NCBI RefSeq assembly: GCF_014764505.1
Contig: NZ_JACXWX010000005.1
Span: 124,001 to 188,000 of the forward strand
Direction of reading: 5' to 3'
Length of the DNA stretch: 64,000 bases
Source of the DNA: Phormidium tenue FACHB-886
GTDB taxonomy: Bacteria > Cyanobacteriota > Cyanobacteriia > Elainellales > Elainellaceae
How positions within the stretch are numbered: position 1 is the first letter of the stretch; each line of letters begins with the position of its first letter. The position numbers and the translations under genes were made by a program. A model generated the notes under the pieces. It saw only the letters and a list, made by a program, of their open reading frames with translations, was not told where the DNA came from and did not search any database. Of this stretch, positions 1 through 64,000 are shown piece after piece.

Positions 1-1038
1 GCTACGTTTGACTATGAAGTGCTGCGATCGCACACGCTCCCTGCTGCAACTCAGCTAGTGTTGCTGGTTCTGCTGATTGTAGGCTTTGGCATCAAAATTC
101 CGATTGTGCCGCTACACACTTGGCTTCCGGATGCTCACGTTGAAGCGCCGACTCCCGTTTCGGTGCTGTTGGCGGGGGTGCTGTTGAAGCTGGGCACCTA
201 TGGGCTACTGCGGTTTGGACTGGGGCTATTTCCAGAAGCATGGGGCGTAGTGGCTCCGGGGCTAGCAGCAATCGCCGTGGTCAGCGTTCTCTATGGCTCG
301 TTTGCGGCGATCGCCCAAACGGATATGAAAAAGATTGTGGCATACAGCTCCGTGGGGCACATGGGCTACATTATCCTTGCTGCTGCTGCTGCTACACCCT
401 TAAGCCTGCAGGGGACGATCGCCCAAATGATTAGCCACGGCTTGATTTCGGCAATGCTGTTTCTGCTAGTTGGGGTGGTGTATACCAAAACGGGAACGCG
501 TGACATCAATGTGCTGCGGGGCTTGCTCAGCCCGGAACGGGGCTTGCCTCTAATTGGCAGTCTGATGGTAATGGCAACGATGGCGAGCGCCGGAATTCCT
601 GGAATGATGGGATTCATTGCCGAATTCTTGGTTTATCGCAGCAGCTTTGAGGTCTTTCCACTGCAAACACTCTTGTGTATGGTAGGTACAGGCTTGACGG
701 CGGTGTATTTTCTGATGCTGGTGAACAAGGTTTTCTTCGGTCGTCTGCCTCAGTCGCTCAGCAATTTGCCTTCTGTGGAGTGGCGCGATCGCATCCCGGC
801 AGGTATTATGGCGGTTCTGATTCTGCTGCTGGGGATCCAGCCCAATTGGATGCTGCGCTGGAGTGAGCAAACTAGCGTGGCGCTGGGAACTGGAGTGATG
901 GAGCGATCGGCACAGGCGGCAATGGTAGCCGCTGAAGCAGTGGAGCAAACCAGCGAGGTGCAGGAGATCGTGGTACAGGAAGCTGTCGCTCCGGTGCTGG
1001 AACTCTCGCAAAATTTAGGGCGCACTACCCTTAAATAG
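1..1038 (+). CDS. ndhD: NAD(P)H-quinone oxidoreductase chain 4 (NdhD), 5' truncated
   Basis: Proton-pumping antiporter-like membrane subunit of the cyanobacterial NDH-1 complex in the thylakoid membrane. The open frame already runs at base 1, so the N-terminal part lies outside the window; 345 residues remain. Visible family signatures are the PLHTWLPDAH motif (near residue 40), the hydrophobic segment with a KLGTYGLLR motif, and AQTDMKKIVAYSSVGHMGY. Several transmembrane segments follow, and the C-terminal tail after WMLRWSEQ is poorly conserved. The stretch NKVFFGRLP and the following W-x-x-R-I-P-A motif look more like the NdhD3/NdhD4 (CO2-uptake) group than NdhD1, but I cannot settle this by eye. 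No cupA/cupB gene follows, which would have supported that assignment. Family call is firm; paralogue number is not. Confidence 0.93.
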   Translation, partial: ATFDYEVLRSHTLPAATQLVLLVLLIVGFGIKIPIVPLHTWLPDAHVEAPTPVSVLLAGVLLKLGTYGLLRFGLGLFPEAWGVVAPGLAAIAVVSVLYGSFAAIAQTDMKKIVAYSSVGHMGYIILAAAAATPLSLQGTIAQMISHGLISAMLFLLVGVVYTKTGTRDINVLRGLLSPERGLPLIGSLMVMATMASAGIPGMMGFIAEFLVYRSSFEVFPLQTLLCMVGTGLTAVYFLMLVNKVFFGRLPQSLSNLPSVEWRDRIPAGIMAVLILLLGIQPNWMLRWSEQTSVALGTGVMERSAQAAMVAAEAVEQTSEVQEIVVQEAVAPVLELSQNLGRTTLK

Positions 1039-1612
1039 ACTTCACTGGAACGACCTCCACTAGTGTCAGTAATTAGGTCCTGTATGAAGTTTCAGAGGTC
1101 TGGCTAAAAAGGAATTTGCTCACGTAGGGCTTGCAAGAGAGTGAAGCGACCAGCGACTGGCCGCTCCCTGCAGTTGATTTGCAGGTAGTGGCGACAGAAT
1201 GCCTAGATGCTACCAGCGATCGAGGCACAGGAACAGCGATTCGGAAGTGGCGCTAGCGCTTCGTTAATAAGTGGGTTGAGGCACCCTATCAAGCTAAGGC
1301 AACCCGCCAGAAACAACCTAGAAGCAATAAGAATTCAACAAGGCGCTGTTGCTCAAGATTGTCCAATAGAGACAGCAGGAGAGATATCTCAGATTGTTAT
1401 ACTAAAGGCGCTAGCCAATCCACTTTAGACGATCGCCCGCTTTAACCCTTGTCTAACGGGTCTGCCTCTAGGCAGCCGCAGAACCAAGATGCCTGAGCTG
1501 GTTGCCCCTCGCTCTAAAGTCAAATTTGCTGTTTCTCTTCAACAAAGTCTCGATTCAGCAAAGTCTCGATTCAGCGTTTGTCCTCTACTTTTGTTTTGCC
1601 TGTCTGTCGCGT
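1039..1612. other. Gene-poor stretch between ndhD and clpB
   Basis: I see no supported gene. A 73-codon open frame exists at 1207-1428, but it has no recognisable domain, no clear ribosome binding site and an arginine/glutamine-rich composition typical of chance frames. No tRNA or known riboswitch was recognised. The only structure seen is a 16-bp tandem duplication just before clpB, listed separately. Confidence 0.5.
1544..1575. repeat. 16-bp perfect tandem duplication upstream of clpB
   Basis: Two identical adjacent copies of AAAGTCTCGATTCAGC occupy 1544-1559 and 1560-1575, ending 37 bp before the clpB start codon. It may be a recent duplication or part of the clpB leader; no known regulator site was recognised. 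Confidence 0.9.
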
Positions 1613-4288
1613 ATGCAGCCTACTGACCCTGGTAAGTTTACTGAAAAAGCCTGGGAGGCGATCGTCAAATCCCAGGATGTTGCACGGAGCTATCGCCATC
1701 AGCAGCTGGAGGTTGAACATCTGGCGATCGCGACGCTGGATTTAGAAGGTGTGGTGACCACAATGCTGAGCAAAGCAGGTATTGAGCCAGCTCGGCTGAA
1801 ACAGCAGATCGAAAACTTTGCGCAGCGCCAGCCCAGAGTCGCGTCAGATGGACAGCTTTATCTAGGGCAGGGGTTGGATATTCTGCTCGACAAAGCTGAA
1901 GCCTCCCGCAAACTTTTTCAGGATGAATATATATCGGTCGAGCATCTGCTGATGGCGCTGGCAGAAGACGATCGGATGGGTCGGCGGCTGTTTCGCAACC
2001 TGGGTGTGGAGCAAAAGCAGCTAGAGCAGGCGATCAGAGCAGTGCGCGGCAGCCAGAAAGTGAAAGACCAAACGCCCGAATCCGGCTATGCCGCGTTAGA
2101 AAAGTACGGGCGTGACCTAACGGAAGCTGCTCGTCAGGGCAAGCTCGATCCGGTAATTGGGCGAGATGAAGAAATTCGACGGGTGGTGCAAGTCCTCTCG
2201 CGCCGCACCAAAAATAACCCGGTGCTGATTGGTGAACCGGGTGTGGGCAAAACGGCGATCGCCGAAGGGCTAGCTCAGCGAATCATCAACGGCGATGTGC
2301 CAGAGTCGCTAAAAAACCGTCAGCTGATTAGCCTGGATATGGGATCGCTAATTGCCGGAGCAAAATATCGGGGCGAGTTTGAAGACCGCCTGAGAGCTGT
2401 CTTACGCGAGGTGACTAGCTCTCAAGGGCAGATCGTCCTATTTATTGATGAGCTGCATTCAGTAGTAGGAGCAGGAGCTGCTCAAGGCACAATGGATGCT
2501 GGAAACCTGCTGAAGCCAATGCTGGCGCGGGGCGAACTTCGCTGTATTGGCGCGACTACAATAGACGAATACCGCAAGCACATCGAAAAAGATGCTGCCC
2601 TAGAGCGGCGCTTTCAGCAGGTGTACGTTGGTCAGCCCAACGTTGAAGACACGATTTCCATCCTGCGCGGCTTGAAAGAGCGATACGAAGTCCACCACGG
2701 GGTGAAAATTGCTGACTCAGCGCTGGTGGCAGCGGCAACGTTGTCTGATCGCTACATCAGCGATCGCTTCTTGCCCGATAAAGCGATCGACCTAGTAGAC
2801 GAATCGGCCGCCAAGCTGAAGATGGAAATCACCTCGAAGCCTGTAGAGCTAGAGACGATCGATCGACGGTTGATTCAGCTGGAGATGGAGCGGCTGTCGC
2901 TGGAAGGGGAGGGTCAGTCGGCAGTTGTCATTGGGGCATATCGCGGGTCACGCGATCGGCTAGACAAAATTGATCAAGAAATTGCCGATTTAAAAGTCCA
3001 GCAGACTGAGCTGAGTTCACAGTGGGATTCTGAGAAGCAGCTTTTGACGGCAATTAATGCGCTCAAAGAAGAAGAAGAACAGCTCCGCCGACTAATCGAC
3101 AAAGCTGAACGAGACTATGACCTGAACACCGCCGCTCAGCTCAAATACGGTAAGCTAGAAGCTGTGCATCGTGACTTAGAAGAAAAAGAAGCGAGCCTAG
3201 TGGAAATCCAGAAGCAAGCTTCTTCGCTGCTGCGCGAACAGGTTACGGAAGCCGACATTGCTGAGATTGTTGCGAAATGGACGGGTATTCCAGTGAACCG
3301 GCTGATGGAGTCGGAGCGGCAAAAGCTGCTGCAGCTCGAACGATTTTTGCATCAGCGTGTTGTGGGTCAACAGGAAGCCGTGGAAGCCGTGGCGGCAGCG
3401 ATCCGGCGTGCCCGTGCAGGCATGAAAGATTTGGGGCGGCCGATTGGCTCCTTCATGTTCTTAGGTCCGACGGGCGTAGGTAAAACTGAGCTAGCGCGAG
3501 CGCTTGCGGAGTGCTTGTTTGATACCGACGAGGCGATCGTTCGGCTGGATATGTCCGAGTATATGGAAAAGAACTCGGTAGCGCGATTGCTTGGTGCACC
3601 GCCAGGATATGTCGGCTATGAAGAAGGCGGGCAGCTTTCGGATGCAATTCGTCGTCATCCCTATTCAGTACTGCTGCTAGATGAAGTTGAGAAAGCCCAC
3701 CCCGATGTGTTTAACGTTTTACTGCAACTGCTAGAGGATGGACGCATTACCGACTCGCAAGGGCGTACTGCAGACTGCCGAAATACCATCGTCATCATGA
3801 CTAGCAACATCGGCAGTGAATATATCTTGGATGTTTCAGGGGATGACTCGCAGTATGAAGAAATGCAGCGGCGGGTGATGAACTCGCTGCGATCGTTCTT
3901 TCGCCCAGAGTTTCTCAACCGAGTCGATGACATTATCCTGTTCCATCCGCTCAGCATTAAAGAACTACGGCAAATTGTTGCCATTCAGCTCCAACGGGTT
4001 CACCGCCTGCTTGGCGATCAGAAGATTCGCTTAGAACTCAGCGGCAATGCTCAAAACTACATTGCTGATGTCGGCTATGATCCGGTCTATGGCGCCCGCC
4101 CCCTGAAGCGAGCGATTCAAAAGCTAGTGGAAAATCCGATCGCCACCAAGCTTTTAGAAAATACCTTCGTCGAAGGGGACACCATCTATATGGATGTGTT
4201 AGATCAGGGTTTAGTCTTTTCTAAGAAGCCAATCGTTGCCAGCTCACAGCCGATCGTTGAACCTCAAAGTGTTTCCACAGATAGCTAA
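1613..4288 (+). CDS. clpB: ATP-dependent chaperone ClpB
   Basis: Hsp100 disaggregase that threads aggregated proteins through a hexameric ring together with DnaK, in the cytosol. The 891-residue product has the N-terminal Clp repeat domain (about 1-150), AAA+ domain 1 with Walker A GEPGVGKT at 207-214 and Walker B VLFIDELH, a coiled-coil middle domain (about 400-520), and AAA+ domain 2 with Walker A GPTGVGKT at 618-625 and [14 protein letters not shown]. Length fits ClpB (about 860-890). The frame is open 37 codons further upstream to 1502, but ClpB proteins of cyanobacteria begin MQPT-(D/N)-P-x-KFT, which matches the ATG at 1613. The N-terminal domain (QLEVEHL) may place it with the constitutive ClpB2 group; this is a guess. 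Confidence 0.96.
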
Positions 4289-4305
4289 ATTACGGCATGC
4301 AGAAC

Positions 4306-4333
4306 AGAGCTAGCCGGACTGCTGGCTAGCTCT
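4306..4333 (+). terminator. Hairpin after clpB
   Basis: A perfect 10-bp stem (AGAGCTAGCC, 4306-4315, with its complement at 4324-4333) and an 8-nt loop lie 18 bp after the clpB stop. Only a short pyrimidine tract (CTTTCCT) follows, so it is a plausible but weak intrinsic terminator. Confidence 0.6.
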
Positions 4334-4424
4334 CTTTCCTGCGATGGATTCACAGTTGATGGGGGTGTGAAAAGGTATAGTTATATATTCTGTAGAGAAA
4401 TAGTAATCTTAACTTTAAACTTTA

Positions 4425-5873
4425 ATGCAACAGGAGCGCCTCTCAAGTGGAGTTTTCGGTCTTGATCAGATTTTGCGTGGTGGGCTAATTCCTCAACAGG
4501 CATATCTGGTGCGGGGCAATCCTGGTACTGGGAAAACGATCTTGGGGCTGGAATTTTTAGCTGCAGGCACCGCCAGGAGCGAAAATACATTATTCATTGC
4601 GCTGGGAGAAACAGAGGCGCAAGTCTGCGTCAACGCCAGAAAACTGGGCTTCGATGCCGACGCAATCAATTTTCTTGATTTGACTCCAAATTCCAGCTTT
4701 TTTAGCGAAGTGGAAACCTACGATATCTTCTCGGCAGCAGAAGTAGAGCGAGAGCCAATCACCCAACGTATTGTAGAGCAGGTCAGACAGCTTCAGCCTA
4801 AACGAGTGTTTGTGGATGCGGTTACGCAGCTCCGCTACCTCTCGACGGATGTGTTTCAGTTTCGCAAGCAAATGCTGTCATTCATTCGGTTTCTGCTAGA
4901 GCAAGGCGCAACAGTGCTGTTGGCTTCTGAAAGTAGCGAAGCTGCTTCAGATGACGATCTACAGTTCATGAGCGATGGCGTGATTCACCTCTACCATGCC
5001 AACAACAGTCGCAGCCTGCAGGTCAGCAAGTTTCGTGGCTCAGATTTTCGAGCGGGAATACATACGTTGCGCCTAACAGATTCAGGCATGAAAGTTTTTC
5101 CGCGGCTTCAGCCGGAAGTATATCGGCAAGATTTTGAGACAGAGGCGATCGTATCAGGTGTGCCTGCTTTGGATGCGCTGATGGGTGGCGGCATTGAGCG
5201 CGGCACAACAACTCTGTTTACTGGCTCAAGCGGCACAGGCAAAACGACGATCGGCGCTCAGTTTGTCAAAGCAGCGGCAAGCCGAGGCGAGCGCTCGGTG
5301 CTGTATATGTTTGAAGAGCAGACAGATATTCTGCTGCGTCGTTGTGAATCGGTTAATATTCCAGTGCATGAGATGATCAAGCGGGAAACGTTCTCGCTGG
5401 TGCCGATCGAACCTCTGCGCTTCAGCCCAGATGAATTTGCAGATCTGGTGCGCCAAGAGGTAGAGCAGAAGCATGCTCGACTTGTGATGATTGATAGCGT
5501 TGCAGGCTATCGGCTATCCGTTCAGGGAGCGGATTTAGTCAAACATCTGCACGCCCTCTGCAAATATCTGCAGAATATGGGTGTGACCGTGATTCTCATC
5601 AACGAAGTTGAACAAATTACCGGAGACTTCAAAGCTACTGAGCTAGGCATTAGCTATTTGGCAGATAATATAGTTTTCTTTCGCTACTTAGAGATCGATG
5701 GCGAGATGCGAAAGGCGATCGGCGTTTTGAAGAAGCGATTGTCAGACTTTGAGCGAACCCTGCGGGAATTAAGCATTACCTCAGAAGGAATCAAAGTTGG
5801 AGAGCCTTTGGCACGGCTCCGGGGACTCCTAAGCGGTATGCCGGAGTGGGTAGACAACTACCGTGCGCCATGA
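4425..5873 (+). CDS. KaiC-like double-domain RecA-type ATPase
   Basis: A 482-residue protein with two tandem KaiC/RAD55 domains (about 1-230 and 235-475). Walker A motifs are GNPGTGKT (31-38) and GSSGTGKT (267-274); Walker B aspartates are near D131 and D357. In KaiC each domain carries a catalytic Glu-Glu pair after strand 2. Here the second domain keeps it (E297-E298), while the first reads Gly61-Glu62. At the place of the KaiC Ser431/Thr432 phosphosites the sequence reads I-S410-Y411, so Ser is kept and Thr is Tyr. These alignments are by eye. There is no kaiA or kaiB next to it, so this is a KaiC paralogue, not the clock kaiC. It overlaps the downstream receiver gene by 11 bp and leads a three-gene operon, suggesting it feeds or reads a phosphorelay. 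Confidence 0.88.
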   Translation: MQQERLSSGVFGLDQILRGGLIPQQAYLVRGNPGTGKTILGLEFLAAGTARSENTLFIALGETEAQVCVNARKLGFDADAINFLDLTPNSSFFSEVETYDIFSAAEVEREPITQRIVEQVRQLQPKRVFVDAVTQLRYLSTDVFQFRKQMLSFIRFLLEQGATVLLASESSEAASDDDLQFMSDGVIHLYHANNSRSLQVSKFRGSDFRAGIHTLRLTDSGMKVFPRLQPEVYRQDFETEAIVSGVPALDALMGGGIERGTTTLFTGSSGTGKTTIGAQFVKAAASRGERSVLYMFEEQTDILLRRCESVNIPVHEMIKRETFSLVPIEPLRFSPDEFADLVRQEVEQKHARLVMIDSVAGYRLSVQGADLVKHLHALCKYLQNMGVTVILINEVEQITGDFKATELGISYLADNIVFFRYLEIDGEMRKAIGVLKKRLSDFERTLRELSITSEGIKVGEPLARLRGLLSGMPEWVDNYRAP

Positions 5874-6240
5874 AGACCCATCGCTAATCTTAGTCGTTAA
5901 CTGTAACCGCCGTAATTTACAGTTGATGACTGAATTCCTGCAGTCAAAAGGATATTCTGTTTTTGCAGTAATCCGTCTAGAGGAAGTTGATCAAGCCCTG
6001 AATGGCTCTTTTACAATCAAGTTAGCACTTGTTGATATTTCTGGGTTTGATGCTGGAATCTGGGCGTTCTGTCAGCGGTTACGTCAGCAGGAAATTCCTT
6101 TTCTAGTTATTTCTCCTTCGCAGCAAGCGGCAATTCAGCGGGCAAGCTTAATGCGTGGAGCATTGGGTCTTTTGGTGAAACCGCTCGTGATGCGAGATTT
6201 GCTGCAGCTCGTTCGTAGTTTGGTCAAGGGAGACGGATGA
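5863..6240 (+). CDS. Stand-alone receiver-like protein, degenerate acidic pocket
   Basis: A 125-residue single-domain protein with the alternating alpha/beta pattern of a response-regulator receiver. A likely phospho-acceptor Asp is kept (ALVDISGF), as are a Ser at the Thr/Ser switch (FLVISPS) and the Lys of the LVKP motif. The N-terminal acidic pair that binds Mg2+ is missing: the first strand is followed by VVNCNRRN where DD or ED is expected. It begins at a GTG overlapping the end of the KaiC-like gene and ends overlapping the kinase start by 4 bp (ATGA), so the three genes are probably translationally coupled. With a defective metal site it may signal without phosphorylation or be phosphorylated poorly; that is inference. 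Confidence 0.8.
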   Translation: MRHEDPSLILVVNCNRRNLQLMTEFLQSKGYSVFAVIRLEEVDQALNGSFTIKLALVDISGFDAGIWAFCQRLRQQEIPFLVISPSQQAAIQRASLMRGALGLLVKPLVMRDLLQLVRSLVKGDG

Positions 6241-8771
6241 ATCGCATTCTGCTGCTGCTGGAACATCGAGAAAACAGCCGCCTTTTATCCGAATGGCTAG
6301 CGACTCGCTATGAGGTTGTGGTAGAGGATTGGAATGCTGCAGATGGCTTGCTCTTGTCTTGCCCGTTTGATCTCTGCATTTTAGGAGCCAGGGTGCTAGA
6401 CCAGCTTTGGCAGACTGTGCAAGCCAGAAGAGCTGCTGAGCAGCCTGTTCTGCTGCCGTTTCTCCTGGTTACGGGTCGTCAAGATGTGAAATATGTGACG
6501 CGAGACCTCTGGCAGAGCATCGATGAACTGATTATCCAACCGATCGAAAAAGTAGAACTGCAGGCAAGGGTAGAAATTCTGCTGCGGTCGCGTCAGCTCT
6601 CCCTGCAGCTCAAAGCCACGAATCAACAGCTCGAACAGCAGATTACTGCTCGACAACAGGCAGAAACGAATCGAGACCAAGCGATCGCTGCTCAACAGGT
6701 TGACTTAATGCAGCGTAAGCAGGCAGAAGCTGCTCAGCGAGAAAGCGATGCTCGGCTGCGGTTTGCGTTGGAGTCTGCTCAGATTGGCGAGTGGGAGCTA
6801 GACCTGACTGCTGAGCCTTACTGCATAAGGCGATCGCTGATTCATGACCAAATCTTTGGCTATGACTCGCCGCTGCCAGCCTGGAGCTACAAAACTTTCC
6901 TAAACCATGTGCATCCAAACGATCGGGTTTGGGTGGATCAACGATTTCAGCGTGCTCTGGCAGCTCATGAAGATTGGGACTGCGAATGCAGGATCGTTTG
7001 CGCTGATGGCAGCCTTCGCTGGATCTGGGTGCGGGGCAATACCTACCGAAATACCAACGCTGCCCCAAGCCGCCTGCTAGGAATCGTGGTGGATATCACC
7101 AACCGCAAGGCGGCAGAAGTGGCACTGCAAGAAAAAAACGAACGGCTTGCCCTCCTCTCAACGATTGCAAACCACCTACTGCAAGAACAGCCCCAGAACT
7201 TAGGCGGCTTACTGCAGCAGCTCTCTGCCCATCTTGGTCTAGAGGTGTATTTTAACTACCTGGTGGAGAACAATCGGCTGCGGCTAAACGCCTATGGCGG
7301 CATTTCTGAGGCAACTGCAAAAGAAATTGAGTGGATAGAGTGCGGTGAGGCAGTTTGTGGCACGGTAGTGCTGCAGCAACCGATCGTGGTAGAAGAAGTG
7401 CAGCGACTAACCCACTACCTGGCTGATCTAATTCACTCGTTAGGAATGACTGCCTATGCTTGCTTTCCGCTGATAGGGCGGGGAAAGGTGCTTGGCACAC
7501 TCTCCTTCGGAACGCGCCATCGCACTCGGTTTCAACCTGATGAGCTGGCGGTGATGCAAATCGTCTGCGATCAGGTAGCGACTGCGTTGGAGCGATCTCG
7601 CTTAATGGTGGAGCTGCAGCAGCGGGCAGAAGAGCTAACCCGCGCCAACCGGATTAAGGATGAGTTTCTGGCAGTGCTTTCGCATGAGCTGCGATCGCCG
7701 CTGAACCCAATTTTGGGTTGGGCAAAACTGCTGCAAAACCACGATTTTGATGCTACCCTCCAGAAAAAAGCGATCGAAACGATCGAGCGCAACGCCAAAC
7801 TCCAGTCGCAATTGATCGAAGACCTGCTGGATATTTCTCGAATTTTAAACGGCAAGCTGACGCTGGACATTGGCATAGTCGATTTGAGGGCAACTGTTAG
7901 AGCTGCTCTAGAAACGGTGCAGCTAGCCGCTGATACTAAATCTATCCACATTGAGATGATCGTTACTCCTCTGCAGGTTCGGGGCGATGCCAACCGCCTC
8001 CAGCAGGTTGTCTGGAATTTACTCTCCAATGCCATCAAATTCACGCCAGTGGGCGGGTCAGTAACCATAAAGCTAGAGCAGCTAGACTCTCAGGCGCAAA
8101 TTAGCGTCAGCGATACTGGCAAAGGCATCCAGCCCGACTTTTTGCCTTACGTCTTTGAATCTTTTCGGCAGGCAGACGGCTCAATTACGCGTAAGTTTGG
8201 TGGGCTAGGGTTGGGGCTGGCGATCGTCCGTCAAGTCGTAGAACTGCACGGCGGCACTGTGCAAGCCGCAAGTCCGGGTGAGGGGCAGGGCGCCACCTTC
8301 ACGGTGCGACTTCCGCAGCCGCAGCCTATACAAGTCGCTGCTCCTATCCGTCCTGCCCCTTCATCCTTGCCTGCTGACCACCTCCCGCTTTCAGGAGTTC
8401 AGGTGCTTCTGGTAGAAGATGACCCAGACTCACGCGAATTTCTAACCTTTGTGCTGGAGCAGTCTGGTGCGTTAGTCACTGCTGCTGACTCAGCGATCGA
8501 AGCACTAGAATTGTTAACTCATTCCACGCCCGATGTGTTGCTCAGCGACATTGCTATGCCTGCGGTAGATGGCTATGAGCTGATTCGGCAAATTCGATCG
8601 TTAGCTGCGAACACAAACAAGCAAGTTCCAGCAATTGCCCTCACTGCTTATGCCAGGGAAACCGATCAGCAGCAAGCCCTTAAAGCAGGATTCCAACATC
8701 ACCTCTGCAAGCCTGTTGAACCGGCAAAACTCATTCAAGCGATCGACTATTTAGTTGCTCTGAGGAACTAA
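6237..8771 (+). CDS. Hybrid sensor histidine kinase (pseudo-REC, PAS, GAF, HisKA, HATPase, REC)
   Basis: An 844-residue cytosolic hybrid kinase with no membrane segment. Domains in order: a receiver-like N-terminus (1-118) without the acceptor Asp (CILGARV where a D is expected); a coiled coil (about 120-170); PAS/PAC (about 173-295); GAF (about 303-455); HisKA with the phosphorylated His483 in LSHELRSP; HATPase_c with N-box NLLSNAIKF and G-boxes DTGKG and GLGLGLA (about 580-692); and a C-terminal receiver with VLLVEDD and acceptor Asp771 (LLSDIAMP). The GAF domain lacks an obvious chromophore-binding Cys-His pair, so I do not call it a phytochrome. It is third in the KaiC-like operon, which suggests it is the partner kinase; the signal is unknown. 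Confidence 0.9.
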   Translation: MNRILLLLEHRENSRLLSEWLATRYEVVVEDWNAADGLLLSCPFDLCILGARVLDQLWQTVQARRAAEQPVLLPFLLVTGRQDVKYVTRDLWQSIDELIIQPIEKVELQARVEILLRSRQLSLQLKATNQQLEQQITARQQAETNRDQAIAAQQVDLMQRKQAEAAQRESDARLRFALESAQIGEWELDLTAEPYCIRRSLIHDQIFGYDSPLPAWSYKTFLNHVHPNDRVWVDQRFQRALAAHEDWDCECRIVCADGSLRWIWVRGNTYRNTNAAPSRLLGIVVDITNRKAAEVALQEKNERLALLSTIANHLLQEQPQNLGGLLQQLSAHLGLEVYFNYLVENNRLRLNAYGGISEATAKEIEWIECGEAVCGTVVLQQPIVVEEVQRLTHYLADLIHSLGMTAYACFPLIGRGKVLGTLSFGTRHRTRFQPDELAVMQIVCDQVATALERSRLMVELQQRAEELTRANRIKDEFLAVLSHELRSPLNPILGWAKLLQNHDFDATLQKKAIETIERNAKLQSQLIEDLLDISRILNGKLTLDIGIVDLRATVRAALETVQLAADTKSIHIEMIVTPLQVRGDANRLQQVVWNLLSNAIKFTPVGGSVTIKLEQLDSQAQISVSDTGKGIQPDFLPYVFESFRQADGSITRKFGGLGLGLAIVRQVVELHGGTVQAASPGEGQGATFTVRLPQPQPIQVAAPIRPAPSSLPADHLPLSGVQVLLVEDDPDSREFLTFVLEQSGALVTAADSAIEALELLTHSTPDVLLSDIAMPAVDGYELIRQIRSLAANTNKQVPAIALTAYARETDQQQALKAGFQHHLCKPVEPAKLIQAIDYLVALRN

Positions 8772-9027
8772 ACAGGGAATTAATAAAGTCAGCCCTGGAG
8801 TAGAGAAACCGTTACATTCAATACAACTGAGGCAGGATGGCGAAAAGAAATGCTTCTTTTAACGTAAAGGAAGACAGGTGGGATTACCTATAGTGCTCTG
8901 CGCTGACTTAAAGTGAACCGGTTCTTTGAGAGCGGAGCGCAACCTTCAGAACAATTTGAAGCTTTTGCAATTTCCAGATTGCGGCAATTCGCTACTGTCT
9001 TTCATTCTAGAAGTACGGAGCAAAATC

Positions 9028-9175
9028 ATGAGCTTGAACGAAAGAGCTAAAGCAGTAGCTGAAAGCGTTGAAGAAAAGCTTCAAGATGCAGCAAGCAAAG
9101 CAGGCTAAAGCAGCAGGTCGCAATGCCAAAGAATATGTCAAAGGTGAAGTAAAGCGCAATTTGGGTCGTGATTAA
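9028..9175 (+). pseudogene. Small charged stress-type protein gene, apparent frameshift
   Basis: An ATG at 9028 with a good GGAG site (9017-9020) opens MSLNERAKAVAESVEEKLQ and stops at 9106-9108. The next frame carries on directly with a Lys/Ala-rich stretch ending KGEVKRNLGRD at a stop at 9173-9175. Skipping one base near 9100 joins the two into one protein of about 48 residues. The MSLNERAKA start recalls the small CsbD-like/stress proteins common in cyanobacteria, but the match is short. Either the gene is broken by a 1-nt indel, there is a sequencing error, or the first 26-codon frame is used alone. Confidence 0.5.
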
Positions 9176-9345
9176 TTATTACAGCGCAAACTCGCTTTAC
9201 CAAACTAATCTTTCAAACTGCAAACAGCGATTTTGTTATGCTCCATGCTCTTTCTTAAAAGAGATTCCGGGCAGGCAGCAAACCTGGTTTGACACAGCTG
9301 AAGTCGCTGAAGGCAGTTAATTTATCTAAACTCAAGGAGGTTAAC

Positions 9346-9780
9346 GTGTCGCCAATGCAGCATTTTCGTAAACTCTTCGTTGTGCTTTCCCTCGTTCTAG
9401 TTTTGGTTACAACCTCTGCTTGTGGTGCAGCAACTCAAACGCGAGATACAGTTCAAAGCCCAACTGACAGAACCACAGTCGGCTATAGCCAACTGGAGCG
9501 GGGCAACACCGCTAGCGGACAAGATTTTGGTAACTGGGTTGTACAAACTAGCAAAGGCTTGATCCAGGATGCATATGTTCGGGATAACGACAAGCTAGGC
9601 GCAGTCATTTCACCGCAGGTTAAGCCGGATGAAGTCCGACCTTTAGCAAGATCGTTGGTACAAGGATTTCACAAAACCGCACCCGATCGAGACCTGAAAG
9701 TTTTGATGTACGCACCGGACAAGAAGTTGATTCTGACGGCAACCTACGACAAATCGAAGAACCAGGTTCAGTACGAATAG
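9346..9780 (+). CDS. Small lipoprotein, unknown function
   Basis: A 144-residue product with a positively charged N-terminus, a hydrophobic signal (LFVVLSLVLVLV) and a lipobox ending TTSAC, so it is probably lipid-anchored on the periplasmic side. The mature part is polar, with no domain I recognise. The GTG start at 9346 is chosen because a near-perfect AAGGAGG lies at 9334-9340 with 5-nt spacing; an in-frame ATG at 9355 and a longer frame from 9289 are less well placed. It lies among small stress-type genes and 65 bp before the next gene, so co-transcription is possible. Confidence 0.8.
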   Translation: MSPMQHFRKLFVVLSLVLVLVTTSACGAATQTRDTVQSPTDRTTVGYSQLERGNTASGQDFGNWVVQTSKGLIQDAYVRDNDKLGAVISPQVKPDEVRPLARSLVQGFHKTAPDRDLKVLMYAPDKKLILTATYDKSKNQVQYE

Positions 9781-9844
9781 GGTTGCAATTTCAACGAATT
9801 TTCAATCACCGTAGCATGAAGTTTATAACAGGAGATCTGCAATC

Positions 9845-10360
9845 ATGAGTAGCAGCGACAAATACAGACGCGAAATCATGAACGACCTCGCGCAAGGCGA
9901 CACAGAATCGCTAGGCGAGATGCCAGAAGCAAATAACTACGAAAACTTCGATGATTTTGCTCAGCGGTCTAGCCGTGAAGAGCGTCGGCAGTTGTTTGGC
10001 CACTCGTTCCATCCCGATCGAGTTCCCACCAGCCAGATGGAACCGGAACTGCAAAAGGCAATCGCTCAGATCAAGCCGAATGAACGCGACGATGTGGCGC
10101 GTGAATTCTTCAAGCATTTGAAGCAACGCGGTTTGAGCGATCGGGATTTGGAGCAGCAGTTGGGTCTCTCTACCCATCATGCCAGCCGCATGTCCGCAGA
10201 TGATGTGAGCAAACTGGCAGGTTTCACCTATCACAACCACCCAGACATCTTCCGGGAAGTGTTGGCAGACCAGCCAGCGCTGATCAAATTCCTCAGCAAC
10301 CCGCTCGTGGGCGCAGCATTTGGAGCGGTTGCAGCGAAATGGCTATCGAACCGTCGGTAG
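9845..10360 (+). CDS. Conserved-looking hypothetical protein with C-terminal hydrophobic segment
   Basis: A 171-residue protein that I do not recognise. The N-terminal two thirds is very polar and rich in Asp, Glu, Arg and Gln. The C-terminus (LIKFLSNPLVGAAFGAVAAK) is a short glycine/alanine-rich hydrophobic stretch that could be a membrane-contacting helix. The start is supported by an AGGAG at 9831-9835 before the ATG. The composition and the neighbouring lipoprotein and small stress-type genes suggest an envelope or stress role, but this is only context. Confidence 0.75.
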   Translation: MSSSDKYRREIMNDLAQGDTESLGEMPEANNYENFDDFAQRSSREERRQLFGHSFHPDRVPTSQMEPELQKAIAQIKPNERDDVAREFFKHLKQRGLSDRDLEQQLGLSTHHASRMSADDVSKLAGFTYHNHPDIFREVLADQPALIKFLSNPLVGAAFGAVAAKWLSNRR

Positions 10361-10471
10361 TAACTTTGGTAGCCAGTAAAGCATAAGCAGTTGCGTTGGG
10401 CGCTGAAGTTTCTTCAGGCTCAACGCAGCCGATCGAGGGTTAAGTTTGGTAACAGCACCGGGGAGGTTATT

Positions 10472-11671
10472 GTGGCACTACAGGGCGCAATTCTAGATAT
10501 TGATGGAACACTGGTTTTAAGTAATGACGCACAGGCGAAGGCTTGGGTTGAGGCATTTAACGCTTTTGGCTATGGGGCAACGTTTGAGCAAGTGCGTCCT
10601 TTGATTGGGATGGGTGGCGATCATTTGGTTTCTCAGATCGTGCCTGCATTTGATAGTGAAGAAGGCAGTGGCAAGGCGATCGCCGATCGCCGTAAAGAGC
10701 TGATCCTCAACCAATATTCTGCAAATTTGTCGGCTGCTAATGGCGCCCGCGAACTCGTCCTGAAAATGAAAGAATCAGGACTCAAGCTGGTTGCTGCAAC
10801 TTCGGCAACTTCTGAAGAGCTAGACGTTTTGCTGAAGGCGGCTGATGTGGAAGATTTGCTCCCGGAAGCAACGACTATTGATGATGCGGAAGCCTCTAAG
10901 CCATCTCCTGACATTGTAGAGGCTGCTTTACATAAGGCTCAGATGGCTCCAACCGATGTGGTGATGCTAGGCGACACACCCTACGATATTGAGGCAGCTA
11001 ACAAAGCAGGCGTAAAAACGATCGCTTTCCGCTGTGGTGGTTTCTCGGACGAAGACTTGTCGGGAGCGATCGCCATCTATAATGACCCTGCCGATCTGCT
11101 GGCACAGTACGATCAGTCGCCTTTGGCAGAGCAAGCTGGCCAGACACGGGCTAATGAGATGCAGGGTAGTAAAACGCAGGGTAGTAAGCAGGGTAGTGAA
11201 ATGCAGGGTAGCGAAATGCAGGCTAACGAAACGAAGATTAATGGAGCACAGGCTAACGAGTCCCAGGTTAATCCGGCGCAGGCTATTGGAGTCCATCCTG
11301 ACCAGCTAACTTCGGAGATAGACACTCTTAGAAATGAGCTCTCGACCTCCGAAGTTTCCCAAGATGGGCGTAAACTCGCGAACCAGATCAACGCTTTCTT
11401 GGATCAGTTTTTCCAATCCACGGGGCAATTCGCTCGGACAAATCAGCGTGCTCTGCGTGGAATTGGCCTGATTTTGGCTGTCCTGATTGCCACCAAAATT
11501 CTCTTTGCAATGCTAGATGCCCTCGATGACATTCCGCTGCTGCCAACGCTGCTGGAATTGATAGGAGTGAGCTATGCCATTTGGTTCACTAGCCGCTACA
11601 TGATGAAGGCTTCCACGCGGCAGGAGTTAGTTCAAAAGCTACAGAGTGCCAAAAGGAAGGTTGTAGGCTAG
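10472..11671 (+). CDS. HAD phosphatase fused by a repeat linker to a CAAD membrane domain
   Basis: A 399-residue fusion. Residues 1-215 form a HAD hydrolase of the phosphoglycolate/beta-phosphoglucomutase type: nucleophile motif D9-x-D11-GTL, a Ser/Thr motif near AATSAT (108-113), Lys143 and VVMLGDTPYD (163-172). Residues 228-272 are an imperfect five-residue repeat. Residues from about 295 match the cyanobacterial CAAD domain: amphipathic helices and two transmembrane segments (about 328-348 and 355-376) around DDIPLLPTLLELIG, then STRQELVQKLQ. CAAD domains are known on some aminoacyl-tRNA synthetases and on CurT-type thylakoid proteins, so this one probably tethers the phosphatase to thylakoids. 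The GTG at 10472 is chosen over the upstream frame because of GGAGG at 10462-10466 and because the HAD fold starts there. Confidence 0.87.
   Translation: MALQGAILDIDGTLVLSNDAQAKAWVEAFNAFGYGATFEQVRPLIGMGGDHLVSQIVPAFDSEEGSGKAIADRRKELILNQYSANLSAANGARELVLKMKESGLKLVAATSATSEELDVLLKAADVEDLLPEATTIDDAEASKPSPDIVEAALHKAQMAPTDVVMLGDTPYDIEAANKAGVKTIAFRCGGFSDEDLSGAIAIYNDPADLLAQYDQSPLAEQAGQTRANEMQGSKTQGSKQGSEMQGSEMQANETKINGAQANESQVNPAQAIGVHPDQLTSEIDTLRNELSTSEVSQDGRKLANQINAFLDQFFQSTGQFARTNQRALRGIGLILAVLIATKILFAMLDALDDIPLLPTLLELIGVSYAIWFTSRYMMKASTRQELVQKLQSAKRKVVG
11153..11287 (+). repeat. 15-nt period in-frame tandem repeat (HAD-CAAD linker)
   Basis: About nine imperfect copies of a 15-nt unit (core CAGGGTAGT or CAGGCTAAC) encode the pattern (S/N)-(E/K)-x-Q-(G/A). 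One unit is short by one codon. All length changes seen are multiples of 3, so the reading frame is kept. Confidence 0.85.
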
Positions 11672-11790
11672 GAACTTGGGGTAACCCAATCAGCGCTTGA
11701 AGACAAGGCTCACTTCAAGCAACTGGCAGGGAACCAGTGAAGCTTCCCATCTAAAATCCACTTAAACCAGCTATTCACAAGGAGGACTCT

Positions 11791-12003
11791 ATGCTTTTAC
11801 AGGACAAAAAGAACGGTACGCTTATCGAGATTACGGATACGACTGAGCTGTTTAACCCTGTCCGTAGTCAGGTTTCTGGACGTGATCAGGCAGGTCAGGA
11901 AGAGCAAGATCCAGTCATGTACGAAAAAACAGCGCTCATTTTTCCTTCGGGAGAAAATCTGCCGCGCTGCTGGATTGATGCAGAGTATAACGCTGCCAAA
12001 TAA
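11791..12003 (+). CDS. Short conserved-type hypothetical protein
   Basis: A 70-residue protein without signal peptide or membrane segment. It starts with MLLQDKKNGTLIEI and has a hydrophobic-strand pattern suggestive of a small beta-rich fold (NGTLIEI, TALIFPSGENLP). The start is well supported by AAGGAGG at 11779-11785. I recall proteins of this size and style as widespread unnamed cyanobacterial genes but cannot name a family. It is followed by strong hairpins and faces hemL. Confidence 0.75.
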   Translation: MLLQDKKNGTLIEITDTTELFNPVRSQVSGRDQAGQEEQDPVMYEKTALIFPSGENLPRCWIDAEYNAAK

Positions 12004-12027
12004 TTCTTAAAAGTGGGTGCTACCGTC

Positions 12028-12100
12028 AATCTCAATTCTTGGAAGGGGTGGCCCTCTAAGAATTGAGATTAACAGACTTGAGGGGTTCATAGACCCCTCA
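12028..12100. terminator. Two hairpins between convergent genes (11791 gene and hemL)
   Basis: Hairpin 1 has a perfect 13-bp stem (12028-12040 with 12058-12070, 17-nt loop). Hairpin 2 has a perfect 8-bp stem (TGAGGGGT, 12079-12086, with 12093-12100, 6-nt loop). They sit exactly between two genes that point at each other, so they probably end transcription in both directions. Confidence 0.7.
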
Positions 12101-12110
12101 GTTCATCCGC

Positions 12111-13412
12111 CTACAGGCTTGCCATTACCAATCGCGCCGCATCCAAAGTGCGATCGATGTCTTCATCGGTATGCGCTAACGACATGAAACCTGCCTCAAA
12201 CTGAGACGGTGCGAGGTAAACACCCTGCTCCAGCATGCCGCGATGGAAGCGAGCAAATTTAGCTAGATCAGCTTTTTTGGCATCTTCATAGTTATGAACG
12301 GGTCCTTCTGTGAAGAAAAAGCCAAACATGCCGCTGATCTGGCCACCACAGGCAGCATGACCGGTTTCTTGGGCAATCTGCAGCATGCCATTGGCTAGCT
12401 TTTTAGTAATCCGATCGAGCTGCTCATAGGTACCCGGACGCTGCAATAGCTCCAATGTTTTGATACCTGCCGTCATTGCCAGCGGATTGCCTGACAGCGT
12501 TCCAGCTTGATACATTGGACCCGCCGGAGCCACCATCTGCATGATGTCTTTGCGTCCACCATATGCTCCTACGGGCAGCCCACCGCCGATAATTTTGCCG
12601 AGCGTGGTCAGGTCGGGCGTGATGCCAAACCGCTCTTGAGCGCCACCGTAGGCGATCCGAAAGCCAGTCATGACTTCATCAAACACTAGCAGCGCTCCGT
12701 GTTCTTGAGTCAAGAGCCGCAAGCCCTCTAAGAATCCGGCATCCGGTGGAATAAAGCCTGCATTACCGACGATCGGCTCCAGAATCACACCGGCGATCTC
12801 CCCCGGATTTTCATTGAACAGCACTTTTACAGCTTCTAGATCGTTATAGGGAGCCGTTAGGGTGTTGGCAGTGGTAGATTTCGGGACGCCGGGCGAGTCT
12901 GGTAAGCCCAGCGTTGCTACGCCCGACCCGGCCTTAACTAGGAACATGTCAGCGTGCCCGTGGTAGCAGCCTTCAAACTTAATCAGCTTGTCCCGCCCCG
13001 TGAAGGCCCGCATCAAGCGCAGCACCCCCATGCAGGCTTCTGTCCCAGAGTTGACAAAGCGCACCATCTCAATGCTGGGCACAGCATTAATTACCATCTC
13101 TGCCAGCACATTTTCTAGATAGGAGGGCGCCCCAAAGCTAGTGCCTTTTTCCAGTGCGTCCCGGAGGGCAGCCAATACTTCTGGGTGAGCATGACCACAG
13201 ATTGCAGGACCCCAAGTGCCAATGTAGTCAATGTATTGATTGCCGTCTACATCCCAGATGTAAGCGCCCTTGACTCGATCAAAAACGATCGGCTGCCCAC
13301 CCACTGACTTAAACGCCCGCACAGGAGAGCTCACCCCACCCGGCATCAGCTTTTGGGCTGCCGCAAAAATTTCTTCTGATTTAGTAGTTTTCAGAGTGGT
13401 TGTGGTTGTCAA
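12111..13412 (-). CDS. hemL: Glutamate-1-semialdehyde 2,1-aminomutase
   Basis: PLP enzyme that converts glutamate-1-semialdehyde to 5-aminolevulinate, the committed precursor of chlorophyll, haem and bilins, in the cytosol. The 433-residue length is standard. Visible motifs are the N-terminal [39 protein letters not shown] and the PLP lysine K273 in [17 protein letters not shown]. Transcribed alone on the minus strand with a hairpin region after its stop. Its upstream neighbour is a divergent membrane-protein gene. Confidence 0.98.
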
Positions 13413-13717
13413 AATCTTCTCCCTTTAACAGCTTCAATCGATAGCAATGCTTGATTAAGCAATGCCCGTTTTTCATAGTATGCCAGTTCAGTATGCTAGT
13501 AGGCTTTACGGCAAAAAACGATACTTGCCCTAGCGCAGATTGCCACAGGAAATGTCGCAATCTTTTGAGCTTAGTGGAGGCGAGAGCAGGTGCAACTCAC
13601 CACCCAGACGAAAGTCCTATCTTTGGGCACAGCGTGTTATGCCCGCCCATTTATTATCCTATCGAGTGAAAGCCGTATCGGTAGGCTGCAAGGAAAATCA
13701 AAGATTGATGACGCAAA
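13413..13717. other. Intergenic stretch between divergent hemL and a membrane-protein gene
   Basis: About 300 bp that should hold promoters for both neighbours. Overlapping short frames are present but lack ribosome sites and domain signal. I recognise no known RNA. Confidence 0.4.
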
Positions 13718-14143
13718 ATGCAACGGTTGTGGGTTTGGCTGAAATTCTACATACTCTCGGCATCTTGGTTAGTTGCCGTACTGATTATGTATGCCGAATT
13801 TCGCTTGAATCCACCTTCAGCCTCTACCGCGCTGGCTCACTTCAACATGATAGGCAGCCGAAATCTACCCGGTGAGTTTGAGCGAACTGTCTTTTTATCG
13901 ATCGTCGAGCTGGTGATTCTAAGTCTACTGCTACGTCCTTGGTCTACGGAGCGGCTGCCCTCCCGATTAAGTGTGGCGATCGGGCTGTTGCTGTTTTGGA
14001 TGGTGCTGTTTGGCATCGCGACCATGAACTCTGGCGGAATTTCTAGGGTGAACCTACTGTGGATGATTGGTATTTGGCTAGGTTTGCTGCTGGAGTTGGC
14101 GGGCTTGATGTTCTGGGAATGGCTGCGAAGCTTGCGGCGATAG
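13718..14143 (+). CDS. Four-helix membrane protein, unknown function
   Basis: A 141-residue protein with about four hydrophobic segments: near residues 5-25, 58-75, 88-107 and 113-134. Short basic ends (RSLRR at the C-terminus) suggest it sits in the inner membrane. I recognise no catalytic or family motif. The start codon has only a weak ribosome site, so it could begin slightly elsewhere. It converges with the fructose PTS operon across a long hairpin. Confidence 0.7.
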   Translation: MQRLWVWLKFYILSASWLVAVLIMYAEFRLNPPSASTALAHFNMIGSRNLPGEFERTVFLSIVELVILSLLLRPWSTERLPSRLSVAIGLLLFWMVLFGIATMNSGGISRVNLLWMIGIWLGLLLELAGLMFWEWLRSLRR

Positions 14144-14190
14144 AGTAAAATAGCTGGCATTTATAGCACTATGTGCCTTAATCAAAATTA

Positions 14191-14231
14191 TTTTATGTAA
14201 AAGCCCCGCAAAGCGGGGCTTTTACATAAAA
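14191..14231. terminator. Bidirectional intrinsic terminator (19-bp perfect stem)
   Basis: A perfect 19-bp stem (14191-14209 with 14213-14231) closes a 3-nt AAA loop. The core is GCCCCGC/GCGGGGC, flanked by T-rich and A-rich arms that give a U-tract on either strand. It lies between the convergent membrane-protein gene and fruA. Confidence 0.93.
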
Positions 14232-14293
14232 ATGTGTGCGTGTAGTACTCGTGTAGCGCTATAGCTAGGTTGACCCTAGCCTTACTGTGCCCT

Positions 14294-16165
14294 CTAGGTT
14301 TTTATGGAAGAAGCCAAATCCGGTGTTTGCTGGGCTTTGGATTTTGGCTGCCAGCGCTTGAGCTGAACAGCAACCAGGGCAGTTACCAGCGTACCGGCGG
14401 CGATCGCCACCACATATAGCCCACCATTGCCCACGGCGTTTGGAATTGCCAGAACGAAGATACCCCCATGTGGAGCGCGTAATGTGCAGCCAAACAGCAT
14501 TGACAGCGCTCCGGTCACGGCAGACCCCGCAATACAGGCGGGCAGCACCCGCAGCGGATCTTTGGCTGCAAAAGGAATTGCGCCCTCAGTGATGAAAGAA
14601 ATCCCTAGCACCGTTGCCACTTTGCCCGCCTGCCGCTCGTCTTCGTTGAACAAGCGTTTAGCGATCAGGGTTGCCAGCCCCAGCCCCAGCGGTGGGGTCA
14701 TTCCGGCTGCCATTACTGCTGCCATTGGCGCATAGAGGTTAGTTGCCAGTAGCCCCACTGCAAAGGTATAGGCTGCCTTGTTGACGGGTCCGCCCATATC
14801 CACTGCCATCATGCCGCCCAAGATTAAACCGAGAATGACGGCATTGGTTTGCCCCATGTTTCGCAGGAAAGCCGTCATCCCATCCAAAATTGCCTTAACC
14901 GGGACGCCAAACACATAAACTAGCAGCAGTCCAACGATCAGGGTAGACAGTAATGGAATGACCAGGACAGGCTTCAACCCTTCAAAGTTGGCAGGTAGGT
15001 TAATTTTCTCGCGTAGAAACAGCGCCACATACCCAGCCAAGAAGCCCGAAAGGATTCCGCCCAAAAAGCCCATCCCTAAATTAGCTGCCAGCATACCGCC
15101 AATTAGACCGGGGGCTAAGCCAGGGCGATCGGCGATTGAGAAGGCAATAAACCCAGACAGAACAGGTACAATCAGCGCGAATGCCGACTTGCCGCCAATT
15201 TGCATCAGCGCATCGCCCAGCGTTCCGGGTTCTGGCTCCAAACCAAACACAAACGAAAGGGCAATGATCAAGCCACCCGCCACAATCACAGGCAGCATAT
15301 ACGATACGCCCGTGAGCAAATGCTTATAAGGACCCGCCCGCCTTGCAGACTGATCGGTTTTGGCTTGCTGCACTGCCTGCATATAATCGCCCGATCGTCC
15401 TTGCCCACCGTTTGCTTCTGCTTGCCCAACGGCGACAGGTTCTGGCATCGCTAATGCCGATTCGATTACGCCAGTGCCGTTTTTGAGCGCCTGCGTTGTA
15501 GAGGTTTGGTACAGCCGCTTGCCCGCAAAGCGCGATAAATCTACATGCGTATCTGCCGCAATTACTACGGCATCAGCACGATCGATGTCATCGGCAGTCA
15601 GCTGATTTTTTGCCCCAACCGAACCTTGCGTTTCGACCTTAATCTCGTGCTTTAGTTGGACGGCCGCTTTGCGAAGCGCTTCGGCTGCCATAAAGGTATG
15701 GGCAATCCCGGTGGGGCAGGAGGTGATACCAACCAGATATTTCGATCTATTAGCAGCGACCGATGGCACCGGAACTGACGCGGAAGCCGCTGCAGCTGGG
15801 GGAACTACAGAGGGCTGGGGCGTAGTCTGTGGTGCTTGGGGTGCTCTCGATCGGGCTTCTGCAACGGCAGCTTCGATCACTGAGTGGGTATCTCGGATCG
15901 CTCTGCTAGTGGAGACGGTGTAGACTGGTTTGCCCTGAAACCGATCGAGGGGAACATGAATATCGGCAGCAATGATGACCAGATCCGCAGCCGCAATTTC
16001 AGCATCGGATAACACTGCTTGGACACCGTTCGCTCCTTGAGTTTCCACACGCATCTCGTAGTCCATGACCTGCGCTGTTTTCTTGAGCGCTTCGGCTGCC
16101 ATGAAGGTGTGCGCTACGCCAGTAGGGCAGGCAGTCACCGCAACTATTTTTTGAATGGGTTCCAT
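14294..16165 (-). CDS. fruA: Fructose-specific PTS permease, EIIB-EIIB-EIIC
   Basis: Inner-membrane transporter that takes up fructose and phosphorylates it to fructose-1-phosphate. The 623-residue protein has two tandem EIIB domains (about 5-105 and 142-240) and an EIIC membrane domain (about 281-610, around nine hydrophobic segments). Both EIIB domains carry the active-site cysteine motif CPTG-(V/I)-AHT, at Cys13 and Cys150. In the E. coli FruA as I remember it, the first domain (B') lacks the cysteine, so the double site here is unusual. It is last in the operon, 53 bp after fruK. No EIIA domain is attached; that function is on the fruB-type protein. Confidence 0.95.
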
Positions 16166-16218
16166 TTTTATTTTCCGTTTATCAATAGCAAAGTGAAGTG
16201 CTAATTCAACGCTGCTTT

Positions 16219-17157
16219 TTACATTGGTTCAATCGTGACCTGCGCCAAAAGCGATTCCACCTCTGCAGACGGCGGCAACCGTGCCCCCACTTGGCTTAAC
16301 GTCCCGACTGAGAAAGCTGTTGCCAATCGAGCGCAATCTGCTAAAGGCAGGTTTCGCAGCTTACCTGTGACAAACCCTGCCACCATGGCATCGCCCGCCC
16401 CCACGGTACTGATTACCTCTACTCGCGGTGGACGCGCCCATAGCGCTGTTTCTGGTTCAACGAACAGCGCGCCCTCGGCTCCCATCGATACCACAATGCA
16501 GCTAATTCCTTTTGCCAGCAGCTCGCGAGCGGCCTGTACAATCTCAGATTTGCTTGTGAGCGATCGCCCTAGCCCCTCCTGTAGTTCATCCAAGTTGGGC
16601 TTAATAGCATAGGGGGCAGCCGCGATCGCCTGCCGAAAACTTTCTCCGCTGGCATCCAGCACCACGGTTTTTCCCTGTGCTTTTAACCGCTGAGTCAGCT
16701 TGGCATACAGGCTCGGATCAACTTGTGCCGGTAAACTGCCTGCAAGAATGAACCAGTCATGGTCGATCGCCAGCTCATCAATAATGCGATCGAGGATCTC
16801 CACCTCTGCTGCCGTGGGAGCCAGACCCGGAAAGTTAATATCAGTTACTTGGTCTTGCACCTCATCAATAATTTTGATGTTAGTGCGGGTGCGCCCAGCA
16901 ATCGGCACAAAGCGATTGGGAATAGACTTACGATCGAACCAGGTTTGGAACAAGTTCAGATTCTCTTTGCCCAAAAATCCGGATACGGTGACAGCAACAC
17001 CAAAGTCACTCAAAAAGGATGCCACATTTACGCCTTTGCCACCCGGATCGGCTTGCTCCCACTGAACGCGATTAACCTCTCCTGCCTTGAAATTAGAGAT
17101 TGCAGCGGTCTGATCGATCGCTGGGTTGAGCGTGACGGTCACAATAGAAGAATTCAT
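16219..17157 (-). CDS. fruK: 1-phosphofructokinase
   Basis: PfkB-family kinase that converts fructose-1-phosphate to fructose-1,6-bisphosphate in the cytosol, linking the PTS to glycolysis and the Calvin cycle. The 312-residue product has the substrate motif [17 protein letters not shown] near residue 40 and the C-terminal PfkB signature [10 protein letters not shown] with the catalytic Asp. Its place between the PTS phosphotransferase gene and fruA makes 1-phosphofructokinase much more likely than tagatose-6-phosphate kinase. 73 bp separate it from the upstream gene. Confidence 0.95.
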
Positions 17158-17230
17158 AGGACATGTCGAGTAGAGGCGGCAGGCACATACCCACCGCGAT
17201 CGGGGGCAGCAGCAGATCTGCCTATGGGTG

Positions 17231-19696
17231 TTAGATCGTCAGCGATCGGACTTCTTGAGCGGTGCGGCAAGCCAATGCGCGGCGAGCCAGCGTCTGAGTT
17301 TGTGAGTGAGACAGGCTACGCAGTTTAGCTTTGATTGCAGCAACACTAGGAATGCTAACGCTGAGTTCGGCAACGCCTAGCCCCGTCAAAATAACCGCGC
17401 CCAGCGGCTCACCCGCAATCCCTCCACAAACGCCGACCCACTTGCCGTGTGCCTGCGCTGCTCGCACTGTCTGCTGGATCATCCGCAGCACTGCCGGATG
17501 CAGACCATCCGCTTGCTTAGCGAGGGCAGGATGTCCCCGATCCATTGCCAAGGTGTATTGCGTCAGGTCGTTCGTGCCGATCGAGAAGAATGCCACTTCC
17601 TGGGCAAATTCGTCTGCCATAAGCACAGCAGACGGTACTTCGATCATCATGCCGTAGTCCACAGGGTCAGCGCCTACCTCAGCCCGAACGGCTTCGGCAA
17701 TCTCATGGGCAGCCTGAAAATCCTCAAGGGTGGCGATCATGGGGAACATGATTTTGACCGGAGCCGCTTGCGCTGCCCGAAAGATGGCGCGGAGCTGCGT
17801 CTTGAACAAATCCTGCCGCTGCAGGCAGAGCCGGATGCCCCGTACCCCCAGAAAAGGATTTTCTTCTGCCAGCAGATTTAGATAAGGCACAGCTTTGTCA
17901 CCGCCGATGTCTAACGTGCGGACGATCAGCGGCAGCCCGTTCAGCGCTTGGGTCATTTGGCTGTAGGCAGCGAACTGTTCTTCTTCAGTGGGTGGCTCGG
18001 TGCGGTTGAGGAACAGAAACTCCGTTCGCAGCAGACCCACGCCTTCTGCCCCAGCGTTAACTGCCTGTTCTGCTTCGCTGGCTGCGCCGATGTTGGCAGC
18101 CACTTCTACCCGGTGCCCGTCGGTGAGAATAGCTGGCTGATAGCAAGCCAGTTTTTCGGCATCTCGCTGGGCTTGCAAATCTTGCTGCGCTGTTTTTGCC
18201 ACTTCGAGATCGGCTACAGTAGGATGCGGATAAAGCTTGCCGCTGCTGCCGTTGAGAATGCAGAGCGTCCCGTCTACAAGGTCGAGTATCGCAGGACTTG
18301 CCCCCACAACCGCTGGCATATCTAACGATCGGGCAATAATTGCCGAGTGGGAAGTTGCGCCACCATAGGCAGTACAAAAGCCCACCACCAAAGTTGGATC
18401 TAGCCCTGCCGTATCCGAAGGGGTGAGATCTTCCGCAATCAGAATCATCCGCTCATGGGGCAACGGAGCTGTTTCTTCAACTGGTTCAGCCAACTGCCGC
18501 AGCACCCGCTCTCCCACATCGCGCAAATCCGCCGCCCGTGCTGCCAGCAGCGGATCGGCAAGCTGCTGCAGCGTTTCTGCCCGATGCTCATAGGCTTGCT
18601 GCCATGCCCAAGCAGCGCTGTGTTGCTGCTGGATCTGAGCGATCGCCGCCTGCTGTAGCTCTGGGTCATCTAAAAATTCCTGATGCGCCTGGAAAATTGC
18701 GGCTTTAGCAGCACCTGCTTTGGCTTTCATCTCCTGATATAGCGCTTCTAGCTGCTGGTTGGCTGCATCGATCGCCTGCTGCAGCCGCTGTTCCTCTACC
18801 GCAGAGTCTTGGGCGGTGGATTCAAACTTAAACTTGCGCCGCTTCAGCTGATAGATGGGAGCGACCACCAGCCCCGGCGAGGCAGCAACTCCAGGAATTG
18901 CCGGAGTTTCAAGTGTGAGCGTGTCTGCAACAGAAGGAGCTGACACAACCGCGCTGGGAGAATCGGCTTCATCTTCTAAGCCAGCCGCGATTGCTACACT
19001 CAAGGAAGCTAGCGCCTGATCTGCATCCACTCCTTGCGCCATCAGCCGCAGTGATTGCCCACCTTCTGCTCCTAGTTTCAACAGAGAAACCAAACTTTTA
19101 GCGTTAGCGGTGCGATCGCCAACGCGCACCCGAATTTCTGACTCAAATTCTTTGGCTAAATTTACCAAGAGGGTAGCTGGACGTGCGTGTAGTCCTGCTT
19201 TTCCAGGTAGCATCACCTCAACAGACTTAGAAAAATCTTCAGGGGCTGCCGCTTCAGAATCAGACGCAGCAGCACGAGTGAGCTGCTGAATCACTTCTGT
19301 AGAATTAGTCGTCTGGGAAAGTTGCTGCACCGCAGCCTCATCGCCCAAGATGTGGGTTAAGTTTGCCAACACCTCTAGATGTTCGTCTGACTTGGCAGCA
19401 ATACCAACCACCAGCCGCACAATTTCGCCGTCATTCCATTCCACACCGTCTGGTAGCTGCAGGACTGCAATACCCGTTTGTCGAATTAAGTCTCGATCTT
19501 TGGGTAACCCATGTGGAATCGAGATTCCGTTTCCCAAATAGGTATTTGCAACCGTTTCTCGTTCCATCATGCTGGTGATATATCCGGGCTGCATATGCCC
19601 AGTGTTCACCAGCAGCATTCCCACTTGTCGGATCGCGTCAGTTTTGTCTACTGCGGATGCTCCCAGTTTGATGCTGTCTTTAGTTAAAGTGAGCAT
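17231..19696 (-). CDS. fruB: Multiphosphoryl transfer protein EIIA(Fru)-HPr-EI
   Basis: Soluble phosphocarrier of 821 residues that moves phosphate from PEP to the FruA permease. Domains: EIIA of the fructose/mannitol type (1-145, active His62 in ISIPHG), HPr (about 157-245, active His170 in GLHARPA, a Ser201 in NAKSLVSL near the usual regulatory position), and enzyme I (about 262-821, active His450 in GGATSHSAI and the PEP-binding C-terminal barrel with GTNDLTQYTLA). This one-chain layout matches the FruB of Rhodobacter-type fruBKA operons. The gene leads the operon. No FruR/Cra-type regulator gene or obvious operator was seen upstream. Confidence 0.95.
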   Translation of the reverse strand: MLTLTKDSIKLGASAVDKTDAIRQVGMLLVNTGHMQPGYITSMMERETVANTYLGNGISIPHGLPKDRDLIRQTGIAVLQLPDGVEWNDGEIVRLVVGIAAKSDEHLEVLANLTHILGDEAAVQQLSQTTNSTEVIQQLTRAAASDSEAAAPEDFSKSVEVMLPGKAGLHARPATLLVNLAKEFESEIRVRVGDRTANAKSLVSLLKLGAEGGQSLRLMAQGVDADQALASLSVAIAAGLEDEADSPSAVVSAPSVADTLTLETPAIPGVAASPGLVVAPIYQLKRRKFKFESTAQDSAVEEQRLQQAIDAANQQLEALYQEMKAKAGAAKAAIFQAHQEFLDDPELQQAAIAQIQQQHSAAWAWQQAYEHRAETLQQLADPLLAARAADLRDVGERVLRQLAEPVEETAPLPHERMILIAEDLTPSDTAGLDPTLVVGFCTAYGGATSHSAIIARSLDMPAVVGASPAILDLVDGTLCILNGSSGKLYPHPTVADLEVAKTAQQDLQAQRDAEKLACYQPAILTDGHRVEVAANIGAASEAEQAVNAGAEGVGLLRTEFLFLNRTEPPTEEEQFAAYSQMTQALNGLPLIVRTLDIGGDKAVPYLNLLAEENPFLGVRGIRLCLQRQDLFKTQLRAIFRAAQAAPVKIMFPMIATLEDFQAAHEIAEAVRAEVGADPVDYGMMIEVPSAVLMADEFAQEVAFFSIGTNDLTQYTLAMDRGHPALAKQADGLHPAVLRMIQQTVRAAQAHGKWVGVCGGIAGEPLGAVILTGLGVAELSVSIPSVAAIKAKLRSLSHSQTQTLARRALACRTAQEVRSLTI

Positions 19697-20024
19697 GTTT
19701 TCGCTTAAACCAATTATCTTAAAGCTGAAGAACCTATAGATTACAGCTTAGTGGTTTAGCAAGATTGCACAGAGTTTTGTTAATGATTTGATAAAGAATT
19801 AAGAAGAGTTAAGTACTCGTCCAGCTCAATCAAAAGTCACTCTAAAGAGGTAGGAGGAGTGACTATTCGAGAACATTATTAATAACTGTACTAGTTCGGA
19901 GATGTGGGCTGCTTAGTGAAAATTTTTGCAATCAACAGATGTATATAAAGTTAGAGGGCAGAAGGGATCGTTTTAGGTTGCCTTCTGCCTTCCTAAACTC
20001 AAAATTTTCATTTGTCTCAGTGTT
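19697..20024. other. Intergenic stretch: fru operon upstream region and a hairpin
   Basis: AT-rich. Should contain the fruB promoter near 19700-19800, but I cannot pick a certain promoter or operator. A 9-bp stem (GGCAGAAGG at 19957-19965 with 19981-19989, 15-nt loop) lies just after the end of the next minus-strand gene and may terminate it. Confidence 0.45.
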
Positions 20025-20972
20025 CTACTGCTCAGCAGGTGCCGGTACTTCCTTCACAACCCAGCCCTTTGCCTCCAGCGCTGCGATCTGCTGATTCCGC
20101 TCATCAACGAGCTGGTTGACTGCTTCTAAAGTAAGCGGAAAACGATCGTTTAGCTCATCACGGTCAACGTGATAGGAGAAGGTAATGGTTCCTAGAGGAC
20201 GAAGCTGCTTCACCTCGGTTTTGCCGCCTAAGGTTGCGCTGACATCGTAGAACGGAGCCAGTTGCTCAAAGTCACGACGTTCAATCAGCTTACCGGTGTT
20301 GGAGTCGTACAGGAATGCTGAGAGATTGGTTAGCTGGGCTGTTTTATCTTGGCTGCTCTCGATCGTGATGAAGAGATTCGGCTTTGAGGGGTCAGTGATA
20401 GCAGCGTCATAGGTTGCCGATAGGTAAACATTGTTGCCCCCTTCCTGACGAGCAATCAGCCAGCCTTCGTAGTCCAGTTCTCGGGTGTAGCCTTCGCCCT
20501 GCCAAATTCCTTGCCAAACATATCGCTGCGGAGCAATTTGCCGCTTTAACAAATTAGCAGCCTGCACTTCAGTCAGGTAAGGTTCGCGGGTGCCATCTAG
20601 CGGGTCGATATAAAAAGCAGATCGGTTTTCGCTCTCAGGCGTAGAGCCTACCTGAGCCGTAATTGCTTCTGGCGCTTGGTAAACGGTGGCACCCGATGCC
20701 AGCGTTACAGCCTGCCAGCCTGCAGGAGGTGCGATCGGCTGCTGCTCCGCTTGGGACCCGGCGATCGAAGTTGCCAAAGTTGTGGTTTGGTTGAATGCCC
20801 CTTCTACTTCAGTGATGGGTTGGGGCTGTGTTAGCTGTCTTAACTGTGCCAACAAAGAGGACTTCGAGTTGTTGGAATGGTCAATTAAAACTAGAGAAAC
20901 AAGGGCTACCACAAAACCGGTGTAAAGCAGCCAGATATCAGCCGGGGTTTTTGTTCTTTTAAGGTTTGCCAT
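20025..20972 (-). CDS. Membrane-anchored protein with large exported domain, unknown function
   Basis: About 315 residues from the ATG at 20972 (MANLKRTKTPADIW), with one transmembrane helix near residues 16-34 (LLYTGFVVALVSLVLI) and a large, polar, probably periplasmic domain. The frame is open to 21053, but those extra residues look like chance translation. I recognise no domain. The region after the helix is Gln/Thr/Pro-rich, then more regular beta-type sequence. The C-terminal helix is charged. Confidence 0.7.
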   Translation of the reverse strand: MANLKRTKTPADIWLLYTGFVVALVSLVLIDHSNNSKSSLLAQLRQLTQPQPITEVEGAFNQTTTLATSIAGSQAEQQPIAPPAGWQAVTLASGATVYQAPEAITAQVGSTPESENRSAFYIDPLDGTREPYLTEVQAANLLKRQIAPQRYVWQGIWQGEGYTRELDYEGWLIARQEGGNNVYLSATYDAAITDPSKPNLFITIESSQDKTAQLTNLSAFLYDSNTGKLIERRDFEQLAPFYDVSATLGGKTEVKQLRPLGTITFSYHVDRDELNDRFPLTLEAVNQLVDERNQQIAALEAKGWVVKEVPAPAEQ

Positions 20973-22494
20973 AGCTCGCAGAGTGAATGGAGGAATGAGG
21001 GTGTAATTAGCAAAGATATTGCTAAAGAATTTAAGAGGTAAAAAGCTTTGCAAAGCCCCCTGAAGGAGCGTCTGTAACCTATAGGCAGCCTAAAGTTCGG
21101 CTCTTTGCATATCCCAACTTCAGGACAGGCAAAAGCTAACCGTAGAGGCGACAATTTAACTCAAAAGATTTCTAAACTGCACTACGCTTGCCTTGGTAGA
21201 AGCTGCAGAGCGTATTTATCGAACCAAGCTCCCTGACTGTATTTGACCCAAACGTTCTCTTTCACTTTGAGCAGTCCCAACCCTGTTAGTTTTGCCGTAG
21301 AGCTTTGCCCCTATCGACAACACTCTAGATCTGACGGTTTGGACGACTCAAGAGAAGTTAGCGGACTGGAGCAGAAGTTGAGTTCGGCGGAGTTAAAACT
21401 AACTGCATCATTCAATTATCCTGCGTCCTGTTTCAGTTAACTTCCTTGAAAGAGAGGCTAATCACCTGTTGAAGAGTGGTAGCAGTCATCTAATTTCATT
21501 AAACTGACGAAGCTTAGTGTTAGCCATCTACATCTAGGATGAGAACTTAACCAGCGGCTTCCGTCTAATTCATTAGCCTTGACCTACTACTTATACTATG
21601 GGTCATGCAAAAACAATTATCAAGTGTGGATGCCACATTCTCAACTGTCATTCACAAATATAAATTTGTGCTTTGAGGAGAGCGATTAGCAAACAGTTCA
21701 ATCACCCGATCGGGTAGTTTACAAGCTGTCTAAATGGGTTTCCAAGTACGCCTAGTTTAACTAAAAGCGACTGGTATAAATTATCTCGAAAAAAGCTCAG
21801 TGTGGTGCTCTTTCTTTAGAAAGAGCTGTCAAGAACAAGAATTGATTCAAGCTGCTGAATGCTTTGATGTTTTGATTGATACAGGTTATTAGAGCAAATG
21901 CTACTTAAGTTAGACAAACTATTTTTATTAAGCAGCCAATATAAACATCAATAATAGATAGCAAAGATCGACAATTTAAGTTACTTAACGGCTTCTATTC
22001 AAACCTGAACTGATTTAAGTATTGATCGAGATCACTAGAGTTCCAAAGTTTGTGTCTTTTTCATTGAAGCTTTTTAATTCCTTTAAATTAGTTCAACGCC
22101 TCCCCAACTAATTGCAGCACTCAAACCTTCTATGAGGCTGCTGCGATTTGGCTCAACACAGTAAAGCATTTTGCAAGTGCAGTGGACGGTTCTGCGATTG
22201 CCCACAAAACTTGACTGCTCCAGCTAAACATGCTCTACCTGCTCTATACGGGGGCATGCACCTTAATTCAAGTCATTCCTGTGTGAAATGCCTTTACTGT
22301 GAGAGTGACAGAAGCGGAATAATATTGTCGATCAGTGTTCTTCCCAAAAAGTTCCTGATTTCGCATGAAATCAGCCGATCGATCGATCTTGAAGAAACTG
22401 CCTGCAACTAAGGCGAAAAGCGCTTCCCTGAGTTTGTGTCTATCTTCACAAAGATGTTTTTGAAAGAACATAAACTCTTCTAGAGGATAATTTC
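20973..22494. other. 1.5-kb AT-rich region without a recognisable gene
   Basis: Only short frames are found (for example 21243-21440 and 22148-22411), none with a convincing ribosome site, domain or codon pattern. No tRNA or riboswitch was recognised. Base composition is clearly more AT-rich than the flanking genes. It may hold decayed sequence or regulatory RNA. Confidence 0.5.
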
Positions 22495-23163
22495 GTGAAA
22501 CTGTTAGGTTCTCATTTGAAGAGAGCAATATTCGCCTCAGCTCTGCTTTTTACTACAGTGGGCTGCACTGTTCAAGCAACTCAACCCGTTGCCGCGCCGA
22601 CTGCTACTTCTTCACCTTCGTCTTCTCTGCCGCAAGATGCTCTTGGTGCTTCTAAGCTGACGGCGCGTGCCTTTGGCCCGGTGCAAATCGGCATGACAGT
22701 GCAGGAAGCAACTCAAGCTGCTGGTATGCCGTTGGTAACGCTACAGGGAGGCACACCTGAACTCGATCAGATCTGTAGCTATGTTCGGCTCCAGAATGCG
22801 CCCGAAGGATTTCAGTTTATGCTGAACCGTGATCGGATCGTGCGGATAGACGTGCGCAGCCAAAACATTAGCGGAGTGGCGGGTCGTACTACCCCAGCAG
22901 ACCCGAACCTTGAAGTGAAGAGAATTGCTACGCCAGAGGGAGCCGCGCTCGGCAGCAGCGAAGCCGAAATTCTGGCGCTTTATCCAGGACAAATTGAAGT
23001 GACAAATCACAAGTATGTCTCGGGCGGGCACTATTTAACATTCACTCCCAAAGATGCCGCCGATGCTAACTATCGCCTCATTTTTGAAACAGATGGCGAT
23101 CGCGTTACCTACATCCGTGCCGGACAGCAGCCGGAAGTGGAGTGGGTAGAAGGCTGTAGCTAG
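22495..23163 (+). CDS. Lipoprotein, unknown function
   Basis: A 222-residue protein with a type II signal: basic start, hydrophobic core (IFASALLF) and lipobox ending TTVGC. A Pro/Ser/Thr-rich linker follows, then a beta-rich domain whose motif FGPVQIGMTVQEA resembles the start of small SmpA/OmlA-like or other G-M-T-x-x-(E/Q)-A repeats. I make no function call. It starts with GTG at 22495 after AGAGGA (22481-22486). It is 26 bp before a second lipoprotein gene, so the two are probably one operon. Confidence 0.8.
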   Translation: MKLLGSHLKRAIFASALLFTTVGCTVQATQPVAAPTATSSPSSSLPQDALGASKLTARAFGPVQIGMTVQEATQAAGMPLVTLQGGTPELDQICSYVRLQNAPEGFQFMLNRDRIVRIDVRSQNISGVAGRTTPADPNLEVKRIATPEGAALGSSEAEILALYPGQIEVTNHKYVSGGHYLTFTPKDAADANYRLIFETDGDRVTYIRAGQQPEVEWVEGCS

Positions 23164-23189
23164 TTTTTTCTGTTATCTAAAAGGTTCCT

Positions 23190-24248
23190 ATGAAGATCAA
23201 ACTCTTTGCGCTATTTGCTGTTCTTACGAGCGGTGTTGTGGCTTGTACACCCCTCGTAAACTGGGCGCAATCTGTCTCAGTTGCCTCCACCCAATCTCCA
23301 ACTAATTTAGTCTCACTATTTTTGGTCAAAAAAGACAATCTGCGCAATGAATTTAGGGGTGAAGTCTACCCCTTGGCGCTGCTGATTAACGGTCGCTATG
23401 TGGATGTGAGCCAAGACCTAACGCTGCAAGTCCGTAATGATTTTGCTGTCGATCGGCTAGTTGAGCTTAACGAAGATCGATCAATGCTGCGAGCAATTCA
23501 GAATTTTACAGTGCTGAATGACTCGACCCGGCTGGGGCAGTTTACGGTGGACAAGCTAAGCGTGGGTCAGTTTACCTGCAGCTCTCTTCTCATCGGGCAG
23601 GGGCAGTTCACAGGCGATCGTTCCCTGCCAGAGCTATATCGCACCCTCCCTGATGACCGCGCAAGCGGCTTTAGCGGCAGCGTGGGAGAGCAGCAGTTTG
23701 ATGAGTCCTGGAAATGGGCGATTGCTACCAGCCAGTACAAGCCGCTGTCTGCCCCTAATTTACCTGCTGTAGCGCCAGACCAGTTTAAGCAAGACCTGTT
23801 GACGATTGGTGAGCCGCTAATTCAACAGGAAAAAGCAACGCTGCAGGCGGGTGAGGAGTTTGCTACAGAGCCAACAGTGGTTGAATCGGTGGCAGTTTAT
23901 GACCTGGATCGAGATGGACAGCCGGAAGTGTTGGGTCGGCTGCGTAAAGGAATTGACCCAGCCACCGCATCTGCTTCCCCTGCTGCTAGAACTGTTACTG
24001 TCTATGCCAATGTATGGCTTGGCTATAAGAGCAACCAGCCTGCTTTGATTGCCGATGAAGTGACACTTTATCGCTACCCAGTCACGCGATCGCCCTCTGA
24101 TGTGATTGGCATTGTCGATCTAAATAACGATGGCACCGAGGAAGTAATCGTTAGAAACAATGGCTATGAGTCCACAGGTTTTAGTATCTATGAGCTGAAA
24201 GGTACTCAGCTAGAAGAAGTGTTTAGCGGGGCGCAATATGGCTGCTAA
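23190..24248 (+). CDS. Lipoprotein with FG-GAP/calcium-loop-like motifs, unknown function
   Basis: A 352-residue protein with a lipoprotein signal ending GVVAC, so it is likely membrane-anchored outside the cytoplasm. The middle part is unfamiliar. The C-terminal third has two aspartate-rich loops, DLDRDGQPEV and DLNNDGTEEV, typical of FG-GAP/VCBS-type calcium-binding blades, where the following strand carries hydrophobic residues. It lies directly downstream of another lipoprotein gene. Surface or envelope role is likely; no enzyme motif is seen. Confidence 0.8.
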   Translation: MKIKLFALFAVLTSGVVACTPLVNWAQSVSVASTQSPTNLVSLFLVKKDNLRNEFRGEVYPLALLINGRYVDVSQDLTLQVRNDFAVDRLVELNEDRSMLRAIQNFTVLNDSTRLGQFTVDKLSVGQFTCSSLLIGQGQFTGDRSLPELYRTLPDDRASGFSGSVGEQQFDESWKWAIATSQYKPLSAPNLPAVAPDQFKQDLLTIGEPLIQQEKATLQAGEEFATEPTVVESVAVYDLDRDGQPEVLGRLRKGIDPATASASPAARTVTVYANVWLGYKSNQPALIADEVTLYRYPVTRSPSDVIGIVDLNNDGTEEVIVRNNGYESTGFSIYELKGTQLEEVFSGAQYGC

Positions 24249-24327
24249 TCAGGCGTGCTTGGTATAGCGCGATCCGCCTAAATTAAAATTCTTTTGGCTG
24301 TTGCCATCACGGATAGAAGATCTTTGT

Positions 24328-24368
24328 GGGCATAGTTGGGGTGCGCTCTGCGCACCCCAACTATGCCC
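24328..24368. terminator. Bidirectional intrinsic terminator (18-bp perfect stem)
   Basis: A perfect 18-bp stem (24328-24345 with 24351-24368) closes a 5-nt CTCTG loop, followed by TTGTTTT on the plus strand. It separates the convergent lipoprotein gene and leuA, whose stop is only 6 bp away. Confidence 0.93.
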
Positions 24369-24373
24369 TTGTT

Positions 24374-26110
24374 TTACTGAGCTGCCAGCTGACTGCTGCC
24401 TTCACCCGACCATTGCACCTGTTGCAGCAGCAAACGCTGTGCTTCCGGATCTAACGACTGCAAAGCCCGATTAACCGCGCTAAGTACCGCCAGCAAAGAG
24501 GCAGTCACAATATTGGAGTGAATCCCTACTCCGTGTAGCGTTCCTTTCACAGGCTCGCCTGCTACTTCAACATAGGCTACAGCTAGAGCGTTGCTGCCTT
24601 GGCTCAGCGATCGCTCCTCATAGTGATGCACCCGCATATTGAGATTCAAGGCATTCAGAAACGCATCAATTACGCCATTACCGTACCCATTCACTTGTAA
24701 AGTGCCATGACCTACCTGTAAGCTTGCAGAAATCATTTGCACTTCGTTGTCCTGACCCGTATCAGAAAGATGATGCGATCGATACTTAAACGGGGTCTCA
24801 ACCTGCAAATAAGCTTCGTTAAACATTTGCCAGAGTTGATCTGCTGTCATCTCTTTGCCTTGCTCATCCATTGCCTGCTGCACGATCTGGCTAAACTCGA
24901 TCTGCAGGCGACGCGGCAGCACCAAATCATATTCCCGCTCTAGCAAGAAGGCGATGCCGCCCTTGCCCGACTGGCTGTTTACCCGCACAACAGATTCATA
25001 AGACCGTCCCAAATCGGCTGGGTCGAGCGGTAAGTAAGGAATTTCCCACAGGCTGTTGGGCTGCTGCGCTGCAAACCCTTTCTTAATTGCGTCTTGGTGC
25101 GACCCCGAAAATGCCGTAAATACCAGATCGCCCACATAAGGATGACGCGGATGAATCGGCAGCTGCGTACAATATTCTACCGTCCGCGCAATCTCATTGA
25201 TGTTTGACAGATCGAGATTAGGATGGATCCCTTGCGTATAGAGGTTTAGCGCCAGCGTGACCAAATCCACGTTGCCAGTGCGCTCACCGTTGCCAAACAA
25301 ACAGCCCTCAACGCGATCGGCTCCTGCCATCTGCGCCAGCTCAGCCGCAGCGATGCCCGTGCCGCGATCGTTGTGCGGATGGACGCTAATCACGATGCTG
25401 TCGCGGTTTGCCAAATGGCGATGCATCCACTCGATCTGGTCGGCAAAGATGTTGGGTGTGGCAACTTCTACAGTGGCAGGCAGATTAAGGATGGCTTTGT
25501 GATTGGGTGTGGGCTGCCACACTTCGATCACGGCATCGCAAATTTCTTTGGCAAAGTCTAGCTCAGTAGCAGTGAAGGTTTCTGGAGAATACTCAAAAAA
25601 CCAATCTGTCTGAGGCTGGGCAGCCGCCAGTTCATTAAACAGCTTGGCACTGGATACAGCTAGGTCAATTGTTCCGGCGCGATCGAGCCCAAACACGGTG
25701 CGACGAAATACAGGCGAGGTCGCATTATATAAGTGAACGATCGCTTTTTTGACTCCCTGCAGCGCTTCAAAGGTGCGGCGAATCAGCGGCTCTCTGGCAG
25801 GTGTTAGAACTTGAATGGTGACATCTTCGGGAATCAAGTCCTGCTCGATCAGGTGACGGACAAAGTCGAAGTCGGTTTGTGAAGCGGATGGAAACGCGAC
25901 TTCAATTTCTTTAAACCCAATTTGAATCAGGGTTTGGAACATTTGCAGCTTGCGCTCGATATTCATTGGCTCAATCAGAGCTTGATTACCATCGCGCAGA
26001 TCGGTGCTTAACCAAATGGGCGGCTGGGTGATGGTTTTGTTGACCCAGGTGCGATCGGGCAGATGAACGGGCTGAAAGGGACGGTATTTGCTTGCAGGAT
26101 TGGTTAACAC
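24374..26110 (-). CDS. leuA: 2-isopropylmalate synthase, long type 2 form
   Basis: Condenses acetyl-CoA with 2-oxoisovalerate in the first step of leucine synthesis. The 578-residue product has the TIM barrel with [10 protein letters not shown] (R39, D40), the metal-binding [20 protein letters not shown], and a C-terminal LeuA regulatory domain (about 440-560) ending in a [12 protein letters not shown] region. The layout and [10 protein letters not shown] signature are those of the long actinobacterial/fungal-type enzyme, not the shorter DGEQ-type LeuA usual in cyanobacteria, which suggests acquisition by transfer or a second enzyme. The GTG start at 26110 has GGAG at 26120-26123 and overlaps an upstream small ORF by 7 bp. 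Confidence 0.93.
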
Positions 26111-26241
26111 GATCGTTTTCTCCGCTGTCGTTTGTAAGTTCGTTTAGATTCGTAGATCAACAAAGCATTAGGGCTGTCAGGCTGTCGTAGCTCCCGACAA
26201 CCCATCCACAGTCGCAGCAGTGCTGCAAAAGTGCTTAGCAT
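26104..26241 (-). CDS. Possible leuA leader/upstream ORF (45 residues)
   Basis: A minus-strand ATG at 26241 is preceded by a very strong GGAGGT. It opens a 45-codon frame starting [12 protein letters not shown] that ends by overlapping the leuA GTG start by 7 bp. Leu codons are dense early (5 of the first 18) and a short inverted repeat (TGTCG/CGACA) lies within it. This fits a translated leader that couples or attenuates leuA according to leucyl-tRNA supply, but it could also be an independent small basic protein. Function not shown. Confidence 0.45.
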
Positions 26242-26433
26242 AAACACCTCCAGAAGAATATGGGCAAGAGAATTTGAGCGATGCAAAAACTGGAGCGTCA
26301 GTTTTTTGTGGACAAGCCAAGCTCCAGGCACAAAAAATTAGACGGTAAAGAGGGGTGATAGGCACTGTCCGAACGACAACCTACACGCATCTAAATTGAA
26401 AAAACTTGGTTTATGTCAAAAAAATCTACTGCC

Positions 26434-26598
26434 CTAAGGCAGCAGCAGAAGCAGAAGTTGAAGGGATAGGCGCTTCATTTGACAAAAACTTGATTGCACG
26501 TTCTTCATCATAAAGGGAGCGATCGCTTGGGTCAAGGGAAAGAGAAAATTTTGCTCTGCTAGCTCCAAATCGTGATTCAAGACAATAAGGGCTTTCAT
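26434..26598 (-). CDS. Possible small ORF, 54 residues, unknown
   Basis: ATG at 26598 after a strong GGAGG with 5-nt spacing. The product is hydrophobic at both ends, with a Leu-rich C-terminus (LSLQLLLLLLP). No family recognised and no clear coding bias, so it may be a chance frame. Confidence 0.3.
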   Translation of the reverse strand: MKALIVLNHDLELAEQNFLFPLTQAIAPFMMKNVQSSFCQMKRLSLQLLLLLLP

Positions 26599-26699
26599 TA
26601 CAGCCTCCGAATCATTACAGCACCAGGTAAAAAGCTTGCCCCACTCACCGCTGCCAATCTCCCGCATAATAATAAGCAGATGCTTTACATTCCTTCATC

Positions 26700-28208
26700 A
26701 TGGCAAGAGACCTGCGGGGATTCCTCAAACAGCTTGAACAGCGCGGACAGCTCCGCCGCATTAGCGCTTTAGTAGATGCTGATCTAGAAATTGCCGAAAT
26801 TTCTAACCGAATGCTGCAGCAAGGCGGGCCAGCACTGCTGTTTGAAAACGTCAAAGGCTCGCCCTTCCCGGTTGCGGTTAACGTCATGGGAACCGTGGAG
26901 CGGATCTGCTGGGCAATGAACATGGAAACCCAGGTTGAGCTAGAAGAGCTGGGCAAGAAGCTGTCGATGCTGCAGCAGCCCAAGCCGCCGAAAAAAATCT
27001 CTCAGGCGATCGACTTTGGCAAAGTTTTGTTTGATGTGGTGAAAGCCAAGCCCAACCGTGATTTTTTTCCACCCTGCCAGCAGGTGACGATCGACAAAGA
27101 TGGTCTCGATCTCAACACCATTCCGCTGATCCGTCCGTATGTTGGAGATGCGGGCAAAATCATTACGCTGGGGCTAGTAATTACCAAAGATTGCGAAACC
27201 GGAACGCCCAATGTGGGGGTTTATCGCCTGCAGCTCCAATCGAAAAATACGATGACCGTGCATTGGCTGTCGGTACGCGGCGGGGCGAGGCATCTGCGGA
27301 AGGCGGCAGAACAAGGGAAAAAGCTGGAAGTGGCGATCGCATTGGGGGTCGATCCGCTGATTATTATGGCAGCCGCTACGCCGATTCCGGTTGATCTGTC
27401 AGAGTGGCTATTTGCTGGGCTGTATGGTGGGTCGGGTGTGAAGCTGGCGAAATGTAAGACGGTGGATTTGGAAGTGCCTGCCGAGTCTGAGTTTGTGCTG
27501 GAAGGGACGATTACACCCGGTGAAGTGTTGCCCGACGGTCCCTTTGGCGATCATATGGGCTACTATGGCGGCGTTGAAGATTCGCCGCTGGTGCGCTTCC
27601 ACTGCATGACGCACCGCAAAGACCCGATCTACCTGACGACGTTTAGCGGTCGTCCGCCTAAAGAAGAAGCGATGATGGCGATCGCCCTCAACCGCATCTA
27701 TACGCCTATCTTGCGGCAGCAAGTTTCGGAGATCGTTGATTTCTTCCTGCCGATGGAAGCCCTCAGCTACAAAGCGGCAATTATCTCGATCGACAAAGCT
27801 TATCCGGGGCAAGCGCGTCGGGCGGCATTGGCATTTTGGAGCGCGTTGCCGCAGTTCACCTACACCAAGTTCGTGATCGTGGTGGATAAGCAAATCAACA
27901 TCCGCGACCCACGTCAGGTAGTGTGGGCAATTACGTCTAAGGTCGATCCAGTACGGGATGTCTTTGTGCTGCCAGAAACTCCGTTCGATACGCTCGATTT
28001 TGCTAGCGAGCGAGTGGGACTGGGCGGACGAATGGGAATTGATGCGACTACTAAAGTCTATCCGGAGACAGACCACCCTTGGGGAGAGCCGCTGGAGTCT
28101 GACCCGGCCGTAGCAGCAATGGTCGATCGCCGATGGGCGGAGTATGGGTTAGCAGATTTGAGAGCAGGCGAGGTTGATCCTAATCTGTTTGGCTATGATA
28201 TGCGCTAG
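26700..28208 (+). CDS. ubiD: UbiD-family prenyl-FMN decarboxylase
   Basis: A 502-residue UbiD-type decarboxylase using prenylated FMN. In cyanobacteria this family removes the carboxyl group of the 4-hydroxybenzoate-derived ring in plastoquinone synthesis. Motifs match the family: GVYRLQ with the catalytic Arg, PAESEFVLEG with a catalytic Glu, DGPFGDHMGYY, TTFSGRPPKEEA, TKFVIVVDKQIN and the C-terminal LDFAS-GLG-GIDATTK. Length is standard. The ubiX prenyltransferase partner is not in the window. It stands alone, divergent from leuA. Confidence 0.95.
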   Translation: MARDLRGFLKQLEQRGQLRRISALVDADLEIAEISNRMLQQGGPALLFENVKGSPFPVAVNVMGTVERICWAMNMETQVELEELGKKLSMLQQPKPPKKISQAIDFGKVLFDVVKAKPNRDFFPPCQQVTIDKDGLDLNTIPLIRPYVGDAGKIITLGLVITKDCETGTPNVGVYRLQLQSKNTMTVHWLSVRGGARHLRKAAEQGKKLEVAIALGVDPLIIMAAATPIPVDLSEWLFAGLYGGSGVKLAKCKTVDLEVPAESEFVLEGTITPGEVLPDGPFGDHMGYYGGVEDSPLVRFHCMTHRKDPIYLTTFSGRPPKEEAMMAIALNRIYTPILRQQVSEIVDFFLPMEALSYKAAIISIDKAYPGQARRAALAFWSALPQFTYTKFVIVVDKQINIRDPRQVVWAITSKVDPVRDVFVLPETPFDTLDFASERVGLGGRMGIDATTKVYPETDHPWGEPLESDPAVAAMVDRRWAEYGLADLRAGEVDPNLFGYDMR

Positions 28209-28359
28209 CCTACCCAATGCTTGTAAATGAGCGGATTTCGGTACGTTTGGCGACCCTATCTAAATAATTCTTAACATCGGTTCAGCCAAAAGGTAGAAGG
28301 AGCACCTTTTAAAAGTGCGGTATGCTACTGACACACTGTTCCGCAAGGATACAAAACTT

Positions 28360-28656
28360 ATGTTAACGATGCCTTCGGCTCCGATCAGCTCCGGTTCGAT
28401 CAGATCAGAGGTAGGGTACGTTCTGTGCCACTATGTCAACAAGACCAAGCAGCTTCAGGTCGCTCGGATCTCTAATATTCCAGGTTGGCGTTTGGAGCAG
28501 GTTATGGTTCCGGGGCAACAATTAGTCTTCAAAGCGCTGTCCAACGCTCGGCTAGAGGTCTACGCGAATCAGTCCGGTGTGGTGACGCAGATTAAAGAAA
28601 TTTTGTGTGCAAATCTCGAAACTCCCAAAAAGAAATCCCGTTTGACGATCGCTTAA
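28360..28656 (+). CDS. DUF1830 protein
   Basis: A 98-residue small protein from the ATG at 28360; the frame is open to 28315, but AAGGAT sits at 28346-28351, just before 28360. The motif sequence VLCHYVNKT, then ARISNIPGW-x-LEQVMVPGQ-x-LVF and a -LEV- strand, is characteristic of DUF1830, a cyanobacterial family of unknown function. It is cytosolic with no signal peptide. A strong terminator follows, so it is a single-gene unit. Confidence 0.85.
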   Translation: MLTMPSAPISSGSIRSEVGYVLCHYVNKTKQLQVARISNIPGWRLEQVMVPGQQLVFKALSNARLEVYANQSGVVTQIKEILCANLETPKKKSRLTIA

Positions 28657-28687
28657 GGCGCAAACTTTAAAAAATCTAATTTTCAGA

Positions 28688-28714
28688 AGAAGGGATGGCA
28701 TAGCCATCCCTTCT
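28688..28714 (+). terminator. Intrinsic terminator after the DUF1830 gene
   Basis: A perfect 12-bp stem (AGAAGGGATGGC, 28688-28699, with 28703-28714), a 3-nt loop and a following T-tract (TTTT). Classical intrinsic terminator. Confidence 0.95.
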
Positions 28715-28752
28715 TTTTGGGTTCATTGAGTGGCTAATTGAGTCAGCAAAAT

Positions 28753-28794
28753 GGGCATAGAAGGACAGGCTTTACCATACTCCTACCTATGCCC
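28753..28794 (-). terminator. Imperfect hairpin downstream of the PAS-CRP gene
   Basis: An 8-bp stem (GGGCATAG, 28753-28760, with 28787-28794) is extended inside by AGGA/TCCT with a bulge. On the minus strand it is followed by ATTTT. It lies after the end of the minus-strand regulator gene. Confidence 0.55.
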
Positions 28795-28850
28795 TTAAAG
28801 AATTCAGCCACGCTAGCTTGCCGCACTAGCTTCAGGAGCGGCAAACAGCT

Positions 28851-30029
28851 TTAGCTGAGCGACTCTTCGTTCTTTAAAATCAGATGGTTTTGCGAATCAA
28901 AGCTGATTTTGCCCTCTTGCTGCAGTTTGCCCAGTAGCCGGGTAATTGTGACACGGGTGGTGCAGCAGGCGCTGGCAAAATCTTGATGAGTAAGGCGGGC
29001 GCGCAGCCGAATGCCTCGATCGGTTGGCTGCCCAATCTCCTGTCTGAGAAGGTCAAGGAAATGCTTGAACCGATCTTCAACCCGCAGTTGCCCATAGACA
29101 GATAGAAAACTTTCCGTTTGACGCAAGCGCTGGCTAATTAGCGGCAGCACCTTTTGGGCAAGCAGCGGTGACTGGGTAACTTCGGCAATCGAGATTGAGA
29201 CAAGCTGTACTTTGGAAAGGGCAGTAGCTTGATAAGTTTGCAGTGAGGTCAGGTTAGAGCCAAAAATCATTGAGTCTCGCGCCAGACCCACTAGCATCTC
29301 TTCACCACGCTCTGATAGCGTAGTCAGCTTCACCATTCCATGTAGCACAAACCAGACCTGCTTAGGCTCTAGCGGAATTACATCTCCTTTGGAGTAAACT
29401 TGCGTGGGGCGATCGCTGCTGAGGCTTTCTGTCAGCGCTTCGCGTCCGGCTTCTGCCTCTCGACAATCTATAGTATCGCGCAGCATCCACCGCAGCAGCG
29501 GAGCCTCGGTCTCCCAATCGCGGCTTTGCTCAGCCGATAGCTCGATCGAGTAGGGCACTCCTTGAGAATTCTGCAGCCGAATCATTAGCTCAATGCGGTT
29601 GCGTTGATGGATCTGGCTCAGCTTTGTTTGCAGCAGGGCGCGATCGTCAGGGTGGATCAAGCTGGAAAGCGACCGACCGATCGCAGACTCGTGCGGCACA
29701 TTTAGCAGAGTAGCAGCAGCAATATTCAGTTCTTGAATAGTTAATAGCTGATCGGTGACGAGATAGCCTTCTTGCATCAACTCAGACAAGCACTGGTAGC
29801 GGAAGCGCTCGGCTTCCAGCTTGGTCTGTAGATCATTAAGTTTGTCGTTTTGGAATGTCAGCTCATTCATCACAAGCTGAAGCGCTTCCGAAACGATGCC
29901 AAGTTCCATCAGGGCAGTGGGCAGCAACTCCACTGGAGGTGCAGGGGAATTACTGACGCTGCGATACAACTCTGATAAACGCCCGTGAATCTTGGCAATC
30001 CGATGGTTTAACAAATTCACATTACTCAT
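28851..30029 (-). CDS. PAS-CRP/FNR transcriptional regulator with N-terminal coiled coil
   Basis: About 392 residues. The order is an N-terminal helical coiled coil (about 1-90), a PAS domain (about 85-190, motifs GRSLSSLIHPDDR and PYSIEL), a cyclic-nucleotide-binding beta roll (about 200-305, SKGDVIPLEPKQVWFVLHGMVKLT), and a Crp-type winged helix (TRVTITRLLGKLQQEGKISF) for DNA binding. The ligand-binding Arg of true cAMP receptors is not evident. PAS plus CRP in one chain suggests a sensor-regulator responding to redox, light or a small ligand. The ATG at 30029 is preferred to a TTG at 30047. The targets are unknown. Confidence 0.88.
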   Translation of the reverse strand: MSNVNLLNHRIAKIHGRLSELYRSVSNSPAPPVELLPTALMELGIVSEALQLVMNELTFQNDKLNDLQTKLEAERFRYQCLSELMQEGYLVTDQLLTIQELNIAAATLLNVPHESAIGRSLSSLIHPDDRALLQTKLSQIHQRNRIELMIRLQNSQGVPYSIELSAEQSRDWETEAPLLRWMLRDTIDCREAEAGREALTESLSSDRPTQVYSKGDVIPLEPKQVWFVLHGMVKLTTLSERGEEMLVGLARDSMIFGSNLTSLQTYQATALSKVQLVSISIAEVTQSPLLAQKVLPLISQRLRQTESFLSVYGQLRVEDRFKHFLDLLRQEIGQPTDRGIRLRARLTHQDFASACCTTRVTITRLLGKLQQEGKISFDSQNHLILKNEESLS

Positions 30030-30769
30030 ACAGTTATCAGTCACCAATGATGCTCAGGGCAAGGATGCCATCTGCAGACGAACAAGACATCTTGAAATAT
30101 AACTGCAAAACCTTATTGCGGTTTTGACATCTAGTTAGAGCGAAAATCCTCTCAAAGCTATTAATGAGAATTTTCTAAAGAAATTGTTAAATCCTTAAAT
30201 TATTTAGGAATGAAGAGACATATATAAATGGAAGTAACCTCAAAGCTGCACTAAGTAATCCTTAAGAGCCATTTATAAATCTTTGCTTTTCAAGTTATTG
30301 GTTTGCTGATTGGATTTAAACCGTCTTCGGGTATAGATAACGCAAAGAGCTGAGTAGGTTATTTGATTAACACGGGCACGTTAGTTTTTCTCGATTAGTA
30401 TGCTGAAGCTTGCTTCTATGAAAATGGAAAAATACTCCTTAACTTGCCGGTATTTGAACGAAAATCGGCTTTTTTAGGATTACTCATGTCTGCAAAGATA
30501 CCGGTAGCTGAACCCAGTATGAAATTTCAGAACTAGACAAACTAGAGCCATCGATCTCACCAGATTTCATCTGCTCAATCTCGTTGTATCGATAGACACA
30601 CACCCGATTAATATAGCTCCGCCCCTGCGGTAGACGTTAGGAAGAAAGAGAGATTGATATCCTGCCAAGGCGATCTTCATACTGCTGGGCAATCTTCAAT
30701 CGTTTGTAGAATGCCTGCAAGCAGCAACATCTTCTTTACGTCAAGTACTCAGCTAAGAGGGGTTGAACC
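30030..30769. other. AT-rich intergenic region between divergent regulator and tspO-like genes
   Basis: About 740 bp with no supported gene; only very short frames. It must hold promoters for both divergent neighbours and may hold a binding site for the PAS-CRP regulator, but I cannot identify a certain TGTGA-type palindrome. Confidence 0.45.
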
Positions 30770-31243
30770 ATGCTTAAAACTTGGCTGACAACCGGTGGCA
30801 TTACGCTGCTGGTTGCTCTGGGCAGCTTCCTGATTAGACCTCGTGACATCCCATGGGCAACACGGCTCGATCGTCCTCGTTGGCTTTTCTTTGAGCCAGC
30901 GATTCCCTTCATCTGGACAGCTATATTTGCCTGTGGTTCGTGGTCAGCAGCGCTAGTTTGGCGACAGCAGCCGCATACCTGGCAAACGTGGCTGCTAATG
31001 GTTCTGTATTTGCTAGTAGAGATCGTTACCGTTGCCTATATCCCAGCTACTTTGCGGCTCCGGAGTCTCGCAGTGGGCACAGTTCTGGGTGGATTGGGTG
31101 CAGTACTGGGCGTGGCTTTATTGCTGACAGTTTGGCAAATCTCAGCCGAAGCCGCATTGTTTCTATTGCCTTACGTCATCTGGAGTCCAATTGGCACCTA
31201 TACCACCCGCAGAATGATCGATCTAAATCCGGAAGCGATCTAA
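30770..31243 (+). CDS. tspO: TspO/MBR family protein
   Basis: A 157-residue, five-helix membrane protein of the tryptophan-rich sensory protein family, which binds tetrapyrroles and is linked to stress and porphyrin control. Supporting features are the RPRWLFFEPAIPFIWT stretch after helix 1, periodic Trp residues and the C-terminal LPYVIWSPIGTYTTRRMIDLNP, which fits the family end (W-x-x-x-G-T-Y and LN). Similarity to typical TspO is moderate, so it may belong to a divergent subgroup. The start has AGAGGGG at 30756-30762. Confidence 0.75.
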   Translation: MLKTWLTTGGITLLVALGSFLIRPRDIPWATRLDRPRWLFFEPAIPFIWTAIFACGSWSAALVWRQQPHTWQTWLLMVLYLLVEIVTVAYIPATLRLRSLAVGTVLGGLGAVLGVALLLTVWQISAEAALFLLPYVIWSPIGTYTTRRMIDLNPEAI

Positions 31244-31408
31244 GCAAATCGTCATCCAAGCGCATTAACAATCTGAGCGAATTGACAGGTCCCCAATTCG
31301 TATAGTGGGCTGCTGGTTGCCTGCCTCGCGCTAATCAAACTTGCTATTGAATCTGCCTTGCCACTACTGGGTTTGCACTGTTACTGAAGTCTGCACTGTT
31401 GGTTTGCT

Positions 31409-33412
31409 ATGTTGCGTCCTTTCCCTGTTAAAGAGTTGCCCAAGGGGCTGCGAACGGTAGTTCTGCTAGCTCTGCTTATCCTGGTGGCTGCGTTGATCGG
31501 CTATCAGCTTGATATTGCTTTTCCATCTGCTCCGGCGCTAAACCAAACGCTGACTCCTATGGTGCAGCCTCCGCCTTCTGCGATCGGCTCTTATGATGTT
31601 TTGGGTCGGGCTGTGGATGCAGAAACAGCAGCCCAACTGCTGCAAAGTGAAGAGGGTCGGCAGCAGCTCTCTCCTGATGAAGGTGCAGTTGCCGTTACAG
31701 AAGATTTGATTGATCTGGGACGGCATCAGTTTTATGAAGAAACGTTTGGCAATCAGGTTTTCTTCACCGATGTGGTAGGTGTTCTAGACGGTGAGATTAA
31801 TCTGGTAACGGTTTCAACGGCGATCGCTAAGCTGGCTGGCAAACCCACAACAAATCTGCAGATTCCCCTGGAAAAAGATGTAACGATCGGCGGTCGGGAA
31901 TTTAAAGCAGGAACAGTTCTCAATACCGGATTAGATATTCCAGCAAGATCACTCGTTCCCTTAGGGATGCGAATGCAGGTTCACCAAGGCAAGATCCGGG
32001 CGGGGATTACCTGTGCTCTGTGTCATGCCGCCGTGGATTCTCGATCCGGGCGAGTCATAGAAGGGGCACCCAACAACGATCTAGATACGGGGTTGATCCT
32101 GGCTTTTGCGACGAATTCAGCGGCAATGTTCCGCCATACGGGCGTCAATCCGACGAAGCTGCCGTTGGGGGAATTGGCTTATCTAGATGCTAAAGGGCAA
32201 GAGCTGCGCTTACCCGCTGCCGCTGCCGTTGAAGAGGCTGTGGATGCCGAGATGCTGAGCTGGGCACCTGGCAACTTTGACTCGACCCCAACCATGGGAA
32301 ATAACCCGTCCCAGAATCCTTCTTCCTATACCTTTGAAGCATATCCCTACGGCTGGAGTGGTCATTCGGCGATCGGCTGGTTTCACGGACTAACCACGCT
32401 TAATAGCAATGTGCATGCAACCAACTCTGATGCCACTACCAGCGCAGATTCCAGCGCCATTACTTTGGGCATTGATAAGGAAACTTATTTGGGAGTGCTG
32501 CTGCAAAATTCGGCAAGCCCTGACTATCGCTTGCCTATGGGTGAAACGCCTTCAGCTTTCTTTGAGCGGATTGACCCAACACCCGGCATCCCTGCCATGA
32601 ACGAAGTCGTGACGATGCCTGGCTATCCCAAGGGTTCGCCTTTCATGCTCGATGGGCTGATCGCAAACTCTCCCGGGCAGCCGATTGGTCAGCAGCTCAA
32701 CGCCATGTCGGCTTGGCAAAACACGCTCTCACCCCCGTCTTACACCGGGTCATCGCTGGAAACCCTCAAACAGGGGGCAGCCGTCTTTGACCGGGCGGGC
32801 TGTGCATCCTGTCACAGCGGGCGATATTTTACCAATCACCGTGTGATCTTAGAGCGCCAAATCAAAACGCAGCCCTCGCGCGCCAAGGCCCTCGCCGCGA
32901 TCGGACGTAGCTTTATCCCTCCCAAAACCTACCCGAATAGTGTGACTGCGCCGCCTCCCGCAGATGCACCTGTGCTGGATGTCCCGATCGATATTACGCC
33001 AGCAGCCGATCTAGAGCTTTCCCTTGCGCTCAACAATCCGGCAGGCGGCTACAAAGTTCCCAGCCTGATTGGCTTGGCGGTGACGGCTCCTTACCTGCAT
33101 GATGGCGGTGTGGCGGCAACAGCCGAGGTTGCTCCCAACCAGCTTGGTATGGCAGGCACTCTACTACAGCAGCGACGACCTGACCCAGCCGCTAGTCTGC
33201 GCGTCTTAGTCGATCGCCAGCTCCGCTCTGCGGCAGTCGCAGCGAACCGGGCTAATCCTGACCTGCAGCGGGCAAATATTGACGGCAGTGGGCATGAGTA
33301 TTGGGTAGATGCCAAAGCTGGTTTCACCCCGGACGAACAGAGTGCTTTAATTGAATTCCTTCTGTCGTTAGATGACGATCCAGCCGTATTACCGGAATCA
33401 TTGACGGAATAG
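31409..33412 (+). CDS. Membrane-anchored di-heme c-type cytochrome-like protein
   Basis: A 667-residue protein with one N-terminal transmembrane helix (about 17-37) and a large exported domain containing two covalent haem motifs, CALCH (202-206) and CASCH (465-469). A C-terminal VTAPYLHDGGVA motif resembles the second haem domain of the MauG/di-haem peroxidase-like group, where YLHDG follows the haem. It probably passes electrons or acts as a peroxidase-like enzyme in the periplasm or thylakoid lumen. No maturation genes are next to it. The specific substrate is unknown. Confidence 0.82.
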   Translation: MLRPFPVKELPKGLRTVVLLALLILVAALIGYQLDIAFPSAPALNQTLTPMVQPPPSAIGSYDVLGRAVDAETAAQLLQSEEGRQQLSPDEGAVAVTEDLIDLGRHQFYEETFGNQVFFTDVVGVLDGEINLVTVSTAIAKLAGKPTTNLQIPLEKDVTIGGREFKAGTVLNTGLDIPARSLVPLGMRMQVHQGKIRAGITCALCHAAVDSRSGRVIEGAPNNDLDTGLILAFATNSAAMFRHTGVNPTKLPLGELAYLDAKGQELRLPAAAAVEEAVDAEMLSWAPGNFDSTPTMGNNPSQNPSSYTFEAYPYGWSGHSAIGWFHGLTTLNSNVHATNSDATTSADSSAITLGIDKETYLGVLLQNSASPDYRLPMGETPSAFFERIDPTPGIPAMNEVVTMPGYPKGSPFMLDGLIANSPGQPIGQQLNAMSAWQNTLSPPSYTGSSLETLKQGAAVFDRAGCASCHSGRYFTNHRVILERQIKTQPSRAKALAAIGRSFIPPKTYPNSVTAPPPADAPVLDVPIDITPAADLELSLALNNPAGGYKVPSLIGLAVTAPYLHDGGVAATAEVAPNQLGMAGTLLQQRRPDPAASLRVLVDRQLRSAAVAANRANPDLQRANIDGSGHEYWVDAKAGFTPDEQSALIEFLLSLDDDPAVLPESLTE

Positions 33413-33540
33413 GTTATAGCGCTTTGCGCGCAAATAAAGCCGCTGCTGTTTGGACTGCTGATGCACAAAGGATGCACAGAGGCAGACATTTCAAAGGGCA
33501 CGTTTGGCCTGTCTCCGTCACTTGACTACTTACAAACTCT

Positions 33541-35250
33541 ATGCATTATCTCGCTCTCGCAACAGATTACGATGGAACTCTGGCAACCGATGGAAAAGTT
33601 CATGAGGAGACGTTAGCCGCGATGAAGCGGCTGCGTGAATCTGGACGGAAGCTAATTCTGGTCACTGGGCGTCACTTAGACGATCTACAGCAAACTTTCT
33701 CAGAAATCGCTTTGTTTGATTGCGTAGTTGCTGAGAATGGTGCATTGCTGTATTTTCCTGAAACAAAAGAAGAGAGACCTCTAGGTGAATCCCCTTCAGA
33801 ACGATTTGTGGAAGCGCTGCGATCGCGTCAGGTGAAGCCGCTTGGCGTTGGCAAAGTAATCGTTGACACTTGGCAACCCCACGAAACAGCAGTTCTGGAA
33901 ACGATCCGTGATCTAGGGCTAGAGCTACAGGTCATTTTCAACAAAGGGGCAGTGATGGTGCTGCCGCCTGGTGTCAACAAAGCTAGCGGACTGGCGGCTG
34001 CTTTAGAAGAACTAGAGCTGTCGCCCCACAATACTGTGGCAGTGGGGGATGCCGAAAATGATCACGCCTTTATGGATCTCTGTGAAGTGGCGGTTGCTGT
34101 GGCAAATGCGCTGCCGGCAGTAAAAGAAACTGCCGATTGGACAACCCAAGGTAGCCGAGGCGAGGGCGTAGTGGAGCTGATCGATCGGCTGATTGAGTCT
34201 GACTTGGCAGAAATAACGGATGCCCTGCATCACCATTCGGTTGCCTTGGGAACCTGTGCAGATGGCTCAGAAGTACAGCTCCACCCCTTCCGCGCCAGTA
34301 TGTTGATTAGTGGCACCTCCGGCGGTGGTAAATCAACCTTTGCAACAGGCGTATTAGAACGGCTAGCTGAGCAAGACTACCAGTTCTGCATCATTGACCC
34401 CGAAGGCGACTACGATAACTTTGAGCAAGCGATCGTCTTGGGCAGCAGCCATCAACCGCCTGTTGTCGCAGAAGTTCTAGACCTGTTGAGCAAACCTCAT
34501 CAGAATGTTGTGGTGAATTTGCTGGCAGTCAAAGTAGACGAGCGTCCTAATTTCTTTGCCGGACTGCTGCCCTCACTGTTGGAACTGCGCGCACGCACCG
34601 GCAGACCGCATTGGCTGGTGATCGATGAAGCCCATCATATGCTGCCTACTACTTGGGAATCTGCCTCTTTAACGCTGCCGCAAGCCTTGAGTAGCGCCAT
34701 GCTAATTACGGTGCATCCCGACAAAATTGCACTACCTGCCCTGCGGCTGATCGATACGGTGGTTGCGGTGGGTCAGTCTCCCGACCAAACGGTTAGTGCT
34801 TTCTGTCAAAAAGTTGAGCAGCCCGCGCCAGCAAATTTACCGCATGCGCTTGAGTCTGGCGAAGTGCTGACTTGGTTCTGTAGGGCAGGCGATCCGTTCC
34901 GCCTCAAGATTAAGCCGCCCCGCATGGAACGACAGCGCCACAAGCGCAACTATGCTGAAGGCAAGCTAGGCGAAGATAAATGGTTCTACTTCCGAGGACC
35001 AGACGCCAAGCTGAACCTAAAAGCACAAAACCTGATCGCCTTTGTGCAGATTGCTGAAGGGGTAGATGATGAGACTTGGCAGTACCACCTCCAAGAGCAG
35101 CACTACTCAAAGTGGTTTAGTGAATCAATTAAAGATGAGACGCTGGCGCAAGTGGCATCTGAAGCAGAAGCCCAGCCAGAGGTTCCTGCTACAGAAAGCC
35201 GCGATCGCATTATTCAGGCGATCGAGCAGCGTTATACCTTGCCTGCTTAG
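33541..35250 (+). CDS. HAD hydrolase fused to a HerA/FtsK-like P-loop ATPase
   Basis: A 569-residue fusion. Residues 1-220 form a Cof-type (HAD-IIB) phosphatase: D9-x-D11-GTL, VTGR near residue 42, and VGDAEND (168-174). Residues about 235-450 form a P-loop ATPase with Walker A GTSGGGKS (258-265) and Walker B LVIDEAHH (359-366), of the DUF87/HerA type. The tail (about 455-545, motif KWFYFRGPDAKLNLKAQN, then QIAEGVDDETWQYHL) is a separate conserved-looking domain that I recall from other bacteria in the same order. Soluble, no signal peptide. Substrate and purpose are unknown; possibly a sugar-phosphate phosphatase coupled to NTP hydrolysis. Confidence 0.82.
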   Translation: MHYLALATDYDGTLATDGKVHEETLAAMKRLRESGRKLILVTGRHLDDLQQTFSEIALFDCVVAENGALLYFPETKEERPLGESPSERFVEALRSRQVKPLGVGKVIVDTWQPHETAVLETIRDLGLELQVIFNKGAVMVLPPGVNKASGLAAALEELELSPHNTVAVGDAENDHAFMDLCEVAVAVANALPAVKETADWTTQGSRGEGVVELIDRLIESDLAEITDALHHHSVALGTCADGSEVQLHPFRASMLISGTSGGGKSTFATGVLERLAEQDYQFCIIDPEGDYDNFEQAIVLGSSHQPPVVAEVLDLLSKPHQNVVVNLLAVKVDERPNFFAGLLPSLLELRARTGRPHWLVIDEAHHMLPTTWESASLTLPQALSSAMLITVHPDKIALPALRLIDTVVAVGQSPDQTVSAFCQKVEQPAPANLPHALESGEVLTWFCRAGDPFRLKIKPPRMERQRHKRNYAEGKLGEDKWFYFRGPDAKLNLKAQNLIAFVQIAEGVDDETWQYHLQEQHYSKWFSESIKDETLAQVASEAEAQPEVPATESRDRIIQAIEQRYTLPA

Positions 35251-35320
35251 GCTCCACTAAACACGGGAAATCAATGCACTACAGAACCACCGATATAGCG
35301 TTACGCGCCTAAGAGGTTGA

Positions 35321-35359
35321 TTATAGGCAAAGCCCTGCAGCACAGGGCTTTGCCTATAA
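35321..35359. terminator. Bidirectional intrinsic terminator (17-bp perfect stem)
   Basis: A perfect 17-bp stem (35321-35337 with 35343-35359) closes a 5-nt CAGCA loop. It lies between the HAD/ATPase gene and the convergent kinase gene. Confidence 0.92.
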
Positions 35360-35430
35360 TGCTTTGTTCTAACTATGCCCGTAGTGTTATGCAAGTAATA
35401 CAAGCACTTAACTCAGCGATCGAGCTATCC

Positions 35431-36642
35431 TCAGACCAGCGTCATCTGGTAGCCTTGCTCGACTGCCACGCTGGGAAACATAGGCAGGCGGATTGTAAAC
35501 ACGCTGCCTTGTTTTGGCTCGGACTGAACTTGAATTACGCCTTGGTGTGCTTCAACGATTCGCTGCGATAAATACAGCCCCAGCCCGCTTCCTGATCGCT
35601 TGTGTTGCCCGTGGTGGAATCGTTCAAATAAGGTGACTTGATCTTCAGGAGAAATGCCAACGCCTGTGTCTTCAATCTCGATCGCCACAGAAGGGGAAGG
35701 GATGGATTGATCGAGGGACTTGTCTAGGATGTTGGTTAAGCGAATTTTGACGTAGCCTGTCTCGGTAAATTTGATGGCGTTGCCGATCAGGTTAGTCAAG
35801 ACTCGTCGGAGTTCTTGATAGTCTGCCATTACGGTAATAGGAAGGTCTTCTGAAGCAGCATCCGCCTCAGCACCGTTTGTCTTGGACTTGAGGCTATTGA
35901 GGTTTGGCTCAAGAATGAGATCAATTCCTCGTTCACTCGCTAGCGGCTTGAGCTCTTGAGTCACCTCATGAATCAGCTCCTGCAGATTACAGGAAGAGTA
36001 GGTTAAGACTTTGCGCCCTGCTTCGTGGCGATACACTTCCAGGAGCGTATTGACCATCCGCAATAAATTTTGGTTGCTCCCCACCATGCTGTTGATCACC
36101 GCTTGCAGATCTGATGAAATGTCACCAAAGGCATTTTGCAGAATGAGTTCCATCATCCGATCGAGCGCTACCAGCGGCGTGCGCAGATCGTGAGTCAGCC
36201 GAGATACAAAATCTTCGCGCTGCCGCAGCATTTGTGCCTGGGCATCAGTGCTGTGCTTCAGGCGCAGCAGCGCTCGCACCCGTGCCAGCAGCTCATCTAC
36301 ATCTAGTGGCTTCCGAATGAAGTCGTCCGCTCCAGCATCTAGCCCCTCAACGACGCTGGAACGCTGATGTGCTGTGATTAACAGGATTGGAATAAAGGGT
36401 AAGTTGGTGTTTTGGCGAATGCAGCGTGTGACCTCGTAGCCATCCATCTCTGGCATCATTACATCGAGCAAAATCAAATCTGGTGGAGCTGCTTCGATCT
36501 GCGCCAGCGCCGATTTGCCATCTTCTGCCAAACTAACCTCATATCCGCTATTTTTCAGAAGCGTCTGAATCAAAAATAGATTATCCGGAGCATCGTCAAC
36601 TGCCAGAATACGATCGGGTTTGGAGTCAGATTGGAGAGACAT
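35431..36642 (-). CDS. Response regulator-histidine kinase (REC-HisKA-HATPase)
   Basis: About 403 residues: an N-terminal receiver (ILAVDDAPDN, acceptor Asp in LILLDVMMPEMDG, Lys in IRKPLDVDE), then HisKA with the phosphorylated His in SRLTHDLRTPLVAL, and HATPase_c with NLIGNAIKFTE, DTGVG and GSGLGLYLS. No membrane or sensor domain, so it probably works inside a multistep relay with the receiver as input. The frame extends to a GTG at 36666; the ATG at 36642 is just as plausible. No partner response regulator lies beside it. Confidence 0.92.
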   Translation of the reverse strand: MSLQSDSKPDRILAVDDAPDNLFLIQTLLKNSGYEVSLAEDGKSALAQIEAAPPDLILLDVMMPEMDGYEVTRCIRQNTNLPFIPILLITAHQRSSVVEGLDAGADDFIRKPLDVDELLARVRALLRLKHSTDAQAQMLRQREDFVSRLTHDLRTPLVALDRMMELILQNAFGDISSDLQAVINSMVGSNQNLLRMVNTLLEVYRHEAGRKVLTYSSCNLQELIHEVTQELKPLASERGIDLILEPNLNSLKSKTNGAEADAASEDLPITVMADYQELRRVLTNLIGNAIKFTETGYVKIRLTNILDKSLDQSIPSPSVAIEIEDTGVGISPEDQVTLFERFHHGQHKRSGSGLGLYLSQRIVEAHQGVIQVQSEPKQGSVFTIRLPMFPSVAVEQGYQMTLV

Positions 36643-36865
36643 TGAGGAAGTATGAGGGGAAGGCACATGAGATGGCGATCGATTGATTTCAATCTAGTCT
36701 CAATCTAGTACAAAAATTCCTCAAAAGTGACAAGGTATTACTTTGTATTTCGAGAAATATTCTAAAGCTTTCGTTCAGATGATCCATCCAAAAAGAGAGC
36801 AAGCAACGTTAAGAAACTTCATTCTTGTGACTCTATATACTTTTTCGTGAATAGATAATTTAAAA

Positions 36866-36907
36866 ATGCAGCTTTACTGTGGGGTTAGCAATGCAGTAAA
36901 GCCGCAT
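36866..36907 (-). terminator. Intrinsic terminator after the GH31 gene
   Basis: A 14-bp stem with one G-U pair (36866-36879 with 36894-36907, 14-nt loop). Read on the minus strand it is followed by a T-tract (ATTTTTAAA). It lies after the end of the minus-strand alpha-glucosidase gene. Confidence 0.85.
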
Positions 36908-36981
36908 GAAATCCTAGGACTAGCCGCCTCAATGGATTTTCGTGGGGTTTTCAGGAGAATTTGTTGTGTTTGAGGCTTTCT

Positions 36982-39363
36982 TCACTCCAGCCGAGACTCC
37001 AGAGTAAACTGCTGCGGATCGCCCATCAGCTCTATAGCTACCTGACGGGAGGGCGGCCGCCAGCTTCCTTGCCGATCGATGACTTCCACCACAATTTGGC
37101 TGCCTTGCTGGCGGGTCTGGTAGGTCGTGGTTGCCCAAGCGCCGGATTGATACTCAAAACTCTGCCCATCATCTTCATAAAGCGTCCATTGCCCATCACC
37201 AGGCGCAACTTTCAGCGTTAGCCTGTCGATCGGACGCTCATCGGCATACTGCATCACGGGCTGCATAGGAATAATTGTGCCTGCCTTGACATAGAGCGGC
37301 ATTCGCTCTAGCGGAGCCTCTGCCAGGATATAAGTACCGCCTTCGTAGCGCGTTTGGCTCCACCAGTCGTACCACACGCCCTCCGGTAGGTAGACTGCCC
37401 GACTCTCTACCCCCGGACGACAGATCGGCGCTGCCATAAGCCCCTCGCCCAGCAAGACCTGATCTGCCAGCGCATAGGTGCGGGAATCTTGGGGATAGTG
37501 ATAGACCAGCGGACGTAGAATGGGTGCGCCCGTGGTGCTCGCCTGCCAAAACAAAGAGTATAGGTAGGGTAATAAGCGGTAGCGGAGTTGGATATAGTCG
37601 CGGCAGATTTGCTCTGTTCGTTCGCCAAATGTCCAGGGTTCATGACGTGCCGTTGAGAAGGCAGAATGTGCCCGCATTAATGGGTAGAGCAGCCCCACCT
37701 GCATCCAGCGGGCAAACAGTTCCGCTGTGGCATTTCCGGCAAAGCCCCCGATATCACAGCCCACAAAGGGAACGCCCGACAAACCCATGTTGCAGAGCAT
37801 AGGTAACGACATTTCCAGATGATCCCACAGCGATTGGTTATCGCCCATCCACACTGACGACCAGCGCTGCACGCCCGCAAAGCCCGATCGCGTTAGCACA
37901 AACGATCGCTGCGTGGGTCGCTGTTGCGCCAGTGCTTCATAAGCTGCCTGTGCCATGTGCAGCCCATACAAATTGTGGGCTTCGGCGTGGGTTGCCCGTT
38001 CTTCGAGGGGTCCCTGCGGCGCATCCAGCGGAAACCAAATCTTTTTGCCCTCATCCCCAAACGGGCGATCGTTCATGGCGGGTTCATTCATGTCATTCCA
38101 GATGCCAGCGACGCCTACATCGGTCAACGCTTTGTGGTTGTCTGCCCACCACTGCCGCACCTGCGGACGCAAAAAATCGGGAAAGACGGCTTTGTCAGGC
38201 CAAACGTAGCCGTGAAACAGGTTACCTTCTACCTTGCGAACAAAGTAATCTTGCTCCAAGCCTTCCTCAAACACCGCATAGTCTGCCTCTGGCTCATATT
38301 TCACCCCCGGATCGACGATCGTCACTACTCTGAAGCCTGCCTCTGCCAGGTCGTGCATCAGCGTTTTGGGATCTGGAAAGCGCTGGCGGCTCCAGGTGAA
38401 GACGCGGTAGCCCTGCATATAGTCAATATCCAGGTGAATCACATCGCAGGGGATCGATCGCTGGCGAAACTGCTGTGCTAGCTCTCGCACTATCGTTTCC
38501 GATTCATAGCTCCAGCGGCATTGATGGTAGCCGAGTGCCCATTTGGGCGGCAGCGGCATTCGTCCGGTTAGCTCGGTGTAGGTCGATAAAATTTCGGCGG
38601 GTGTGGTGCCGTAGATCAAGTAGTAGTCTAGCTCGCTGCTGCGGCTTTGCATCTGCCAAACGCCCGGATGCTGTGCCCCCAAATCAAACTGGCTCCAGAA
38701 GGTGGAATTTAGGAAAATGCCGTAGCAGAGCTGAGGGCGCAGCGCAATGAAGAACGGGATCGCTTGATACATCTCATCGGTTTGAGAGTTGTAGTCTAGC
38801 GAATCGACCGCCCAGTTGGTTTTGCGCTCGGCTAGCTTATCTAGAAGTCCGGTGCGCTCGCCGAAGCCATAAAAATGTTCGTCTGTGCTGATTTGCTTCC
38901 AGGCGGCTACGCCACTCGCAGACCACCCCATGCCGCCAATTATTCCGCCTTCTGGTTCGGCATCTTCGGCAAACGCCTGCCCTGCTGCATCAAAGCAAAC
39001 CATCCGGCAGGACTGCCGATCGATCTGCACTCGCAGTTGTTCGGTGCTGAGCGTGATCACCTCTTCGGTTTCTGCTACGGTGACGGGTATGGTTTGCCAG
39101 TCTTCGTCTGCCTTGGCGACCGACCAAGAGCGACGGGGTAGAAATTCACCTGTGGGAGCCAGCCGCACCCGCAGCAGGTTTGGCGCTAGGGCTGTGATTT
39201 TTAGCCGTGCGTAGCTTTGTGAGTGATCTGACTGGGACTGGGGAGGGATGTTGCTGGTGCAGGTGAGGTTAATGCTGCGATCGTCTTGTTCAAAGGATTG
39301 GATCGCATCTGGCGTTGACCAGGCTTGCGCCGTGGTAGGGAGTTGTCCGAAATATTGGGGCAT
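36982..39363 (-). CDS. GH31 family alpha-glucosidase
   Basis: Retaining glycoside hydrolase of 793 residues, likely cleaving alpha-1,4 or related glucosidic bonds of maltodextrins or glycogen products. It has the GH31 N-terminal beta-sandwich (YGFGERTG), the TIM barrel with HLDIDYM, the nucleophile Asp424 in GIWNDMNEPA, the acid/base Asp in FVGCDIGGF, and the C-terminal beta domain. There is no signal peptide, so it is probably intracellular. The frame is open to 39414, but that would overlap the upstream SDR gene by 37 bp; the ATG at 39363 leaves a 14-bp gap and starts MPQYFGQLP. The two genes form an operon. Confidence 0.95.
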   Translation of the reverse strand: MPQYFGQLPTTAQAWSTPDAIQSFEQDDRSINLTCTSNIPPQSQSDHSQSYARLKITALAPNLLRVRLAPTGEFLPRRSWSVAKADEDWQTIPVTVAETEEVITLSTEQLRVQIDRQSCRMVCFDAAGQAFAEDAEPEGGIIGGMGWSASGVAAWKQISTDEHFYGFGERTGLLDKLAERKTNWAVDSLDYNSQTDEMYQAIPFFIALRPQLCYGIFLNSTFWSQFDLGAQHPGVWQMQSRSSELDYYLIYGTTPAEILSTYTELTGRMPLPPKWALGYHQCRWSYESETIVRELAQQFRQRSIPCDVIHLDIDYMQGYRVFTWSRQRFPDPKTLMHDLAEAGFRVVTIVDPGVKYEPEADYAVFEEGLEQDYFVRKVEGNLFHGYVWPDKAVFPDFLRPQVRQWWADNHKALTDVGVAGIWNDMNEPAMNDRPFGDEGKKIWFPLDAPQGPLEERATHAEAHNLYGLHMAQAAYEALAQQRPTQRSFVLTRSGFAGVQRWSSVWMGDNQSLWDHLEMSLPMLCNMGLSGVPFVGCDIGGFAGNATAELFARWMQVGLLYPLMRAHSAFSTARHEPWTFGERTEQICRDYIQLRYRLLPYLYSLFWQASTTGAPILRPLVYHYPQDSRTYALADQVLLGEGLMAAPICRPGVESRAVYLPEGVWYDWWSQTRYEGGTYILAEAPLERMPLYVKAGTIIPMQPVMQYADERPIDRLTLKVAPGDGQWTLYEDDGQSFEYQSGAWATTTYQTRQQGSQIVVEVIDRQGSWRPPSRQVAIELMGDPQQFTLESRLE

Positions 39364-39377
39364 ATCGTTTGGTGGGG

Positions 39378-40157
39378 TCAACCTTGTAATAGTGATTCGG
39401 CTCCGTCGATCCAAACTTCTGTGCCTGTGATGTGGCTGGAGGCATCTGAAGTAAGGAACAGCACTAGCTGAGCGACTTGTTCGGCTCTGCCCGATCTGCC
39501 ATCGGTGAGGGGAATTCTGCCTTCTGGAAATTCGACGGGTTCTTTGACTTGGTCAAGGTTGCGCTGCTGCGTACTGTCGTCAATGTTGGTGTCGATTGCG
39601 CCGGGACAGATGACGTTAACTCGAATTCGGTGCTCTGCTAGCTCCAGCGCTACCATTTTGGCAAAGGCGACTTGGGCTGCCTTGGTGCTGGCATAAGCAG
39701 TCGCGCCTGTGTTGCTGAAGATGCGGGTGCCGTTGACTGAGGAGTTGATGACTACTGCGCCGCCTTGGCGCTTTAGATAGGGGACTGCATATTTTACGGT
39801 GAGAAAGGTGCCGCGCAGGTTTGTTTCAATGGTTTTGTCCCACTCTTCAGGTTTGAGTTCTTCGATCGGTGCCCAAACGCCGTTGATGCCTGCATTGGCG
39901 AAGACGATATCGATGCGTCCTAGCTGATCGCCTATTGTTTGAAAAGCCTTCTGCATTGCGTCTGGCTGTGAGATATCAGCGATCGTTGGGATGGCTTTGC
40001 CGCCCTGCTGCTGGATCTCTGCGATCGTTTGCTGGTTTTCCTCGGGGTTGCGATCGATTGCGGCAATTGTTGCACCTTGCTGAGCGAGTAGTAAAGCGGT
40101 TGCTTTGCCAATGCCTGAGCCTACTCCGGTGATTACTGCAACTTTGTCAGTTAGCAT
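39378..40157 (-). CDS. Short-chain dehydrogenase/reductase
   Basis: A classical NAD(P)-dependent SDR of 259 residues. Motifs: the nucleotide-binding GVGSGIGKA near the N-terminus, the structural NAG, catalytic Ser in VVINSSVNG, and YASTK with Tyr and Lys. An Asp at the end of strand 2 (AAIDRN) suggests NAD(H) preference. The substrate cannot be told. It is directly upstream of the alpha-glucosidase gene on the same strand, so sugar metabolism is a possible context. Confidence 0.92.
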   Translation of the reverse strand: MLTDKVAVITGVGSGIGKATALLLAQQGATIAAIDRNPEENQQTIAEIQQQGGKAIPTIADISQPDAMQKAFQTIGDQLGRIDIVFANAGINGVWAPIEELKPEEWDKTIETNLRGTFLTVKYAVPYLKRQGGAVVINSSVNGTRIFSNTGATAYASTKAAQVAFAKMVALELAEHRIRVNVICPGAIDTNIDDSTQQRNLDQVKEPVEFPEGRIPLTDGRSGRAEQVAQLVLFLTSDASSHITGTEVWIDGAESLLQG

Positions 40158-40604
40158 TGTCTTTAGGGGGGTGGATTAGTTGCGGTTTAGTGTGTGTATT
40201 TCAGATTAAAATTAGGTGATTTTGTTTAATCGTCTTGGTTTTGATTTTAATAGTATTAAGCTGTTAAACGATTAAGATTTTAATGTAAATGTTGTATCTG
40301 TATTGTTGTTTATCATATATTTTAGACATTATTAAAGTTTAGGCATCGTGTAAGTGCTATGCAATTGCATCTTAGCCAGAAGACCTTTCCCTACACCCCT
40401 ATCAGAGAACGCAGACTTCTCCCGACTCTAGATCAGGTTGATGATGGGTGGCTAGGGGGTGGGGCTGGATTTGAAGTGCTTTGGTTTGTTTAGAGCGATA
40501 GTTTGGCGTTTCTAGCAGTTCCCTTAAAACTGTTGTGCAAGATTAAGGATCTTTCCTCCGTCTGCAGTTGGATTCTTTTAGATGGTGTTAGTGCTGTTGG
40601 GGAT
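40158..40604. other. Intergenic region upstream of the SDR-GH31 operon
   Basis: About 450 bp. The first part (40190-40350) is very AT-rich and likely carries the promoter for the SDR gene. I see no gene, tRNA or strong hairpin. Confidence 0.45.
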
Positions 40605-43600
40605 TTATTTGTGCTCGGTTATTTCTAGGATTGCTTGGACTAGACGATTGAGATCTACAGGCTTGGCAAGGTGGAGCTGAAATCCGGCGGCTAGCGTTTG
40701 CTGTTGGGTGACTTCTCCTGCGTAGGCAGTCAGGGCGATCGCGGGGATCTGTCCGCCTTGTTCGGGTGGTAAGGCTCTAATTTCTTGAATCAGCATATAG
40801 CCGTCGATGTCTGGCATACTGATATCGCAAATCAGTACGTCTGGCTGCGATTGTTGGAGGACTTGTAGCACTTCTGATGCCGAAGAAACGATCGTTGCTT
40901 TAGCGCCCTCGTGCTGCTGGAACACGAACTGCAACAGATTTCGCATGTCTGCATCGTCATCTACTGCCAAAATATGAATATTGCTGAGTGCAGATGGGCT
41001 GTGCAGCAGTTGGGAGGTGGGCTGTGCGGTTTCGTCGGGCTGCTGAATTTTTGTGCGGGTTGCGTCCAGCAGATCTTCAACGAGCTGCACTTGAAGTTTG
41101 GCGTTTCGCTCGATAATCTCTAGCGCCTGCCGCATTGTTTCTTCGTCGTATTGGTTGCTTTGCAGCAGTTTTGCCCAGCCCAGTACAGGCATGAGGGGCG
41201 ATCGCATTTCGTGGGACAGGGTTGCTAGAAACTCGTCTTTTGTGCGGTTTTCTAGTTCTGCCTGCTGTCGCGAAGATTGTTCTAACTGGAGTCGATCGCT
41301 TTGTTCTACCTCTAGCTGCTTCTGAATTTCAATATCAGTGCAAGTTCCAAACCATCTGATAATTTCTCCCTGGTCGCCTTCAAGCGCAACTCCCCGCGAG
41401 AGATGCCACCGATAGGTGCCATCTGCCCGTCTCAAGCGGTAGTCTGTTTCGTAAGTGGTCAGCCCTTGTTGAATTGCTGCTGCCCACTGCCTCTCTAGTC
41501 GTTCAAGATCGTCTGGGTGCACTGTCACATGCCAGCCCTTACCCAAAAGCTGTTCGGCTGACAGCCCTGTGTAATCACAATATCTTTGGTTGACATATTC
41601 ATTTTCGCTGAGCGAGTTCGTAACCCAAACGAGCTGTGGAATTGCCTCCGCTAGGTAACGATAGCGTTCTTCGCTTTGGTATAGATCTTCTATAAATTGT
41701 TTGCGCTCTGTGATATCGGTGGTGCTGCCGACAACTTTTACAGGTTTTCCTGCAGCGTCTTTTACAATAATGCCATAGTCTCTTACCCAGCGGTAATGAC
41801 CGTCTTTGTGGCGAACACGATACTCATATTGGTGATAGTCTGTCAGGTCTGTCAGGTTCATCTCAGAGTGCGACTGGCGATCGTCTGGGTGGATGAGGTC
41901 ACTCCACCACTCCAGCGTTGGTTCTGTTTCTGCCAGAGTGTATCCCAGTATTTGAGTTAAGCCTTGCGTCCGCTCTACTCGCATGCTTTGCAGATCGACT
42001 TCGTAGATTAAAGAATTGACGGCGAGTGCTGCCAGCTCAAATCGTTCGTTTAATTGTTTCAGCTCTAATTCTGCTTGTTTGCGATCGGTGATATCTGTAA
42101 CCATTCCATCCCAAACGACGCTACCGTCAGATTGAGGCTCTGGTTTAGATTTGACCTGGAGCCATTTCAGCCGTCCGGATGGCAACAGCACTCGGAACTG
42201 AACGTCTAAGTCGCACAAGTCCCGGTTGGCGGCAGCAATGGCTGCGCTGACTTGTTCTCGATCTCCTGCATGGGTCATCTCCCAAATTAAGGAGGGATGC
42301 AAATCTTCTGGGGCACATTCGTAAATTTCGCGGCTTTTGGGGCTAACGTAGGTAAATGTATCTGAGCCATCAGCCGCCATCACATACTGATAGATCATTC
42401 CTGGCACGTTGGCAACGAGGCGCTGAAATCTTGCTTGGCTCTGGCGTAGCGCTTCTATTGCCTGTTTGCGATCGGTGATGTCGTTCCAGCAGGTGATTGC
42501 TCCCATGATTCTGCCAGTTACATCGCGAATTGGCGTTGCCTGCAGCAGGGCGGTAATGCGAGAGCCATCCGATCGCTGAACTAGCCACTCCTCGTTCGCC
42601 ACGGTTTCACCACTATGGGTTGCCCGATATAGGGGTGTTTGCTCTAGTGAGGGACGGTTTCCGTCTGGCAGCAGCAGCCCATAGGCGCGGCTGTGATATT
42701 CCATGGGAATCCCTACTAAAGCGTCGCTCGCTCGTCCGATTAGCACTTCGGAATACTTGCTGTTCGCCAAAATTGGAAACTCAGGGGGTCTGCCGACGAT
42801 CGTGATCCCTTCAGGCACATTTTCTAATAGCAGATGCAGAGTGCGCTCAGCCTCTTCTGCTTCGTAGGCGCGGCGCTGCGCTTCTTGTTTGGCTGTTTTG
42901 AGAGCAGCTTCGGTCTGCTTACGGTTGGTAATGTCGTAAAGGACTGAAACTGCAGAAACGATTTGCCCTTGAGCATCACGAATTGGGGAGGCGCTGGCTA
43001 AAACAGTCCGGCGCTCGCCATCTGCACAAAGGATAGAGAGTTCTTCATCAACCACCACTTCCCCTGCCTGTAGCGATCGCACCAAGGGCGCTTCTGCAGC
43101 AGGATAAGACCGCCCATCTGGGTAGAAGGCAAGCTGCTGCATCAGGTAGCCTTCCACAGAATCAGCGCTAGAAACTGAACCCTGTACAAACTGTTGCACC
43201 TGTTGGTTCATGAATAGCAGCCGTCCAGAGGGAGATGCTGCCACAACTGCGGCGGGCATCTGCTGCAGCATCGTCTCTAGCTGGCGCTGCTTAGACTCCA
43301 GTTCTTCAATCAGCCGTTGTCGTGCCTCTTCTGATTCCATCTGCGCTTTAAAGCTGAGTTCAGTTCGCCGCTTAGCAATTCTGAGTTCTGCGCTGAGGGA
43401 GCTAATCAGCAGGGCTACCAATGTAAAAACGCTTAGAAGGAGCAGGCTACCGGGGCGCAGCGCTAGAGAGTTGATAGGCGTAATGAAGAAATAACTAATC
43501 GATAATGCTGCTAAAGCCGTTGCCGCTAAACCTGCCCCAATTCCGCCCCGCCAAGCGCTAATCGCAACTGCCGCAAAAAACAAAGCCATATTGACTGGTT

Positions 43601-43700
43601 CTAGATAAGCACGGATTAACAGCGTCAGTGCAGTAGCGATCGCCACTGTTAAAATTGCCAGACCATAATTTAGCAGTTGATTTTGCGAAGTTTGAAACAT
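40605..43700 (-). CDS. Five-PAS hybrid histidine kinase lacking the ATPase domain
   Basis: A 1031-residue protein: an N-terminal block of about four transmembrane segments (DUF4118-like, 1-100), a coiled coil, five PAS/PAC units (about 135 to 770), a HisKA helix pair with the conserved His830 in LSHEMRSPL, then a linker of about 27 residues and a receiver (ILAVDDDADM, acceptor Asp959 in LICDISMPDIDG). The HATPase_c domain that should follow HisKA is absent: no N-box or G-box is found. The kinase at 6237 has about 190 residues there. It cannot phosphorylate itself, so it must be trans-phosphorylated or act as a dimer partner or phosphatase. Confidence 0.9.
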   Translation of the reverse strand: MFQTSQNQLLNYGLAILTVAIATALTLLIRAYLEPVNMALFFAAVAISAWRGGIGAGLAATALAALSISYFFITPINSLALRPGSLLLLSVFTLVALLISSLSAELRIAKRRTELSFKAQMESEEARQRLIEELESKQRQLETMLQQMPAAVVAASPSGRLLFMNQQVQQFVQGSVSSADSVEGYLMQQLAFYPDGRSYPAAEAPLVRSLQAGEVVVDEELSILCADGERRTVLASASPIRDAQGQIVSAVSVLYDITNRKQTEAALKTAKQEAQRRAYEAEEAERTLHLLLENVPEGITIVGRPPEFPILANSKYSEVLIGRASDALVGIPMEYHSRAYGLLLPDGNRPSLEQTPLYRATHSGETVANEEWLVQRSDGSRITALLQATPIRDVTGRIMGAITCWNDITDRKQAIEALRQSQARFQRLVANVPGMIYQYVMAADGSDTFTYVSPKSREIYECAPEDLHPSLIWEMTHAGDREQVSAAIAAANRDLCDLDVQFRVLLPSGRLKWLQVKSKPEPQSDGSVVWDGMVTDITDRKQAELELKQLNERFELAALAVNSLIYEVDLQSMRVERTQGLTQILGYTLAETEPTLEWWSDLIHPDDRQSHSEMNLTDLTDYHQYEYRVRHKDGHYRWVRDYGIIVKDAAGKPVKVVGSTTDITERKQFIEDLYQSEERYRYLAEAIPQLVWVTNSLSENEYVNQRYCDYTGLSAEQLLGKGWHVTVHPDDLERLERQWAAAIQQGLTTYETDYRLRRADGTYRWHLSRGVALEGDQGEIIRWFGTCTDIEIQKQLEVEQSDRLQLEQSSRQQAELENRTKDEFLATLSHEMRSPLMPVLGWAKLLQSNQYDEETMRQALEIIERNAKLQVQLVEDLLDATRTKIQQPDETAQPTSQLLHSPSALSNIHILAVDDDADMRNLLQFVFQQHEGAKATIVSSASEVLQVLQQSQPDVLICDISMPDIDGYMLIQEIRALPPEQGGQIPAIALTAYAGEVTQQQTLAAGFQLHLAKPVDLNRLVQAILEITEHK

Positions 43701-44098
43701 AGCAGACTTAAAACTAAGCGGCGAAAGACAGGAGGGAGACGAAGCTCCGGGGAATCACAAAAGCGATTATTTCTATAATGGATAAGTTTTTAAGTTGCCA
43801 AATACTGCCCAAATACTACTGAGAGCAGGAGTGGCAGCATGCTCTTTTTGGATCTTACATTTAGTTAAGTTATCTTACTGGATCTCATTCTAAAGTCGTA
43901 GCTCGTACAAGCTATCCCAATTTCTTCAATCTGCTAGCCCTAAAATTTAGGCAAACTGATGTAGCTATTTATTCAAATATGGATTAGATAAACGTTTAGC
44001 TGATTTTATCATCCACCTGAGGATAGACTGAAGACAGATCGTTTTAATGGGTATAAAAACTGGATTCTCAGTTAACCGTGAAAGTGCAAAAAAGCACA
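43701..44098. other. AT-rich intergenic stretch upstream of the multi-PAS gene
   Basis: About 400 bp without a gene; probably promoter DNA for the multi-PAS gene. A Lys-rich short frame at 44078-44272 overlaps a terminator and is not credible. Confidence 0.45.
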
Positions 44099-44130
44099 AC
44101 AAAGGCGCAGTATTCTCACTGCGCCTTTGT
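44099..44130. terminator. Intrinsic terminator (13-bp stem)
   Basis: A perfect 13-bp stem (44099-44111 with 44118-44130, 6-nt loop). On the minus strand it is followed by a T-rich run (CTTTTTTGC). It lies after the end of the DUF2231 gene. Confidence 0.85.
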
Positions 44131-44171
44131 CTTTCTAAGTCGAGAAGAACTTGCGTCAGAAACGCTGAATG

Positions 44172-44693
44172 CTACGGTCGGGTTTTGGGTCCATAGCCAA
44201 TTACTGCCACTTTATGGCGGTAGATTAGCTCTGCACCATACCAGCCTGTCACTGCTAGCAAAGTTGCAATGACAAGTGACAAAATCAACCCTATGGGTAA
44301 GATCGGCGCTGCTCGATCGCCCCAGCGCAGTGCAATACTAACCACTGAGAGACTCAATGCAGCCACATTTCCCACCATGTGGATCCAGCCAGCATTGTGC
44401 TGCCGGACTCGATCGATTCTCAAAAAGTCCATCATTCCGCTCAGGGCAGCAATAATACCCGTCAGAATGCCTGCGGCGAGCAACCAAAACGATGCTCTTG
44501 CCCAAAATAAATCACTTGTCAGCCAATAACCCAAGTCAGTTGCTAAAACGGCTGACAAGAAACCGATTGGAAAGGTTACCAACAGAGGATGTAAGGGATG
44601 TTCTGCGATCGCGACTGTGCTAGGAACACCGCTATCACGATACTCCTGCTCATCACTCTCAATGAAGGGAGGAATACTGGGGGTACGAGCCAT
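44172..44693 (-). CDS. DUF2231 membrane protein
   Basis: A 173-residue protein with four transmembrane segments. The motif HPLHPLLVTFPIG after the N-terminal tail and TGWYGAELIYRH near the end are typical of DUF2231, whose conserved histidines suggest haem or metal binding in the membrane, though function is unproven. It may be co-oriented with, but is well separated from, the hemerythrin-like gene upstream. Confidence 0.88.
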   Translation of the reverse strand: MARTPSIPPFIESDEQEYRDSGVPSTVAIAEHPLHPLLVTFPIGFLSAVLATDLGYWLTSDLFWARASFWLLAAGILTGIIAALSGMMDFLRIDRVRQHNAGWIHMVGNVAALSLSVVSIALRWGDRAAPILPIGLILSLVIATLLAVTGWYGAELIYRHKVAVIGYGPKTRP

Positions 44694-44815
44694 GATTATC
44701 TCCGTGAATTTGACTGGGAATTATGCCTGTAACAAGGAATCCTCCTGCTCTGTATTTGAGCAGGAGGCAAGAGTAGGTTATCTACAACGAGTCAAGCATT
44801 CGAAACACTGCTGAT

Positions 44816-45859
44816 TTAGCTTATAGCAGAAGACATCTCTTTTTGTAAACGCTCTTTGGTTGCCTTAAACTCGGTGGCAATCCGCTCGCTTTGTTGGCTA
44901 GAGCAGTTGTCCCGAATTGCAGCAAACATAGTGCTTTCTTCCTGACGGACGTGATCCATGACAATATCTTTCAGCTGGTTAACCTGCTGCTTAAATTGCT
45001 CTGAACCAGGAGGTAGCGCTTTGATTTGATCCAGCATTACCTTCATTTGAGCTTGTTCATCATACAGCTCTTGCACATCGCCTTCGCCATAGAAGGAGCG
45101 CACTGTCGGATAAACAACTTGCTCTTCTGCCTGAGCATGAACTGTCAGATCCTTGTAAAGCTGACCGAAGTACTCTTGGATCTTCTGCGGATCGTTGCTC
45201 TGGGCAATCTCTGCAAACAGCACATTCACCTTCTGGTGATCCATCCGAATCACGTCTTGAATGTTCATGTCTGATTTGTCAGACGCCTGAGTAACAGCGC
45301 TGCCCGCTACACCAGAAACTGCTGCAACTGCGTCTTGTACACGCGCCCACAGCCCCTGATCGGCTTCTTGCCCTGTTAGCTCACGGACACCCAGAACTTC
45401 CAGCACGCCCTTCAGTTGCTCTTGGTGTGCTCGGTTCTCAAAGTTGACGGTGTTGAGCGGGGTGATGGCTGCTTCCACATCTGCGCCCACTTTCTGAGCT
45501 GCTTTGTGAACAATCAGACCGCTCATTACCTGCTGGTGCTTGAGCAATTCATGCTGAAACACTTTCTCGAACAAGGAAAGCTTAGAACCCGACATGAGTT
45601 CGCTAATCTTGCTGATCATTTCGGTGACTGTATCCTTCGGCTCTGAAGGTACTCCATATTGGACAATCACCGTTTCTAGAACGCCTAGATTCTTCTCATC
45701 ATCTTCCAGCATGCTCTGGAAGCGCTCGTGAATCTTTTGATCTGAAATTTCAGATAGAAATCTACGTTCGTTCTCGATTAGTAGCTTCTGCATTTCTCTA
45801 ATGCTTGCCAGCTTCATGGCAATTGAAGCTCGTTTTGTATCATCTAATGTGGATACCAT
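44816..45859 (-). CDS. Hemerythrin-like protein with N-terminal helical domain
   Basis: A 347-residue, almost all-helical soluble protein. Residues about 205-335 form a hemerythrin HHE domain: MDHQKVN, HAQAEEQVVYPTVR and MDHVRQEES carry the His and Glu ligands of a di-iron site that could bind O2 or NO. The first 170 residues form another long helical bundle of the ferritin-like type (ENERRFLSEISDQ, HELLKHQQ, NRAHQEQL); its metal-site residues are partly recognisable. Strong AAGGAGAA upstream of the ATG. Likely a stress or iron/oxygen-sensing protein, given its neighbours. Confidence 0.85.
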   Translation of the reverse strand: MVSTLDDTKRASIAMKLASIREMQKLLIENERRFLSEISDQKIHERFQSMLEDDEKNLGVLETVIVQYGVPSEPKDTVTEMISKISELMSGSKLSLFEKVFQHELLKHQQVMSGLIVHKAAQKVGADVEAAITPLNTVNFENRAHQEQLKGVLEVLGVRELTGQEADQGLWARVQDAVAAVSGVAGSAVTQASDKSDMNIQDVIRMDHQKVNVLFAEIAQSNDPQKIQEYFGQLYKDLTVHAQAEEQVVYPTVRSFYGEGDVQELYDEQAQMKVMLDQIKALPPGSEQFKQQVNQLKDIVMDHVRQEESTMFAAIRDNCSSQQSERIATEFKATKERLQKEMSSAIS

Positions 45860-46200
45860 TTCGTGTTCTCCTTCTTGGATGCAGCGTTCATCATGCGTAT
45901 AGCTGTAGTCTTACAACAATCCTGCTTAATCTCATCGTCCCTGCGGTTGAACGTTTCTAAGCTTTGGCTACGAAAAAGTATCCTGTGCTGCAATTTTTTA
46001 TTAAGCAAAAAAGTATTTCTTGAGGCTGACCGCTTTTAATCGAGCAAACATTACCATAGATAGACAATAAGTCGTCTACCTCAAGGGGTATACCTACTGA
46101 TATAGACCGATCAGCTTCTTTCAAATGAGGGAGGCTAATACAATTTGAATCCTTTAGGCTTTAACTCAACATGTGAATACTGAAGCTTTGAGGATGTCGT
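45860..46200. other. Intergenic region between divergent hemerythrin-like and small-protein genes
   Basis: About 340 bp that must contain two divergent promoters. I see no gene or clear RNA. Confidence 0.4.
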
Positions 46201-46581
46201 ATGAGTATAGAGTCAACGCCACAAGAAGCACCAAAAGCAGAAGACCAAGAGCGTGTCACGAAACAGCCAATGACACCTGAAGAGGTCGATCCTGCTCAGA
46301 AGCGGGAGCACAAGGAGATGCTGGAAAAGAGCGGCAAATCCTTGCCTCTAAACCCGGGTGACTATGTGGATGAGTCCAAGTCTCTGCAGGAAAAAGCTCA
46401 GCAGGTGGCAGTAGATGCTCCTGACATTACTGGCGATCACATTACCGTTCCCGCTTATTTCGTAGTGGATGAACCCGATGGCTCGCAGAAAGCCCTGCAC
46501 CATATTCGCGACGCTGAGGAAATCTCCGATGTAATTCGGCAGGCGCGAGTTGATGAGAACGGCGAGCGGACTTGGCGATAA
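46201..46581 (+). CDS. Acidic hypothetical protein
   Basis: A 126-residue soluble protein rich in Glu, Asp, Lys and Gln, with a disordered-looking N-terminal half and a short, more regular C-terminal part (TVPAYFVVDEPDGSQKALHHIRDAEEI). No family recognised. It is the first of several small genes on the plus strand (46.2-48.0 kb) typical of stress-inducible loci. Confidence 0.7.
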   Translation: MSIESTPQEAPKAEDQERVTKQPMTPEEVDPAQKREHKEMLEKSGKSLPLNPGDYVDESKSLQEKAQQVAVDAPDITGDHITVPAYFVVDEPDGSQKALHHIRDAEEISDVIRQARVDENGERTWR

Positions 46582-46726
46582 ACTGAAGAGATTTTGTTTT
46601 TCCATTCGTCTGATGCTTGCACTTACAGACCTGCAGTAACGCAGATTCGTGCAGGAAAGAGCGGGTCCTGTATGAGTGAAGCGATACTTTAAGCAAACTT
46701 AAGCAAAACAGTGAAGGAGAATTACG

Positions 46727-47011
46727 ATGAATCAGCTGATGTCTAATGCAATTGCAACGGTTACTTCTTTCTTTAATCAAGTTCGTCCAGAGCGGCTGTT
46801 GATTGTGCTGCTGGCAGGCTGTTTAGTATTGTTTACCACTGCTTGCAATCCGCCTTCTCCTAGCGTTAGCGGTACAGGTGGCTCTTACACAGAAAAAGTG
46901 ACTCAGCCGACTGGTTTGAGAGAGTATACCGATCGCGCGGATAGCAAGAGCCGCCCAGATGCTGACACTTACAGGGATGGCGTGAACGATCGCGGAATCA
47001 AGAAAAGCTAA
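46727..47011 (+). CDS. Small lipoprotein
   Basis: A 94-residue protein: an amphipathic N-terminus, a hydrophobic signal (LLIVLLAGCLVLF) and a lipobox ending FTTAC, then a short Ser/Asp/Arg-rich mature part without a recognisable domain. A clear AAGGAGA lies at 46712-46718. The mature chain of about 54 residues resembles other tiny lipid-anchored proteins of cyanobacteria. Confidence 0.78.
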   Translation: MNQLMSNAIATVTSFFNQVRPERLLIVLLAGCLVLFTTACNPPSPSVSGTGGSYTEKVTQPTGLREYTDRADSKSRPDADTYRDGVNDRGIKKS

Positions 47012-47376
47012 CATAGTTTGAACTGAGCCAGCATCAACTTTTGTTATGCCTTTAGGTAAAGGTCTTCGGCGACGGTCGGAGACCTTTTTGCATACAAGCA
47101 AGGCATAGAATAGCAAACGTTGCTTCAATACTGTCTTTCGTCCGTAAGTTAGTTATATAGCGATCTATAGCTATAGAGCTCGGACAAAACTAGCGTGTTC
47201 TTAAAATGCATAATAAAGTCAACATTTAAGAAGATATTTGTTTGTCTAATGCAGGTGGGGATCGCTCTAGATTCTCTCTAAAGGTAGGTGTATCAAACAG
47301 ACTAGAACAATAACCTTTGAGTATTACTCATGCGATTTAATCGTTGAATTAACTGGCACACAGGAGCAAATCAGTT
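47012..47376. other. Intergenic region after the small lipoprotein gene
   Basis: Apart from the terminator near its start, about 290 bp without gene; the latter part should carry the promoter of the next gene. Confidence 0.4.
47058..47087 (+). terminator. Intrinsic terminator after the small lipoprotein gene
   Basis: An 8-bp stem (AAAGGTCT, 47058-47065, with AGACCTTT, 47080-47087) and T-tract (TTTTTG). Confidence 0.8.
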
Positions 47377-48027
47377 ATGGCATATTCAGATGAACCATTG
47401 GGCAGTAGGGTTGTTGACCGTGCGGTTACCGTTCCCGCCGTGGATTATCACGATCGCGTCCGTTGGGGTCCCATTCTAGCTGGACTAGTAGTTGCAATTA
47501 GTTCACAGCTAGTATTGAGTGGGCTAGGAGCTGCAATTGGTTTAAGTACTATTGCTAATTCGGGTGCTCCCCAATCAAATGCGGGTAACGTAGGTACTGC
47601 AGTTGGCATCTGGTCAATCATTAGTCTGCTGATTTCTTTGTTCTTGGGCGGTTGGATTACAGCTCGGGCTTGTGGTCCAATGAATCGCAGCACTGCCTTG
47701 CTAAACGGTGCAATTCTATGGGCAACCACGCTGGCGATCAGCGCTTGGCTGCTATCCAGCGGTGTATCTGGTGCATTTGGTGTTGTTGCTTCTAACGCAG
47801 GCGAAATTATTACCCAAGCGCAAACTGCTGCGCCGCCTAGCCCTGGTGCTATCCCTAGCCCAACGACTGAGCAAACCCGTGATATTGCAGGAAATGCAGC
47901 TACCGTAGGCTGGTCGTTTGCACTTGGCTCTCTGTTGGGGCTAATTGCCTCGTTGATTGGTGCATCGGTAGGTACACGCACTCCTCGTGCAGTTCCCACA
48001 ACCCGCACAGAAGTCTACACGAAGTAG
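47377..48027 (+). CDS. Glycine/alanine-rich membrane protein, unknown function
   Basis: A 216-residue protein with four hydrophobic segments (about 30-55, 73-95, 105-130 and 170-195). The first and last are rich in small residues (GPILAGLVVAISSQLVLSGL; LGSLLGLIASLIGASVG). The short loop between segments 3 and 4 is Pro/Thr-rich. This helix-loop style recalls small membrane proteins of stress operons in soil and desert cyanobacteria, but no name can be given. AGGAG at 47362-47366 supports the start. Confidence 0.78.
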   Translation: MAYSDEPLGSRVVDRAVTVPAVDYHDRVRWGPILAGLVVAISSQLVLSGLGAAIGLSTIANSGAPQSNAGNVGTAVGIWSIISLLISLFLGGWITARACGPMNRSTALLNGAILWATTLAISAWLLSSGVSGAFGVVASNAGEIITQAQTAAPPSPGAIPSPTTEQTRDIAGNAATVGWSFALGSLLGLIASLIGASVGTRTPRAVPTTRTEVYTK

Positions 48028-48129
48028 ATTCACATCTAAGTAGACTCGTAGCTTGTCTTGTAGGTTTGCGTCTGCGCGGCATAGGTGCAGGCGCAAGCTA
48101 CTTTAAACAAAGAACTATTGCTTCAACAG

Positions 48130-48154
48130 GGGTTGGGCGTTGCCCAGCCCTTTT
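48130..48154 (+). terminator. Intrinsic terminator
   Basis: A 9-bp stem with one G-U pair (GGGTTGGGC, 48130-48138, with GCCCAGCCC, 48142-48150), a 3-nt loop and TTTTT after it. Ends transcription of the preceding membrane-protein gene. Confidence 0.92.
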
Positions 48155-48284
48155 TGCTATGCAGAAAAGCTGATGAAGCTATACATTCTCTGCAACTGTC
48201 TTCAGGAATAGTAACACCTAACATCGACAAGAGAATATGTCCTCAACCGTGCACCCAACCTAGCCAAATGTAGCGTTGGAATCA

Positions 48285-48645
48285 GCGCAGCCGCGAGAGT
48301 CTACCTATATTCAAACCGTATTTTGTGCTGCGCTCATCGGGATTGCGGGCAGGCTGGTGGCAACGGTTTATTACTATGGGCTGAATGGGTCAGAAACTTC
48401 ATTTTGTTTGTGCTGCTGTTTCGGACAATCGACTCTATCACGCCTCATCTTGAGCATTACACAAGACACTTGTTAGTACCACAGTCATTCTCAATGTTTT
48501 ATCTGATTCTGCAATCGTACCAGTCATTGTGATTGCTAGCTTTGTGAGTTTTTTGCTAACGCTGGAGCTTTCATTATTAGGACGCAGCGATCGCGGATTT
48601 CCTATTTTACAGAGCCAATTATTACAGAAGGCTGTAGCTGATTAG
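48285..48645 (+). pseudogene. Possible remnant of a small membrane-protein gene (frameshifted)
   Basis: The 700-bp gap before hisIE has no intact gene. Three short frames in different registers are, in order, hydrophobic: LIGIAGRLVATVYYYG, then RNFILFVLLFRTIDSIT, then VILNVLSDSAIVPVIVIASF, ending with a stop at 48643-48645. Read in order they look like one broken three-helix protein with at least two frameshifts. Ordering by eye can mislead, so this is tentative. Confidence 0.3.
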
Positions 48646-48779
48646 GAGGGGTAGCGGCTGCTTGACGAATTAGCGATTGGCTTTGGATCAGACGGTCAGC
48701 CAGTCTTATTCTGCTGAATTAAAGCCGAGCGGTGGTGAGACATGAGAAAATTAAGGGGCTACCCATAGAACTTGAGATC

Positions 48780-49403
48780 ATGTCTGCGATTCCCGTTGAC
48801 CAAATTCGCTACAACGAGCAGGGCTTAGTGCCTGCGATCGTCCAGGACTATCTAGACGGCACAGTGCTAATGATGGCGTGGATGAACCGCGACTCTCTGC
48901 AAAAAACAATGGAAACCGGGCAGACTTGGTTCTGGAGCCGATCGCGCCAAGAACTCTGGCACAAAGGCGCTTCTTCAGGACACTTACAGTACGTCAAATC
49001 TCTACGCTATGACTGCGACAGCGATGCGCTGCTGGTGACAGTGGAACAGGTTGGTGATGTGGCATGCCACACAGGTGAGCGGAGCTGCTTTCATCAGGTA
49101 GAAGACGCTGTAAAAGCACCGCCTGCTGATACATTGTCTCAAGTCTTTGAGGTGATTTGCGATCGCCGTGACCATCCCAACCCAGACTCCTACACCTACA
49201 AGCTGCTGGCAGGTGGCGACAACAAAATCCTCAAAAAAATTGGAGAAGAGTCGGCAGAGGTAGTGATGGCGTTTAAAGACGATGAGCCAGAAGCAATCGC
49301 TGGAGAAGTAGCAGACTTGTTCTATCACACGCTGGTTGCCTTGGCGCATCACAAGGTAGACATTCGAGAGGTCTATCGCAAGCTGCAAGAGCGGCGACGC
49401 TAA
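48780..49403 (+). CDS. hisIE: Bifunctional phosphoribosyl-AMP cyclohydrolase/phosphoribosyl-ATP pyrophosphatase
   Basis: Catalyses steps 2 and 3 of histidine synthesis. The 207-residue product has the HisI domain (about 1-115; [52 protein letters not shown] with Zn ligand Cys residues) and HisE (about 120-205; [13 protein letters not shown] and [10 protein letters not shown]). The frame is open to 48732, but the ATG at 48780 gives the normal length. The gene stands apart from other his genes, as is usual in cyanobacteria. Confidence 0.96.
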
Positions 49404-49484
49404 TAGAGGGGCTGAACCCCGCTTTGGCTTTCTCCTCCATTCACAACCCGCACAAAGAATGCCTTGTTCAACCGATCAATCACC

Positions 49485-50783
49485 ATGACTCCCCAGCCTT
49501 CCCAATCTCTACAGCTTCCTGACAGCAACCCCGCTCTTTGCCAAGCGATCGCTGCTGCCATTGCCCATAGCCCCCATCAGCGGATCACTTTCGCCGAATT
49601 CATGGATCTGGCGCTGTATCACCCGCAGTATGGCTACTATGTCTCGCACCCTAAGGGCATTCAAAGTGATTTCTTCACCTCGCCCCACCTTGGCGCAGAC
49701 TTTGGCGAACTGCTGGCAGAGCAATTTGTGCAGATGTGGGAGCTGTGCGATCGCCCCAACCCCTTCACGCTAGTTGAAATGGGAGCCGGACAGGGGCTAA
49801 TTGTGCAAGACGTATTGCGCTATCTGCACCGCCATCATTTCCCTTGCTTTGAGGCAATTGAATACATCATTATCGAAAAATCGGCTGGGCTGATTGCCGA
49901 GCAAAAGCGCCGCCTGCAGCCGCTTACTCAATCCGGTGTACGGCTAAGCTGGAAGAGCTGGGAGGAAATTGAATCAAATTCGATCGTAGGCTGCTGCTTC
50001 TCAAATGAACTAGTGGATGCTTTTCCTGTTCATCTATTTGAAGTTCGATCGGAACAAATTCAGGAAGTTTATGTGACTGAAAACGATGAACCAGAAGTAA
50101 CTGAATCTTTAAATATTATTGATCCAACAGAACAACAGGTTGAGATATCTGCAGAAGGGTTTGTTACGTTTCAAAGGCAACGTTCCACCCTGCCTTCGCA
50201 GTTCAAAGAGACGATCGCCCCTCCCTCCACTGCCCGCTTGGCTGACTACTTCCAGCGGATCGGGTTGCCCCTCCCGCAAGGCTACCCAGACGGATACCGG
50301 AGCGAAGTTAATCTGGCAGCGCTAGATTGGTTGGTTCTTGTTGCCGATCGCCTGCGTCAAGGCTATTTGCTGACGATCGACTATGGCTATCCTGCCTTCC
50401 GCTACTACAGCCCGCAGCGCAGTGGCGGTACGCTCCAATGCTATTTCCAGCATGCCCATCATTCCAACCCTTATGTGGCAGTTGGGCAGCAAGACATTAC
50501 TGCCCACGTTGATTTCACTGCCCTAGAAAAGCAGGGAGAGCGCTGTGGCTTGCAGACGGTTGGCTTTACTCAGCAGGGCTTGTTTCTCATGGCGCTTGGA
50601 TTAGGCGATCGAATTGCTGCCCTCTCAACACCCGATTCAGACCAATCGCTGCAGGATGTCCTGCGTCGTCGTGAATCGCTGCATGCGCTAATCAACCCGA
50701 TGGGGTTGGGCAACTTTGGCGTTTTGGTGCAGGCAAAAGGTTTGTCGACCCGATTGCCGTTGAGGGGATTGAGCGGAGGATAA
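49485..50783 (+). CDS. MidA/NDUFAF7-family SAM-dependent methyltransferase
   Basis: A 432-residue class I methyltransferase of the COG1565/DUF185 family, whose mitochondrial member methylates an arginine of complex I during assembly; in a cyanobacterium a role in NDH-1 assembly is possible but unproven. Family signs: ITFAEFMDLALYHPQYGYY, FFTSPHLG-x-x-FGELLA, SAM motif VEMGAGQG, and YLLTIDYGY in the second half. The start at 49485 (MTPQPSQS) is preferred over an upstream ATG at 49464. A 36-codon ORF with its own ribosome site begins 3 bp after the stop. Confidence 0.9.
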   Translation: MTPQPSQSLQLPDSNPALCQAIAAAIAHSPHQRITFAEFMDLALYHPQYGYYVSHPKGIQSDFFTSPHLGADFGELLAEQFVQMWELCDRPNPFTLVEMGAGQGLIVQDVLRYLHRHHFPCFEAIEYIIIEKSAGLIAEQKRRLQPLTQSGVRLSWKSWEEIESNSIVGCCFSNELVDAFPVHLFEVRSEQIQEVYVTENDEPEVTESLNIIDPTEQQVEISAEGFVTFQRQRSTLPSQFKETIAPPSTARLADYFQRIGLPLPQGYPDGYRSEVNLAALDWLVLVADRLRQGYLLTIDYGYPAFRYYSPQRSGGTLQCYFQHAHHSNPYVAVGQQDITAHVDFTALEKQGERCGLQTVGFTQQGLFLMALGLGDRIAALSTPDSDQSLQDVLRRRESLHALINPMGLGNFGVLVQAKGLSTRLPLRGLSGG

Positions 50784-50785
50784 GG

Positions 50786-50896
50786 ATGCTTTTCAGCGGG
50801 GTGAAAAGAACCAGCAGAGGGAAAGGTGCCTTAGATGAAGTTGCCTTAGATAAAGATGCCTTAGATTTGGACGCCTTAGATCTAAGGGATGATTAG
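50786..50896 (+). CDS. 36-residue micro-ORF with ALD-x-x repeats
   Basis: The ATG at 50786, directly after the MidA stop, has GGAGGA at 50775-50780 and 6-nt spacing. The frame runs 37 codons to TAG at 50894-50896. Its first 14 residues are basic (KRTSRGKG) and the rest is four consecutive ALD-x-x units, ending LRDD. The unit matches the DNA 15-mer repeat, so the frame is kept by the repeat. It is either a real micro-protein co-transcribed with MidA, or a repeat that happens to be open. I lean towards possible but unproven. Confidence 0.4.
   Translation: MLFSGVKRTSRGKGALDEVALDKDALDLDALDLRDD
50828..50887. repeat. Four 15-bp tandem repeats with core GCCTTAGAT
   Basis: Units start at 50828, 50843, 50858 and 50873. 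The first 9 bases, GCCTTAGAT, are identical in all four; the last 6 vary. Confidence 0.95.
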
Positions 50897-50949
50897 CCTG
50901 TGATCGTCTGCCTGCTAATCTAAAGAAACAGTAAATTCTCAATATCGCC

Positions 50950-51897
50950 ATGCTGACTCCCTCTCAGTCTGCTGATTCTCAGCCTACTGGCGCTCAGCCT
51001 CAAACTCAGTTCTACACTTGGCAGGGGCACACCTGCGCTTATGAAGTTTGGCTGCCTGCAATTGAGACGGAGAGCAAGCCAGTTCCCTTGTTGCTCTTGC
51101 ATCCGATCGGTGTGGGGCTATCGCGGCGTTTTTGGGATCGCTTCATTCGGGCGTGGCGAGAGGCGGGGCATCCGCAGTCGATCTATAATCCAGATTTACT
51201 GGGCTGCGGCGAGAGCGCAAAGCCTCATATCGCCTATACGCCAGAAGATTGGGCAGCCCAGCTTGAGTATTTGATTGACACGGTGATTCAGCAGCCTGTG
51301 ATTCTGGTCGTGCAAGGGGCGCTGTTTCCGGTGGCAATCGCGCTCGCTCAGCGTCAAGCCAGCGGCGATCGAGTTCGTGGACTGATTTTGTCAGGTCCAC
51401 CCGCTTGGGCGGTGATGACTAAGCCGACACCGGAGTGGCAGCAAAAACTAACTTGGAACTTGTTCTTTGATTCGCCCGTTGGACGGGCTTTTTATCAATA
51501 TGCCCAGCGACGGCAATTCATTCAGTCATTTTCGGTGCGTCAGCTGTTTGCTGAGGCGAGTGCGGTAGACGACGAATGGTTGTCTAGGTTGGAAACAGAC
51601 GCTAAATCTGCCGAGAGTCGCTACGCCGTGTTCTCTTTTCTGGCGGGCTTCTGGCGGCGCAACTGGGCGATGGCGATCCAGCAGCTCACTGTGCCAACGC
51701 TGGTGGTCGTCGGTGATCATGCCTCTAGCATCAGCCAATCTGGCAAGGGCGACACGCCCAGCAAACGCATAGATGACTACCTGCACCATATGCCGCAGAC
51801 ACAGGGCTTGCAGATCAGCGGGCGCAATGTCTTGCCTTATGAATCTACAGATGCTTTTGTCGAGGCGATCGCGCCCTTTATCGAGCGGCAGGGTTAA
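50950..51897 (+). CDS. Alpha/beta-hydrolase-fold protein lacking the nucleophile
   Basis: A 315-residue soluble protein of the alpha/beta hydrolase fold: the oxyanion strand LLLLHPIGVG, the RFWDRF helix and NPDLLGCGES. The nucleophile elbow, normally G-x-S-x-G, reads VVQGALFP with Ala124 at the nucleophile position. The catalytic His expected near the C-terminus is also not found: ISGRNVLPYEST has Asn where His usually stands. The enzyme is therefore probably inactive as a hydrolase, or uses another residue. No operon partner other than the repeat ORF upstream. A cyanobacterial subfamily of similar sequence may exist; I cannot check. Confidence 0.82.
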   Translation: MLTPSQSADSQPTGAQPQTQFYTWQGHTCAYEVWLPAIETESKPVPLLLLHPIGVGLSRRFWDRFIRAWREAGHPQSIYNPDLLGCGESAKPHIAYTPEDWAAQLEYLIDTVIQQPVILVVQGALFPVAIALAQRQASGDRVRGLILSGPPAWAVMTKPTPEWQQKLTWNLFFDSPVGRAFYQYAQRRQFIQSFSVRQLFAEASAVDDEWLSRLETDAKSAESRYAVFSFLAGFWRRNWAMAIQQLTVPTLVVVGDHASSISQSGKGDTPSKRIDDYLHHMPQTQGLQISGRNVLPYESTDAFVEAIAPFIERQG

Positions 51898-51914
51898 GCT
51901 TGCTGTAAACTGCC

Positions 51915-52214
51915 CTACGAGTTTTCTTCCGGTGCCTCGCTGTTCTCTGATGCTATTTCCTCCGTCGTTTCCTCTGTCGTCTCCTCTGTCGCTTCTTCAA
52001 CAAACAGCCTCACCAAGCGATTGTAGGTGCCAGCTCCAATATATTGCGGGTAGCGGTGCAGCCGGCTGTAGACCCAGATCAGGTCTTCACCATAAAAGAT
52101 GCGGATGTCTTGCAGCAGGCTTTTGCACTGCGGCTTGAGGGCATTGGCAGCATTAAGGGCATCTGTCCAGCGATCGAAGTCTTGGGAATAGCCCTGAGTT
52201 CTGACTGTAAACAT
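51915..52214 (-). CDS. Small hypothetical protein with acidic repeat tail
   Basis: A 99-residue soluble protein. The first 70 residues look folded (MFTVRTQGYS, WTDALNAANAL, IRIFYGEDLIWVYSR, GAGTYNRLVRLF). The tail is Glu/Thr-rich with a 4-residue TEE-T repeat coded by a 12-bp imperfect tandem repeat. No family recognised. It converges with the hydrolase-like gene, 17 bp apart. Confidence 0.72.
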   Translation of the reverse strand: MFTVRTQGYSQDFDRWTDALNAANALKPQCKSLLQDIRIFYGEDLIWVYSRLHRYPQYIGAGTYNRLVRLFVEEATEETTEETTEEIASENSEAPEENS

Positions 52215-52726
52215 TGGAAATCTTGTCTGGATAACTGCAGCGTCTTACTAGCGCTGCTTTAAATTTTAGCGCTAGCAAAAATTCTAGTGGAAACTATCCG
52301 GGTTTCCACGGAATTTGGCTGTAGCCAGAAACTATGTAGCGCGGCATTACCGAGTGAAAAATTCAGATCTGTACCTTTCTAAGAAAACTAAAGCCGTCCG
52401 GATGGTTTGAAGAGCTCTCAGAATACTTCACCAATAGTTTCTAGAGAAAAAGCAGGTGATAAAGACCTAATAAATTCAAACCAGTAGAGTTACTGAACTC
52501 CCTTTAGCTTCTTTATGATATGAACCAGCCTTTAGTAGAGTTACAAGAGTTAACAGAAAGTTTGTACTGGCAGCAAAACTCTGTCTTTCCGCTAGTAGCA
52601 TCCTATAGGTATATCTCAAGTTTGCACAAAATTTCAGTTTTGTTGTCACTTCACGAAGAAATCGATCGCTTTTAGTTGAGTTGTAACTGACAAACGCCTG
52701 ATCTACCAGTTAGCTTTGACTTAGCC
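52215..52726. other. AT-rich intergenic region before the surface-glycan genes
   Basis: About 510 bp, AT-rich, holding divergent promoters for the short hypothetical gene and the MBOAT gene. No gene or known RNA seen. Confidence 0.45.
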
Positions 52727-54202
52727 ATGACTTTTACCACTCTAACGTTCATTGTTCTGCTGGCCTTTACCTTTGTAGTTTACTGGAGCATTCCCAAGCG
52801 ATCGATACAAAATATCTTCGTTTTTATTATCAGCTATGTTTTTTATGGCTGGTTTAATCCGTTTTACTGTATCTTTCTCTTTGCTTCCAGTGTGATTGAT
52901 TACTCGTGCGCCTTGGGAATCGATCGCTTCAATGATCCTAAGATCCGCCGTGCATTACTCTGCACCTCGCTCTGTTTTAACTTAGGAACACTAGGATATT
53001 TCAAGTACTGGAACTTCTTCACTGACAACGTGAGGGAAGCACTAGCGGCTGTTGGCTGGCAGCTCGATTTTGTGACTGTTAATGTTCTGTTGCCGGTGGG
53101 CATCAGCTTCTACACGTTCCAAAGCCTCAGCTATACAATCGACGTTTATCTGAAGAAGCAGCGAGCTACAACAGATTTAATTGTGTATCTCAGCTATCTG
53201 GCATTCTTTCCGCAGCTTGTTGCAGGACCTATCGATCGCGCAACTGATCTGCTGCCCTACTTCTTACGCAATCGCGTTTTCAATTATTCAATTGCGGTTA
53301 ATGGCTGCCGTCAGATCCTTTGGGGTTTCTTCAAAAAGATGGTGATTGCAGATAATCTCTCACCCATCGTGGACGCAGCGTATGGATATGGAGGAGTCGA
53401 TCGATTTACAGGACCGCAGCTGGCATTTGCCACGGTTGCATTTGCGCTACAGATCTACTGTGATTTCTCAGCTTATTCTGATATTGCGATCGGCACTGCA
53501 AGGTTGTTTGGCTTCGATTTGATGCGAAACTTTGCCTATCCTTATTTCTCGCAGTCGATGTCAGAATTCTGGCGGCGCTGGCATATCTCCTTGTCTAGCT
53601 GGCTCAAAGATTACGTCTATATTCCTCTAGGCGGTAGCCGAGTTCCCCCGTTTCGTAGAGGCGTCAACGTGATGGTAACGTTTCTGTTGAGCGGGTTATG
53701 GCATGGCGCATCTTGGAACTATGTCATGTGGGGCGGCATTCATGGGGCTGTAATTCTGACGGAAAGGCTGTGGATTGGCAATGCACCCACTCTCAAGGAA
53801 AATGACATTCCCGGAGGGCGAGAGTTTTTGCCCAGCCCCAAGGTATTGCTGCGGATGCTAATCACCTTTACCTTGGTTTGCATCGCCTGGGTATTCTTCC
53901 GAGCGGAAGGCTTCACAACAGCGCTCACGGTGCTACGAAAGGTTGCCACCGAGAGTTTCCAACCCGCTGCCTATCGATCGTTTGCCACTGTGTTTGATGC
54001 CGCACCGCTCGACAGTAGCGTTCTGCTGGTATTAAGCCTGAGCTTCATCCTGATGGAATGGATTCATCGCCACCAGCCGCACCCTTTAGAAATTGGCAAG
54101 CTGTCGCCTTCTTTACGGTGGGTTATTTATTCCATCTTCATTTGGCTGACGCTATTTTGGGGTACTTGGAACACAGGTCAATTCGTTTATTTCCAATTTT
54201 GA
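52727..54202 (+). CDS. MBOAT-family O-acyltransferase (AlgI-like)
   Basis: A 491-residue integral membrane protein with about 10-12 helices. AlgI-type motifs: GISFYTFQSLSYTIDVY, FFPQLVAGPIDR, the FWRRWHISLSSWLKDYVYIPLGGSR signature region (quoted here only in part as WRRWHISLS), and SGLWHGASW with the likely catalytic His. These proteins move acetyl groups across the membrane to polysaccharides. The next gene, 3 bp away, is an SGNH-like partner, the same pairing as in alginate or cellulose acetylation systems. The acceptor glycan is unknown. Confidence 0.92.
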   Translation: MTFTTLTFIVLLAFTFVVYWSIPKRSIQNIFVFIISYVFYGWFNPFYCIFLFASSVIDYSCALGIDRFNDPKIRRALLCTSLCFNLGTLGYFKYWNFFTDNVREALAAVGWQLDFVTVNVLLPVGISFYTFQSLSYTIDVYLKKQRATTDLIVYLSYLAFFPQLVAGPIDRATDLLPYFLRNRVFNYSIAVNGCRQILWGFFKKMVIADNLSPIVDAAYGYGGVDRFTGPQLAFATVAFALQIYCDFSAYSDIAIGTARLFGFDLMRNFAYPYFSQSMSEFWRRWHISLSSWLKDYVYIPLGGSRVPPFRRGVNVMVTFLLSGLWHGASWNYVMWGGIHGAVILTERLWIGNAPTLKENDIPGGREFLPSPKVLLRMLITFTLVCIAWVFFRAEGFTTALTVLRKVATESFQPAAYRSFATVFDAAPLDSSVLLVLSLSFILMEWIHRHQPHPLEIGKLSPSLRWVIYSIFIWLTLFWGTWNTGQFVYFQF

Positions 54203-54205
54203 ACC

Positions 54206-55174
54206 ATGGTAGGAATGCAGAAGTTCATCTACAAACTTTCAGGGTTTGCGGCCATGCAGGCTGTGCTGTTGGGAGGGTTTATGCTGCCCTATTTTGTGAA
54301 TCACAAATTAACAGTAGAAGATGGATTCATGGCAGGGACGCTCGACAAACATGCGCTTTTGCAGCAGCAACCCTCACCACGATTGATTTTTGTAGGAGGA
54401 TCTGCTTTTGCCTTTGGCAATAATTCAGAATACATTGCTCAGCAGGTGGGGGCACAATATCACCCAATCAATATGGGGCTGCATGCGGGCTTGGGCATGC
54501 AGTATATGCTGAATGAAATTCAAAATGGTCTCAAACCCGGTGATGTTGTTGTGCTGTCGTTTGAGTATGAGAATTTTGTCGACTTTCCACCCGGACCTAA
54601 AGATGTGTCTGATGTGCTAGAAGCGCGCTGGCAGAACGTACAATATGTGCCGCTCAATTATTTACCTGCCCTTTTGGACAAAGGACTGGTAAATGGAGGC
54701 GGCATTCTACGCCGATCGCTGCAATCTTTGACGGGCGAAATTAACCGTGAACCCTTTTATCAGCGCAGCACCTTCAATAAGTACGGTGATGTAGTAGGTC
54801 ACTACGAACTTCCTAGCCTCACCGAGGAGGTGGCAAGCGACGGCAAAACGTTTGAGTTTCAGCCCCAAGCCATTCAGCAGGCAGTTCAGTACATGAATGA
54901 TTTCTATGCAGTCGCTAAAGCGAAAGATGTGAAAGTAGTTTACGTGTACCCGCCCTTAGTCGATCGCCTGCTGCTTAAGAGCCAACCAGAAATACAAAAA
55001 ATTGAATCAGCGCTGTCAAACGAGTTAAAATTCCCAGTTCTCGATCGCCCCGCAGATGTAGCTTATCCGGATAGCTACTATTTTGATACTCGCTATCACC
55101 TGAATAAGATAGGAGTTGATGCGCGATCGAAACACCTTGTAGAGAAGCTATCGCAGTATCTCAAGGCTGAATAG
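54206..55174 (+). CDS. SGNH/GDSL-like extracytoplasmic acyltransferase partner
   Basis: A 322-residue protein with an N-terminal signal-anchor helix (about 10-30) and a periplasmic SGNH-hydrolase-like domain. VGGSAFAFG has the likely nucleophile Ser66, and DTRYHLN near the end offers D294 and H298 for the Asp-x-x-His pair. Such proteins (AlgJ/AlgX- or DltD-like) finish transfer of the acetyl group to the polysaccharide. It starts 3 bp after the MBOAT gene, so translation is probably coupled. Confidence 0.82.
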   Translation: MVGMQKFIYKLSGFAAMQAVLLGGFMLPYFVNHKLTVEDGFMAGTLDKHALLQQQPSPRLIFVGGSAFAFGNNSEYIAQQVGAQYHPINMGLHAGLGMQYMLNEIQNGLKPGDVVVLSFEYENFVDFPPGPKDVSDVLEARWQNVQYVPLNYLPALLDKGLVNGGGILRRSLQSLTGEINREPFYQRSTFNKYGDVVGHYELPSLTEEVASDGKTFEFQPQAIQQAVQYMNDFYAVAKAKDVKVVYVYPPLVDRLLLKSQPEIQKIESALSNELKFPVLDRPADVAYPDSYYFDTRYHLNKIGVDARSKHLVEKLSQYLKAE

Positions 55175-55336
55175 AAAATAATCATACTTCACCAAGTCTC
55201 AACTTTGTTGAAACGCTGGTAAAGGATTAGCTAATTCAGCCAAATTAATAGATTTAGATGAGCCTATGTGATGAAATTGAGAAAGCTCTAGTTTGATTGG
55301 TGTGAAACATTAAGTAAGTTAAAGGGGCAGAGTGGT

Positions 55337-56164
55337 ATGAGGAAGTGTGTATCAGAGCTTTATAACCTTCATTCTGGTGAAGATATTTATGTGATTGGCA
55401 CAGGCGCAAGCCTGAGAACATTTCCACTATCATTGTTCAATAACAAAATTACGATTGGCCTAAACCAAACCTGGCGAACGATTCCTACGCGCTATAGCAT
55501 CACTATTCATCCCGATCTCAGTATTCCTGAGTTTCTGCCTGGAGAGCAGCCGCATCCGGAGATCACCTGGATCACCAAGTACGAGAAAACTAAAGCCCTG
55601 GTGACACCAGAGCAGCTGCAATACGCCGAGGAACACTTCTACTTTTTTGAGATGGAGGGTCGCCCCAATACCCAGCCACCCGACAAGCCGACCGACTCAG
55701 GACGAATTTTGGACTGGGTTCGTCAACCTACAGACAATAAACTGTATTTGTGGACTTCGATCGCCCAGGCAGGGGTCAATCTTGCTGCAAATCTAGGCGC
55801 AAAAAATATCATTCTGGTCGGCTGCGATAACTGCGCTTTGCTGGGCAATAATCACGTTCACAAGCAGCATACACGCTGGCGCAACGCCACCCCAGACACG
55901 CGCTACCGGGAATACTACGAAGGGCTGGCAGAAATGCGTCCAGTGCTGCGTGAGCGAGGCGTGAACTTGGTCAGCATGACACCCTTCTTGAGTTTGGAAG
56001 CGCCTGAACAGGATTTTGAGCGACTGTGCCAAGAACTTGATCAACCGACGTTCGTTGCTAGCGGTGCAGATATTTCACCTCAGCTAAATCTGCGGGACTA
56101 CTACATCGATCGGTTTAAGCGGCAGTTAAAGCAGGTTGCCAAAAAAGTAATGCCAATCGGCTAA
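55337..56164 (+). CDS. DUF115-like protein
   Basis: A 275-residue soluble protein with a Rossmann-like start (IYVIGTGASL) and the motifs TIGLNQTWR and NIILVGCDNC. These fit DUF115 / MptE-like proteins, which are often linked to surface glycan assembly (motility accessory or sialic-acid-like transfer) as well as pterin metabolism. Residue-level function cannot be set. The context of acyltransferase and glycosyltransferase genes favours a glycan role. Confidence 0.72.
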   Translation: MRKCVSELYNLHSGEDIYVIGTGASLRTFPLSLFNNKITIGLNQTWRTIPTRYSITIHPDLSIPEFLPGEQPHPEITWITKYEKTKALVTPEQLQYAEEHFYFFEMEGRPNTQPPDKPTDSGRILDWVRQPTDNKLYLWTSIAQAGVNLAANLGAKNIILVGCDNCALLGNNHVHKQHTRWRNATPDTRYREYYEGLAEMRPVLRERGVNLVSMTPFLSLEAPEQDFERLCQELDQPTFVASGADISPQLNLRDYYIDRFKRQLKQVAKKVMPIG

Positions 56165-56210
56165 GGCTGGCGCTCGAGGCTTCGGGGTGGTTCTATATCT
56201 ATAGCTCTTC

Positions 56211-56247
56211 AATTTGAGCCTAATTTGAGCCTAATTTGAACTCAAAT
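56211..56247. repeat. 11-bp direct repeat ending in a palindrome
   Basis: AATTTGAGCCT occurs twice in tandem (56211-56221 and 56222-56232), then AATTTGAACTCAAATT, which can pair with the repeats (AATTTGAG with CTCAAATT at 56240-56247). Small intergenic repeat of unknown purpose. Confidence 0.85.
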
Positions 56248-56394
56248 TGTTTGTGAACGCCAGCTCTTGGCGCTCGCAACCTGATTCTGTGCGGTTTTGA
56301 AGACTATAGAAATTGGTTCGTAAGAATTAAGCGATGAAATCATCAGGGCTGTATTCCTGTCTCACGATCACCTGTTAGATTCCTGAAATCATTG

Positions 56395-57222
56395 ATGAAC
56401 ACATTACTTGATACCATAAGCCCTGACCAAATTTTTACTGATCCATTTCCGCATATTGTAATTACAGATGCACTAGAGGAGCAACTCTGTAGACGATTAA
56501 TTGAACAGTTTCCTTCGATCGATTTGCTTTCAAATGGAAAGCTGACGACCAGTAACGAGCGCTTTAGCTATCCCACACGCGACGTGCTGAACAATCTTGA
56601 AATTAGTCCGCTCTGGCGAGAATTCATTCAGGCTCAAAGCTCACCTACATTCTGGAGTCAGATTGTTCGCTTGTTCAAGCCAGAAATTCTCAGGCTACAT
56701 CCATCCTTTGAGCAAACCTTTGGTGCAATCGACAGCCTTCAGCCAGGCGTTCGCAAAGTCGATAATTTCTCCACTGCAGATGTGCTGTTAGACGCGCAGA
56801 TTTGCATCAATGCGCCCGTACTGCAGCCTTCTCCCTTGATTAAGCAGGCGCATGTTGACCGCCCCCAGGTGGTTTATGCAGGGCTTTACTACTTGCGGCA
56901 TCCAGACGATCGATCTACAGGCGGCAATTTGGAGATTTATCGCTTCAAAGGCAAACCCTATAGCCTTCAGGGACAGTACATTGACGACAAATATATTGAG
57001 CGGGTCAAGACAGTGCAATATGAGCGCAATGTGCTGGTGCTGTTTATTAACTCGGTGCAATCGCTACATGGAGTGACTGTTCGATCGGTCACAGAAACGC
57101 CCCGCTGTTTTGTAAACTTGATTGGCGAAGTCAAGCAGCCACTGTATGACTTGCGTGCCTATCAAGAAAAGCAAAACTTGGTGTCTCAGTTTACCCGCAG
57201 ATTATCAAGTGTGAAACCCTAA
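56395..57222 (+). CDS. 2OG-Fe(II) oxygenase-like protein
   Basis: A 275-residue soluble protein. It has the iron-binding triad pattern H153-x-D155 (AHVDRP) and H225 (SLHGVTV), with R237 (TPRCF) at the place that binds 2-oxoglutarate, and a GGNLEIYR strand between them. Enzymes of this kind hydroxylate or otherwise oxidise small molecules, lipids, sugars or proteins. It sits inside the surface-glycan region, so a glycan or secondary-metabolite substrate is likely but unknown. Confidence 0.8.
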   Translation: MNTLLDTISPDQIFTDPFPHIVITDALEEQLCRRLIEQFPSIDLLSNGKLTTSNERFSYPTRDVLNNLEISPLWREFIQAQSSPTFWSQIVRLFKPEILRLHPSFEQTFGAIDSLQPGVRKVDNFSTADVLLDAQICINAPVLQPSPLIKQAHVDRPQVVYAGLYYLRHPDDRSTGGNLEIYRFKGKPYSLQGQYIDDKYIERVKTVQYERNVLVLFINSVQSLHGVTVRSVTETPRCFVNLIGEVKQPLYDLRAYQEKQNLVSQFTRRLSSVKP

Positions 57223-57236
57223 TTGGAATGCTTCTG

Positions 57237-57272
57237 GTTTTGGGTAGGGTGACTACCCACCCTACCCAAAAC
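57237..57272. terminator. Intrinsic terminator (15-bp perfect stem)
   Basis: A perfect 15-bp stem (57237-57251 with 57258-57272, 6-nt loop) directly after the oxygenase-like gene. The T-rich/A-rich ends allow use in either direction. Confidence 0.88.
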
Positions 57273-57386
57273 TAGTGCTTAAACAATAGCCCATTGGCGT
57301 TCAATTCGGCTGCACTGAGTTTTTGTCCGGATAGTTCAATGCAGATTACGAAACGTCTAATTTAAGACTAGCACTAGTTCAAAACC

Positions 57387-58775
57387 ATGAAAATCTTTGT
57401 GTCCAGTCGCTCCCTGTTGTTTTCTCAAGTCTACCAGCATCGACTAGACCTCTTAGTTTTGGTCTTCTTGCTAATTGAGGCGAGCTTAATTTCGTTCGCT
57501 GGCTCTCAACTCGTTGATCCTGTCCTGCTAAAAGATTACACCGAAGATGTTTGGTTTGGCTCCGACATCGAGCGTGTTTTTGGCAACCTCACGGATCGCG
57601 GCAGCAACTATTTTCGTGCCAAAGTGCATCCTCTATTTCCCCTGCTCACCTTCCCAGTCACTAAGCTAGTGATGCTTGTCGCTAGCTTGCCGCCTATCGA
57701 AGCAGTTAGGGTGGTGAATGCGGGGACAACGGCCCTATGGGCAGGCACGATGTTTATCACGCTGCGGCTAATTGGCTGCCGTCGCTCGGATGCGGCTCTA
57801 TTGAGTGTGTTGATGCTGTCTAGTGCCGCAGCCCTTTTTTGGACTGTGATTCCAGAGTCTTTTTTGTTTGGTTCGCTGACTTTGGTGATCGCCCTTTGCT
57901 TTGTCGCTTTGAGCCAGCACAAACCGCTTTCGCCAGTTTGGGGAGTTGTGGTCAGCGCGTTGACGTTGAGCATTACGACCACAAACTGGATGGTGGGAAT
58001 GATCGCCACGACTGTGAGCTACTCGTGGAAACGATCGCTCATAGTCACCGCTGCTGCTTTAGGTGCTGTGTTGGTGCTGTGGCGAGTACAGTATCACTTT
58101 TTTTCGTCTGCTACGTTCTTCATCGGCAATTTTGGCGAAGAAACCAACTACATTTTGCCGTCTACATCAGGTGGACCGCTCAGAGTCTTTCTGGCTTTTG
58201 TGTTTCACACGATGGTCATGCCAGCAATACGGCTGCTGCCCAGTAACCGCAGTCAACCCGAGTGGCCCATGCTCAGCGTTCAGCTAACAGATCCAGGCTC
58301 AGGTGGTTTTTGGGGCATTGTGTCGGTGGGCTTGTGGGCAGTGCTGCTGCTGCTGGGTATCTGGAGCTGTTTTACAGTTCGGCAAAACCTGAAATTTCGG
58401 ATTGCGCTGGCGCTGGGGCTGCTAGGACAGTTGCTGCTTTACACGGTGTATGGAGAAGAAACTTTTCTGTATGCCATCCACATCGTGCCGTTTCTAATTG
58501 GGCTATGTGCGATCGCCACGCTAACTCGGTTCCGCATCCTGACTCTCGTTCTGACAGCGCTGTTATTGATTACCGTCAGCGTCAACAATAGCATCCTGTT
58601 TGGTCAGGCGACTGCCTTTCTCAAATTCCGGGGACCTTTACGCGAACAACAGCCTCAAAGCAATGTTGAAGGAACTATACAGCCTGCTCAATTCGTCCTT
58701 GAGCAAGCCACGTTGCAGGCAAGCTTCAATCCAGAAATACCGCTCAACAGCCCTTATATAGAGCTTCGCACCTGA
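57387..58775 (+). CDS. Multi-pass membrane protein, GT-C-like
   Basis: A 462-residue protein with about 9-10 transmembrane helices and an exposed C-terminal tail. The first loop contains acidic residues (SDIERVFGNLTDR) and KVHPLFPLL, the pattern seen in GT-C/PMT-like glycosyltransferases that use lipid-linked sugars. I cannot confirm the fold. It lies between oxygenase and glycosyltransferase genes of the surface-glycan region. Confidence 0.68.
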   Translation: MKIFVSSRSLLFSQVYQHRLDLLVLVFLLIEASLISFAGSQLVDPVLLKDYTEDVWFGSDIERVFGNLTDRGSNYFRAKVHPLFPLLTFPVTKLVMLVASLPPIEAVRVVNAGTTALWAGTMFITLRLIGCRRSDAALLSVLMLSSAAALFWTVIPESFLFGSLTLVIALCFVALSQHKPLSPVWGVVVSALTLSITTTNWMVGMIATTVSYSWKRSLIVTAAALGAVLVLWRVQYHFFSSATFFIGNFGEETNYILPSTSGGPLRVFLAFVFHTMVMPAIRLLPSNRSQPEWPMLSVQLTDPGSGGFWGIVSVGLWAVLLLLGIWSCFTVRQNLKFRIALALGLLGQLLLYTVYGEETFLYAIHIVPFLIGLCAIATLTRFRILTLVLTALLLITVSVNNSILFGQATAFLKFRGPLREQQPQSNVEGTIQPAQFVLEQATLQASFNPEIPLNSPYIELRT

Positions 58776-58873
58776 ATGAAGAGAATTGTTGAAAGCGCCA
58801 CGGCGTGAAGCTGCAAATGGCAATGGTTTGGAGATCGAAGGCAAAGCGCCGTAATCGGCAGATGAGGTAAAGT

Positions 58874-59854
58874 ATGGGTCAGTCAATTCACCAAAAAGTG
58901 CGGCAGGTTAACCAAAAACTATTGGGCAAGCTGCGTGAAACGGGGCTTCTCGGCAAATATGATTTAGTTTTTGTCATCCACCCTGGCAATCGTGGCTGGA
59001 TTCTGGATGCGATTTGCAAAGAAATTGCCAACTATTTTCCTGGAACCTGCTACTTCCACTACGCCACTTCCCATTTGCCGCCGGCTGATGCTTACTTCTT
59101 TTCCCACTATTCGCTGCTGGTTTCCTCGCTTCAAGCCAACCCAGATCTAGTCAAACGCAAGCTGCTGGTTTGGTTTACCCATCCCCGCTCTGAGTCAGAG
59201 ACTGGCTTGAGCGATCGCCAGCTCTATAGCGCGCTCAACCAAGCCACTAAAATTATCTGCACCTGCTCTCAGTTTGTCGATCTGCTGCATGAGAAAGGGG
59301 TTGACCCCAGCCGCACCACGTTTGTTCTGGGTGCAGCCGATCCCGACTTGTTTCAGCCGCACTCGCGGTCGACGGGGGCGATCGGCTTTAGCACCGCCTA
59401 CTATGCTCGTAAATCCCCCGATCTAGTTTTAGAGATTATTAAGCAGCTGCCACACCGTCCTTTTATTCTGCTGGGCAAGGGCTGGGAAGCTTACGATCGG
59501 TTCACTGAGCTGAAGGCACTGGAAAATTTCTCCTACGTGCAAGCACCTTATGCAGAGTATCCCCACTACTATTCGCAGATGGATGTGTTTGTTTCCCCTG
59601 CCAAGTTGGAAGGTGGACCCATCCCTCTGATCGAAACGATGATGTGCAATGTGGTTCCCGTCGCCAGCAAAACTGGCTTTGCCCCAGATATTATCCAACA
59701 CGGCGAAAATGGCTTTTTGTTTGAGACAGACAGCCCTGCTGAAGTGGTTTGCGAATTAATAGAGCAAGCGTTTCAGATCAAAACTGATGTACGAGCAACG
59801 GTCGAACACTTAAGCTGGAAAAACTTTTCATCAGAAATTCAAACATTCTTGTAG
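58874..59854 (+). CDS. Glycosyltransferase family 4-type
   Basis: A 326-residue soluble GT-B enzyme. The second half has the GT1 nucleotide-sugar site: FILLGKGWEAYD, then VFVSPAKLEGGPIPLIETMMCNVVPVAS with the E-x7-E pattern, and NGFLFETDSPAEV. The N-terminal half is a Rossmann acceptor domain. It probably adds a sugar to a surface polysaccharide or lipid. Confidence 0.88.
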   Translation: MGQSIHQKVRQVNQKLLGKLRETGLLGKYDLVFVIHPGNRGWILDAICKEIANYFPGTCYFHYATSHLPPADAYFFSHYSLLVSSLQANPDLVKRKLLVWFTHPRSESETGLSDRQLYSALNQATKIICTCSQFVDLLHEKGVDPSRTTFVLGAADPDLFQPHSRSTGAIGFSTAYYARKSPDLVLEIIKQLPHRPFILLGKGWEAYDRFTELKALENFSYVQAPYAEYPHYYSQMDVFVSPAKLEGGPIPLIETMMCNVVPVASKTGFAPDIIQHGENGFLFETDSPAEVVCELIEQAFQIKTDVRATVEHLSWKNFSSEIQTFL

Positions 59855-59862
59855 TAATTTTG

Positions 59863-59884
59863 CGGAGCGACCTGTCGCGCTCCG
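59863..59884 (+). terminator. Hairpin after the GT4 gene
   Basis: A 7-bp perfect stem (CGGAGCG, 59863-59869, with 59878-59884, 8-nt loop) followed by TTATTA. Probably ends the GT4 transcript before the kds genes. Confidence 0.65.
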
Positions 59885-60035
59885 TTATTAGAAAGAAGAG
59901 GGTGATTCTGTCAAGAAATTTTAGTTAGCACTGAGCCTTTTGTGAAACGCACAGGCAGTTTCCTTCTGCTTGGCTCAGCCAATCGCCCTGTAGAAGGTGC
60001 AATCTACCATCTGTTCCTTCAATACCAAGGTTTTT

Positions 60036-61028
60036 ATGCAGCTATCTGTCGATTCCCGTCCGACGCATGAAGCAATTGAACTGCTGAAATTAGAAGCGGA
60101 TGCTATCAACCGGGCAGCAGAACGCTTGCAGTATGACCAGCTAGAGCGATCGCTCAGCCTGCTAGCAACCTGTACCGGCAAAGTGGTTTTATCTGGGGTG
60201 GGCAAGTCTGGGATTGTCGCTCAAAAGATCGCTGCCACGCTCAACAGCATCGGCACGGTTGCAGTGTATCTCCATCCTTGTGACGCACTGCACGGTGATC
60301 TGGGCATTGTCACAGCAGCAGATGTGGTGATGCTGCTCAGCAACAGCGGCGAAACAGAAGAACTCATCGAGATGCTGCCCCACTTAAAGCATCGCCAAGT
60401 GCCCATCATTGCTATTTTGGGCAACCTCAACTCCACGCTAGCAGCACAGGCAGATGCGGTACTAGATGCTGGCGTGGATCGGGAAGCTTGCCCGCTCAAC
60501 TTAGCGCCCACCACCAGCACAACAGTGGCGCTGGCGATCGGCGATGCCCTCTCTATGACGCTTCTGCAGCGACACGGGCTCACTGCAGAAGACTTTGCGC
60601 TCAATCACCCGGCAGGGCGGCTGGGCAAGCGGCTGACGCTGAAGGTGCTGGATCTGATTGCGGCAGAATCTCGCTCCGTCAAGGTGCTGCCCGAAGCTTC
60701 TTGGATCGAAGTGCTAGGCGCCATCAGTGCAGGTGGACTGGGTGCAGTGAGCGTCGTAGATTCTGACGATCGGCTATTGGGCATCATTACCGACGGCGAT
60801 CTGCGGCGGTGGGTGCAGAAGGTGGAACTGTCGGAGCTGAAAAATCTGCAAGCCGGAACGATGATGACCGCAAACCCGACCGTTGTATCACCGCTGCTGC
60901 TCGCCTACGAGGCACTGCAAATGATGGAAAATCGCCCCTCGCAGATTTCTGTGCTACCTGTGGTGGACGCTGCCCAGCAGTATATTGGGCTGGTACGGAT
61001 ACACGACATTATCCGGAGCGGCCTGTAG
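60036..61028 (+). CDS. kdsD: D-arabinose 5-phosphate isomerase
   Basis: KpsF/GutQ/KdsD-type isomerase of 330 residues that makes arabinose-5-phosphate from ribulose-5-phosphate, the first Kdo step. An SIS domain (about 30-195: VVLSGVGKSGIVAQKIAAT, HPCDALHGDLG, LLSNSGETEE, PTTSTTVALAIGDAL) is followed by two CBS units (about 210-325, TDGDLRR). The ATG at 60036 gives the usual length; a longer frame exists to 59997. It leads the kds cluster, 104 bp before kdsB. Confidence 0.94.
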   Translation: MQLSVDSRPTHEAIELLKLEADAINRAAERLQYDQLERSLSLLATCTGKVVLSGVGKSGIVAQKIAATLNSIGTVAVYLHPCDALHGDLGIVTAADVVMLLSNSGETEELIEMLPHLKHRQVPIIAILGNLNSTLAAQADAVLDAGVDREACPLNLAPTTSTTVALAIGDALSMTLLQRHGLTAEDFALNHPAGRLGKRLTLKVLDLIAAESRSVKVLPEASWIEVLGAISAGGLGAVSVVDSDDRLLGIITDGDLRRWVQKVELSELKNLQAGTMMTANPTVVSPLLLAYEALQMMENRPSQISVLPVVDAAQQYIGLVRIHDIIRSGL

Positions 61029-61132
61029 GGCGATCGATCTAGAAGATATACCTTGTTTGCCGCTAGGGGTGAGAGCAAGCGCCAAGTCGCAGACAGGGTA
61101 CAGAAGAGTTTTGCAATGGGAGAAAACAGGGT

Positions 61133-61864
61133 ATGAAGATCTTGGCAGTGATTCCGGCTCGGTATAACTCACAGCGCTTTCCAGGAAAACCGCTGGTAAA
61201 AATTGGCGATCGCCCGATGGTGCAGTGGGTGTATGAAGCCGCGAAGAGCTGTTCCGTCTTCAGCAAAGTTGTAGTGGCAACGGATAGCGATTTAATTGCA
61301 GAATGTGTCCGCAACTTCGGTGGTGAAGTAGAGATGACCCGGAGTGACCATGCAACGGGAACCGATCGCGTTGCTGAAGTAGCAGCCCGCTACCCAGAGA
61401 TGGAAGCAATTGCCAACGTGCAAGGCGATCAGCCGTTTGCCACACCGGAAATGCTAACGCAGCTCATGACCCCTTATCTGGAGGGCAAACTGCCAGATAT
61501 GACGACGCTGGCTTGTCCGCTGGAGCTGGAAAGTGGCTATGCCGATCCTAATGTGGTGAAGGTGCTGTGCGATTGTCACGGTCGTGCCCTCTATTTTTCA
61601 CGATCGCCTGTTCCGCACTTCCGCAATCCGGGTGTAGCGCCAGTGTTTCACCATCTAGGCTTGTATGCCTTTAGCCAGGCTTTTCTGGCTCAGTATTCGC
61701 AGCTCACCCCTACCCCGTTTGAGCAGTGCGAAGCGCTTGAACAGCTGCGGGTCTTGGAACACGGCTATCATATTCAGGTTTGCCTGACCGAGAAGGCAGT
61801 GCCGGAAGTGAATACCCCTGAAGATCTGATCCAGGCAGAAGCATTGGCGGCTGCAATCGCATAG
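61133..61864 (+). CDS. kdsB: 3-deoxy-manno-octulosonate cytidylyltransferase (CMP-Kdo synthetase)
   Basis: Activates Kdo with CTP to give CMP-Kdo. The 243-residue product has the family start VIPARYNSQRFPGKPL, VVATDS, MTRSDHATGTDRVAE, NVQGDQPFATPEML, YFSRSPVPHFR, HLGLYAFS and LEQLRVLEHGY. GGGAGAA upstream supports the ATG. Between kdsD and kdsA. Confidence 0.96.
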   Translation: MKILAVIPARYNSQRFPGKPLVKIGDRPMVQWVYEAAKSCSVFSKVVVATDSDLIAECVRNFGGEVEMTRSDHATGTDRVAEVAARYPEMEAIANVQGDQPFATPEMLTQLMTPYLEGKLPDMTTLACPLELESGYADPNVVKVLCDCHGRALYFSRSPVPHFRNPGVAPVFHHLGLYAFSQAFLAQYSQLTPTPFEQCEALEQLRVLEHGYHIQVCLTEKAVPEVNTPEDLIQAEALAAAIA

Positions 61865-61945
61865 CCCTGTGCAGGTAGCGACAATCGCCCCAATCTTCGT
61901 TTTAATTGAGAAGAATTAGCCCTTAGCGCATTAGGACAGAAATAG

Positions 61946-62794
<849 letters not shown>

Positions 62795-62802
62795 CGCCAA
62801 GG

Positions 62803-63348
62803 ATGTGTAGAGATATGCTGAACTCTGAAGACTTGCAAACGCGGCTCTCGAAAGTCAAGCTTTTGGCGCTAGATGTGGATGGGACGCTGACCGACGGTGG
62901 GCTTTACTACACCGACAGCGGCGAAGAACTCAAGAAGTTCAACGTCAAAGACGGTCAAGGAATAAAGTTAGTGCTGCAAACGGGTATCGACGTGGCGATT
63001 GTCTCGGCGAGTTCGTCTCCTTCCACACAGCACCGTGCTAAGAAGCTGGGAATTTCTCATGTGTATATCGGCATGGAGGACAAGCTAACGGTCATCCAAG
63101 CGCTGTGCGACCAGCTAGGAATCGATCTGATGCAGGTAGCTTATGTGGGCGATGATGTGAACGATTTGCCCGTGATGCAGGCGATCGGCTGTCCCATGAC
63201 AGTGGCAGATGCGATGCCGCAGAATCAGGAGTGCGCTTTCTACATCACCAAGCGTGCGGGTGGTGATGGAGCCGTTCGTGAGATCTGTGACTTAATTATC
63301 CTGAGCCAGCTGTCTGAAACTGGAAAAAAGAACTATAGCGATTCTTAG
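62803..63348 (+). CDS. kdsC: Kdo-8-phosphate phosphatase
   Basis: HAD-family phosphatase that releases free Kdo. 181 residues with LLALDVDGTLTDG (nucleophile Asp and D-x-D), FNVKDGQGIKL, VSASSS and AYVGDDVNDLPVM. It starts 8 bp after kdsA, so the two are coupled. Either the ATG at 62803 or at 62815 could be used. Confidence 0.95.
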   Translation: MCRDMLNSEDLQTRLSKVKLLALDVDGTLTDGGLYYTDSGEELKKFNVKDGQGIKLVLQTGIDVAIVSASSSPSTQHRAKKLGISHVYIGMEDKLTVIQALCDQLGIDLMQVAYVGDDVNDLPVMQAIGCPMTVADAMPQNQECAFYITKRAGGDGAVREICDLIILSQLSETGKKNYSDS

Positions 63349-63462
63349 CTGTGAAATGTGGTTTTCTGTGCAGCGCCTCTAGCGCTACACAGATTGCCGC
63401 AATCTGCTGGAGACAATATTCGTCTCTTTGTTTAATTGCTAAGCCGCCCATCTGGAGGAACC

Positions 63463-64000
63463 ATGACTGCTTCTCACTCCCCTATCCGGTTGTTTATTGG
63501 GTCAAGCCCTAAGAACTCAATCGAAGAGAAAGTGTTGCGATATACGCTGCAAAAATACACCGATTACCCAATCGAGATCAATATTATCGACGGTAAAGCG
63601 GGAACGGTCAAAACACTAAATACAGGGGAAGTGAAGCAGCTGCCCCACGATCTAATCGATCATGTCAAAGGGGCAACAGCCTTCTCAATGGGACGCTGGG
63701 CAATTCCGGAGTGGTGTAATTACCAGGGCAGAGCAATTTACTGCGACTCGGATCAGCTGGCGCTTGCTGATCTATCGTTGCTGTGGAACACCGAAATGCA
63801 CGGCGCAACGCTGGCAATGGTGCCGGTTAAACAAGCGAAAAGCAGCAAACATTTCTACAAGCAGACGCTAAAGTCTTATACCGAAACAGACGAAATCTAT
63901 TACCTCGCGAGCGTCATGCTAATCGACTGCGAAAAAGCCTCGGCATGGAGCTTAGCATCGCTAATCGATTTGCTCAATCGCCAAACGTTGTCGTTGCGTG
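63463..64000 (+). CDS. Glycosyltransferase, GT8-like, 3' truncated
   Basis: Begins at 63463 after TGGAGGAA and runs open to the window end (179 codons seen). The N-terminal strand-turn RLFIGSSPKNSIEE and the motif RAIYCDSDQLALADLSLLW, with a D-x-D at the nucleotide-sugar metal site, fit a GT-A fold close to family 8 sugar transferases. It follows the kds genes by about 110 bp with a hairpin between them, and may add a sugar to the LPS core. Confidence 0.78.
   Translation, partial: MTASHSPIRLFIGSSPKNSIEEKVLRYTLQKYTDYPIEINIIDGKAGTVKTLNTGEVKQLPHDLIDHVKGATAFSMGRWAIPEWCNYQGRAIYCDSDQLALADLSLLWNTEMHGATLAMVPVKQAKSSKHFYKQTLKSYTETDEIYYLASVMLIDCEKASAWSLASLIDLLNRQTLSLR

Follow-up and report, generated by a model that had tools for sequence, protein, structure and literature searches.

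CikA contains a GAF domain, and its pseudoreceiver follows the kinase core as the C-terminal domain. The KaiBC operon of Legionella includes a kinase. In archaea, KaiC-like proteins are reportedly signalling hubs, as described by Makarova and co-workers in 2017. The following points are taken from excerpts of the papers cited. SasA and KaiB compete for one site on the CI domain of KaiC, with changes in the B-loop weakening both, and the pseudoreceiver of CikA binds fold-switched KaiB (PMC6378743). In the Rhodobacter KaiBC-kinase system, KaiC and the kinase share an operon; outside cyanobacteria, KaiC is considered very unlikely to stimulate SasA homologues, because these do not have the KaiB-like docking domain (PMC5520375). 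KaiC-like ATPases are viewed as signal transduction hubs in archaea, where up to 40% of REC-HisK kinases might not be phosphorylated (PMC5847659).

The window, a stretch of 64,000 nucleotides from Phormidium tenue FACHB-886, contains genes for a KaiC-like ATPase, a free degenerate receiver (RR2) and a hybrid histidine kinase, listed in Table 1. The sequence-only reading had proposed an overlapping three-gene operon without kaiA or kaiB, and both points are borne out by the ORFs and, for the latter, by Pfam; the ATPase and RR2 frames overlap by 11 bp, and those of RR2 and the kinase by 4 bp. The domain make-up that it gave (ATPase, degenerate receiver, hybrid kinase) also stands, but it overlooked a second degenerate receiver, here called Nrec, at the N-terminus of the kinase. 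A promoter scan gave hits at chance level only. A conserved fourth (output) gene was sought across the orthologous loci and was not found, the most frequent extra neighbour being another hybrid kinase (five loci in 4 clusters, Ktedonobacteria where checked).

Table 1 Features of the operon, with positions in the window
Feature	Position	Strand	Basis
Terminator-like hairpin, upstream of operon	4308..4327	+	Weak: 8 such sites in region, shuffles mean 5.2
KaiC-like two-domain ATPase, 482 aa	4425..5873	+	ORF; PF06745 matched twice
CI Walker A, G31..T38	4515..4538	+	G31, G34, G36, K37 in 56/56; T38 in 55/56
Clade-specific segment at KaiC B-loop, aa 89-111 (FF..TYDIF..AEVEREP), proposed docking site	4689..4757	+	Conservation ranking, alignment to KaiC
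CII Walker A	5223..5246	+	G267, G270, K273 in 56/56
CII catalytic Glu pair E297-E298	5313..5318	+	E297 in 55/56, E298 in 56/56
S410-Y411, at place of KaiC S431-T432	5652..5657	+	S in 54/56, Y in 56/56; aligned to genome's own KaiC
Free degenerate receiver RR2, 125 aa, GTG start	5863..6240	+	ORF; 29.9 bits to PF00072
Hybrid histidine kinase, 844 aa, no membrane helix (hydropathy)	6237..8771	+	ORF, Pfam
Nrec, N-terminal pseudoreceiver, kinase aa 1-125	6237..6611	+	AF2 fold, structure comparison, profile against PDB
PAS	6849..7088	+	PF08447, E 8.5e-17
GAF	7212..7589	+	PF01590, E 8e-15
HisKA (H483) and HATPase core	7656..8321	+	Pfam; core exchanged for that of expanded hybrid kinase family
C-terminal receiver (D771)	8403..8744	+	PF00072, E 4e-28; key residues intact by reading

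The ATPase and the Nrec-kinase are inherited as a pair across bacteria and haloarchaea. All 55 distinct full-length ATPase orthologues tested, from Cyanobacteria, Chloroflexota, Rhodocyclaceae and Ignavibacteriaceae, are closely followed by an Nrec-kinase gene in the same orientation (29 clusters at 80% identity, the window included). A conserved neighbourhood, which the sequence-only reading had set as its own test, is therefore present for ATPase and kinase, whose order is kept throughout; the free receiver that it had counted in is found in only 24 of the 55 loci and is missing from 31, so that RR2 was rejected as a universal part of the module, and the constant partner is the pseudoreceiver-headed kinase. 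Left out of the 55 were L055/L111, where the ATPase gene is broken, and L065, which is partial, both with an adjoining Nrec-kinase, and L066, with a weak one. An Nrec-kinase is also present in six of six additional Chloroflexota loci, and nearby in 9 of the 11 haloarchaeal plasmid loci fetched (one of them weak, 42 bits), with RR2 in 2 of the 11. The bacterial and haloarchaeal module ATPases form one clade (SH-aLRT 99), with one change of partner label on the tree. This tree was made without L066 and L005, which are short matches, L066 being placed later by CI alone; L206, whose ATPase gene is split into two ORFs, is in no tree.

The ATPase belongs to the KaiC superfamily and has two RecA-like KaiC domains, CI and CII, each with a complete Walker A motif. 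PF06745 (KaiC) matches it in two stretches (E 8e-75, 251 bits against a cut-off of 26.6), a sequence search of the PDB finds KaiC at E 7e-56, and the AF2 model (pLDDT 84.6) aligns with KaiC 8jon over 467 residues, with Z 35.9 and rmsd 3.9. The cut-offs of the curated models for circadian KaiC were missed (TIGR02655, 182 against 546; NF006799, 270 against 408), and in the alignment to the genome's own KaiC the chain stops before the KaiA-binding C-terminal tail. The circadian S-T phosphosites are absent from CII, with S-Y found instead and the Y411 position being H or N in two haloarchaeal rows; Tyr at that phosphosite is known in some KaiC3 (excerpt of PMC5520375). The 20-residue stretch ranking first for clade-specific conservation, residues 89-108, falls at the B-loop, which in KaiC comprises residues 116-123 (excerpt of PMC12084410), the contrast being inflated because the outgroup includes KaiCs with gaps there. 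This part of the AF2 model is of low confidence (pLDDT about 55). In L066, CII is no longer recognisable (17% identity), while CI (43%) and the B-loop motif are kept; the locus groups with the clade on CI and adjoins a weak Nrec-kinase, which suggests that docking takes place on CI.

Pfam gave no match for residues 1-125 of the kinase. The AF2 model of Nrec (pLDDT 87.3) and structure comparison show that it has a receiver fold, and its profile matches receiver-bearing proteins in the PDB. A complete phosphorylation pocket is found in none of 56 Nrec sequences, the acceptor Asp being retained in 43 of them, although not in the window. The pseudoreceivers of CikA and KaiA are not among the structure matches listed for Nrec, which excludes nothing, and the kinase has no match at E <=0.01 to PF07689, the KaiB-like N-terminal domain of SasA. 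Among 292 cyanobacterial genomes, 12 of the 13 Nrec matches of at least 100 bits adjoin the KaiC-like ATPase. Nrec-like kinases without a KaiC beside them comprise four (85-95 bits) in one genus and one 141-bit copy.

We propose, with a probability of roughly 60%, that the KaiC-type ATPase ring controls a cytosolic histidine kinase by means of a pseudoreceiver, which takes the place of the KaiB-like domain of SasA. The docking site of Nrec on the ring would probably be the CI loop to which KaiB and SasA attach in KaiC. The last helix of Nrec is predicted to continue towards the kinase core (helix 105-142 is unbroken in the model), so that the state of the ring, as set by nucleotide or by phosphorylation (S410-Y411), could be relayed to the kinase. 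In the window, H483 would hand the signal to the C-terminal receiver at D771, which would pass it to an unlinked carrier or regulator; RR2, where present, may be a second ring-bound modulator. The module would act like SasA, without the KaiB fold. Co-inheritance of the ATPase and the Nrec-kinase suggests how kinases might come under the control of KaiC-type rings without KaiB; here we infer the docking of the pseudoreceiver on the ring, the timing and the output.

RR2 scores slightly below the PF00072 cut-off of 30.2 bits. Its Lys is kept in 24 of 25 sequences and the acidic pair is complete in none; judged by these residues, RR2 would not pass as a phosphorylatable receiver. In 11 genomes that have no copy in the operon, no receiver elsewhere exceeded 49.3 bits with the RR2 profile, which gives 171-181 bits in two genomes possessing RR2. 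The profiles of RR2 and Nrec match at E 1e-7. A specially close pairing of the two, like that of KaiB and the SasA N-terminus, was not supported by a profile search of the window's own genome, in which Nrec matched 25 other places, at up to 40.8 bits, among the matches listed, and RR2 was not one of them. The signal might also run in reverse, the kinase and receivers controlling the ATPase, which would itself be the effector and act on some other target as a motor or chaperone of RecA fold. In keeping with this, D58 of RR2 (nucleotides 6034-6036) is retained in 25 of 25 sequences, no conserved DNA-binding regulator adjoins the operon across the orthologous loci, and two haloarchaeal loci have the ATPase and RR2 with no adjacent kinase. 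We regard such a reverse flow as unlikely, however, given that no Nrec has a full pocket, that the second acidic residue of RR2 is missing in 25 of 25, and that Nrec is fused to the kinase where an input domain would sit.

The kinase is a hybrid histidine kinase, with HisKA, HATPase and receiver on a single chain. The sequence-only reading was right to call it so for the window; when the C-terminal receiver of the window was used as the query, the hybrid build was detected in just 4 of the other 55 loci (L048, L049, L057, L106). Compared with its orthologues, the window's Nrec is 34-79% identical and its kinase core 21-37%, except for 61-64% in three, whereas the core is 65-70% identical to those of 20 unlinked kinases in the window's own genome. 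The core has been swapped for that of an expanded hybrid kinase family, with Nrec retained. Nrec is more degenerate than RR2, yet better conserved than the kinase core; the distance correlation of KaiC with Nrec (0.87) is modestly above that with the core (0.78), the phylogeny being shared by both. These observations bear on the view that the genes are simply passed on jointly as a cassette, with no physical coupling. The patchy distribution of the module, its plasmid location and the dispensability of RR2 are consistent with that view, but it is very unlikely, because Nrec was kept when the core was exchanged, the association forms one clade spanning bacteria and archaea, and the genes overlap or stand close together.

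Nrec had been considered the sole pseudoreceiver partner, and this was corrected: in a sister group of KaiC-like proteins, the kinases carry a different N-terminal domain, probably a degenerate receiver, in 15 of the 15 loci fetched. Pfam gave no match for this domain. Its best PDB match is a 'Sensor protein' chain, 3gt7 (E 6.6e-5), which we take to be a receiver, with named receivers from E 0.0018 upwards, and it is likely to be a receiver itself. It matches Nrec weakly (probability 13.6%, E 0.002) and RR2 better (91.9%). A kinase neighbour is not unusual for KaiC-like proteins: at 14 other Chloroflexota KaiC-like loci, a kinase directly adjoins in 5, and in three of these, which have tandem KaiC-likes, no receiver was found by reading at the N-terminus of the kinase. 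A broader and more tentative idea, which we hold to be somewhat less probable than not, is that pseudoreceivers replaced the KaiB fold as readers of KaiC rings. This would give a KaiB-free output class in bacteria and archaea, with two sister groups and two kinds of degenerate receiver, in which RR2 corresponds to KaiB and Nrec to SasA, and which could be a KaiB-independent timer. The pseudoreceiver-headed kinase is a candidate missing link between KaiC-like proteins and kinases, and two or three soluble proteins would suffice for a direct test of how KaiC-like ATPases signal in bacteria and archaea.

Elsewhere, the genome of the window carries consecutive kaiA-like, kaiB-like and kaiC genes, kaiA and kaiB being named by reading the ORFs. 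KaiB was sought in 15 other module-bearing genomes and was not found in 7. That the module is an accessory arm of the core KaiABC system, the ATPase joining or modulating canonical KaiC rings and the kinase resembling CikA or SasA, would fit with this cluster and with the KaiC-like fold and motifs of the ATPase, but is hardly probable in view of the KaiB-negative genomes (three Dictyobacter and one Ktedonosporobacter isolate among them), the missing KaiA-binding tail, and an identity of 26% between the ATPase and the same genome's KaiC. The earlier inference of a timer or switch outside the core clock is partly supported: a conserved module separate from the core clock stands (kinase in 55 of 55 loci, 7 of 15 genomes without detected KaiB), the free receiver is present in fewer than half of the loci, and timekeeping, binding between the proteins and a relay that starts at the ATPase are putative.

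Among the best matches in the literature, available in excerpts, no account was found of the module, its bacterial-archaeal clade or the pairing of Nrec and RR2. The module is a new variant within known KaiC-to-kinase signalling. The operons of Rhodobacter and Legionella have kaiB, whereas that in the window does not. With CikA the module shares a pseudoreceiver, GAF and histidine kinase, but its pseudoreceiver is N-terminal, the C-terminal receiver in the window is intact, and no KaiB was detected in those 7 hosts. The likeness to KaiC-SasA-RpaA lies in a KaiC-fold ATPase together with a kinase that has a non-catalytic N-terminal domain; it differs in that kaiA and kaiB are absent from the operon, the KaiA tail is missing and S-Y stands instead of S-T, and where the N-terminus of SasA is a KaiB-like thioredoxin fold, that of the module kinase is a receiver fold.

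All 55 orthologues of the KaiC-like ATPase are followed, on the same strand, by a histidine kinase that begins with Nrec, a degenerate receiver. They were gathered by the ATPase alone, as 61 full-length proteins less six same-contig copies, leaving aside a fragment (L065), two records of one broken gene (L055, L111) and a distant relative (L066). The sequence-only reading expected both a kinase and a receiver in the neighbourhood: the kinase is conserved throughout, but RR2, the free degenerate receiver between ATPase and kinase, is present in 24 of the 55 and missing from the remaining loci. Intergenic gaps are mostly below 100 bp and 4-bp overlaps are common, and the overlaps of 11 and 4 bp originally seen among the three genes of the window are borne out. 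A weak terminator-like hairpin lies between the operon and the ORF upstream. Just beyond the operon, at 9028-9176, is a short gene broken by a frameshift, its first half in one frame and its second half in another, which we take to resemble CsbD.

Genes of the operon in the window
Feature	Coordinates	Strand	Type
KaiC-like two-domain ATPase	4425-5873	+	ORF
RR2, degenerate receiver	5863-6240	+	ORF
Histidine kinase: PAS, GAF, HisKA, HATPase, C-terminal receiver	6237-8771	+	ORF

Single-linkage clustering at 80% identity sorts the orthologues and the window into 29 clusters, and the named hosts are Cyanobacteria, Ktedonobacteria, Caldilineaceae, one Rhodocyclaceae MAG and one Ignavibacteriaceae MAG. 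The distribution is patchy. The ATPase was found at 60% identity or more in 8 of 35 other genomes of the window's family, at 54% or more in 10 of 292 genomes of a wider cyanobacterial draw (own genome included), and as a high-scoring orthologue in 8 of 251 Chloroflexota genomes, two of them already among the 55. The six additional Chloroflexota loci all have the Nrec-kinase, and one has RR2. As a control, 14 Chloroflexota loci with other KaiC-likes were searched with a kinase profile, and a kinase directly adjoins in five; kinase neighbours of KaiC-likes are therefore neither rare nor the rule. The KaiC-like genes of one cyanobacterial MAG (L055/L111) and a Haloarcula plasmid (L206) are each divided between two ORFs, while the kinases remain open.

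The kinase is a hybrid kinase, as first read, but a second receiver in its residues 1-125 had been overlooked. Pfam reports no receiver there, the domain being too degenerate. A profile of 24 Nrec members matches 63 PDB sequences (best E 1e-12); the names of the best 60 mark them as response regulators or other proteins with a receiver. The model of Nrec (pLDDT 87.3) has the receiver fold, finds receivers at Z 14-16, and has a long last helix (105-142) extending towards the kinase core; no hydrophobic helix was found in the window's kinase. The full pocket of acidic pair, acceptor Asp and Lys occurs in none of 56 Nrec sequences, because the second acidic residue is missing from every one, the acceptor Asp itself being present in 43. 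In the window's Nrec, Gly replaces the acceptor and the sole pocket residue kept is the Glu of the first acidic position.

Nrec is specific to the neighbourhood of this ATPase. Among 292 cyanobacterial genomes, with at most 14 candidates scored per genome, 13 matches reach 100 bits, and 12 of these (window included) adjoin the ATPase; the 13th is a paralogue elsewhere in a genome that also has the pair. Four matches of 85-95 bits, in a single genus, have no adjoining KaiC. In these loci (L153-L156) Nrec-like kinases of 837-876 aa lie near a 748-aa ORF.

Across the family, Nrec and the kinase core have mean pairwise identities of 0.54 and 0.42. Compared with the orthologues, the window's Nrec shows 34-79% identity and its core 21-37%, apart from 61-64% in three close relatives; against 20 unlinked kinase cores in its own genome, the core reaches 65-70%. 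In the core tree, the window's group has four cores, which sit among 11 unlinked ones (SH-aLRT 99), 13 other cyanobacterial operon cores form a separate group (98), and one more unlinked row, on a long branch, is placed elsewhere. The conclusion from these identities and the tree is that one lineage swapped its kinase core and retained Nrec. The 20 cores belong to a hybrid kinase family scattered across the genome, from which the exchanged core apparently came.

The AlphaFold2 model of the ATPase, built from 39 family sequences (mean pLDDT 84.6), superimposes on KaiC with Z 35.9 and rmsd 3.9 over 467 residues. Both Walker A motifs, the glutamate pair of the second KaiC domain (CII) and S410 are conserved, the KaiA-binding tail is absent, and Tyr replaces KaiC T432 in 56 of 56, with two haloarchaeal rows differing. 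At the position of the first catalytic glutamate of CI, the first domain, most of the 56 have Gly or Ala, and many haloarchaea have Glu. When the clade was compared with other KaiC-likes in sliding 20-residue segments, 89-108 came out top (0.71 vs 0.21, a contrast inflated by outgroup gaps); the second scores 0.74 vs 0.36. Residues 89-108 align to the KaiC B-loop region, where the model is uncertain (pLDDT about 55). The B-loop is placed at residues 116-123 (PMC12084410) and described as the binding site of KaiB and SasA on KaiC (PMC6378743). We infer that this segment is a candidate docking site. Independent support comes from L066, in which CII has become unrecognisable (17% identity) while CI (43%) retains the B-loop motif and a weak Nrec-kinase lies downstream; CI alone places the protein with the clade. 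The L066 gene (6770-9223) has only its CI half conserved, CII having decayed or been replaced.

A tree of 59 KaiC-like proteins (a quick search without bootstrap, with partner labels assigned per locus) puts every protein that has Nrec or RR2 beside it on one side of a branch (SH-aLRT 99), with a single change of partner label. After nine more loci were added, one branch (100) sets off a sister group of 15 and another (99) the other KaiC-likes. The members of the sister group are rhizobia and other Proteobacteria, one Chloroflexota genome and two cyanobacteria. All 15 loci have an adjoining kinase headed by a degenerate receiver-like domain of another kind; Thr, Ser or Ala takes the acceptor place in all 12 that were aligned. 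Pfam reports no receiver in these N-termini; their profile matches PDB receivers (best E 6.6e-5), and also RR2. Given these degenerate receiver-like domains beside ATPases, the pairing of a KaiC-like with a pseudoreceiver-kinase extends beyond the window's clade. Not all KaiC-likes have it: at three Chloroflexota loci where KaiC-likes stand in tandem, no receiver could be seen by reading at the start of the nearby kinases.

The tblastn search of plasmids gave 244 records, of which 24 were fetched, 11 of them haloarchaeal. The haloarchaeal ATPases have 39-56% identity, and one or two Nrec-kinases lie nearby in nine of the 11 loci, counting that of L217, whose 42 bits are within reach of ordinary receivers. 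In Haladaptatus sp. DYSN1 the Nrec-kinase is upstream, on the opposite strand, two genes from the ATPase. Two successive Nrec-kinases follow the KaiC-like gene in L205, L206, L210, L211, L212 and L216, and such pairs possibly read one ring. In the remaining two loci, both on Haladaptatus plasmids (L208 and L218), RR2 follows and overlaps the ATPase gene with no adjoining kinase, and RNase H-like and cyclase-family genes are near; in L208 the pair is present in two copies. An Acaryochloris plasmid carries a divergent Nrec-kinase.

Mechanistically, Nrec would read the state of the ATPase ring and relay it to the kinase through its last helix; in the window, phosphate would then pass to D771, the acceptor of the C-terminal receiver, and an unlinked carrier. 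RR2 would be an optional additional reader of the ring, and was found nowhere else in the 11 genomes searched whose operon is without it. No conserved output gene was found near the operon across the compared loci. Timing by the module is possible. Judging from names and sources, many hosts live in soil, on rock surfaces or in salt, which may hint at drying or light stress.

The proposal that the module stands outside the core clock is supported: the kaiA-kaiB-kaiC cluster of the window's own genome is separate from it, and no KaiB domain was found in seven of 15 other module-bearing genomes (six Ktedonobacteria and one Rhodocyclaceae MAG; three of these are MAGs, possibly incomplete). Searches of the open-licence literature found no report of KaiC-likes paired, without KaiB, with pseudoreceiver kinases in both bacteria and archaea, an absence that does not prove novelty; coupling of KaiC to kinases is already known, from SasA and CikA, from kaiBC-kinase operons and from archaeal hubs.
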